The position numbers were made by a program, and so were the translations under genes. From Myxococcota bacterium (GTDB lineage: Bacteria > Myxococcota_A > UBA796 > CAJQPC01), in assembly GCA_023150845.1 (NCBI GenBank), contig JAKLKD010000036.1:1-36446 (forward strand): a DNA stretch of 36,446 bases, read 5' to 3'. The notes under the pieces were generated by a model. That model worked only from the letters and a program-made list of their open reading frames with translations. It ran no database searches and had not been told where the DNA came from. This document shows positions 1 to 36,446 of this stretch, one piece after another. Every line of letters starts with the position of its first letter. The stretch's first letter is position 1.

Positions 1-114
1 CCGCGCGACGCCGAGATCACGGCCCACCACGGCGACCTCCCTGCCCTCTCCGACGAGCTGGGCGGCGATGGCCGCGCCGATCCCCCGCGTCCCGCCTGTG
101 ACGACGTACACCAT
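1..114 (-). CDS. SDR-family oxidoreductase, N-terminal fragment
   Basis: This is the first 38 codons of a gene cut by the left window edge. The ATG is at 114. The translation begins MVYVVTGGTRGIG, which is the glycine-rich NAD(P)-binding motif (TGxxxGxG) of short-chain dehydrogenases/reductases, followed by a helix and the second strand (EVAVVGRD). The Arg after the second strand hints at NADP(H) preference. The catalytic Tyr-Lys region lies outside the window, so the substrate cannot be named. A perfect palindrome lies 38 bases upstream of the start and probably controls the gene. Family assignment is secure; specific function is unknown. Confidence 0.85.
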   Translation of the reverse strand, partial: MVYVVTGGTRGIGAAIAAQLVGEGREVAVVGRDLGVAR

Positions 115-151
115 CTCGCACCTCCAGCGCCCAGGCTGAATCACCTGACCG

Positions 152-172
152 AACTAGAATATCATTCTAGTT
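152..172. promoter_or_regulatory. Palindromic operator upstream of the SDR gene
   Basis: A perfect 9-base inverted repeat (AACTAGAAT and ATTCTAGTT) flanks a 3-base centre. It is a marked AT-rich island in very GC-rich DNA. Its size and symmetry suit a dimeric helix-turn-helix repressor; TetR-family operators near lipid-metabolism dehydrogenases often look like this. It lies 38-58 bases upstream of the SDR start at 114, where a promoter would be expected. The regulator is not in the window, so the family is an inference. Confidence 0.6.
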
Positions 173-216
173 TCTACTGGACAAACCCCCGGCCGCGCCG
201 CTCGGGCGAACGGGCG

Positions 217-1029
217 TCAGCCGCCTTTGGTGAGGGTGCAGGCCTCGGCGTCCCCAGCCTTACAGGCCTGCTCCAGCAGCGCCTTGCCCTTCGCGGCGTC
301 CGGGGTGGCCGCCTTGCCCCCGAGGTGCATCTTGCCCAGCTCGCGGCAGGCCCCGGCGTGCTGGCTCTCGCAGGCCAAGACGAAGCGGCGCTCGGCCTGC
401 TCTCGGTTGGCCGCGCCCTCGGCGCCGAGCAACGACATGCCCAAAGCGTAACAGGCGTCCTGGTCGCTGCCGTTGCAGGCCTGGCGGTAGAGCTCCCGGG
501 CCTGCATCACGTCGCGGTAGCCCGGCGGCCCGCTCTCCATGAGCTTGCCCTCGCGGTAACAGGCCCGGGCGACCCCGGCGTTGCAGCTCGTCGAGAAACG
601 CTCCAAGGCCGCCGCGGTGTCTTTCGGCGCGGCGTAGCCGCCCTCCTGGAGCACGCCGACGTGGAAACAGGCCCGCATCGCCCCCTCGTCGCAGTCCGCG
701 GTGTAGACCCCCCGCAGGCGCTCACGCTCGGGCTCCCCCAAGGCCGAGAACGTCCGGCTCAGGGCCTCGTCTTGGTCCTCCCAGGCGAGGCGCATCAGGG
801 CCTCGTGGGCGCAGGCGGACTTCACACCTTGGGCGCAGCCGCTCTCAAAGAGCGCGATCGCCCGGCTCGGGTCGGCGGCGCTGCCCCGCCCGTTGGCGGC
901 GGCCACCCCTTCTGAGACACACTTCTCCCCGGCGCAGGGCGTCTGCTGCGCGCTGGTGGTTGGCGCGAGGAGCGCGCTCACACCAAGCGTGAGCGTCGCC
1001 ACCACAACGATGGTCACGAGCCTGTTCAT
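217..1029 (-). CDS. Cysteine-rich Sel1-repeat exported protein
   Basis: A 270-residue protein with an N-terminal signal peptide (basic MNR, hydrophobic stretch to about residue 22, then TSAQQ). The rest is built of Sel1-like helical repeats. Six copies of a C-x7-C pattern (for example CDEGAMRAC, CNAGVARAC, CKAGDAEAC) sit about one repeat apart. This is the arrangement of Hcp-type cysteine-rich Sel1 proteins, where the pair forms a disulfide inside each repeat, so a periplasmic or secreted location fits. The ATG at 1029 was chosen because GGAGG precedes it by a few bases and the signal peptide starts there; the frame continues upstream without these signs. Such repeats usually mediate protein contacts; the partner is unknown. 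It follows the DUF2752 gene after 20 bases. Confidence 0.85.
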   Translation of the reverse strand: MNRLVTIVVVATLTLGVSALLAPTTSAQQTPCAGEKCVSEGVAAANGRGSAADPSRAIALFESGCAQGVKSACAHEALMRLAWEDQDEALSRTFSALGEPERERLRGVYTADCDEGAMRACFHVGVLQEGGYAAPKDTAAALERFSTSCNAGVARACYREGKLMESGPPGYRDVMQARELYRQACNGSDQDACYALGMSLLGAEGAANREQAERRFVLACESQHAGACRELGKMHLGGKAATPDAAKGKALLEQACKAGDAEACTLTKGG

Positions 1030-1049
1030 CAACCCTCCGGGGATGCGCG

Positions 1050-1433
1050 CTATTCTGACACGCCGCGGGCCGGAGCATTCCAGGGACTGAGTCGACGGGC
1101 CAGGATCATGAGCCGGTAGGGGATCTGCGCGGCGACGAAGATCCAGAGCGCGGGCCCGAAGAGGTGCATCCGGAGCGCCTCCAAGGGGCTCCCCTCCCCC
1201 ATGAAGCCGAAGGATCGAGTGAGCCCACAGCCCGGGCAACGAAGCCCAGTGAGCGCCTTGAGCGCACACATCGGCGGCAGGTCAACGCCGAAGAGCGTCG
1301 CGCCCTCCCGGCTGGGGTCGAGGAGGATCGACGCCCCGACCACGAGGAGCGCGGCGCAGAGCGCGACGACGTGGTTGCTCGTCGGCGTCTCCCGCGCCCA
1401 AGACGGCGCGGTTGGAGACGCCGCGGCGCTCAA
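1050..1433 (-). CDS. DUF2752 family small membrane protein
   Basis: A 127-residue protein with two likely membrane helices (around residues 21-38 and 90-110) and the signature CPGCGLTRS near residues 66-74, which defines DUF2752. Function is unknown for the family; the cysteines could bind metal or form a disulfide. The start is taken as TTG at 1433, which overlaps the nusB stop (TTGA) and suggests translational coupling. No strong ribosome binding site is seen, so the start is uncertain. It is the last or second-to-last gene of the riboflavin run. Confidence 0.75.
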   Translation of the reverse strand: MSAAASPTAPSWARETPTSNHVVALCAALLVVGASILLDPSREGATLFGVDLPPMCALKALTGLRCPGCGLTRSFGFMGEGSPLEALRMHLFGPALWIFVAAQIPYRLMILARRLSPWNAPARGVSE

Positions 1434-1876
1434 GGCAGGCGCCCCGCGTCACGCGCGATCCGATCGAGGATCCCGTTCACGAAGGCCTTGGAGTCCTGGG
1501 TGCCAAAACGTTTGGCGAGCTCGATGGCCTCGTTGATCGTCACGTTCACCGGGATCTCGTTGAGGAACGAGAGCTCGTAGGCCCCGAGCCGCAGGATGTT
1601 CCGGTCCACGAGCGACATCCGCGCCACGCGCCAGTTCGTCGAGCTGGCCTGGATGCGGGCGTCCAGCGCCTCACGCCGGGCGTCTACCCCTTCAGCGAGG
1701 GTGGTGGCGAAGGCGACCTCGTCGGCCTCGGGCTGGTGCGCCCCGAGGGACTCATCAGCCCCGTCGAGGATGCCCGCCCAGAGCCCGTCCAGGGCGATCT
1801 TCGCGGAGGTGCCCGCGAGATCGGCCTGGTAGAGCGCCTGGAGGGCGTAGTCACGGGCGCGGCGTCGGCTGGCCAC
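1430..1876 (-). CDS. nusB: Transcription antitermination factor NusB
   Basis: A 148-residue all-helical protein of usual NusB length. It starts with the typical basic segment (ASRRRARDYALQALYQ) and ends with the conserved RFGTQDSKAFVNGILDRIAR. NusB binds boxA RNA with NusE (S10) in antitermination complexes on rRNA operons. The gene starts with GTG directly after the ribH stop codon (TAG-GTG). The ribH-nusB neighbourhood is a very common bacterial arrangement and supports the call. Confidence 0.96.
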   Translation of the reverse strand: MASRRRARDYALQALYQADLAGTSAKIALDGLWAGILDGADESLGAHQPEADEVAFATTLAEGVDARREALDARIQASSTNWRVARMSLVDRNILRLGAYELSFLNEIPVNVTINEAIELAKRFGTQDSKAFVNGILDRIARDAGRLP

Positions 1877-2353
1877 CTAAGCCCCCACGTCGAGGGACTT
1901 GAACAAGGAGACCATCTCCAGCGCACCCAGGGCCGCCTCGGCGCCCTTGTTGCCCATCTTGGTGCCCGCGCGCTCGATGGCCTGCTCGATGGAGTCCGTC
2001 GTGAGCACGCCGAAGATCACGGGCACGCCGGTCTGCAGCGCCACCTGGGCCGTGCCCTTGGCGACCTCGCTGGCGACGTACTCGAAGTGCGGCGTGCCGC
2101 CCCGGATGACGCAGCCCAAGGCGATGATCGCGTCGTAGCGCCCGGTGCGGGCGAGGCGCGCGACGGCGACGGAGATCTCCACCGCGCCGGGCACCCAGAC
2201 CACCTCACAGCGGCTCTCAACGTCGACGCCGTGGCGGCGAAGGGTGTCGAGCGCGCCGTCGAGCAGGCGAGACGTGATGAGATCGTTGAAGCGGGACACG
2301 ACCAGGGCGAAGCGACCGCCCGCGTCGGTGTGAAGCCCCTCATAGACGCGCAT
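1877..2353 (-). CDS. ribH: 6,7-dimethyl-8-ribityllumazine synthase
   Basis: A 158-residue lumazine synthase, full length. It condenses 3,4-dihydroxy-2-butanone 4-phosphate with 5-amino-6-ribitylaminouracil, the penultimate step of riboflavin synthesis. Visible marks are VVSRFND near the N-terminus, WVPGAVEI, the substrate loop [14 protein letters not shown] with the catalytic His (about residue 88), and [19 protein letters not shown] at 2353 is preceded by GGAG at a rather long distance of 10 bases. It follows ribBA after 6 bases. Confidence 0.97.
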
Positions 2354-2359
2354 GGCGTT

Positions 2360-3588
<1,229 letters not shown>

Positions 3589-3589
<1 letters not shown>

Positions 3590-4242
3590 CAGCGCTCCTT
3601 CCCGGTATAGCCCAAGGCCCGCAGGCGCTCGAAGCTCAGGTTTCCGCCGCCGGACTCCGCCCGCAGCAGCCGCTCGACGTACCGCGCGAGCACATCCACC
3701 TCAAGGTTCACACCTTCGCCGGGGCGGCGCGTGGTCATGTGCGTGCTCCGAGCGGTGTGGGGGATGACGTTCACGCGGAAGGAGTCTCCTCGCAGCTCGT
3801 TGACGGTCAACGACACGCCGTCGATGCAGATGGAGCCCTTCTCGGCGATGTATCTCGACAGCTCCGGCGGCGCCTCTACCCACAAGACCCAGCTCTCGCC
3901 GTCCTCGTGGGAGGAGCGCAGCACGCCGACGCCGTCGACGTGGCCCTGGACGAGGTGCCCGCCGAGGCGATCCCCAGCGCGCAGCGCCTGCTCCAGGTGC
4001 ACACGATCCCCTGGGCGACGTTGGCCCAAGGTCGTGCGCTCCATCGTCTCCCGGCCCGCCGTGGCGGTGAAGCTCTCCCCCTCTTTGGTCTCGACGGTGA
4101 GGCAGACGCCGTCCACGGCGATAGACGCGCCGAGCTCGACGGTGGAGAGGTCATAGGCCGTCTTGAGGCGCAGCACGACGCCGTTGTCTTTGGGCCGAAC
4201 CGCGAGGATCGTGCCCAGGTCGGTGACGAGTCCGGTGAACAT
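3589..4242 (-). CDS. ribE: Riboflavin synthase, alpha subunit
   Basis: A 217-residue protein made of two similar lumazine-binding barrels. It begins with the diagnostic MFTGLV and carries the repeated motifs VDGVCLTV (about 45-52) and IDGVSLTV (about 141-148), plus [11 protein letters not shown]. It dismutates two 6,7-dimethyl-8-ribityllumazine molecules into riboflavin. The ATG at 4242 shares one base with the ribD stop (TGATG) and gives the family N-terminus. It stands between ribD and ribBA in a riboflavin cluster. Confidence 0.97.
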
Positions 4243-5285
4243 CAGGCACGCTCCAGCACGATGAGCAGGTCCTCGCCGACGGGCCGCGCGTCTACGTGGC
4301 GGAGCCTGTAGGCCTCGGCCAAGGGGATCGGCGCGCCGCCGACGAAGCCCAGGCCCCCGGCGAGCACCTTCGGCGCCACGAAGAGGCAGAGGCGATCGAC
4401 GAGGCCAGCGCTGAGGAGCGCGCGGTTGAGCCCGGCGCCGCCCTCGACGAGCACGCTGTGCACCCCCCGCGCGGCCAGGGCCCGGAGCCCAGCGCCGAGA
4501 TCGACGCCGCCCTCCGCCCGGGGCACCCGCACCACGTCGGCGGGCAAGGCGCGGTCCGGGGCGTCCTGGGCGCAGAGCACGACGGGGCGACGCCCGGCGC
4601 GCATCACCCGGGCCTCGGGCGTGACTCGAAGCTGAGTGTCGACGATCACCGGCAGGGCGTCGCGGCCGCCCTCGATCCGGGTGTTGAGGCTCGGGTCGTC
4701 GGCGAAGAGCGTGCCCGAGCCCACCATCACCGCGTCGTGGCGGTCGCGCAGGCGGTGGCCCTCCAGGCGCGCGGCCTCGCCGGTGATCCATTGGGAGCGC
4801 CCGAAGGCGTCGGCGACGCGGCCGTCGAGGCTCACCGCGGCCTTCACGGTGACGAGGGGGCGCCGCTCGCTCAAGGCGAGCAGGTACGGCGCGTTGAGCG
4901 CCCGGCAGGCGGCCTCCTCGACGCCGAGCACGACCTCGACCCCGGCGGCGCGCAGACGGTCGAGGCCCATCCCGGCGACGATGGGGTTGGGATCGACCAT
5001 GCCGACGATCACCCGGCGCACCCCGGAGCGCAGCACGGCGTCGGTGCAGGGCGGGGTGCGGCCGTGGTGGTTGCAGGGCTCCAGGTTGACGACCATCGTG
5101 GCGCCGGGCGCCCGGCGGTCGGGGAGCTTCCGGAGGGCGTCGACCTCGGCGTGATCCTGGCCCGCCGCGCGGTGGAAACCCTCGGCCAAGGTCTCGCCCG
5201 CGTCGGAGACGATGACGCAGCCGACCATGGGGTTCGGCGCCGTACGGCCCTCGGCCTGGCGCGCGAGCTCCAGGCAGCGGCGCAT
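4242..5285 (-). CDS. ribD: Bifunctional riboflavin deaminase/reductase RibD
   Basis: A 347-residue protein catalysing the deamination and side-chain reduction that follow GTP cyclohydrolase II in riboflavin synthesis. The N-terminal deaminase domain has the zinc site HAE (45-47) and PCNHHGRTPPC (70-80). The C-terminal reductase begins near residue 150 (VTVKAAVSLDGRVA) and contains the nucleotide-binding VEGGAGLNRALL. ATG at 5285 is chosen because GAGG lies just upstream and the family N-terminus (MRRCLELA) follows. A GTG at 5303 overlapping the nrdR end is an alternative. The order nrdR-ribD-ribE-ribBA-ribH is widespread. Confidence 0.96.
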   Translation of the reverse strand: MRRCLELARQAEGRTAPNPMVGCVIVSDAGETLAEGFHRAAGQDHAEVDALRKLPDRRAPGATMVVNLEPCNHHGRTPPCTDAVLRSGVRRVIVGMVDPNPIVAGMGLDRLRAAGVEVVLGVEEAACRALNAPYLLALSERRPLVTVKAAVSLDGRVADAFGRSQWITGEAARLEGHRLRDRHDAVMVGSGTLFADDPSLNTRIEGGRDALPVIVDTQLRVTPEARVMRAGRRPVVLCAQDAPDRALPADVVRVPRAEGGVDLGAGLRALAARGVHSVLVEGGAGLNRALLSAGLVDRLCLFVAPKVLAGGLGFVGGAPIPLAEAYRLRHVDARPVGEDLLIVLERA

Positions 5286-5292
5286 CCAGCCC

Positions 5293-5754
5293 TCAGCGCT
5301 CACCGGGGGTCTCCAGAAGCGGCTGGAGCAGGGCCAAGAAGGCCTCCGGGCTCGCGAGCTCTTGGTACACCGAGGCGAAGCGGAGGTACGCCACGCGGTC
5401 CAGCGCGAGGAGCTCCTCCAAGGCCAGCTCGCCGATGCGGCGGGAGCTGATCTCGCCCTTGTCCCCCTCAGCGAAGACCCGGCGCTCGATACGCGCCAGG
5501 GCCGCCTCGACCTCCTCCTGGGCCACGGGGCGCTTCCGGCAGGCCACTCGTAGGCCCGCGCGCACCTTGTCCTCGTCAAAGGCCTCCCGAACGCCGGTCT
5601 TCTTGACCACCTGGGGCATCCGCAGCTCCAGGCGCTCATGGGTCGTGAAGCGCCGCCCGCAGGACTCACACTCCCGACGCCGCCGGATGGTGTCTCCGAG
5701 GTCGCGGGAGTCGATGACCTTCGACTCGGCGTGTTGGCAGGCCGGACAGATCAA
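5293..5754 (-). CDS. nrdR: Transcriptional repressor NrdR
   Basis: A 153-residue NrdR, full length. It has an N-terminal zinc ribbon (CPAC at 3-6 and CESCGRRF near 29-36) and an ATP-cone domain from about residue 46 ([16 protein letters not shown]). NrdR senses dATP/ATP and represses ribonucleotide reductase operons by binding NrdR boxes. The start is a TTG at 5754 that overlaps the glyA stop (TTGA); it gives the invariant M-x-CPxC N-terminus, so the non-ATG start is well supported. glyA-nrdR-ribD is a common order. Confidence 0.96.
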
Positions 5755-7022
5755 CGCCGGGTGCTCCAGTCGATGTGCACGTCGGGCACGGGGTGGGCCT
5801 CACACCAGGCCGCGACCTGGCTGGAGACCCGGGCCAAGGTGGCCTCGTCGTTCGGGGCGCTGAGCACGTCGGCGATGAGGTCGCCGATCATCGCCGCGTC
5901 GTTGGCGTCCATGCCCCGGGTGGTCATGGCCGGGGTGCCGATGCGCACGCCCGAGGTCACGAAGGGGGAGCGCTTCTCGCCGGGCACGGTGTTCTTGTTC
6001 ACCGTGATCGCCACCTTGCCCAGGGCCTCCGAGGCGTCTTTGCCCGAGAGCTCCCGATCGCTGAGGTCGATGAGCATGAGGTGGTTGTCGGTGCCGCCGC
6101 TCACCAGCGAGAAGCCCCGGGCGACGAGGCGGGCGGCGAGGGCCTGGGCGTTGTCGATGACCTGGGCGGCGTAGGCGCGGAAGGAGGGATCGAGGGCCTC
6201 ACCAAACGCCACGGCCTTGGCGGCGATGACGTGCATGAGCGGCCCGCCCTGGGTGCCGGGGAAGACCGCGGAGTTGAGCCCCTTCATCACGTCCTTGTTG
6301 CCCAAGACCAGGCCGCCGCGGGGGCCGCGCAGGGTCTTGTGGGTCGTCGTCGAGACGTACTCACAGAAGGCTACGGGGTTGTCGTGCAGCCCGGCGGCGA
6401 CGAGGCCCGCGACGTGGGCGATGTCGGCGAGCATGACGGCGCCGACCTCATCGGCGATGGCCCGAAAGCCCGCCCAGTCCCAGGCCCGGGGGTACGCGCT
6501 CGCCCCGGTGATGATCATCTTGGGGCGGTGGGCCAGGGCCAGCTCGCGGACCTGGTTCATGTCGATGCGGCCCGTGGCGGGGTCGAGGCCGTAGTGGAAG
6601 GCCTTGTAGGTGAGCCCCGAGGAGTTCACCGGCGAGCCGTGGGTGAGGTGCCCGCCGTGGCTCAGGTCGAGGCCCAAGATCGTGTCGCCGGGCTTGAGCG
6701 CGGCGAGGAACACCGCGGCGTTGGCCTGGGCGCCGGAGTGGGGCTGCACGTTCGCGCCGATGGAGCCAAAGAGCTGCTTGGCGCGGTCGCGGGCGATGAT
6801 CTCGACCTGGTCCACGAAGTCGCAGCCGCCGTAGTAGCGGAACTTCGGCAGGCCCTCGGCGTACTTGTTCGTGAGCGGCGAGCCCATCGCCTCCATCACG
6901 GCCTTGGAGGCGTAGTTCTCCGAGGCGATGAACTCCATGTCGTGGGCCTGGCGGCGGATCTCACCGAGGATCGCCTCGTAGACGGCGGGATCGGCCTTCG
7001 CGAGCTGGCTGAGGTCTGACAT
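5751..7022 (-). CDS. glyA: Serine hydroxymethyltransferase
   Basis: A 423-residue PLP enzyme that interconverts serine and glycine with tetrahydrofolate and supplies one-carbon units. Seen motifs are [10 protein letters not shown] near residue 30, the [11 protein letters not shown] segment near 91, SHGGHLTHG, and the PLP lysine in [14 protein letters not shown] (Lys229). The length is typical. ATG at 7022 has GGAG six bases upstream. The stop overlaps the nrdR start by four bases. Confidence 0.98.
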
Positions 7023-7040
7023 CGTGTGCTCCTTACTCGC

Positions 7041-7493
7041 TCAGGCGCCGCGGCCGAGCGTCTCGATGGCGGTGATCTTCTGGACTCGCTCCGCGTGGCG
7101 ACCACCCTCGAAGCTCGCGGAGAGGAAGGCGTCGACGAGCTCCAAGGCCAGCCCGACGCCGATCACCCGCTCGCCGAGGCAGAGCACGTTGGCGTCGTTG
7201 TGCTGGCGGGTGGCCCGGGCGGAGAAGGTGTCGGAGCAGACCGCGGCGCGCACGCCGGGCACCCGGTTCGCCGTCATCGCCATGCCTTGCCCCGTGCCGC
7301 AGCACAGAAAGCCGAGCTCCGCCTCCCGGGAGGCGACGGCCCGGGCCACGGCCACGGCGAGGTCGGGGTAATCACAGCGCTCGGCGACGAGGGTGCCGTG
7401 GTCGGTGACGTCGTGGCCGAGCCCGCGCAAGTGCGCGATGATCTGGGCCTTTAGGGCGAAGCCAGCGTGGTCAGCGCCGATGGCGAGCCGCAT
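7041..7493 (-). CDS. rpiB: Ribose-5-phosphate isomerase B
   Basis: A 150-residue RpiB/LacAB-family isomerase interconverting ribose 5-phosphate and ribulose 5-phosphate. The start MRLAIGADHAGF, the DYPDLA segment, the anion hole and catalytic region CCGTGQGMAMTANR, and HNDANVLCLGERVIG are all characteristic. It has the usual length. ATG at 7493 has GGAG five bases upstream. It lies between fabF and glyA; ribulose 5-phosphate is also a riboflavin precursor, which may be why it is kept beside the rib genes. Confidence 0.95.
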   Translation of the reverse strand: MRLAIGADHAGFALKAQIIAHLRGLGHDVTDHGTLVAERCDYPDLAVAVARAVASREAELGFLCCGTGQGMAMTANRVPGVRAAVCSDTFSARATRQHNDANVLCLGERVIGVGLALELVDAFLSASFEGGRHAERVQKITAIETLGRGA

Positions 7494-7565
7494 GGGGTCT
7501 CCTGCGCGCGGGGTGGGCGGAGCGACGTAACCCGGCGGCGCGAGCGCGGCGCGTCCCCGGGGCGC

Positions 7566-8804
7566 TCAGGACTCGAAGCGACCGAAGACCACCGAGGCGT
7601 TGGTGCCGCCGAACCCGAAGGAGTTGCTGATCGCCCGGCGAATCGGCACCTCCCGCGCGGTCTTGGGCACATAGTCGAGGTCACACTCGGGGTCTGGGGT
7701 CTCCCAGGTCGCTGTCGGGGGCACGACGCCGTGGTGCAGCGCGAGCACCGTCGCGACGGCCTCGATGCCGCCCGCGGCGCCCAAGAGGTGCCCGGTGACG
7801 GCCTTCGTCGAGGACACCATGAGCTTGTCGGCGTGGTCGCCGAACACGGCGCGGATCGCCGTGGTCTCGGTGCTGTCGTTCTGCGGCGTCGAGGTGCCGT
7901 GGGCGTTGATGTACTGCACGTCGGAGGGGTTGAGCCCGGCGCTGCGCAGGGCCATCCGCATACAGCCCGCCGCGCCGCGACCGCCCGGCGCCGGGGCGGT
8001 GAGGTGGTGGGCGTCGTTCGTGAGGCCGTAGCCCAAGATCTCGCCGTAGATCGTCGCCCCGCGGGCCTGGGCGTGCTCCAGGGACTCCAAGACGAGCACC
8101 GCGGCGCCCTCCCCCATCACGAAGCCGTCGCGGTCGGCGTCGAAGGGCCGGGAGGCCCGGGCGGGGTCGTCGTTGAACTTGGACAGCGCCTTCATCACCA
8201 TGAAGCCGGCGAAGGCCGTCGGGGTGATCGCCGCCTCGGCGCCCCCGGCGAGGATGACGTCGGCGTCGCCTTGGCGGATGACACGCCAGGCCTCGCCGAG
8301 GCTGTGGTTGCCCGAGGCGCAGGCCGTCGAGACGCAGAGGCTCGGGCCCTGGGCGTTGTGGCGCATGGCGATGTGGCCCGCGGCGAGGTTCGTCAGCGCC
8401 TTGGGGATGAAGAACGGCGAGAGGCCCTTCCAGCCCTGGGAGACGAAGTCCGAGTGCCCGGCGAAGATCTCCTCGATGCCGCCGATGCCCGTGCCGACGT
8501 AGACGCCGAAGCGCTCCGGGTCGAGCTTGGCGCCTGGGAGGCCCGCGTGCTGCGCGGCCTCGTCCGCCGCGGCGATGGCGAGCTGGCAGAAGCGGTCCAT
8601 GCGGCGCGCCTCTTTTTTGCCGACGGCCGCGTCGGGGTCAAAGCCCTTCACCTCTCCGGCGAAGCGCACCGGCCAGCCCGTCGGATCGAAACGGGTGATG
8701 GGCCCGATGCCTGAGCGGCCCTCAACCATCGAGGACCAGTTGTCGCCGAGGTTCAGGCCACAAGGACTGAGGGCCCCTAACCCCGTGACTACCACACGAC
8801 GCAT
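7566..8804 (-). CDS. fabF: 3-oxoacyl-[acyl-carrier-protein] synthase II
   Basis: A 412-residue condensing enzyme for fatty acid elongation. The catalytic Cys162 lies in VSTACASG, and the two active-site histidines are in NAHGTSTPQNDSTE and KAVTGHLLGAAGG. The N-terminus MRRVVVTGLGALSPCG is typical. ATG at 8804 is preceded by GGAGGCCGC, the same leader that precedes acpP. It is separated from acpP by 152 bases containing a long-range inverted repeat. No other FabH/FabB/FabG gene is in the window. Confidence 0.97.
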   Translation of the reverse strand: MRRVVVTGLGALSPCGLNLGDNWSSMVEGRSGIGPITRFDPTGWPVRFAGEVKGFDPDAAVGKKEARRMDRFCQLAIAAADEAAQHAGLPGAKLDPERFGVYVGTGIGGIEEIFAGHSDFVSQGWKGLSPFFIPKALTNLAAGHIAMRHNAQGPSLCVSTACASGNHSLGEAWRVIRQGDADVILAGGAEAAITPTAFAGFMVMKALSKFNDDPARASRPFDADRDGFVMGEGAAVLVLESLEHAQARGATIYGEILGYGLTNDAHHLTAPAPGGRGAAGCMRMALRSAGLNPSDVQYINAHGTSTPQNDSTETTAIRAVFGDHADKLMVSSTKAVTGHLLGAAGGIEAVATVLALHHGVVPPTATWETPDPECDLDYVPKTAREVPIRRAISNSFGFGGTNASVVFGRFES

Positions 8805-8890
8805 GCGGCCTCCGACCCATGAACGTCACGCGCACACAGCGTTGGGCAGCGGCTCACGAGGACGTCCGTTGAAGCACACAACCCGGTATA

Positions 8891-8945
8891 GCGCCAACGA
8901 TCGCCGCTCGCCACCGAAGCGACGGGGGCTAAGCGGCGTTGGCGC
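8891..8945 (-). repeat. Inverted repeat between acpP and fabF
   Basis: GCGCCAACG at 8891-8899 and its perfect complement CGTTGGCGC at 8937-8945 enclose 37 GC-rich bases. In the acpP-fabF transcript this could form a stable stem just after the acpP stop codon (8957). There is no T-tract, so it is not a classical terminator. A role in partial termination or in protecting the acpP mRNA is an inference. Confidence 0.4.
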
Positions 8946-8956
8946 AGGCGGCGTGG

Positions 8957-9202
8957 CTACTTGACGTGGCTGCTGACGTAGCTGATGGCGTCGCCGACGG
9001 TGAGGATCTTCTCGGCGTCTTCGTCGGAGATGTCGACGTTGAACTCTTTCTCGATGGCCATGACGAGCTCGACGATGTCGAGGGAGTCCGCGTTGAGGTC
9101 GTCGATGAAAGCGGCCTCGGGAACGACCTTCTCGGCGTCTACGCCGAGGTACTCCGCGATGAGACCCGTCACCTTATCGACGATCACTTTGTTCTCGGCC
9201 AC
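8957..9202 (-). CDS. acpP: Acyl carrier protein
   Basis: An 81-residue acidic helical protein that carries the growing acyl chain on 4'-phosphopantetheine. The attachment serine is in the [18 protein letters not shown] motif. The start is taken as GTG at 9202 because GGAGG lies four bases upstream and the resulting N-terminus ([19 protein letters not shown]) matches the family; an in-frame ATG further upstream at 9241 lacks a ribosome binding site. It stands between the DUF99 gene and fabF, where fabHDG would normally intervene upstream. Confidence 0.97.
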
Positions 9203-9238
9203 GCGGCCTCCACCAGAGCAGGGTTGGTTCGCTGACCA

Positions 9239-9266
9239 CATTTATCGTGCGCGCGCCTCCTGGCAA
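9239..9266 (-). promoter_or_regulatory. Probable promoter of acpP
   Basis: On the minus strand TTGCCA (9266-9261) and TAAATG (9244-9239) are separated by 16 bases. The pair lies in the 86-base gap between the DUF99 stop and the acpP start and would give acpP a transcript of its own. The same -35 word, TTGCCA, occurs upstream of yceD. Confidence 0.45.
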
Positions 9267-9288
9267 GGCCCGACCCTGGCCGCGCCCG

Positions 9289-9876
9289 TCAAGCGCGTCG
9301 CCCGCTCTCTCCTCGGGTCAACGCGCCGTTGATGAGGTGGGCGAGGCGCAGGGGCTCGGGGACCTTCCCGCGGTCGGTCACCTGGGCGAGGGCCCGGGCC
9401 GTCGCCGCCGGGGACTCCCCCACCACCTGAAAGACGAAGCCGCCCTCTTGGTGCACCACGCCCGCGCGCTCCAGGCGGGCGAGGCGGCCTTCAGCGTCGG
9501 GCAGCTTGGCCAAGGCCCGGCGCATGGCGGCGAGATCCGGCGGGCGGCGCATCACCGCGACGCAGGGGCGATCGAGGCGCTCAGCGAGGGCGGGAAGATC
9601 GATGACGTTGAGCCCCCCGACGGTGACGCCGTCGAGGAGCACGCCGTGGACCTGGGCGTGAAAGCGGCTGGACAAGAGCGCGCTGGCGATCACCTCGGCG
9701 CCGTCGTCGCCGTCCCGGGTGGCCCAGCCGAACACCATGCCGTCCAGGCGCACGCCGCGGCAGACGACCCCGCTCACGGGCACCCGGGCGCCAGGCGCGC
9801 GCTCGAAGGGCCCGTCGTCAAAGCCGACGAGGCGTAAAGAGAGCCCCCTGCGGGCGAGCTCGTCGAACGACTTCAC
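9289..9876 (-). CDS. DUF99 (UPF0215) family protein
   Basis: A 195-residue protein matching the DUF99 pattern: an N-terminal LVGFDDGPF, then VSGVVCRGVRLDGMVFGW, LLDGVTVGGLNVIDLPAL, PCVAVMRRPPD and a C-terminal helix. The family is best known from archaea, its biochemical role is not settled, and a nuclease-like fold has been suggested. The GTG start overlaps the plsX stop by four bases (GTGA), so it is translated with plsX. It occupies the place between plsX and acpP where fabH, fabD and fabG usually sit. A link with lipid synthesis is suggested only by position. Confidence 0.75.
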   Translation of the reverse strand: MKSFDELARRGLSLRLVGFDDGPFERAPGARVPVSGVVCRGVRLDGMVFGWATRDGDDGAEVIASALLSSRFHAQVHGVLLDGVTVGGLNVIDLPALAERLDRPCVAVMRRPPDLAAMRRALAKLPDAEGRLARLERAGVVHQEGGFVFQVVGESPAATARALAQVTDRGKVPEPLRLAHLINGALTRGESGRRA

Positions 9877-10733
9877 GCCTTGGGCTCAAAGGCCGCGCGC
9901 AGGTCGGTGAGCAGGCCGCTTGAGGCGACCCGATCGCCCAAGGCCACGGCGGCCCGGATGTCGTCGGGGGTGGCCCGGCCGTGGCCAATCACGACGATCC
10001 CCCGCACGCCGAGCAGGAGCGCGCCGCCGATGGGGCGCTGCCGGGGGCGCCGCCCCAGCCGCAACATCGCCTCGGCGGTCTTGAGCAGGACGTTGCCGAC
10101 GAAGCCGTCGCAGACGAGCACGTCACAGGCCCCGGCGAAGGCGTCATGGGGCTCGACGGGCCCCACGAAGCGGAGCGGCGCGGCGTCGAGGAGGGGCAAG
10201 GTCGCCTTCACCTGGGCGTTGCCTTTGCCGCGCTCCTCGCCGTTGGAGAGCAGGCCGATCCGCGGCGCGGCGACCCCCAAGGCGCAGCGCGCGTAGGCCT
10301 CGCCGAGCCGGGCGAAGGTGGCGAGCTGGTCCGGGCGGCAGTCGACGCTCGCGCCGAGATCGAGCACGACGAGCCCACCGCCATCCGCCCGGGGCACGGC
10401 GCTCACCAGGGCCGGGCGATGGACCCCCTCGAAGGTGCCGAGGACATGGACGGCGGCGGCCATGGCGGCGCCGGAGTGGCCACAGGTGACGAAGGCGCTC
10501 ACCTCGCCCCGGGCGAGGGCCTCGACGCCGAGGCGAATGGACGAGCGCGGCTTCTCCCGCAGCGGCGCGACGGCGCTGTCGTCCATCAACACGACCTCTG
10601 GGGCGTGGTGAACGACGTGGGGCGCGTCCCCCAGGAGCGGGCGCAGCAAGTCCTCGACCCCAAAGAGGGCCAGAGGCGCAACGACGCCCCGAGCGGCCGC
10701 CATCGGCGCGCTGGGGGCGTCATCACCACCCAT
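9873..10733 (-). CDS. plsX: Phosphate acyltransferase PlsX
   Basis: A protein of at least 286 residues that makes acyl-phosphate from acyl-ACP, the entry into phospholipid synthesis. Seen marks are MGGDDAP, the FVTCGHSGAAMAA segment, VVLDLGASVDC, LLSNGEERGKGN and CDGFVGNVLLKTAEA. The coordinate given uses the first standard start codon, ATG at 10733. PlsX proteins normally begin one strand earlier (x-VALDAMGGD), and that strand is encoded here just upstream, in frame, but no ATG, GTG or TTG precedes it. A CTG at 10772 is the only nearby candidate. The protein is shorter than most family members (about 330 residues). Confidence 0.9.
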   Translation of the reverse strand: MGGDDAPSAPMAAARGVVAPLALFGVEDLLRPLLGDAPHVVHHAPEVVLMDDSAVAPLREKPRSSIRLGVEALARGEVSAFVTCGHSGAAMAAAVHVLGTFEGVHRPALVSAVPRADGGGLVVLDLGASVDCRPDQLATFARLGEAYARCALGVAAPRIGLLSNGEERGKGNAQVKATLPLLDAAPLRFVGPVEPHDAFAGACDVLVCDGFVGNVLLKTAEAMLRLGRRPRQRPIGGALLLGVRGIVVIGHGRATPDDIRAAVALGDRVASSGLLTDLRAAFEPKA

Positions 10734-10777
10734 CGCGTCAAGGGCGACAGGCGATGGCGCGAGCGAGGTCAGGACGC

Positions 10778-10963
10778 TCAGTCTTCGCGGATCTCGATGA
10801 CCTGACGGCCGCGGTACGAGCCGCAGGCCTCACAGACGCGGTGACGGAGCTTGAGCTCCGCACAGCTCGGGCAGGCCTCCACCGCCGCGGTGGCGACGAG
10901 GAAGTCATGGGCGCGGCGCATGTTCTTGCGCATGATCGAGGTACGCTTCTTCGGGACAGCCAC
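10778..10963 (-). CDS. rpmF: 50S ribosomal protein L32
   Basis: A 61-residue ribosomal protein with the expected N-terminus AVPKKRTSIMRKNMRRAH and a zinc ribbon (CPSC and CEAC). The GTG at 10963 is chosen because GGAGG lies five bases upstream and the family N-terminus starts there. The order yceD-rpmF-plsX is one of the most conserved in bacteria. Confidence 0.97.
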   Translation of the reverse strand: MAVPKKRTSIMRKNMRRAHDFLVATAAVEACPSCAELKLRHRVCEACGSYRGRQVIEIRED

Positions 10964-10979
10964 AACAGCCTCCGGATCG

Positions 10980-11504
10980 TCAGTTGTCCAGCTTGAGGTG
11001 CTTGAGCACCGCGAAGCGTGGATCGACAGGGTCTGGGTCTTGGGTTTGGGTCGCCTTCGCCGACGCGGGCCGGACGCACGCGGGCAGGGCGAACCCTTCG
11101 GCCTCACAGGTTAACCGCGTCGGTAGGGAGAGCGCAAAGTGCTCGCTCACCACCGCCGCGAGATCAACCGTTGAGCCGGTGTAGAAGCCGACGTCGAGAT
11201 CCTGCTCTTGGAGCTCACGCTCTTCGGGGGCCGCGTCGTCGAAGGGGACGTAGGACAGGTTGACCGGCCCGCCGAGGCGGAACGGGAGATCTTCGCTGCA
11301 GCGGTCGCAGGCGCGCGACAGCTCGGCGTGCAGCGCGCCGGTGACCTCGATGAGCTGCCCCTTTCGGTGCACCTCAAGCTCCCCGTCGATGCGCCGAACG
11401 ACACCCTCAAGCCCGACCTGGGCGGCCTGGATCACCCAGGGCTCCACGTCGTCGAAGGTGATGTTCAGCCCCTCGTCGGGGATCTTCTCGATGTTCAGCA
11501 GCAT
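10980..11504 (-). CDS. yceD: YceD family (DUF177) protein
   Basis: A 174-residue protein of the YceD/DUF177 family, linked to 23S rRNA metabolism and nearly always encoded upstream of rpmF. The core with the CDRC motif (SRACDRCSEDL) and a second Cys pair (LTCEAEGFALPAC) is visible. ATG at 11504 gives the family start MLLNIEKIPDEGL. No strong ribosome binding site is seen, and a TTG at 11567 is an unlikely alternative. The stop is 16 bases before rpmF. Confidence 0.9.
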   Translation of the reverse strand: MLLNIEKIPDEGLNITFDDVEPWVIQAAQVGLEGVVRRIDGELEVHRKGQLIEVTGALHAELSRACDRCSEDLPFRLGGPVNLSYVPFDDAAPEERELQEQDLDVGFYTGSTVDLAAVVSEHFALSLPTRLTCEAEGFALPACVRPASAKATQTQDPDPVDPRFAVLKHLKLDN

Positions 11505-11538
11505 GTGCGGGTGCGTCGCCGGAGGCAGGAAAGCTCGC

Positions 11539-11567
11539 CCCTTAGCGCGTGGGGCGGGCCTTGGCAA
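11539..11567 (-). promoter_or_regulatory. Possible promoter of yceD-rpmF-plsX
   Basis: On the minus strand TTGCCA (11567-11562) and TAAGGG (11544-11539) are separated by 17 bases. The -35 is good and the -10 weak. It lies between the preceding gene (stop at 11585) and the yceD start, where transcription of the ribosomal/lipid operon should begin. Confidence 0.35.
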
Positions 11568-11584
11568 ACATTCTCCGGCCTCGC

Positions 11585-12502
11585 CTAACGCCGTGAGCGC
11601 AGGCGCTCGGGCACGAGCTCGACCTCATCCCAAGGGCGCGGGTGCTCCCGCAGCTCCTTGAGGGTGGCGGCCCCAGCGGCCCAGAGCGCCTCCGGCGCGG
11701 CGTCGCGCACGTTGCCGAGGGGCCGGGCGCAGGACGACGCGAGGAGCGTGCCGTCGGAGAGCAGCTCCGCCCGGTACCCGCCGCCCACCCGCACCTTCTC
11801 CCCGGCGAGCCAGCGGCGCAGGTGATCCGGGGTGAGGTTGTCCCGACCGAGGGCCTCGACGGCCTCCAGGCCGCCCTTGGGGGGCTCCGCGCCGAAGGGC
11901 ACCGTGGCCAAGACGCCGTCGGCGCCCGCCTGGCGCGCCCAGCCCGCCACGGCCCCAGCCCCGCCGGTGTTGGCGTCGGTGAGGGGAACACAGACGTAGA
12001 GGCCCAGGGGGCGCTTGCGCCGGGCGCGGGCCTCGCGGAAGGCCTCAACCGTCGAGACGGCCTCGTCGAGGCGGGTGCCGACGGCGGCGCGGTGGCTGCC
12101 CTCGTCGATGCCGCCGACGAGCACGGTGACCGCGCTGAGCCCCCAGTCCACCATGGCCTCGGCGCCCTCTGACGAGATCGGCCCGCCGGTGACGACGTGG
12201 GTGGGGCACTCCAGGCGGTTGCCAAACCGCACCAAGGCCGAGAGCAGGCCGCTCTGGGCGGGCTCACCCCCGGCGATCGTGAGGCGCAGGGGCCCGAGCC
12301 AGCGCTCGAAGCGCACGATCGTGTCGCGCCACTCCTTCTCTTTGAGCGGCGCCCCCGTGGCCCGGAGGAGGTTGGGGCCGAGGTGGAGGTCGTTCAGCCG
12401 CAGCACGAGGCGCGTCGGCCGCGGGGTCACGCCCGGCAGGCGCGCCGAGGCGGCTCGCGCCGCCGAACGGGCTTGGATGAGGAGCTGCTCCAGGGACTTC
12501 AC
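11585..12502 (-). CDS. Radical-SAM/SPASM-like protein lacking the 4Fe-4S cysteines
   Basis: A 305-residue protein with the layout of a radical SAM enzyme: a first strand (RLVLRL, 31-36), the GGEP motif after strand two (LTIAGGEP, 74-81), a segment resembling the SxDG...H...G motif (LVGGIDEGSHRAAVG, 128-142), and a C-terminal SPASM-like CARPLGNVRDAAPEALW (258-274). The CxxxCxxC that binds the SAM-cleaving cluster should follow the first strand; here that stretch reads NDLHLGPNLLRA and has no cysteine. Only three cysteines exist (99, 171, 258). It therefore looks like a catalytically dead relative or one with new chemistry. GTG at 12502 is chosen because GGAGG lies five bases upstream. It precedes yceD in the same direction. 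Confidence 0.7.
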   Translation of the reverse strand: MKSLEQLLIQARSAARAASARLPGVTPRPTRLVLRLNDLHLGPNLLRATGAPLKEKEWRDTIVRFERWLGPLRLTIAGGEPAQSGLLSALVRFGNRLECPTHVVTGGPISSEGAEAMVDWGLSAVTVLVGGIDEGSHRAAVGTRLDEAVSTVEAFREARARRKRPLGLYVCVPLTDANTGGAGAVAGWARQAGADGVLATVPFGAEPPKGGLEAVEALGRDNLTPDHLRRWLAGEKVRVGGGYRAELLSDGTLLASSCARPLGNVRDAAPEALWAAGAATLKELREHPRPWDEVELVPERLRSRR

Positions 12503-12583
12503 GAGGGCCTCCAGCCGCGCGGGCGAGCGGGGGGCTGCTCGCCGCTGACAGGCTACCCGAGTCCGGGCCCGGGGGAAAGGCGC

Positions 12584-12613
12584 CGCGGGCCTCAACGACC
12601 GCCGAGGCCCGCG
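12584..12613. repeat. Perfect 10-base inverted repeat in a divergent intergenic region
   Basis: CGCGGGCCTC (12584-12593) and GAGGCCCGCG (12604-12613) enclose 10 bases. The repeat lies between two divergent genes, so it is not at a gene end. It could be a dimeric operator or an RNA stem in an untranslated leader; the sequence gives no further clue. Confidence 0.45.
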
Positions 12614-12654
12614 CCCTGGCCGCCCACAGCGCGCTTGGCTATGCTTGAGGGCCG

Positions 12655-13176
12655 ATGCAAACTCCCCTCTCCCGCCGCGATCTCCTCGGCCTCCTCGCCG
12701 GGGTCAGCCTCACCGCCGCCACGGCTTGCGCCGGGGACGACGCCCGCCTCCAGGCGGAGCGTTACTGCGCCGCGATGGTGGCGCCGCTCCGCAAGAACGC
12801 GGCCCTCGCCCAGGTGTTTTTGGAGTTCGCCGCCGCCGTGAAGCGCGCGCCGCTTCCCGAAGAAGATCTCGGGCGCCGCTTTGAGGAGGCGATCCTCCCC
12901 CCGGCGAAGCAGCTCGCCGCGGACTCCGCCGCCGTCGTCGCCCCAGCGGACCTCGCCGAGCCCCACGCCGCCCTCGCCTCGGCCTGGGCGGATCGTGCCG
13001 CGGCCTATGAGGCGATGTTTAAGGCCTGGTCGAGCGGTGATGAGGACGCCTTCGAGGTCGCCGCCGCCCGGCACAACAAGTCCAAGGACGCCGAGCACGA
13101 CGCGATCACGGCCCTGAACGCCAAGCTCGCCCCCTTCGGCCTGAAGCTCGATCACCTGCCCAACCAGACGGGCTGA
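12655..13176 (+). CDS. Tat-exported protein, possible lipoprotein, function unknown
   Basis: A 173-residue protein whose N-terminus (LSRRDLLGLLAGVSLTAATAC) has a twin-arginine motif followed by a hydrophobic stretch and a cysteine. The cysteine could be lipidated, though the lipobox (ATAC) is imperfect. The mature part is helical and rich in Ala and charged residues, with no recognised domain. ATG at 12655 lacks a good ribosome binding site but follows a TATGCT -10-like element by nine bases, so the leader may be very short. It precedes an ArsR regulator by 60 bases. Confidence 0.7.
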   Translation: MQTPLSRRDLLGLLAGVSLTAATACAGDDARLQAERYCAAMVAPLRKNAALAQVFLEFAAAVKRAPLPEEDLGRRFEEAILPPAKQLAADSAAVVAPADLAEPHAALASAWADRAAAYEAMFKAWSSGDEDAFEVAAARHNKSKDAEHDAITALNAKLAPFGLKLDHLPNQTG

Positions 13177-13217
13177 GCGACGTGCACCTCCGACTCGGCG
13201 GTGGCGCTTCGCTTTCA

Positions 13218-13231
13218 TATATGCAAATATA
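13218..13231. promoter_or_regulatory. Possible ArsR-family operator
   Basis: TATAT and ATATA flank four bases (GCAA), an AT-rich palindrome ending five bases before the start codon of the ArsR-type gene. ArsR/SmtB repressors commonly bind such sites over their own promoter. Autoregulation is inferred from position. Confidence 0.45.
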
Positions 13232-13236
13232 AGAAC

Positions 13237-13641
13237 ATGGCTGTACGAACCGTCGCGACCCAAGCGCTCGCTGAGCTGCTCAGCGCCCTCGCCCACCCGC
13301 ACCGCGTGCGGATCGTCGAGGAGCTCCGCGCGGGCGAGCACGACGTCAACTTCCTCGCGGAGGTGCTCCAGGTGAGCCACTCCCGGGTCTCTCAGCACCT
13401 CGCGCTCTTGCGCAGCCACCACATCGTCCGCGATCGCCGGGACGGGCGGCACGTCTACTACGCGCTGAGCCAGCCAGGGCTCGCCCAATGGCTGCTCACC
13501 GGGCTCGCCTTCGTCGAGGCGGATCTCGCCCGCTCCCAGGACGTACGAACGGCGTTGGAGGCCGCTCGTACGATGTGGAGCGACGCCACGACGCCCGCGG
13601 CCCCCGGCGAAGATCCCAAGAGCGGATCGCAGCGCTCTTGA
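13237..13641 (+). CDS. ArsR-family winged-helix regulator
   Basis: A 134-residue DNA-binding protein. The winged helix runs from about residue 5 to 85: ELLSALAHPHRVRIVEEL, then the recognition helix in VSHSRVSQHLALLRSHHIV, and the wing RRDGRHVYYALS. No CxC metal site of the classic ArsR/SmtB kind is present, so it may sense something other than metals, or redox without cysteines. ATG at 13237 matches the family N-terminus; there is no Shine-Dalgarno, and an AT-rich palindrome directly upstream suggests a leaderless or autoregulated transcript. The stop codon overlaps the -35 of the tRNA promoter. Confidence 0.88.
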   Translation: MAVRTVATQALAELLSALAHPHRVRIVEELRAGEHDVNFLAEVLQVSHSRVSQHLALLRSHHIVRDRRDGRHVYYALSQPGLAQWLLTGLAFVEADLARSQDVRTALEAARTMWSDATTPAAPGEDPKSGSQRS

Positions 13642-13666
13642 CAAGGTCCGACCGCGCCGATAACTA
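13638..13666 (+). promoter_or_regulatory. Promoter of the tRNA cluster
   Basis: TTGACA (13638-13643), a 17-base spacer and TAACTA (13661-13666) form a near-consensus sigma-70 promoter. It ends 12 bases before the first tRNA gene. The -35 overlaps the ArsR stop codon. Confidence 0.85.
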
Positions 13667-13678
13667 CAGGCCGCCCGG

Positions 13679-13754
13679 TGGGGCGTAGCGTAATTGGTAG
13701 CGCGACGGGTTCTGGCCCCGTAGGTTCCAGGTTCGAGCCCTGGCGCCCCAACCA
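13679..13754 (+). tRNA. tRNA-Gln (anticodon CTG)
   Basis: A full cloverleaf: acceptor TGGGGCG pairing with CGCCCCA, anticodon stem ACGGG/CCCGT with loop TTCTGGC (anticodon CTG, reads CAG), and T arm CCAGG-TTCGAGC-CCTGG. The first pair U-A is typical of glutamine tRNA. CCA is encoded (13752-13754). Confidence 0.96.
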
Positions 13755-13795
13755 CCCTCTACTTCTCATCTCTTCCATCCCCTCAAGTGGTCTCT

Positions 13796-13871
13796 GGTCC
13801 CATCGTCTAGAGGCCTAGGACACTGCCCTCTCACGGCAGCGACACGGGTTCGACTCCCGTTGGGACTACCA
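13796..13871 (+). tRNA. tRNA-Glu (anticodon CTC), copy 1
   Basis: The cloverleaf reads GGTCCCA/TGGGACT in the acceptor, D arm GTCTAGAGGCCTAGGAC, anticodon stem CTGCC/GGCAG with loop CTCTCAC (anticodon CTC, reads GAG), and T arm ACGGG-TTCGACT-CCCGT. It resembles bacterial tRNA-Glu throughout. CCA is encoded (13869-13871). The second copy is identical. Confidence 0.96.
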
Positions 13872-13894
13872 CTTGGGATGGACTTCGACACTTT

Positions 13895-13970
13895 GGTCCC
13901 ATCGTCTAGAGGCCTAGGACACTGCCCTCTCACGGCAGCGACACGGGTTCGACTCCCGTTGGGACTACCA
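13895..13970 (+). tRNA. tRNA-Glu (anticodon CTC), copy 2
   Basis: Identical in sequence to the copy 99 bases upstream, including the encoded CCA (13968-13970). The flanks differ, so the duplication covers the gene itself. It is the last gene before the terminator of the cluster. Confidence 0.96.
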
Positions 13971-13976
13971 TCTCAG

Positions 13977-14010
13977 AGAGCCTCTTCACCTGCGTGAAGA
14001 GGCTCTTTCT
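13977..14010 (+). terminator. Rho-independent terminator of the tRNA cluster
   Basis: A perfect 13-base stem (AGAGCCTCTTCAC and its complement) with a four-base loop CTGC is followed by TTTCT. It lies directly after the last tRNA-Glu and 15 bases before the helicase start, so the helicase probably has little read-through from the tRNA promoter. Confidence 0.9.
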
Positions 14011-14024
14011 GCTTCAGGACGTTC

Positions 14025-16190
14025 ATGGAGCTCCGCGGGCTCACCTTAGACCCCTTCCAAGAGCGGGCCATCACCCTGCTCCAGGGCGGGCACTCCGTGC
14101 TCGTCTCCGCCCCGACCGGGACGGGCAAGACGATCATCGCCGACAGCGTGGTGGACCAAGTCCTCGCTGAGGGCCGCACGGTGATCTACACCGCGCCGGT
14201 CAAGGCGCTCTCCAACCAGAAGTTCCGCGACTACCGCCGCATGCACGGCGAGGAGCGCGTCGGCCTCGTCACCGGCGACCTCGTGATCAACCGCGAGGCC
14301 CCCTGCCTCGTGATGACCACGGAGATCCTCCGGAATATGCTCCTGGACGCGGGCCAAGACGGGCAGACCGGGGCCCCGCCGAACCTCGCCGCGGTGATCC
14401 TCGACGAGATTCACTTCTTGGACGACCGCGAGCGCGGCACGGTCTGGGAGGAGGTCCTCATCTACCTGCCCCCGGAGGTGAAGGTCCTGGGGCTCTCGGC
14501 GACGCTCTCGAACCTCCAGGAGTTCGCCGACTGGCTCACCGAGGTCCGCGGGCGCACGGTGCACGTCATTGAGGAGCGTGAGCGCGCGGTCCCGCTGGAG
14601 CTGCTCATCGGTGAGCGGGAGCATGGTCTCCTCTCCCCGAAGGAGTTTGAGAAGGGTTACCAGCGCTGGAAGCGCCTCGGCGGCGACGTCCGGGGCCCGC
14701 GGCGCAGGCGCCGGGACGAGCCCGAGGAGAGCGGCGGAGATCGCCGCCGGGGCCGCCCCGCCGACGACGAGACCCGCCACGGCGACATCTTCCGGATGTT
14801 GATGCCGGACCTCGCGCCTTACCTCTACTTCGTGCACAGCCGCCGCCTCGCTGAGGAGTACGCCCGCTCCTTGGGCCGCCGCCTCAACCGCTCGCTCCTG
14901 CCTTATGACGACCGCCCGGCCCTGCACGCCCGCATCGACGAGGCCATCGAGACCTTGGGCCGTGACGTCGTCGACGGCGAGCTCGAGGGCCTCTACCGCA
15001 AGGGGGTCGCCTTCCACCACGCGGGCCTGCATGTGCAGCTCAAGGCGCTGGTCGAGGAGCTCTACGAACGAAAGCTCATCATGGTGCTCTACACCACCTC
15101 CACCTTCGCGCTGGGCGTCAACATGCCCGCGCGCTCGGTGGCGATGGACAGCATCGTGAAGTTTGACGGGCGCAGCACCAACCCGCTCACCGTGCGGGAG
15201 TTCTTGCAGCAGGCCGGCCGCGCCGGTCGCCGGGGCATGGACGCCCAGGGCTACGTCATCATCAAGGCCGACTTTAAGGACTTCGGGCAGATCTCGCCTT
15301 GGCTCCAGCGTTATGTCAACGGCGAGCCGGAGCGCGTAAACTCCTCGTTTAACCTCAGCTTTAACTCGGTGGTGAGCCTCTTGGAGCGCCACCCGCGGGA
15401 GAAGGTCCGGGCGCTCGTGGAGCGGAGCTTCCTCTCCTACAAGATGCGCGCCCAGGCCAAAGGTCTGGAGGGCCAGGCCGAGCGGGTGCGCGAGCAGCTC
15501 CGCGCCGCCGGGGACGACCCCAGCCAGCCCCCCGCCGAGGGTCTGCGCCCGGCCCAGCGTAAGCAGCGAAAGGAGCTCCGCCGCCTGGAGCACCGCGTCG
15601 AGGAGGCCGCCCACAAGGCCTTCATGGACTTTGAGGCCCGGCGCATGATGCTCGTGGAGGTCGGCTACCTCAGCGAGAAGGACGAGCTGCTCGCCGGGGC
15701 GAAGGTGCTGCGAAACCTGCGCATCGAGGAGATCTTCTCGACCGAGCTCGTGCTCAGCGGGGTGATCGAGGACATGACGCCGGAGCAGCTCTTCGGCATC
15801 CTCTGCGCCATGACCAACTCTTTGCCCAAAGGCATCCAGCTCCGGGCGAATCTCCAGGGTGAGCTGCGCTCTCTCGCCAAGCGGGTGAACGACATCCGCT
15901 ACTCGCCGCCCGTCCTACGCGCTGAGGCGATCACCGGCATCACGACCACCTGGGACCCCGACGTCATCCTCTTCGGCCACGCCTGGGCCTCGGGGCGCTC
16001 GCTCAAGGAGCTGCAGCTCCTCTACTGGTCGCAGACCGACATCGCCGGGCAGCTCATCTCGGGGTTCCGCCGGGCGAAGGACCTCGTCGGCCAGCTCCGC
16101 GACGTCTACCACGAGCTCCCCGACCGGGCGGCGGCGTTTAAGGCGCTCATCACCCGGGTGAGCCGCGACGAGGTCGAGGTCATCGACTGA
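14025..16190 (+). CDS. Ski2-like DExH RNA helicase with DSHCT domain
   Basis: A 721-residue superfamily 2 helicase. Motif I is APTGTGKT (29-36), motif II DEIH (127-130), motif III SAT (158-160) and motif VI QQAGRAGRRG in the second RecA domain. The C-terminal 200 residues resemble the DSHCT domain of Ski2/Mtr4/HelY proteins. These enzymes unwind RNA for exosome-type decay in eukaryotes; bacterial relatives are less well studied. A low-complexity, Arg/Asp/Glu-rich stretch (about 223-257) interrupts the two RecA domains. ATG at 14025 is preceded by AGGA. It seems to be a single-gene unit after the tRNA terminator. Confidence 0.92.
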   Translation: MELRGLTLDPFQERAITLLQGGHSVLVSAPTGTGKTIIADSVVDQVLAEGRTVIYTAPVKALSNQKFRDYRRMHGEERVGLVTGDLVINREAPCLVMTTEILRNMLLDAGQDGQTGAPPNLAAVILDEIHFLDDRERGTVWEEVLIYLPPEVKVLGLSATLSNLQEFADWLTEVRGRTVHVIEERERAVPLELLIGEREHGLLSPKEFEKGYQRWKRLGGDVRGPRRRRRDEPEESGGDRRRGRPADDETRHGDIFRMLMPDLAPYLYFVHSRRLAEEYARSLGRRLNRSLLPYDDRPALHARIDEAIETLGRDVVDGELEGLYRKGVAFHHAGLHVQLKALVEELYERKLIMVLYTTSTFALGVNMPARSVAMDSIVKFDGRSTNPLTVREFLQQAGRAGRRGMDAQGYVIIKADFKDFGQISPWLQRYVNGEPERVNSSFNLSFNSVVSLLERHPREKVRALVERSFLSYKMRAQAKGLEGQAERVREQLRAAGDDPSQPPAEGLRPAQRKQRKELRRLEHRVEEAAHKAFMDFEARRMMLVEVGYLSEKDELLAGAKVLRNLRIEEIFSTELVLSGVIEDMTPEQLFGILCAMTNSLPKGIQLRANLQGELRSLAKRVNDIRYSPPVLRAEAITGITTTWDPDVILFGHAWASGRSLKELQLLYWSQTDIAGQLISGFRRAKDLVGQLRDVYHELPDRAAAFKALITRVSRDEVEVID

Positions 16191-16225
16191 GCGTGGCCTC
16201 AGGCGTGCGGGGGGCGCGGATGGGC

Positions 16226-16231
16226 TATGCT
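16226..16231 (+). promoter_or_regulatory. Probable -10 element of the UbiB-family gene
   Basis: TATGCT ends seven bases before the ATG at 16239, so transcription would start at or next to that codon. The same word stands upstream of other genes here (12640-12645, 20525-20530, and 30348-30343 on the minus strand). No clear -35 is visible. Confidence 0.4.
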
Positions 16232-16238
16232 CTCCGTG

Positions 16239-17954
16239 ATGCCACCGATCGACGTGCGTGACCTGGGCCGCTTGAGCACGATCACCGCCGTGCTCGCCCG
16301 CCACGGCTTCGGCGGGCTGGTGCAGGCCGCCGGGCTCAGCGCCACGCCCTCGGGCCCCGCCGCGAGCGCCGCCGCGCCTTGGGCGATCCGCGCCCGGGAC
16401 GCCTTGGTCGAGCTGGGCCCGACCTTCGTGAAGCTCGGCCAGGTGCTCAGCGTGCGCCCGGACATCACCCCCGCCGCGCTCATCGAGGAGCTTCGGGGGC
16501 TCCAGGATCACGTCCCCGAGGCCCCCTGGGAGGGCGTGAAGGCCGTGCTGGAGGAGGCGCTGGGCGGGCCTCTGGAGGCGACCTTCTCCGAGTTTGACGA
16601 GCGCCCGGTGGCCTCGGCGTCGATCGCCCAGGTCCACCTCGCCACTCTGCGGCTGCCCGACGGGGGCGAGCGCCAGGTCGCCGTGAAGGTGCAGCGGCCG
16701 GGCATGGAGCGGGTGATTCGGTCGGATCTCCACATCTTGCACACCCTCGCTGGGCTGCTGGAGGGCCGGGTGGAGCTCCCCGGGCTCTACACGCCCCAGG
16801 CCATCGTCACGGCCCTTGAGCGCGCGGTCCTCGATGAGCTCGACTTCACCTTGGAGGCCCGAAACGCCGCGCGGTTCCGCCTCGCCCTCGCCCGGAGCCC
16901 CGAGGCCTACGTCCCGGAGATCCTCCTGCCCTGGTGCAGCCGCCGGGTGCTCGTCATGGAGCGCGTCGACGGCGAGCCGCTCTCGGCGCTCGGCCCTGAT
17001 GATCCCCGGGCGAAGGACCTCGCCCGGCTCATCGTGGACCTCAGCGTGCGCCAGGTCTTCGACGAGGGCTTCTTCCACGGGGATCCCCACCCCGGAAACC
17101 TGCTCGTGCTCCGCGACGGGCGCCTGTGCTGGCTCGACTTCGGGCTCTGCGGCTCGTTGACCGCGGAGATGCAGGACACCCTCGTGACGCTCCTCGCGGC
17201 GATGGTGTTTGAGGACGCCGAGACCTTGGCGCTCACGCTCCACCGGGCGGGCGGCGCCCAGGGCCGCCTCGATCTCCGGGCGTTTAAGGGCGACATCGAG
17301 CGCCTGATGACGCGGTACAAAGGCGCATCCTACGCCCGGCTCTCCGAGCGCGGCTCGCTCCTCGATCTCGTCGAGCTGACCTCCCGGTACCGCCTGAGCC
17401 TCGTGCCCGAGTACACCCTGCTCGCCCGGGCCGTGTCCCTCCTCGACGGCGTGCTGCGCGGCCTGGCCCCGAACGAGGACCCGGTCACCTTGATCCGACC
17501 CCACGCGGCGCGGCGGCTCTCCGACCGCCTGAGCCCGGATCGCCTGCGCGCCGACGCTTTACGCGCCTTGCTCCAGGCCCAGGGCGGGCTCAAGAGCCTG
17601 CCCCTGCAGGTGAGCCAGCTCCTCATGGATCTGGAGCGTGGCGCGATCCGCATCGAGGCCCGAGATCCCGACGCCCAGCGCCTCGCCGACGCCTTGGGCT
17701 CCGCGGCGTTCCGGCTGTCCTTGGCCTTGTGCGCCAGCGCTCTGCTCATCGCCGGGGCGATCCTGCTCACGGCGCCCGCCGCCCCGGTGTGGGGGCTGCC
17801 CCTCGCGGCGATCTTCGGCGGCGCCCTGGTGCTCGCCGCGGCGACGATGTGGTCGGGCCTCGTGGCGCACACCTTGCTCGGTGATCGCCTGAGCCTCGCG
17901 GGCCTCCGGCGGCGCGCCTTGGGCGTGCTCCGCTTCTTCGTCGGGCGGCGCTGA
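16239..17954 (+). CDS. ABC1/UbiB-family protein kinase-like protein
   Basis: A 571-residue member of the UbiB/ABC1/ADCK family, atypical kinases with ATPase activity linked to quinone or isoprenoid lipid metabolism. Marks are the family-specific KLGQVLSVRPDI (65-76), the Ala-rich nucleotide loop VASASIAQVH (124-133), the lysine in VKVQRPG (149-155), DELDFTLEARNA, the catalytic HGDPHPGNLLV and the LDFGLCG metal motif. Two membrane helices near the C-terminus (LALCASALLIAGAIL and LAAIFGGALVLAAATM) are usual for the family. The ATG at 16239 is preferred over 16227 because the latter lies inside a TATGCT element. No ubiquinone or menaquinone gene is adjacent, so its target is unknown. Confidence 0.92.
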   Translation: MPPIDVRDLGRLSTITAVLARHGFGGLVQAAGLSATPSGPAASAAAPWAIRARDALVELGPTFVKLGQVLSVRPDITPAALIEELRGLQDHVPEAPWEGVKAVLEEALGGPLEATFSEFDERPVASASIAQVHLATLRLPDGGERQVAVKVQRPGMERVIRSDLHILHTLAGLLEGRVELPGLYTPQAIVTALERAVLDELDFTLEARNAARFRLALARSPEAYVPEILLPWCSRRVLVMERVDGEPLSALGPDDPRAKDLARLIVDLSVRQVFDEGFFHGDPHPGNLLVLRDGRLCWLDFGLCGSLTAEMQDTLVTLLAAMVFEDAETLALTLHRAGGAQGRLDLRAFKGDIERLMTRYKGASYARLSERGSLLDLVELTSRYRLSLVPEYTLLARAVSLLDGVLRGLAPNEDPVTLIRPHAARRLSDRLSPDRLRADALRALLQAQGGLKSLPLQVSQLLMDLERGAIRIEARDPDAQRLADALGSAAFRLSLALCASALLIAGAILLTAPAAPVWGLPLAAIFGGALVLAAATMWSGLVAHTLLGDRLSLAGLRRRALGVLRFFVGRR

Positions 17955-18073
17955 GGCCCAGGGGCGACCGGCGACGGGAGGGGGTCTGGTGTCAGCCCGC
18001 GGGCTGTGATAGGGTCGCCCCAAACCCGCCGAGTGCGCGGCGTGTCCGACTGGACCCAGCGCGGAGTGACGAA

Positions 18074-19708
<1,635 letters not shown>

Positions 19709-19714
19709 CCTCGA

Positions 19715-19733
19715 CGCCGCGTTCAGCGCGGCG
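19715..19733. terminator. Possible bidirectional terminator hairpin
   Basis: CGCCGCG and CGCGGCG enclose five bases (TTCAG) in the short gap between two converging genes and run into the end of the hydrolase gene. There is no T-tract, so the call rests on position. Confidence 0.3.
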
Positions 19734-20505
19734 GCGTGTTCACCGCGCGCTCCTTCCACAAGGCGACGGCGCGCTGCAGGTGCTCGTGAACGTGGCGGTA
19801 GACGCCCATGTCGTAGGCCAGCTCGGTGTGCCCAAGCCCGGTCAGCTCGACGTTCCGTAGGTTCACCTCGCCCTGCTTGGGGTGCAGCCTCGCGCTCCAG
19901 TAGGGGCAGACGAGGTCGCTGCGGGAGTAGATCGAGGTGAGCGGGATCTGCGCCGGGAAGGTGTCCTTGGCCAAGAGCCGCACGAACGAGCTCTTGGGCA
20001 GCATCTCGAAGGGGCTCTTCGAGAGCAGGCCGCCGCCGAACATCGCCACGCCGAGGAGCGCCGTCGGCGTGCCGTGGTGGGGCGTGCCTAAGGTGGCGAG
20101 GCTCTTGACCCGCTTGGCGCCGCCGTGGTGCTGCACATAGTGCCGGGCGATGAGGCCACCTTTGCTGTGGCCGACGACGTGGAGCTGGCGCAGGCCATAG
20201 CGGGCGCAGATGCCCTCGATCTTCTCGGCGATGGCCGAGCTGAGCTGGCTGATCGGCCGGGTGTTGAACCGATAGAAGAGCCCGCCGAGGTCAAAGCTCA
20301 GCACGCCGAAGCCGTCGCAGCGGAGGCGATCCTCCATGACCTCCCACACGGCGCGGGTCTGCATGAAGCCGTGCAAGAGCAGCACGGTCTCTTCGTGGGC
20401 GCCCAGATCGCCGCGGCGGGTGATGTGGTTGCCTTGCCAATAGACCCGGCGCAGGCTGCCGAGCTGGTTTCTGAGGTAACGATAGGTGCGGGTGGGCGTC
20501 GCCAA
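19723..20505 (-). CDS. Alpha/beta hydrolase, lipase-like
   Basis: A 260-residue serine hydrolase. The oxyanion segment is LLLHGFMQT, the nucleophile elbow is GHSKGG, the acid is likely in YSRSDLVCP and the histidine in GLGHTEL. The LGTPHHGTP motif after the elbow is typical of class 2 lipases and lipase/PGAP1-like acylhydrolases. No signal peptide is present, so it is probably cytoplasmic. The start is TTG at 20505, preceded by GGAG at seven bases. It is transcribed divergently from the next lipoprotein gene. The substrate is unknown. Confidence 0.88.
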   Translation of the reverse strand: MATPTRTYRYLRNQLGSLRRVYWQGNHITRRGDLGAHEETVLLLHGFMQTRAVWEVMEDRLRCDGFGVLSFDLGGLFYRFNTRPISQLSSAIAEKIEGICARYGLRQLHVVGHSKGGLIARHYVQHHGGAKRVKSLATLGTPHHGTPTALLGVAMFGGGLLSKSPFEMLPKSSFVRLLAKDTFPAQIPLTSIYSRSDLVCPYWSARLHPKQGEVNLRNVELTGLGHTELAYDMGVYRHVHEHLQRAVALWKERAVNTPPR

Positions 20506-20556
20506 GGGGTGTCTCCTGAGACCCTATGCTATCTTGCTCCGCTAGATGGAGGTGAC

Positions 20557-21105
20557 ATGCGCGTGAACCTGACAGCCTGGCCCCTCGCCCTGACGGTGCT
20601 CACCTTGGCCGTCGGCTGCAAGGGGAGCGGCGGCGAAGACAGCGGCGATGAGCCCCCGCCGATCCGCGGTGGAGACGACACCTACGAGCCCCAGTGCGGC
20701 GGCACAAACCCCGAGGCCGTCTCCTTGACCCTGTCCAACGGCGGGCTCTACAGCTTCGAGGGGGTGGACTACCCCACGCTGCTGCTCGCCGTAGACGCCA
20801 CGGACGCCGACGGGAACCTCGATCAGATCACGCTGGGCGTGTACTGGGAGGACGACGGCGACGGCGCGGCCACCCCCGCCGCGGCGCGCTTCGAGAAGGT
20901 GATCACGAGCGGCACGGATGCCTGCGCGGGCATGGCCGAGACCTTCTTGCTCAAGCTCCAGGTGGGCGAGTCCTTGGAGTACAACACCGTCTACGACTTC
21001 GCGGCGATGGTGACGGACTCCGCCGGGGAGACCTCGGGCTGGGTGGTCGCCTCGGGCTCGACGCCGAAGTCCGATGGCAGCGACGGGGACGGCGGCGGCC
21101 CTTGA
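20557..21105 (+). CDS. Lipoprotein of unknown function
   Basis: A 182-residue protein with a signal peptide ending LAVGC (lipidated cysteine at about residue 21) and an acidic, Gly/Ser-rich linker (KGSGGEDSGDEPPP). The mature domain is beta-rich (VSLTLSNGGLYSFEG, DADGNLDQITLGVYW) and ends in a Gly/Asp-rich tail. Spans such as ATDADGNLDQ resemble Ig-like or cadherin-like surface domains, but no family is certain. ATG at 20557 has a strong GGAGGTG. The stop overlaps the TTG start of the DUF523 gene. Confidence 0.8.
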   Translation: MRVNLTAWPLALTVLTLAVGCKGSGGEDSGDEPPPIRGGDDTYEPQCGGTNPEAVSLTLSNGGLYSFEGVDYPTLLLAVDATDADGNLDQITLGVYWEDDGDGAATPAAARFEKVITSGTDACAGMAETFLLKLQVGESLEYNTVYDFAAMVTDSAGETSGWVVASGSTPKSDGSDGDGGGP

Positions 21106-21569
21106 GGGTCGTCGTCTCGGCCTGCCTCCTGGGCCGCGCCTGCCGCTACGATGGCGCGTCGAAGCCAAAGCTCGACGCCCTCGCCCGCCTCGCGCCTGAG
21201 GCCGAGCTCATCCCGGTCTGCCCCGAGGAGCTCGGCGGCTTGGGCACCCCGCGGCCCGGCGCGGAGCTGCGGGGCGGTGACGGCGCGGCGGTGTGGCGAG
21301 GGGAGGCCTCGGTGCGCCGGGAGGCCGACGACGGGGACGTGACCGCGGCGTTCTGCGCGGGCGCCGAGCGGGCCTGGGCCCTCGCCGGGGCGCCCGACCT
21401 CGCCGTGCTCAAGGCGCGCTCGCCGTCCTGTGGCGTCGGCACCACCCACATCGACGGCGCCGTGCGGCGCGGAGACGGGGTGTTCGCCGCGCTCTTACGC
21501 GCCCGGGGTGTGCCCCTCGTCGATGACGAGGCGAGCGAGGTCAGTGAGGGGCCGCCGCCTTCGCCATGA
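21102..21569 (+). CDS. DUF523 family protein
   Basis: A 155-residue protein of the DUF523/YbbK family. It has the cysteine-containing motifs VSACLLGRACRYDG, PVCPEELGGLGTPRP and KARSPSCGVG, which could form a metal or cluster site. The function is unknown. It begins with TTG at 21102, in a TTGA overlap with the lipoprotein stop; the family starts exactly here, which supports the unusual start. Its 3' end overlaps the converging reductase-like gene by 29 bases. Confidence 0.88.
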   Translation: MRVVVSACLLGRACRYDGASKPKLDALARLAPEAELIPVCPEELGGLGTPRPGAELRGGDGAAVWRGEASVRREADDGDVTAAFCAGAERAWALAGAPDLAVLKARSPSCGVGTTHIDGAVRRGDGVFAALLRARGVPLVDDEASEVSEGPPPSP

Positions 21570-22278
21570 GCGCGGCGTGCAGCGGGGTCACCCGCCGGGC
21601 CAAGAACCAGCCGTTCCGCCAGGGCAGCTCCTTGAGCCCGCCCTGGTAGCCGGGGATCTTCGCGCTGTACGCCATAAGCCGCCCGGCGACGTCCCCTTCG
21701 GGGCGGGGCAGGCCCGCGGCCTCAGCGACCTCCAAGAGCTCATCGGTGAGCGCGCGGACCTCGTCGGCCCGGGCGGTGATGAGGTTGCCCACGGGGGCCT
21801 GGTAGACCTCGGCGAGCAGGCCGAAGACGCAGCTCCACAGGAGCTTCTCGACGGCCTCGGCCTCAAAACGGCGGGCGTCGACGACCTCGACGGACACGCC
21901 ACCGCGGGCAAGGCGCGCCGCGAGGGCCTCGGCCCAGGGCCCGGTGACCACGGTGCCGCCGCCGTCCTCTACCGCCGCCCCGCGGCTGGGCACGGCGAAG
22001 TAGAGGAGCGCCCGGGTCGGCGCCGCGAGCCCCCGCTCGGCGAACCAGGGCCCGAGCAGGCCGTTCTGCACGAAGCAGAGGTCCGCCCGACGCCCGGCGG
22101 GGGTCAGGGCGAGGATGGCGTCGAGGTCGTCGTTTCGGGCGCAGACCACGACGGGGCCCGGCGCGTTCAGCACGGGCTCGCCCCGGCGCACGAGGCGGCT
22201 CGGGCCCATCGCCGCCAAGGCGAGGCCGATGCGCCCGGCGCCGACGACCTGAAACGTCACCTCATCCGCCGCGTTCAC
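21541..22278 (-). CDS. Ketopantoate-reductase-like NAD(P)-binding protein
   Basis: A 245-residue protein with an N-terminal Rossmann segment (FQVVGAGRIGLALAAMG, GxGxxG) and a C-terminal helical part like the ApbA/PanE family (EKLLWSCVFGLLAEVYQAPVGNL). It lacks a clear full PanE signature and is shorter than PanE (about 300 residues), so it may reduce a different substrate. The start GTG at 22278 overlaps the aldehyde dehydrogenase stop (GTGA), so the two are translated together. Confidence 0.65.
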   Translation of the reverse strand: MNAADEVTFQVVGAGRIGLALAAMGPSRLVRRGEPVLNAPGPVVVCARNDDLDAILALTPAGRRADLCFVQNGLLGPWFAERGLAAPTRALLYFAVPSRGAAVEDGGGTVVTGPWAEALAARLARGGVSVEVVDARRFEAEAVEKLLWSCVFGLLAEVYQAPVGNLITARADEVRALTDELLEVAEAAGLPRPEGDVAGRLMAYSAKIPGYQGGLKELPWRNGWFLARRVTPLHAALMAKAAAPH

Positions 22279-23972
22279 GCCTTAAACGCCGCCAAGGCGA
22301 TGCTCAGGAGCCCGCCGACGCCCGGAGAGGCCTCCATCGCGACGAGGCGCTCGCCTACGGCCTTGAGGTTCTTGTGGTCGGGGAACCAGACCGGCTTGGG
22401 GTTCGGCCGGAAGGGGCCCCGCACGACGGACCGCTCGGGGTGGTCGAACAAGAAGGTGTTGTGCACGACACCGACGCCGGAGCGGATGTCCTCGGGCGGG
22501 TGGCCGGGGAAGGCGCCCCAAGTCGTCGAGACGAGGCCGTAGTTCAGCGCCGCCCAGACGTTCACCGCGACGCCGCCGTACTTCAGCGCGTCGATGGCCT
22601 GCTCAAAACGTTCGCCGAGGGCGGACTCGGTCTTGGGATCGACGATGATCATGCAGGAGAGCGTGCCCCAGCAGCGATCATTGGCGAAGGGCACGGCCTG
22701 GTCCAAGAAGCCCGCGGCGTCAGAGGCCTCCAGGGCAGTCTCGGTGAGCACCCCGCAGAAGGCCTCGTTGGAGAGCGCGTACTCGTCCGGGGTCTGGCCG
22801 ATGCTGGGGATGAAGGTCCAGGGCACCGCGCCGTCCCGGGGCTCGCCGAGGCGCTCGGCCTGGGGGTAACGGCCCAAGAAGCCCTCAAAACGCTGCTGGG
22901 CGCCGGGGTAATAGGCCTTTCGCGCGGGCGCGGCCTTCATGTGCTCCCGCACCTTGGCCAAGAAGGCCTCGCGCTGGTCCCAGCCCTTCGCCGTGAGCAG
23001 CACCTTCGCGGCGTTGCAGTTGAAGCTGGCGTTCTGGGTGACCATGCCGACGACGTGCCGGGCCTGGGTGTCGAGGTCGGCGTCGGACCACTTGCCGGGG
23101 ATCACGATCACCGGGGTGACGCAGCCGAGCTCCGCGGAGAAGGGCCGCGTGTTGATCGGCGTCCCGGCCGCCTTGTTCTTGGCCTGCTCCGTCGGGGTCG
23201 CGCCCCAGACGATGGCGTCGTAGGTCTTGTCCGAGCCGGTGATGTGCAGGGTGTCCACGAGCGGGTGCGTCGTGAGCGTCTTGCCCACCTCGACGCCGCC
23301 GTAGACGACGGCGAGGTAGCCCGCCTCGACCAAGGCCGCGAAGGCGCGCTCGACGTGGGGCCCGACGTGCTCGTTCACCGGGTTCATCTTGAGCACGCAG
23401 ACCTCGTTCTCGACGAACAGCTTGTACAGCACGTCCATCGGGGCGATCGAGGACACGTTGCCCGCGCCGAGCACGCCGCAGACCTTGCCCTGCTCGCTCG
23501 GCGTGCGGTAGATCGCGCCTTGGCTCGCCGGTTTGCCCTGCTGGATGCGCACCTCGGCGGTGACCCCCGCGAACATCAGCTTGTCGAGGAGCCCCGTCGG
23601 GAAAACCCGGGCGACCTGCTGGCCGTTCGGCCGCACGCTGACCGCCGGGGGCCGGGGCTGGCCCTTGGCCTCCAGGGCCTCGATGAGCAGGCGGATGTTC
23701 CGCACCGTCGTCGCCGGGCCCGCGAGCCACTCCTCCCCCGCGAGCGGCTCGTCCGGGGAGAGGCCCTTCGCGCGGCAGCCATCGGCGACCCAGGCCGGGG
23801 CGACGTCGAGCACACCCGCGAGGAGCTGCTTGAGGAGCACGATCCGCTCGGGGATGCCGAGCCGGGCCCACTCGTCCTTCTTCGCCGCGACGCGGCGGAT
23901 CGCGGCGTCTAAGGCGTCCGGGCTGGTGTCCGGGTGGGCGTGGCGGGGCTCGGGGAAGCTCGGGGAAGACAT
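22275..23972 (-). CDS. Aldehyde dehydrogenase family protein
   Basis: A 565-residue protein of the ALDH superfamily. NAD-binding marks are GNVSSIAPMDVLYKL (171-185) and VLKMNP; the general base is in ELGCVTP (Glu281) and the nucleophile in NASFNCNAAKVLL (Cys319). It is longer than common ALDHs (about 490), with an extended N-terminal helical part. The substrate is not evident. ATG at 23972 has GGAGG five bases upstream and follows directly on the stop of the DUF3365 gene. It forms an operon with that haem lipoprotein and the reductase-like gene. Confidence 0.85.
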   Translation of the reverse strand: MSSPSFPEPRHAHPDTSPDALDAAIRRVAAKKDEWARLGIPERIVLLKQLLAGVLDVAPAWVADGCRAKGLSPDEPLAGEEWLAGPATTVRNIRLLIEALEAKGQPRPPAVSVRPNGQQVARVFPTGLLDKLMFAGVTAEVRIQQGKPASQGAIYRTPSEQGKVCGVLGAGNVSSIAPMDVLYKLFVENEVCVLKMNPVNEHVGPHVERAFAALVEAGYLAVVYGGVEVGKTLTTHPLVDTLHITGSDKTYDAIVWGATPTEQAKNKAAGTPINTRPFSAELGCVTPVIVIPGKWSDADLDTQARHVVGMVTQNASFNCNAAKVLLTAKGWDQREAFLAKVREHMKAAPARKAYYPGAQQRFEGFLGRYPQAERLGEPRDGAVPWTFIPSIGQTPDEYALSNEAFCGVLTETALEASDAAGFLDQAVPFANDRCWGTLSCMIIVDPKTESALGERFEQAIDALKYGGVAVNVWAALNYGLVSTTWGAFPGHPPEDIRSGVGVVHNTFLFDHPERSVVRGPFRPNPKPVWFPDHKNLKAVGERLVAMEASPGVGGLLSIALAAFKA

Positions 23973-24665
23973 CTATCCCTCCTGGGGAGGCGCGGCGGGA
24001 TCGGGCGCCGCGGGGGCGGTGGCAGGGTCAGCGGCGGGCTCGGCGGCGGGCTTCACGGCCAGCTCGGCCCAGATCGCGCCGCGCAGATCACCGACCTTGT
24101 AGCCCGTGGCGGCGTCGCCGGGGTAACGTGCGGTGAGCTGCTCCTTGACCGGGGGCGGGATCGCCGCCGGGTCGCCGTGGCAGGTCAAGCAGCCCGCCTC
24201 GACGGTGATCGGCCGGATCACCCGGGCGAAGCGGCCGTCTGGCGTGGTCGTCACCTCGGAGCTCAGCGCGGCCTCGGCGCCGGGCTTGCCCTCGTTCGCC
24301 GTGAGCCAGGCCTGCACCCAGTCGGGGCCGCTGTTCGTCGGGTTGCGCAGCTTGAGGGAGGCCCGCCCGACACGCACGCCGGACTCGCCCCGCACCTGAG
24401 CGGTGAGGCCCTGGGCCTCGTCGGAGCAGGCCGTCATCGCCGCGCCGGGGCCCTCCACCATCGCCTGGGTGAGCCGACCCTTGAGGGCGGCGCCGAGGCG
24501 CGCGCCTGCGTCGGTGGCCTTGGCCAAGGCGAGGGCGTCGGCCTTGGGATCGACCTTCTCCGGCGGCGCGGGGGGCGGCGTCAGCGCGGCGACCTCAGGG
24601 CCCGGCGCTTGCGGCGCCTCTCCACAGGCGGCGAGCAGGAAGCTGGACAAGAGGATGAGGGTCAT
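23973..24665 (-). CDS. DUF3365-type haem-binding lipoprotein
   Basis: A 230-residue lipoprotein: the signal peptide ends LLAAC (lipidated Cys14), followed by a Pro/Ala-rich linker. The domain (about 45-205) matches DUF3365/Tll0287-like: SDEAQGLTAQV, KLRNPTNSGPDW, then the haem c motif CLTCHGDP and YPGDAATGYKVGDLRGAIWAEL. The CxxCH implies covalent haem attachment in the periplasm. The tail is Ala/Pro-rich. It is followed at once by the aldehyde dehydrogenase gene, so a redox link is possible but unproven. Confidence 0.85.
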   Translation of the reverse strand: MTLILLSSFLLAACGEAPQAPGPEVAALTPPPAPPEKVDPKADALALAKATDAGARLGAALKGRLTQAMVEGPGAAMTACSDEAQGLTAQVRGESGVRVGRASLKLRNPTNSGPDWVQAWLTANEGKPGAEAALSSEVTTTPDGRFARVIRPITVEAGCLTCHGDPAAIPPPVKEQLTARYPGDAATGYKVGDLRGAIWAELAVKPAAEPAADPATAPAAPDPAAPPQEG

Positions 24666-24806
24666 TCGCTGGCGTCCTTCGGGGTGGACGTTATCCTATC
24701 GCGCCTCCCGCCCTGCGCGTCCTCGCAATTTTTCTGCGGTCATCGCGTAACGAAGCCGACCCGAAGGCATCTCGTCCTCAAAGAGCCCCAAAGCGTCGAG
24801 GAAGCC

Positions 24807-25061
24807 ATGAAGCTCACCGCCGATCCCCTCACCCTGGCCGTCGCCCTTGGTCTGCTGGGCCCCGCCGCCCTCTCCCCCTCCGAGCGTGACGATCGGCGCC
24901 GGGAGTGTGAGGAGGGCTGCGCCTGTGACCCCGAGCGTGTCGAGCGGCTCAGCGAGGATCCCTTCGCGATGGGCGAAGACGACGACGCGAGCCTCTTCTC
25001 CGACCTCAGCATCTCCGTCGATGAGCTGCTCCACGACGCGATGGGTCAGCGCACGTTCTGA
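24807..25061 (+). CDS. Small acidic cysteine-containing protein, unknown
   Basis: An 84-residue protein starting at ATG 24807 with GAGGA about five bases upstream. Residues 8-22 are hydrophobic (a possible signal peptide or anchor), then comes a charged segment with CEEGCACD (about residues 34-41), and the C-terminal half is acidic and helical. No family is recognised. It is divergent from the DUF3365 operon and convergent with the TMTC-like gene. The ribosome binding site and signal-like start favour a real gene. Confidence 0.55.
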   Translation: MKLTADPLTLAVALGLLGPAALSPSERDDRRRECEEGCACDPERVERLSEDPFAMGEDDDASLFSDLSISVDELLHDAMGQRTF

Positions 25062-25066
25062 TTCGT

Positions 25067-25085
25067 GGCGGGCCCCCTGCCCGCC
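25067..25085. terminator. Possible bidirectional terminator hairpin
   Basis: GGCGGGC and GCCCGCC enclose five bases (CCCCT). The stem fills the 25-base gap between two converging genes. It lacks a T-tract, so strength is uncertain. Confidence 0.4.
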
Positions 25086-25086
25086 C

Positions 25087-26733
25087 TCACCACGTCAGCT
25101 TGTTGAGCAGCGCCCGAGCATCTTCGCTCATCCGGTCCGCCGGGCAGAGCTCCAAGAACACCTCCAGGTGCAGCACGGCCTTCTGGCGGTCGTTGAGCTG
25201 CATCCCGTAGAGCTCGCCGAGGTAACGGTGGGCGCGGCAGTCGTCGGGGCAGTAGGCCAAGGTCGTGCGCAGCTCGGCGGCGGCCTCCCGGGGGCGCCCC
25301 TCCCGGGCGTAGAGCAGGCCGAGGTTGTTGTGGGCCTTGCAGTAGGTCGGCGACTCCAAGAGCAAGGCCCGCCAGGTGGCCTCGGCCTCGTCGCGCTGGC
25401 CGAGCTGGGCCTGCACGAGCCCGAGGTTGTTCGTGGCGTCCAGCAGCGTCGGGTTGAGCTCCCGCGCCCGCTTGTAGGCCGTGGCGGCCTCAGCAAGCTC
25501 CGACTTGAACCGTAAGGCGTCGCCGTAGCCATACCAGGCCTCGGCGGACGCGGGGTTCTTCTTCACCGCGTCGCCCCAGAGCGCCACCTCCGTCTGCCAG
25601 AGCGTGTTTCGGGACCGAGTGAGCCCGACCTCGACGGCGCAGAGGGTCACCAAGAGCGCCACGCCCGTCGACCCCGGCAGGCGCCGCAGGCCCTCGGCGG
25701 CGATCCAGCACAGGCCGAGGAGCGCGAGGTAGGGCCGGTGCTCGGCCATGGTCTCCTTGAGCGGCACAAACGACGACGAGGGCGCGAGGCAGAGGAGCCA
25801 CCACAGCACCCCCAAGCTCACGAGCGGCGCCCGACGCGCGGCGGCCAGGGCCCCGATCCCCGCGCCGAGCACCCCGGCCATCGCCAGGGCCGAGCGCGCC
25901 GTGAGCCCCGTCGCCGGGTGATCGTGGAACACGGACTGGCCGACGGGCAGGACCGCGAGCTGAACGTAGCGCCAGATCACCTCGGCCTGGGTGAAGAGCT
26001 GCACGTCCCGGGGGCGGAGGTCGGGCAGATCCGTCGTGATCACCCCGTAGACCCGCAGCCGCAGGGCGAAGAAGGCCCCCAAAGCGACGAGCCAGAGGAG
26101 GTGCCCGCCCCAACGCACCTGGCCCAAGGCGCCCCGCCGCACGGCCAGCCACTCCAGCAGCACGAAGGCCACAGGCAAGACGACGGCGACCTCTTTGGTG
26201 AAGAAGGCCAAGGCCGTGGCGACGGCGCACAAGGCGAGGCGCCCGAGCCCACCCTCGGCGCGCCAAGACACGAAGCCCAGGCAGGCCAGGAGCATGAGGC
26301 CCCCGGCGAGCTGCTCGCTGCGCCCGGTGACGTAAGATACCGCCTCGGTGTTGAGGGGGTGGACCGCCCAGAGCGCCGCCGAGCCCGCCGCCGCGAGGCG
26401 CCCGCCGGGCTGGTCCCCGAAGATGCGCAGGCCCAGGAGCAAGGCGAGGCCGGCGTTGAGGCCCTGGAGCGTGAGATCAACGACGTGGTAGGGCCAAGGA
26501 TCGAGCCCGGCGAGGCGGTAGTTCAGGGCGTAGGTGGCGATGAGCACCGGCCGGGACCAGTTGTAGGCCAGCACGAGCCGCCACTCGTCGAGGAACCGAA
26601 GGGTGCGGTTGCCGACGACCTCGACCTTGTCGTCGTAGGTGAACTCGCCGGAGAGCATGTTCTCGTAAGCGACGACGGTGAGCGCCAGGAGCGCGCCCCA
26701 GGTCAACCACAAGGTCAGCTCACGACGGTTCAC
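25087..26733 (-). CDS. TMTC-like multi-spanning membrane protein with TPR repeats
   Basis: A 548-residue protein with about ten membrane helices in residues 1-375 and four or so TPR repeats at the C-terminus (AEAWYGYGDALRF, LDATNNLGLVQAQ, CKAHNNLGLLYAREG, CRAHRYLGELYGMQ). The first loop carries FTYDDKVEVVGN, the acidic loop of GT-C glycosyltransferases, and HPLNTEAVSYVTGRSE is a signature of TMTC/DUF1736-type proteins. Such proteins transfer sugars from a lipid donor to proteins on the outer face of the membrane; substrates here are unknown. GTG at 26733 has GGAGG five bases upstream. It overlaps the upstream glycosyltransferase gene by 14 bases. Confidence 0.82.
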   Translation of the reverse strand: MNRRELTLWLTWGALLALTVVAYENMLSGEFTYDDKVEVVGNRTLRFLDEWRLVLAYNWSRPVLIATYALNYRLAGLDPWPYHVVDLTLQGLNAGLALLLGLRIFGDQPGGRLAAAGSAALWAVHPLNTEAVSYVTGRSEQLAGGLMLLACLGFVSWRAEGGLGRLALCAVATALAFFTKEVAVVLPVAFVLLEWLAVRRGALGQVRWGGHLLWLVALGAFFALRLRVYGVITTDLPDLRPRDVQLFTQAEVIWRYVQLAVLPVGQSVFHDHPATGLTARSALAMAGVLGAGIGALAAARRAPLVSLGVLWWLLCLAPSSSFVPLKETMAEHRPYLALLGLCWIAAEGLRRLPGSTGVALLVTLCAVEVGLTRSRNTLWQTEVALWGDAVKKNPASAEAWYGYGDALRFKSELAEAATAYKRARELNPTLLDATNNLGLVQAQLGQRDEAEATWRALLLESPTYCKAHNNLGLLYAREGRPREAAAELRTTLAYCPDDCRAHRYLGELYGMQLNDRQKAVLHLEVFLELCPADRMSEDARALLNKLTW

Positions 26734-27913
26734 GGCGGCCTCCTGCCTCTCGTCTGCCCTCTGCGAGCACCTCGGCGTAGAGCAACTTGTGGTCCTGGGC
26801 CACACGCTCGAAGCTGAGGTGCTGCTCAATGTACCGCCGACCGCGCCGCACCATGACCTCGGCGGAGGCCCGGTCGCTCAGCAAGGCCCGCACACGCTCG
26901 CGGAGGCCCTCTACGTCGCTGTGGCGCACGAGGAGCCCCGCCCCGGCCTCGGCGATCAGCTCCCCGCAGCCGCAGTCTCCGCCGACGATGACCGGCGCGC
27001 CGCACAGGAGCCCCTCAAAGGGCACGAGGCCAAAGACCTCGTCCGTCGAGGGGTAGACGAGCACGTCGGCGTCCACCAAGAGCGCGAGGCGCTCGGGGCC
27101 CTCAAGGAGCCCAGTGAAGATCACGCCGTCGTGGTCTTGGGCCTTGGCCTTCGTGAGCCCGCCCATGTCGTTGCCGCCGATGACGAGGGTGGCCCCGGGG
27201 ATGGCCCCGCCGCCGAAGGCCGCGACGAGGTGATCGACGCCCTTTCGTGGCGAGATCTGCCCGAGGTACGCCACCATCGGGCCCTTCACGCCCCAGCGCG
27301 CCTTGAAGGTCCCCGGCGCGGGCAGCTCATCAAACTCCTCCAAGGCGAGGCCGTTGGGGATCTGCCGCGCCCGTTCCGGCGGCAGGCCCGCCCGGCGGAG
27401 CTGGCCGAGCTCCGCCCGAGACACGGCGATGATCCGCGCCGCCCCCCGGGGCACAGCGTCGGCGAGGAGCCAGTCCCAGAGGCGCTTCACGCCCACCTTT
27501 CGTTCGTGGCGGGGCAAGGTGCCGTTGGGGGTGAAGACGTAGGGCAGGCCGTGGCGGCGGGCGAAGGCGACGGCGACGTTGTTCAGCAGGTGGCGGTGGC
27601 CGTGGAGGTGGAGCAGGTCCACGGGGCGCTCGGCGTGCAGGGCCTCCAGGGTGGCCTCGCCGCCCCGGGGCAAGAAGAGCTGGTGCTCGTACGCGAGGCG
27701 GTTTGAGGCGTTGGGGCTCACGAAGACCTCGACGCCGTCCAAGACGCGGCGGGGCGGCACCTCAGCCCGGCGGTGGTGGAGCGCGTCCGTCGTCCACACG
27801 CTGCCGGTCACCCCGAGCCGAGCCAAGGCGCGGGTCAGGCCGTGCACGATCCTCGGGATCCCGCCATAGGCCCAGGTGGGCGGGAAGTACGGCGTGACGT
27901 GCAGCACATGCAC
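26720..27913 (-). CDS. GT4-family glycosyltransferase
   Basis: A 397-residue glycosyltransferase of GT-B fold. The N-terminal half starts MHVLHVTPYFPPTWAYGGIP; the C-terminal half has AYLGQISPRKGVDHLVAAF and the nucleotide-sugar motif PSTDEVFGLVPFEGLLCGAPVIVGG with its glutamates. It transfers a sugar from an NDP-donor to an unknown acceptor. GTG at 27913 lacks a close ribosome binding site (GGAG is 10 bases away). It overlaps the TMTC-like gene, so both are probably one unit for decorating proteins or glycolipids. Confidence 0.88.
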   Translation of the reverse strand: MHVLHVTPYFPPTWAYGGIPRIVHGLTRALARLGVTGSVWTTDALHHRRAEVPPRRVLDGVEVFVSPNASNRLAYEHQLFLPRGGEATLEALHAERPVDLLHLHGHRHLLNNVAVAFARRHGLPYVFTPNGTLPRHERKVGVKRLWDWLLADAVPRGAARIIAVSRAELGQLRRAGLPPERARQIPNGLALEEFDELPAPGTFKARWGVKGPMVAYLGQISPRKGVDHLVAAFGGGAIPGATLVIGGNDMGGLTKAKAQDHDGVIFTGLLEGPERLALLVDADVLVYPSTDEVFGLVPFEGLLCGAPVIVGGDCGCGELIAEAGAGLLVRHSDVEGLRERVRALLSDRASAEVMVRRGRRYIEQHLSFERVAQDHKLLYAEVLAEGRREAGGRREPS

Positions 27914-28018
27914 GAGGGGGGCGCTCCAGGGGGCCCCCCCGTCTTCGGGGGCGCACCGCCGGGGAGTATCGCACAGCCGACGACTCGACGCGCTGACCGA
28001 AGCTTTGCCGGGCGGCGG

Positions 28019-28047
28019 TTGACGCGCCGCGGGGCGTTTAATACCCT
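28019..28047 (+). promoter_or_regulatory. Promoter of the cysteine-rich lipoprotein pair
   Basis: TTGACG (28019-28024) and TACCCT (28042-28047) are separated by 17 bases and lie 26 bases before the lipoprotein start. Both boxes are close to the sigma-70 consensus for a GC-rich genome. Confidence 0.6.
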
Positions 28048-28072
28048 GGGTGTCCCTAAGCAGGAGTGGTCC

Positions 28073-28429
28073 GTGCTGCTCGTCCTCCTCTTCACCACGC
28101 TGACCGGCTGCGGCCGCCCCAACTGCCAGAACACCTGCCAGTACATCTACGGTGACGGCAACCAGAACATCGAGGGGGAGCTCGTCAACAACTGCGGCAT
28201 CCCCCGCCCGGGTCGCTCCACCTCGGAGCTCCTCACCGACTGCCTCGTCTACTGCGAGGACGCCCTCGATCAGCCGGGTGAGCTCGGCAACTACGACCCC
28301 TACACCCGCCAGGGCTCGGACGTGAGCATCGAGCTCGAGAACGAGGCCCAGGCCGCGGTGTGGATGGAGTGTGTGACCGCGTCGGACTGCGAGCGCCTTG
28401 AGGAGGGCTATTGCGCGCCGATCTGGTAG
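28073..28429 (+). CDS. Cysteine-rich lipoprotein, paralogue 1
   Basis: A 118-residue protein with a very short signal peptide ending LTGC (lipidated Cys13). The mature part contains cysteines in a regular layout: PNCQNTC directly after the lipid anchor, DCLVYC in the middle and ECVTASDCERLEEGYC near the end. The next gene has the same layout, so the two are paralogues. Disulfides in the periplasm or on the surface are likely. GTG at 28073 has AGGAG six bases upstream and a promoter before it. Family and function are unknown. Confidence 0.75.
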   Translation: MLLVLLFTTLTGCGRPNCQNTCQYIYGDGNQNIEGELVNNCGIPRPGRSTSELLTDCLVYCEDALDQPGELGNYDPYTRQGSDVSIELENEAQAAVWMECVTASDCERLEEGYCAPIW

Positions 28430-28710
28430 GCGTCCTGGCCGTCTTGGCCGCGTCGCTCGGCCTGGGGGGCTGCACGCCCTCCTGTGACCAGACCTGCCGC
28501 CGCCTCTTCAACTGCGAGGCGCTGGAGGTCTACGGCATGACGACGGACACCTGCACTGAAGACTGCCTCTACCAAGAGGCGGTCTACGAGGACTGGGAAG
28601 ACGCCGAGCTGCGCGAGGCCTACAAAGAGTCCCGCCGCTGCGTGGCCGACGCCACCTGCGAGGACCTGGCCGCCGGGGTCTGCTTCGACGAGACGCTCTA
28701 CCCGTACTGA
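28411..28710 (+). CDS. Cysteine-rich lipoprotein, paralogue 2
   Basis: A 99-residue lipoprotein with a signal peptide ending LGGC. The mature part repeats the cysteine layout of the gene before it: PSCDQTC, then TCTEDC, then RRCVADATCEDLAAGVC. TTG at 28411 has GGAGG four bases upstream, and the gene overlaps its paralogue by 19 bases in another frame. It is followed by the asparaginase gene after 16 bases. Unknown function. Confidence 0.75.
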   Translation: MRADLVGVLAVLAASLGLGGCTPSCDQTCRRLFNCEALEVYGMTTDTCTEDCLYQEAVYEDWEDAELREAYKESRRCVADATCEDLAAGVCFDETLYPY

Positions 28711-28726
28711 GGCCGCGGAGGCGCCG

Positions 28727-29719
28727 ATGTCCCACAAGCGCCTGCTCTTTTTGCACACCGGCGGCACGCTGGGCATGACGAGCCGGGGCGATCCGGGGCC
28801 CCTGGCGCCGAGCGCCTACGCCGAGGACGTGCTGCCCTTCGTGCGTGGCCTTGAGGAGCTCGTGCACATCGAGGGCGAGGTGCTATGTAACCTCGACTCG
28901 TCGGATCTCCTCCCCCGTCACTGGGAGGGCCTCGCGGGGCTCATCGCCGCCCGCCTCGACGACTACGACGGCTTCGTGGTGCTCCACGGCACGGACACCA
29001 TGGCGTACACGGCCTCCGCGCTCTCCTACCTGCTCGACGGCCTGCCCAAGCCCGTCGTCTTGACCGGCGCCCAGCGCCCCATCGCCGAGCTGCGCACCGA
29101 CGCCCGCAACAACCTCATCCACGCCAGCATCAGCGCCACGATGGACGTGCCCGAGGTCACCGTCTGGTTCAACGACGAGCTCCTGCGCGGCAACCGCTGC
29201 ACGAAGGTCTCGGTGCAGTCTTACGCGGCCTTCGCCTCGCCGAACCTGCCGCCGCTGGTGCGGATGGGCGCCGACGTGATGCCCCAGCACACGCCCCGGC
29301 GCCCGACCGGGCCGTTCCGCCTGCGCGCCGGCTTCTGTGAGGACGTCGCGGTGCTCTGGCTCTTCCCCGGCGCGTCGCCGCGGCTCCTCGACCTCATGGT
29401 GGAGTCCGGGGCCCGAGGCGTCGTGCTGGTCGCGTTCGGCGCGGGCAACGTGCCCCTGCGCGGCTGGCCCGAGGCCATCGGCCGGGCGACGGCCCGGGGC
29501 GTGCAGGTCGTCGTGAACACCCAGTGTGTGGACGGCGCCGTCGAGCTCGGGCGCTACGAGGGCAGCGCCGCCGCCGAGGCCAACGGCGCGATGTCCGCGG
29601 GGCCGATGACCATCGAGGCGAGCCTCACGAAGCTCATGTTTCTGCTCGGCCAAGGCCTGAGCCCCGAGGCGCTCCGGGCACGTTTCGCCGAGGACCTCGC
29701 GGGCGAGCTCCTCCCCTAA
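28727..29719 (+). CDS. L-asparaginase, cytoplasmic type
   Basis: A 330-residue asparaginase hydrolysing L-asparagine to aspartate and ammonia. The two catalytic threonine motifs are HTGGTLGM (10-17) and HGTDTMAY (87-94); VLTGAQRP follows. No signal peptide is present, which fits the type I (AnsA) form. ATG at 28727 has GGAGG five bases upstream. Its end overlaps the converging DUF4126 gene by four bases. It probably shares a transcript with the two lipoproteins. Confidence 0.93.
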   Translation: MSHKRLLFLHTGGTLGMTSRGDPGPLAPSAYAEDVLPFVRGLEELVHIEGEVLCNLDSSDLLPRHWEGLAGLIAARLDDYDGFVVLHGTDTMAYTASALSYLLDGLPKPVVLTGAQRPIAELRTDARNNLIHASISATMDVPEVTVWFNDELLRGNRCTKVSVQSYAAFASPNLPPLVRMGADVMPQHTPRRPTGPFRLRAGFCEDVAVLWLFPGASPRLLDLMVESGARGVVLVAFGAGNVPLRGWPEAIGRATARGVQVVVNTQCVDGAVELGRYEGSAAAEANGAMSAGPMTIEASLTKLMFLLGQGLSPEALRARFAEDLAGELLP

Positions 29720-30312
29720 GCCCCCGCCGTCGCCGCCTTCCGCCGCCAGCGCCGCACCAAATACAACGCGAACACCGTCATCGTCAGGAGCGCCAAGGCG
29801 GGCACCAGCACCGCGGCCGCCACGGCGATGAAGGCGGCGATGTCCTCCAGCACGCTCAGGATGGGGTTGCCGATGGTGCCGGTGAAGGCTGAGGAGAGCA
29901 CCCGGAGCTTCGCTTTGCCGAGGTGAATGACCTCGGCGGCGACGCCCCCGGTGATGAGCCCGACGACGGCGGCGAGCAGCGGGTCCATGCCGGTGATCAT
30001 GCTCGCCGTGGCCAAGGTGGCGGCCAGGGGCTTGATGACGACGCCGAGGCCGTCCATGGCGTGGTCGACGGCGGGGAACTTGTCGCCGACGAGCTCCAGC
30101 ACCACGGCCACGCCGAAGGCCAAGGCGGCGGGCCAGGTGCCCAGCCAGGCGTAGCCCTCGCCGAGGGTCACCTTGTCCGCCAAGGCGAGGCCGCTCAGGG
30201 TGAAGAGCGGCAAGAACGCCCGCAGCCCGCAGGTGGAGGCCAAGGCGAGGCCCATCGTGAGGGCGAAGAGCGGATCGACCAGGTCCGCGGGGCTCAGGGT
30301 GCTCGGGTCCAT
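29716..30312 (-). CDS. DUF4126 family membrane protein
   Basis: A 198-residue protein with about five membrane helices. The N-terminal LALASTCGLRAFLPLFTLS and the LVGDKFPAVDHAMDGLGVVIKPLAATL segment are typical of DUF4126. A basic tail (VRRWRRKAATAGA) should lie in the cytoplasm. No function is established for the family. ATG at 30312 has GGAG seven bases upstream; the open frame continues upstream, but without a ribosome binding site or membrane segment. Confidence 0.82.
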   Translation of the reverse strand: MDPSTLSPADLVDPLFALTMGLALASTCGLRAFLPLFTLSGLALADKVTLGEGYAWLGTWPAALAFGVAVVLELVGDKFPAVDHAMDGLGVVIKPLAATLATASMITGMDPLLAAVVGLITGGVAAEVIHLGKAKLRVLSSAFTGTIGNPILSVLEDIAAFIAVAAAVLVPALALLTMTVFALYLVRRWRRKAATAGA

Positions 30313-30403
30313 GGCTCGGCTCCAAGGGCGGTGGACCGCCTCAGCATATCCGCTTCTTTGGCCAGGGGCGGTGTCGCGCCGTCCCGCGGGATAGAGCGGA
30401 GCC

Positions 30404-31147
30404 ATGAGAGCCCTCATCACCGGCGCCGGTGTGCGCCTCGGCCGCGCGACGGCCCAACAGCTCGCCCAGGCGGGCTTTGACCTCGTCTTACACGTTCACC
30501 GCTCCCGGGATGGCGCCGAGGAGGTCGCCGCCCAGGCCCGCGCCTTGGGCCGCCGGGCGGAGATCCTCCAGGCGGATCTCTCCTCAGCCGAGGGCTGCGC
30601 GCAGCTCGCCGCCGAGGCCCTGGCCGGCGGGCCCATCGACGCCTTGGTGAACAACGCCGCGCTCTATGAGCGGCGCGCCTTGGCCGAGATCACCCTCGCG
30701 GAGTGGGAGCGGATGCTCGCGGTGAACACCCGGGCGCCGTTCTTGCTCATCCAGGCCCTCGCCCCGAGCCTCGCCCAGAGCGGCCTCCGCGGCGGCGGCG
30801 CCGTGGTGAACATCGGCGACATCGGCGGCGAGCGCCCGGAGCCGGGCTTCGCCCACTACAGCGTCTCTAAGGCGGGCATCCTGATGCTCACGCGCTGCCT
30901 CGCCGCGGAGCTCGCCCCGAAGGTGCGGGTGAACGCCGTGTCGCCGGGCGCGGTGCTCTTCCCCGTCGAGATGCCCGAGGCCGAGCGTGACGCCATCCTC
31001 CGCACCGTGCCGATGGCGCGGGAGGGCAGCGCGGAGGACATCGCCGCCGCCGTCGTCTTCCTCATCACCCAGGCGCCTTACGTCACGGGTCACACCCTGA
31101 ACGTCGACGGCGGTCGCCTGACCAGCCAGCTCTGCCGGGAGGGCTGA
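30404..31147 (+). CDS. Pteridine-reductase-like SDR (FolM-like)
   Basis: A 247-residue short-chain dehydrogenase. The cofactor loop is TGAGVRLG (6-13), with an Arg where PTR1/FolM proteins bind NADPH; next come HRSRDGAEEV, LVNNAA (81-86) and the catalytic Y152-x3-K156. The usual catalytic serine is Asp139 (NIGDIG), as in pteridine reductases. Reduction of dihydropterins or dihydrofolate is therefore likely. The next gene encodes dihydroneopterin aldolase, with TGATG overlap of one base, which supports a pterin role. Confidence 0.82.
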   Translation: MRALITGAGVRLGRATAQQLAQAGFDLVLHVHRSRDGAEEVAAQARALGRRAEILQADLSSAEGCAQLAAEALAGGPIDALVNNAALYERRALAEITLAEWERMLAVNTRAPFLLIQALAPSLAQSGLRGGGAVVNIGDIGGERPEPGFAHYSVSKAGILMLTRCLAAELAPKVRVNAVSPGAVLFPVEMPEAERDAILRTVPMAREGSAEDIAAAVVFLITQAPYVTGHTLNVDGGRLTSQLCREG

Positions 31148-31851
31148 TGCGCGCGCGCATCTCCATTGAGGGTGTGCGGGTGGAGTGCCTCATCGGCTGC
31201 TTCACCCGCGAGCGTGGGGAGCCCCAGCCCCTCGACGTCGAGCTGCAGGTCGAGCTCGACATCGGCGGCGCCGCGGACGACGAGGACCTCCAGCAGACCT
31301 GGGACTACGGCGCCTTGGAGCGTGAGGTGACCTTCGTGCTCCAGGCCGGGCGCTTCTTGCTCCTGGAGACCGCGGCCCGGGCGCTCCTGCGGATGCTGCT
31401 GCTGCCGCCGGTGCCGACGAGCCCCCGCCCCTCGGCGGTCTGGGCCCAGGTGCGCCTCACCAAGCCGAACGCCTTGCCCGGCGGCGTGCTCGCCCGGGTG
31501 GCCGTGGAGTCCACCGCCGCCGAGCAGGCCTACACCCGGGAGGTGAAGCCTTGGGGCAGCGTGGACCACATCGACCAGAGCCGCCGCCTCGCGCTCTACC
31601 GGCTGAACCTGAACCCCGGCGCGGTCATCCCCCGGCACCACCACCGCAGGCTCGTCGAGAGCGAGCTGACCTTGTCCCCGGGGCTCTGGGGCGCCCAAGA
31701 CGACGGCCCCGACGCGCCCCTGCCCATCGGCCACCGCCGTCACTGGCGCCGAGGGCAGGTCCACGGCTACCACAACCCCAGCGGCGCCGTCGGCTCCATC
31801 CTCTGCATCGACACCCCACCCTTTGACGGCGACACCGTGGAGGCGCCGTGA
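31147..31851 (+). CDS. folB: Dihydroneopterin aldolase fused to a cupin domain
   Basis: A 234-residue protein with two parts. Residues 1-122 are FolB: ECLIGCFTRERGEPQPLDVEL, the active-site Tyr54 in WDYGAL, Glu74 in LLLETAA and Lys106 in RLTKPNAL. This part converts 7,8-dihydroneopterin to 6-hydroxymethyl-dihydropterin in folate synthesis. Residues 131-234 look like a cupin: LNLNPGAVIPRHHHRRLVE with three histidines (164-166) and Glu171, then a second motif GQVHGYHNPSG. A metal site is likely. No frameshift is needed; the frame is continuous. The cupin could act on the pterin product or on another compound. Confidence 0.85.
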   Translation: MRARISIEGVRVECLIGCFTRERGEPQPLDVELQVELDIGGAADDEDLQQTWDYGALEREVTFVLQAGRFLLLETAARALLRMLLLPPVPTSPRPSAVWAQVRLTKPNALPGGVLARVAVESTAAEQAYTREVKPWGSVDHIDQSRRLALYRLNLNPGAVIPRHHHRRLVESELTLSPGLWGAQDDGPDAPLPIGHRRHWRRGQVHGYHNPSGAVGSILCIDTPPFDGDTVEAP

Positions 31852-32414
31852 GTGAGCGGCGCGCCCTCGTCGTCGGGGCCACCGGGGCCCTCGGCCCGGC
31901 GATGTGCCGCGCGCTCAAGGCCGGGGGCTACCGCCTCGTGCTCGTCGGGCGGCGCCCGGATCCCCTCACCCGCCTCGCCCGCAGCCTGAGCGGTCGGGCC
32001 TTGCCTTGGGACATCACCCGCGACCCCGCTCTGCTCCTCGATCTCGCCGGGCCGGTGACGCTCCTGGTGAACGCCGCCGTGCGCCGCCCGCTGCCCGCCG
32101 ACGACGAGGAGCCGTGGTCGCCCGAGGTCATGCGCCGCCTCCTGGAGGTGAACGCCGTCGCCCCTGCCCAGCTCGTGCGCGCCTTCGCGGCCCGCCTCGA
32201 CGCGCCGGGCCTCGCCGTGCTGCTCACCGAGGAGGAGCCCCCGCTGAGCCCCTACGCGGCGTCCATCGCGGCCCTGGAGACGATGGGCCCGGCCTTGGTC
32301 GAGGACCACCCCCTCTGCGCCCTGCGCTTCTTGAGCCAGCCCCGCGCCCCGGGGGTGAACGCCGCGCGGACGGCCGCGGCGCTCATGGGGCTCGTGGCCG
32401 CCGCGGGGAGCTGA
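31848..32414 (+). CDS. SDR-like protein with degenerate active site
   Basis: A 188-residue protein with an N-terminal Rossmann loop (VVGATGALGPAM) and a third-strand LLVNAAV. Where SDRs have YxxxK this one reads PYAASIAAL, so the lysine is missing, and the C-terminal substrate region is shortened (usual length is about 250). It probably binds a nucleotide without the usual reduction. GTG at 31848 overlaps the FolB-cupin stop (GTGA), so it is translationally coupled to the pterin genes. Confidence 0.7.
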   Translation: MSERRALVVGATGALGPAMCRALKAGGYRLVLVGRRPDPLTRLARSLSGRALPWDITRDPALLLDLAGPVTLLVNAAVRRPLPADDEEPWSPEVMRRLLEVNAVAPAQLVRAFAARLDAPGLAVLLTEEEPPLSPYAASIAALETMGPALVEDHPLCALRFLSQPRAPGVNAARTAAALMGLVAAAGS

Positions 32415-32435
32415 CGCCCGGCGCGAGGCCGCGGC

Positions 32436-32837
32436 TCATCCTTTCCGCGACATCAGGAGCCGCTCGGCGAGCTCACTCACCAGCCGCTCCTCCACGATAC
32501 GCCCGCCCTCAAAGCGGCTCACCACCAGCTCACGCCAGACGATCTCGCGCCCTGACGCCGGGAAGCCGTGGTAGGCGCCGGTCTGCACACCGCGCAGGGT
32601 GCGCTGCCAGGCCACACGATCCGCGGACTCCATCAGCAGCTCCACCTCGACCTGCAGGTCGGAGAAGGCGCGGCGCGTGAGGGTCACCGCGGCGCGGATG
32701 GCCTCGTGGCCCCGCAGGGCGCGGCCCGCGGCGAGCTGCACGACGTAGTCCGGGGCGAAGTGCTCGGCGATGGCGTCGAGGTCACCCAAAACAAAGAGGC
32801 GCTGGTTCGCGTCGAGGAGGCGGCTCGTCGGTGTCAT
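32436..32837 (-). CDS. SnoaL/NTF2-like protein
   Basis: A 133-residue protein with the alpha+beta cone of the SnoaL-like/ketosteroid-isomerase group: LDANQRLFVLGDLDAIAEHFAPDYVV, HEAIRAAV, VAWQRTLRG and WRELVVSRFEGGRIVEERLV. Members are cyclases, isomerases or small binding proteins, so the reaction cannot be named. ATG at 32837; the gene converges on the SDR pair and lies next to the envelope operon, 29 bases after the glycosyltransferase stop. Confidence 0.82.
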   Translation of the reverse strand: MTPTSRLLDANQRLFVLGDLDAIAEHFAPDYVVQLAAGRALRGHEAIRAAVTLTRRAFSDLQVEVELLMESADRVAWQRTLRGVQTGAYHGFPASGREIVWRELVVSRFEGGRIVEERLVSELAERLLMSRKG

Positions 32838-32866
32838 CGTCGCTGGGCTCCGTGGGGCCTCGCCGC

Positions 32867-33901
32867 CTATCCCGCCGCGGCGTACGCCGCCTCGGTCGCC
32901 TCCACCATGGCCTCGACGCTGAACCGCGCCGCCGCCCAGCGCCGCGCCGCCTCGGGGTCGGGCCGGTCACCGGCCAAGGCCCGCTGAATCGCCGCGCGCA
33001 GGGCGTCGGGGTCCCCCGGGGGCACGAGCAGGCCGTGCTCCCCGATCACCTCGGGCACACCCCCGGCCGCCGTGGCCACGACGGGCACCCCGGCCAACAT
33101 CGCCTCGACGACGGCCTGGCCCATGCCCTCCTCCCGGCTCGGGTGAACAAAGACCGTGGCCCGGGCCAAGAGCGCCGCCACGTCGGGGCGCTGGCCGAGG
33201 AGCGTCACGCCGCGCCCCTCCAACCTTGGGCGCAGGGGGCCCTCCCCGGCGATGTACACCGGGGCGCCGAGGCCCTGGGCCGCCCGAACCAAGGTCTCGT
33301 GATCCTTATGCGCCACCAAGGCGCCGACAGCGAGCACCACCGGGCCCTCGCCGAGGGCCGCGGGCGGCGCCGGGGGCAGCGCGCGCACACCGTCAAACAC
33401 CACGGACACCCGCGCCTCGGGGAGCCCCCAGCGGATCATCACCTCGGCGACGGCGCTTGACACACAGACACATCGCGCCGCCCGGGACCACTTGAGCCGG
33501 GTGAAGGGGTCACCGCCCGGCACAAAGTCCACCCGGCGGTGTACGACGGGCCGGGCCCCGGCGGCGACCCAGAGGCCGTGGGCGTGGGGGGTCTGGGCGA
33601 CCGGGAGCGCGTCGGGGTAGGCCTGGCGCAGCCGCCAGCAGTGAAGCGCCCCGCGGGGATCGTTCCCCCGCACCGTCGGGAGGAGCAGCAGGGCCCCGGG
33701 GCGAAGTGGCGCGCCGAGGGCCCCCGGCTGAGCGCCCTCGGCCAAGAGCGCGGCCCAGAGCGGTGAGCTGGGCGGGCAACACACGGCCTGGGCGTGGCCA
33801 CGCGCGGCGAGGCCCAAGGCGAGGAGCCTGAGCTGGCGCTGGCCGCCCCGATCCTCCATCGCCGTGTCGAGGTGGAGCAGGCTCAGCGGCGAGGGGGCCA
33901 A
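32867..33901 (-). CDS. GT4-family glycosyltransferase
   Basis: A 344-residue GT-B glycosyltransferase. Its N-terminal part reads LSLLHLDTAMEDRGGQRQL; the C-terminal part has VVLAVGALVAHKDHETLVRAA and the donor motif HPSREEGMGQAVVEAMLAGVPVVATAAGGVPEVI. Its place at the end of a lipid A operon suggests LPS core assembly. The start is taken as TTG at 33901 because GAGGAG lies eight bases upstream; this overlaps the Trm112-like gene by 19 bases. The longer frame reading upstream has no ribosome binding site. Confidence 0.88.
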   Translation of the reverse strand: MAPSPLSLLHLDTAMEDRGGQRQLRLLALGLAARGHAQAVCCPPSSPLWAALLAEGAQPGALGAPLRPGALLLLPTVRGNDPRGALHCWRLRQAYPDALPVAQTPHAHGLWVAAGARPVVHRRVDFVPGGDPFTRLKWSRAARCVCVSSAVAEVMIRWGLPEARVSVVFDGVRALPPAPPAALGEGPVVLAVGALVAHKDHETLVRAAQGLGAPVYIAGEGPLRPRLEGRGVTLLGQRPDVAALLARATVFVHPSREEGMGQAVVEAMLAGVPVVATAAGGVPEVIGEHGLLVPPGDPDALRAAIQRALAGDRPDPEAARRWAAARFSVEAMVEATEAAYAAAG

Positions 33902-34074
33902 GGCCGGGACTCCTCGGGGGCGAAAGACACCACGCCGCCGAGGACGGGGTAGAGCCGGGCACACTCAACACAGACGAGGCCTGCGGCGTGATCGAGAAGC
34001 TCCCCGCGGCAGCCGGGGCAGACCAAGAGCGCCCGGAGCCGGGCGGGGATCGGCGTTGGCTCAGCGGACGGCAC
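33883..34074 (-). CDS. Trm112-like (UPF0434) zinc-binding protein
   Basis: A 63-residue protein with CPGC (about 19-22) and CVEC (35-38) spaced like a zinc ribbon, ending LYPVLGGVVSFAPEE, the Trm112/DUF343 signature (YPV..GIP). Such proteins activate methyltransferases or stand alone beside lpxK in many Gram-negatives. GTG at 34074 overlaps the DUF3108 stop by 14 bases. The lpxK-linked position supports the call. Confidence 0.8.
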   Translation of the reverse strand: MPSAEPTPIPARLRALLVCPGCRGELLDHAAGLVCVECARLYPVLGGVVSFAPEESRPWPPRR

Positions 34075-34801
34075 CGGGGCTCCAGGCGGTGAGGGTCGCG
34101 GTGACGTCGAGGCCCGGCGCCGAGAGCGTCGCCACGACGGGGAGGTGGTCGGCGTCGTCGCTCAGCAGCATGTGCACCTCGGCGTCGGACTTCACCTCCC
34201 CCGGCTTGGCCCCGCCGACCTTCACCCTCAGGCAGCTCCGGGCCTCATAGGGCGCGGGGCAGGCGCCCGCGGGCTCCGACGATGCCCGCAGGCGGACGAG
34301 GCGTTTGCCGTCGAAAAGCTCGTAGGTCTCAGCGGCCCCGGGCCGGGGTGGATCGTGGCGCAGGCGCCACACCACCGAGAGGGGGTCGTCGATGGCGCGG
34401 TCGAAGGGCGGGAGCTGCAGGTCCACCCCGGGCTCTTCGGGGCGCCGGAACCGCACGGAGACCGCCGTCGGGCTCAAGGAGATGCGCCGGGACTCGACGT
34501 AGTCCCCCTCGACCACGTCGGCGGCGTAGCGGCGGCTGCCTTGGTCGGCGCGCCACTCGGACTCCAGGCGCTCGTCGAGGCGGTAGAAACGCTCGTACCA
34601 GGCCGCGCTCCAGGCTCGGGCCTGGACGTGGGTGTAGCCGTCGGCCAAGGGCGCGGCGACGACCTCGGCGTGGCCGACGGAGAGCCCCAAGGTGCTGACG
34701 GCGTAGGTGAGCCGCTCCTCGCCGGGCGCGGCGAAGGCGAGGCCGCCGAGCGCCAGAGCCCCGGTCAAGGGCGCCGCCATCGATCGTGCAGCCAGAGCCA
34801 A
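34061..34801 (-). CDS. DUF3108 family exported protein
   Basis: A 246-residue protein with a signal peptide (MAAPLTGALALGGLAFAAPG) and the beta-rich DUF3108 core (LTYAVSTLGLSVGHAEV, WYERFYRLDERLES, YELFDGKRLVRL). The function is unknown; members are often encoded near LPS or lipid A genes. TTG at 34801 is chosen because GGAGG lies seven bases upstream; ATG at 34780 lacks one. It overlaps the acyltransferase gene by 37 bases. Confidence 0.8.
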   Translation of the reverse strand: MALAARSMAAPLTGALALGGLAFAAPGEERLTYAVSTLGLSVGHAEVVAAPLADGYTHVQARAWSAAWYERFYRLDERLESEWRADQGSRRYAADVVEGDYVESRRISLSPTAVSVRFRRPEEPGVDLQLPPFDRAIDDPLSVVWRLRHDPPRPGAAETYELFDGKRLVRLRASSEPAGACPAPYEARSCLRVKVGGAKPGEVKSDAEVHMLLSDDADHLPVVATLSAPGLDVTATLTAWSPGAVR

Positions 34802-35574
34802 GCGTGAGCCTCCTCGCGGATTCGTTCCTCAACAAAACACAGGAACGCCGCGGTGTCGCGGTGCATGTCGCCGCTGAGCGTAAAGGGTGGGTAGAGCCGC
34901 ACGTGGTGGGCGCCGATGCCCGTCCGCCGCTGCCACACCGGGAAGACCGGCACCCCGGCCCGGGCGGCGGCGATTGCGAGGCTCGGCGCGGTGAGCGCCT
35001 CCCGGCCGAAGAAGGGCGTGAGCACCCCCTGGTTGTGCCGCTGGTCCAAGAAGAAGATGACGACGCGGCCCTCGGCGAGGGCCTCCATCACCCGGCCCAT
35101 GCTGCCCCGGGGCGGCAAGAGCTCCAGGCCGCCGCCCTCGCGGAGCTCCCGGATGAGCGCGGCGACGGCGGGGCTCGCCGGGGGCTTGGCGATGACCGTC
35201 GTGGGGATGCCCGTCGCCTGGGCCGTGGCGAGGCCGCAGAGATCCCAAGCCCCGCCGTGGCTCGCCAAGACGAGGCTGCCCTGACCGGCCCGGGCCCGCG
35301 CCGCGAGGGCCTCGAAGCCCTCAAAGCTAAGCCCCGGTAGCGGCGCTCGGACGTGGTGGAGCAGCTCGACGTAGCCCAAGAGGAGCTCGGCCATCATGCG
35401 CCGCAGGGTCGGGCCGGGCGCCAGCTCGGGAAAACACGCGGCGAGGTTCGAGGTCGCGACGGCCCGCCGGACGGGCAGCGCCCACCACCACAGCCACGCG
35501 AGGCACCAGGAGAGGGCCCAGGCGAGGCGCAGCGGGGTGCGGGCCAGGAGCCAGGCCAAGGCGCGCACGATCAT
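34765..35574 (-). CDS. LpxL/HtrB-type lipid A acyltransferase
   Basis: A 269-residue late acyltransferase of the LABLAT family. An N-terminal membrane segment (residues 5-33) is followed by the catalytic H-x4-D motif (SHGGAWDL, His106 and Asp111) and by IFFLDQRHNQGVLTPFFGREALT. It adds a secondary acyl chain to lipid A from acyl-ACP. It is a little shorter than LpxL of enterics (about 300). ATG at 35574 overlaps the lpxK stop (ATGA). Confidence 0.9.
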   Translation of the reverse strand: MIVRALAWLLARTPLRLAWALSWCLAWLWWWALPVRRAVATSNLAACFPELAPGPTLRRMMAELLLGYVELLHHVRAPLPGLSFEGFEALAARARAGQGSLVLASHGGAWDLCGLATAQATGIPTTVIAKPPASPAVAALIRELREGGGLELLPPRGSMGRVMEALAEGRVVIFFLDQRHNQGVLTPFFGREALTAPSLAIAAARAGVPVFPVWQRRTGIGAHHVRLYPPFTLSGDMHRDTAAFLCFVEERIREEAHAWLWLHDRWRRP

Positions 35575-36446
35575 CGGCGCCTCCTCGGGGCGTCAAGGAT
35601 CCGCCGCCAGAGCGTGTCTTCGCCGCTCGTGACGACGAGGCCGAGGCGCAGCGCCCACAGCGCCGGGTGCTCCGGCAGGCGGGTGAGGTCCTTCTCCGTC
35701 GTGACCACGGGCAGGCCGTAGGACAGGGCCTCGGCGAGCTCGGCCTCGGTGAAGGTGTGGTGGTCGGGGTGCACGAGCACGGCGCGCAGGCGGAGCCCGG
35801 CGGCCACGGCGAGGCGCACCACCCGGCCCGGCCGGGCGATCCCGAGGAGCAGCACCACCTCCCCCGTCGGTCCGTCGGCCCGCTCAACCCCCTGGTGGCG
35901 CCAGCCCTGGAGCGTCTGCCGGGCGGTGACGACGACGGCCTCGGCGGGGGCCTCCGCCCGCACCGCCGCGGGCAGCCCCTCGCCCATCACCCAGAGCACG
36001 TCGGCGCGGCGCAGGCCCTCGGCGCCCTCTCGGGCCAAGCCCACGGGGATCGGCCCGCCGCCCAGGGGGGAGTCCCCGTCGAGCACGACGACGGCGAGGT
36101 CCGGGCGCAGCGCCTGCTGGTGGCCGTCGTCGAGGAGCGCCACCGTGGCGTCAGGGGCCGCGCCGAGGGCGGCGGCGCGGTCGGGGGAGGAGCGCACGTC
36201 GAGGCCCCAGGCCGCCAACATCGCCAGCTCGTCGCCCAAAACGGCCGCGCTGGCGCCGTCTTTCGCCGCCCGCACCTCGGCCCCGCCCGGCGCCCGGCCA
36301 TACCCGCGGGCGATGACCACCGGGCGCTCCCCCCGGGCGGCGAGGCCCGCGGCGAGCCAGGCGACGACGGGGGTCTTCCCGGCCCCGCCGCTCACGAGGT
36401 TCCCGACGGAGATCACGAGGGGCGCGCCAGGCGGGAGCGGCCTGCG
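35571..36446 (-). CDS. lpxK: Tetraacyldisaccharide 4'-kinase, partial
   Basis: The 5' end runs off the right edge; 291 residues are seen. LpxK phosphorylates the 4' position of the lipid A precursor at the inner membrane. The Walker-type motif VGNLVSGGAGKTPVV, VIARGYGR, DELAMLAA, the LLDDGHQQ segment and VHPDHHTFTEAE are all family marks. The frame stays open to the edge and the usual upstream residues (PLPPGAPLV) are visible, so the true start lies outside. It is the first gene seen of the envelope operon. Confidence 0.94.
   Translation of the reverse strand, partial: RRPLPPGAPLVISVGNLVSGGAGKTPVVAWLAAGLAARGERPVVIARGYGRAPGGAEVRAAKDGASAAVLGDELAMLAAWGLDVRSSPDRAAALGAAPDATVALLDDGHQQALRPDLAVVVLDGDSPLGGGPIPVGLAREGAEGLRRADVLWVMGEGLPAAVRAEAPAEAVVVTARQTLQGWRHQGVERADGPTGEVVLLLGIARPGRVVRLAVAAGLRLRAVLVHPDHHTFTEAELAEALSYGLPVVTTEKDLTRLPEHPALWALRLGLVVTSGEDTLWRRILDAPRRRR

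Follow-up and report, generated by a model that had tools for sequence, protein, structure and literature searches.

We analysed a window of 36,446 nucleotides (contig JAKLKD010000036.1 of assembly GCA_023150845.1, from a Myxococcota bacterium), in which a pseudo-radical-SAM gene, here called pSAM, lies between a yceD-rpmF-plsX cluster and a lipoprotein-like gene. The features of this locus are the following:

9873..10733, minus strand: plsX of the yceD-rpmF cluster (PF02504)
10778..10963, minus strand: rpmF (ribosomal protein L32), start codon approximate (PF01783, E 3.6e-24)
10980..11504, minus strand: yceD, 80 bases downstream of pSAM (PF02620, E 1.7e-18)
11585..12502, minus strand: pSAM, 305 aa, GTG start, TAG stop (intact open reading frame, selection, predicted fold)
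11711..11731, minus strand: CARPLGN, residues 258-264 of pSAM, a twitch/SPASM-like segment in which the four auxiliary-cluster cysteines are missing (alignment)
12260..12271, minus strand: GGEP, residues 78-81 of pSAM, confined to the window's family (3 of the 31 members in the alignment)
12365..12394, minus strand: NDLHLGPNLL, residues 37-46 of pSAM, where the CxxxCxxC cluster loop is expected (alignment with intact relatives; none of 35 homologues has the motif)
12503..12654, no strand: intergenic region of 152 bp between the divergent pSAM and lipoprotein genes, presumed promoter region
12655..13176, plus strand: lipoprotein-like gene, 173 aa, with signal sequence and conserved lipobox Cys25, the most constant neighbour of pSAM (alignment, adjacency in 34 of 37 genomes)

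The 305-codon reading frame of pSAM contains no internal stop, GGAGG stands 5 bases ahead of its GTG codon, and its GC content by codon position (0.78/0.56/0.94) is like that of the genes around it in the window. The gene is present as a single copy in its own genome. Homologues turned up in 37 genomes, all of a single Myxococcota order, representing five of the six families sampled; the cysteine counts given below cover 35 distinct homologues, and the alignment and tree cover 31 members. A search of 379 genomes of the phylum yielded no pSAM homologue outside the order, only ordinary radical SAM proteins.

A gene heading for loss might be suspected from the piecemeal disappearance of its cofactor motifs, described below, and from the lack of pSAM in family f4 and in genomes G005 and G017, all of which still carry yceD and the lipoprotein gene. 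Such decay is extremely improbable given intact frames in all 35 members, invariant residues that span five families, and the dN/dS values of all pairs tested (0.11 between genus-mates and 0.10-0.29 for four other pairs, the values for pairs with genome G002 being rough since dS is above 1). pSAM is under purifying selection and is not decaying; the absence of decay agrees with an earlier note on this DNA, which had taken this view from the frame, the ribosome binding site and the codon use.

Radical SAM proteins form a very large enzyme superfamily, and a member without its three cluster cysteines performs no reductive SAM cleavage. The CxxxCxxC motif (or an accepted variant), which ligates the radical SAM [4Fe-4S] cluster and serves here as one membership test for this superfamily (PF04055), is absent from the window protein. 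The earlier note had described a radical SAM layout with the cysteine region replaced, and we recovered NDLHLGPNLL, GGEP and CARPLGN as quoted there, together with its GGIDxGSH segment, which reads GGIDEGSH (residues 130-137). NDLHLGPNLL aligns opposite TDRCFLPCLHCDIWK of intact radical SAM relatives; in place of this loop, most of the pSAM family has in common a shorter LR-L-(D/N)-D segment. The same state is present in homologues 93% and 61% identical to the window protein and taken from other assemblies, so that an assembly error is excluded; with three independent assemblies in accord, a single mutant is ruled out as well. An exact deletion of three cysteine codons (NDL-C-HLG-C-PN-C-LL) looks tempting, but we do not claim it because the wider alignment shows a loop of reduced length, LR-L-(D/N)-D-x-x-x-P, that is common to the members.

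Among the 35 distinct homologues, none contains CxxxCxxC. In the tree, all 31 aligned members are separated from the intact relatives by a fully supported branch, and the window's own family (f1) diverges first, provided that the root falls on the branch to the intact relatives. The simplest account of these sequences would be a loss of the radical-cluster cysteines in the common ancestor of the pSAM family. No cysteine-bearing ancestor was detected at the yceD locus in families f4, f3, f6 and f7-f9 or in the phylum at E 1e-15. The cysteine loss is thus conserved, and the close cysteine-bearing homologues that would have spoken against the earlier note were not found among the homologues collected. 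A protein built as a radical SAM protein, without the cluster site, is kept in one lineage of uncultured Myxococcota.

The AlphaFold2 model of the window protein, for which 21 family sequences were used, reached a pLDDT of 84.7 and a pTM of 0.86. Its best solved folds in a Foldseek comparison with the PDB were the radical SAM enzymes SkfB, SuiB, DesII, MoaA and viperin, and a relative that keeps the C-terminal cysteines was modelled with a pLDDT of 89.5 and gave largely the same matches. The predicted structure of the window protein is a radical SAM barrel; the fold suggested in the earlier note, to which an unrelated structure would have put an end, is borne out by the model. SkfB, SuiB, PqqE, MoaA and BlsE share the barrel and the C-terminal domain predicted for pSAM (Foldseek E values as low as 3.6e-10), but differ from it in that CxxxCxxC is missing from every pSAM member, and all auxiliary-cluster cysteines from the window protein as well.

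At the level of profiles the relationship is faint. The window protein has no match in Pfam even at E 10, and in NCBIfam it weakly matches PqqE (5.9e-5) and the haloarchaeal pseudo-SAM family TIGR04347 (0.007). Of 25 pSAM relatives, 15 match PqqE, 14 a radical SAM/SPASM maturase family and 6 PF04055 (best 5.7e-5), and the pSAM family profile finds the solved PqqE at 9.8e-7. By its NCBIfam name, TIGR04347 (pseudo-SAM/SPASM) is likewise a radical SAM/SPASM relative that lacks the function, and with this precedent the pseudo-SAM kind is already known. It is weakly matched by 6 of 25 pSAM members (best E 9.5e-5), the window protein lying far under its curated cut-off (15.6 versus 525 bits); as intact radical SAM proteins give better matches to this family, no special kinship between pSAM and TIGR04347 is shown.

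Intact relatives encoded in the same genomes (G000:C215, G011:C33, G054:C566) can be aligned with pSAM over most of the length, twitch cysteines included. Unlike pSAM they have CxxxCxxC together with GGEP, and they lie mostly beside a second radical SAM gene, away from the yceD locus. The nearest of them (L133, at G000:C215:5000-12500, and L128, L129 and L131) stand in tandem with this second gene, overlapping or abutting it.

The intact relatives carry twitch-type auxiliary-cluster cysteines (CxxG...GxxxxC...CxRxC), and 32 of the 35 pSAM homologues keep four C-terminal cysteines that match this auxiliary Fe-S (twitch) site; one of the 32, L080, was scored by eye, as it reads CS and not CP, with the four cysteines present. 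The three members without auxiliary cysteines are exactly family f1. In the window protein, Cys258 is two residues away from an auxiliary-cluster ligand position, and the C-terminus, called SPASM-like in the earlier note, is so as a fold but not in its cysteines, having none of those of the auxiliary cluster. Conversely, GGEP is kept in f1 alone, by the window protein and its two family members, and is lost in the other lineages. With f1 keeping GGEP without the auxiliary cysteines and the others showing the reverse, different lineages have thus shed different pieces of the cofactor apparatus. The result is a graded series, which runs from intact relatives in the same genomes through many members without the radical cluster and with a possible auxiliary site to one family with neither.

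Catalysis by the radical SAM barrel with a different cofactor, an option raised in the earlier note, or with a different substrate, for example with SAM held by GGEP without the radical cluster or with the auxiliary Fe-S site in the relatives, would fit the presence of GGEP in each of the three f1 members, the four auxiliary cysteines in 32 of 35 members and the common LR-L-(D/N)-D motif where the cluster loop was. It is nevertheless rather improbable: no alternative ligand set is conserved family-wide, with GGEP lost outside f1 and the auxiliary cysteines lost inside it, and it is difficult to argue for one chemistry of catalysis across the two halves. We regard as doubtful, and put forward as a speculation, a shedding of the cofactors in two steps, in which the ancestor would have dropped the radical cluster and retained the auxiliary Fe-S cluster to sense iron or redox state, in connection with the envelope lipoprotein and with the ribosome and lipid-synthesis genes, the window's family later dropping the auxiliary cluster to leave a cofactor-free protein. 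If true, a radical SAM fold would here serve in regulation or as an escort for export instead of as an enzyme. An amphipathic, membrane-binding N-terminal helix was also considered for pSAM and is unsupported: just 6 of the 25 members had a moment exceeding that of shuffled sequences (p<0.05).

In 29 of 37 genomes, pSAM stands directly before yceD on the same strand, with spacers mostly of 3-110 bases, followed by rpmF, plsX and fab genes. The order of the yceD-rpmF-plsX-fab cluster in the window is widely conserved (PMC5049393); compared with it, the pSAM gene ahead of the cluster is an addition confined to this Myxococcota order, as is the divergent lipoprotein gene, for which a small number of weaker matches exist in other parts of the phylum. 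In E. coli, yceD is co-transcribed with rpmF, and YceD is needed for normal accumulation of 23S rRNA (PMC5049393). Together with the placement of pSAM upstream of and co-directional with these genes, this would suit a non-catalytic adaptor of large-ribosomal-subunit (50S) assembly that acts with YceD and L32, as would the many invariant or nearly invariant arginines of pSAM (R92, R96, R159, R162, R190, R289), which could serve an anionic ligand. We consider such an adaptor unlikely, as pSAM of genus g9 is found on a contig other than that of yceD and still adjoins the lipoprotein gene, as three g4 genomes (G052, G062, G063) have pSAM reversed relative to yceD, pointing away from it and still divergent from and adjoining the lipoprotein gene, and as the order's family f4 carries yceD-rpmF but no pSAM. 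The position beside yceD-rpmF, to which the earlier note had drawn attention, is therefore the usual one, but the most constant partner is the lipoprotein gene, which adjoins pSAM in 34 of 37 genomes, typically in divergent orientation.

Some further observations concern the cluster itself. YceD is without the CxxxCxGxCxxCGxxLN motif throughout the order, whether pSAM is present or not, and YceD proteins of the neighbouring families f7-f9 keep it. A coupling of this zinc-motif loss to pSAM was rejected, since the loss is order-wide and includes genomes in which pSAM is absent. An Endo_dU family gene (PF01949, E 1.6e-47; window 9289-9876, minus strand) lies between plsX and acpP in the fatty-acid cluster. 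plsX is present twice in many genomes of the class; in the window genome, the plsX of the yceD-rpmF cluster matches PF02504 at 3.6e-60, more weakly than the copy at G000:C234:3006-3989 (1.4e-96).

Members of the lipoprotein family have approximately 165 residues, with C25 invariant in the alignment and a hydrophobic stretch ahead of it. By this N-terminal hydrophobic signal and invariant lipobox cysteine, the product of the gene at 12655-13176 is classed as a bacterial lipoprotein, with export and lipidation predicted. It has no confident match in Pfam, NCBIfam or the PDB. Weak matches to the NCBIfam family 'EMYY motif lipoprotein' were seen for 5 of 13 members (best 3.5e-5), a possible distant relative, and the window lipoprotein has a Tat-like SRRDLL ahead of the lipobox.

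Exceptions to the adjacency of the two genes include G020, in which the lipoprotein gene is on another contig and the pSAM contig ends, and G039, in which the contig begins 222 bases before pSAM. In genus g9, the lipoprotein gene has stayed beside pSAM rather than yceD, and the divergent arrangement has become co-directional: the lipoprotein stop and the pSAM start overlap in a 4-base ATGA in G050, and the gaps are about 15-50 bases in three other g9 genomes. An adjacency that survives a change of orientation speaks more strongly for a working link than a common position by itself would, even though it does not prove function. It names a testable partner, a lipoprotein family of no known function that adjoins pSAM through two rearrangements.

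At about even odds (a probability of roughly 0.5), we propose that pSAM is a non-catalytic binding protein of radical SAM fold partnered with the neighbouring lipoprotein, most plausibly with its precursor before export. The fold, the ancestral cysteine loss, the purifying selection and the genomic coupling to the lipoprotein gene were computed, and from them we infer the non-catalytic role, the direct binding and the precursor as client. pSAM would descend from a radical SAM/twitch (SPASM-like) enzyme that lost the radical SAM [4Fe-4S] cluster; with this cluster lost it could not make the 5'-deoxyadenosyl radical, and it is probably now a non-catalytic binding protein. It may act in the cytosol as an escort, chaperone or sensor, with the adjoining lipoprotein as main client or partner. 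SuiB, SkfB and similar radical SAM/SPASM maturases bind a peptide precursor, and by analogy pSAM might bind the lipoprotein precursor before export. As pSAM has no signal peptide and the lipoprotein is expected to be exported, the mature partners would be in different compartments, so that direct contact would have to take place before export, or the link would run via another protein. The auxiliary Fe-S site may persist in most relatives as a structural or redox element and appears lost in the window's family. Against a partnership with the lipoprotein stand 19 genomes of the order, most of them in family f4, that carry the lipoprotein gene but yielded no pSAM, so that the lipoprotein does not need pSAM, and G054, in which pSAM is present and the lipoprotein gene was not found.

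The literature searched, which covered few subscription journals, yielded nothing directly relevant on inactive or pseudo radical SAM proteins and no description of the pSAM family, its locus or its partner. Finally, three metagenome-assembled sequences titled Klebsiella pneumoniae (L088, L098 and L099; CAMAWH010000087.1, CAMAXZ010000033.1 and CAMBIK010000059.1) carry the pSAM locus of the Myxococcota order, and their species names therefore look wrong.
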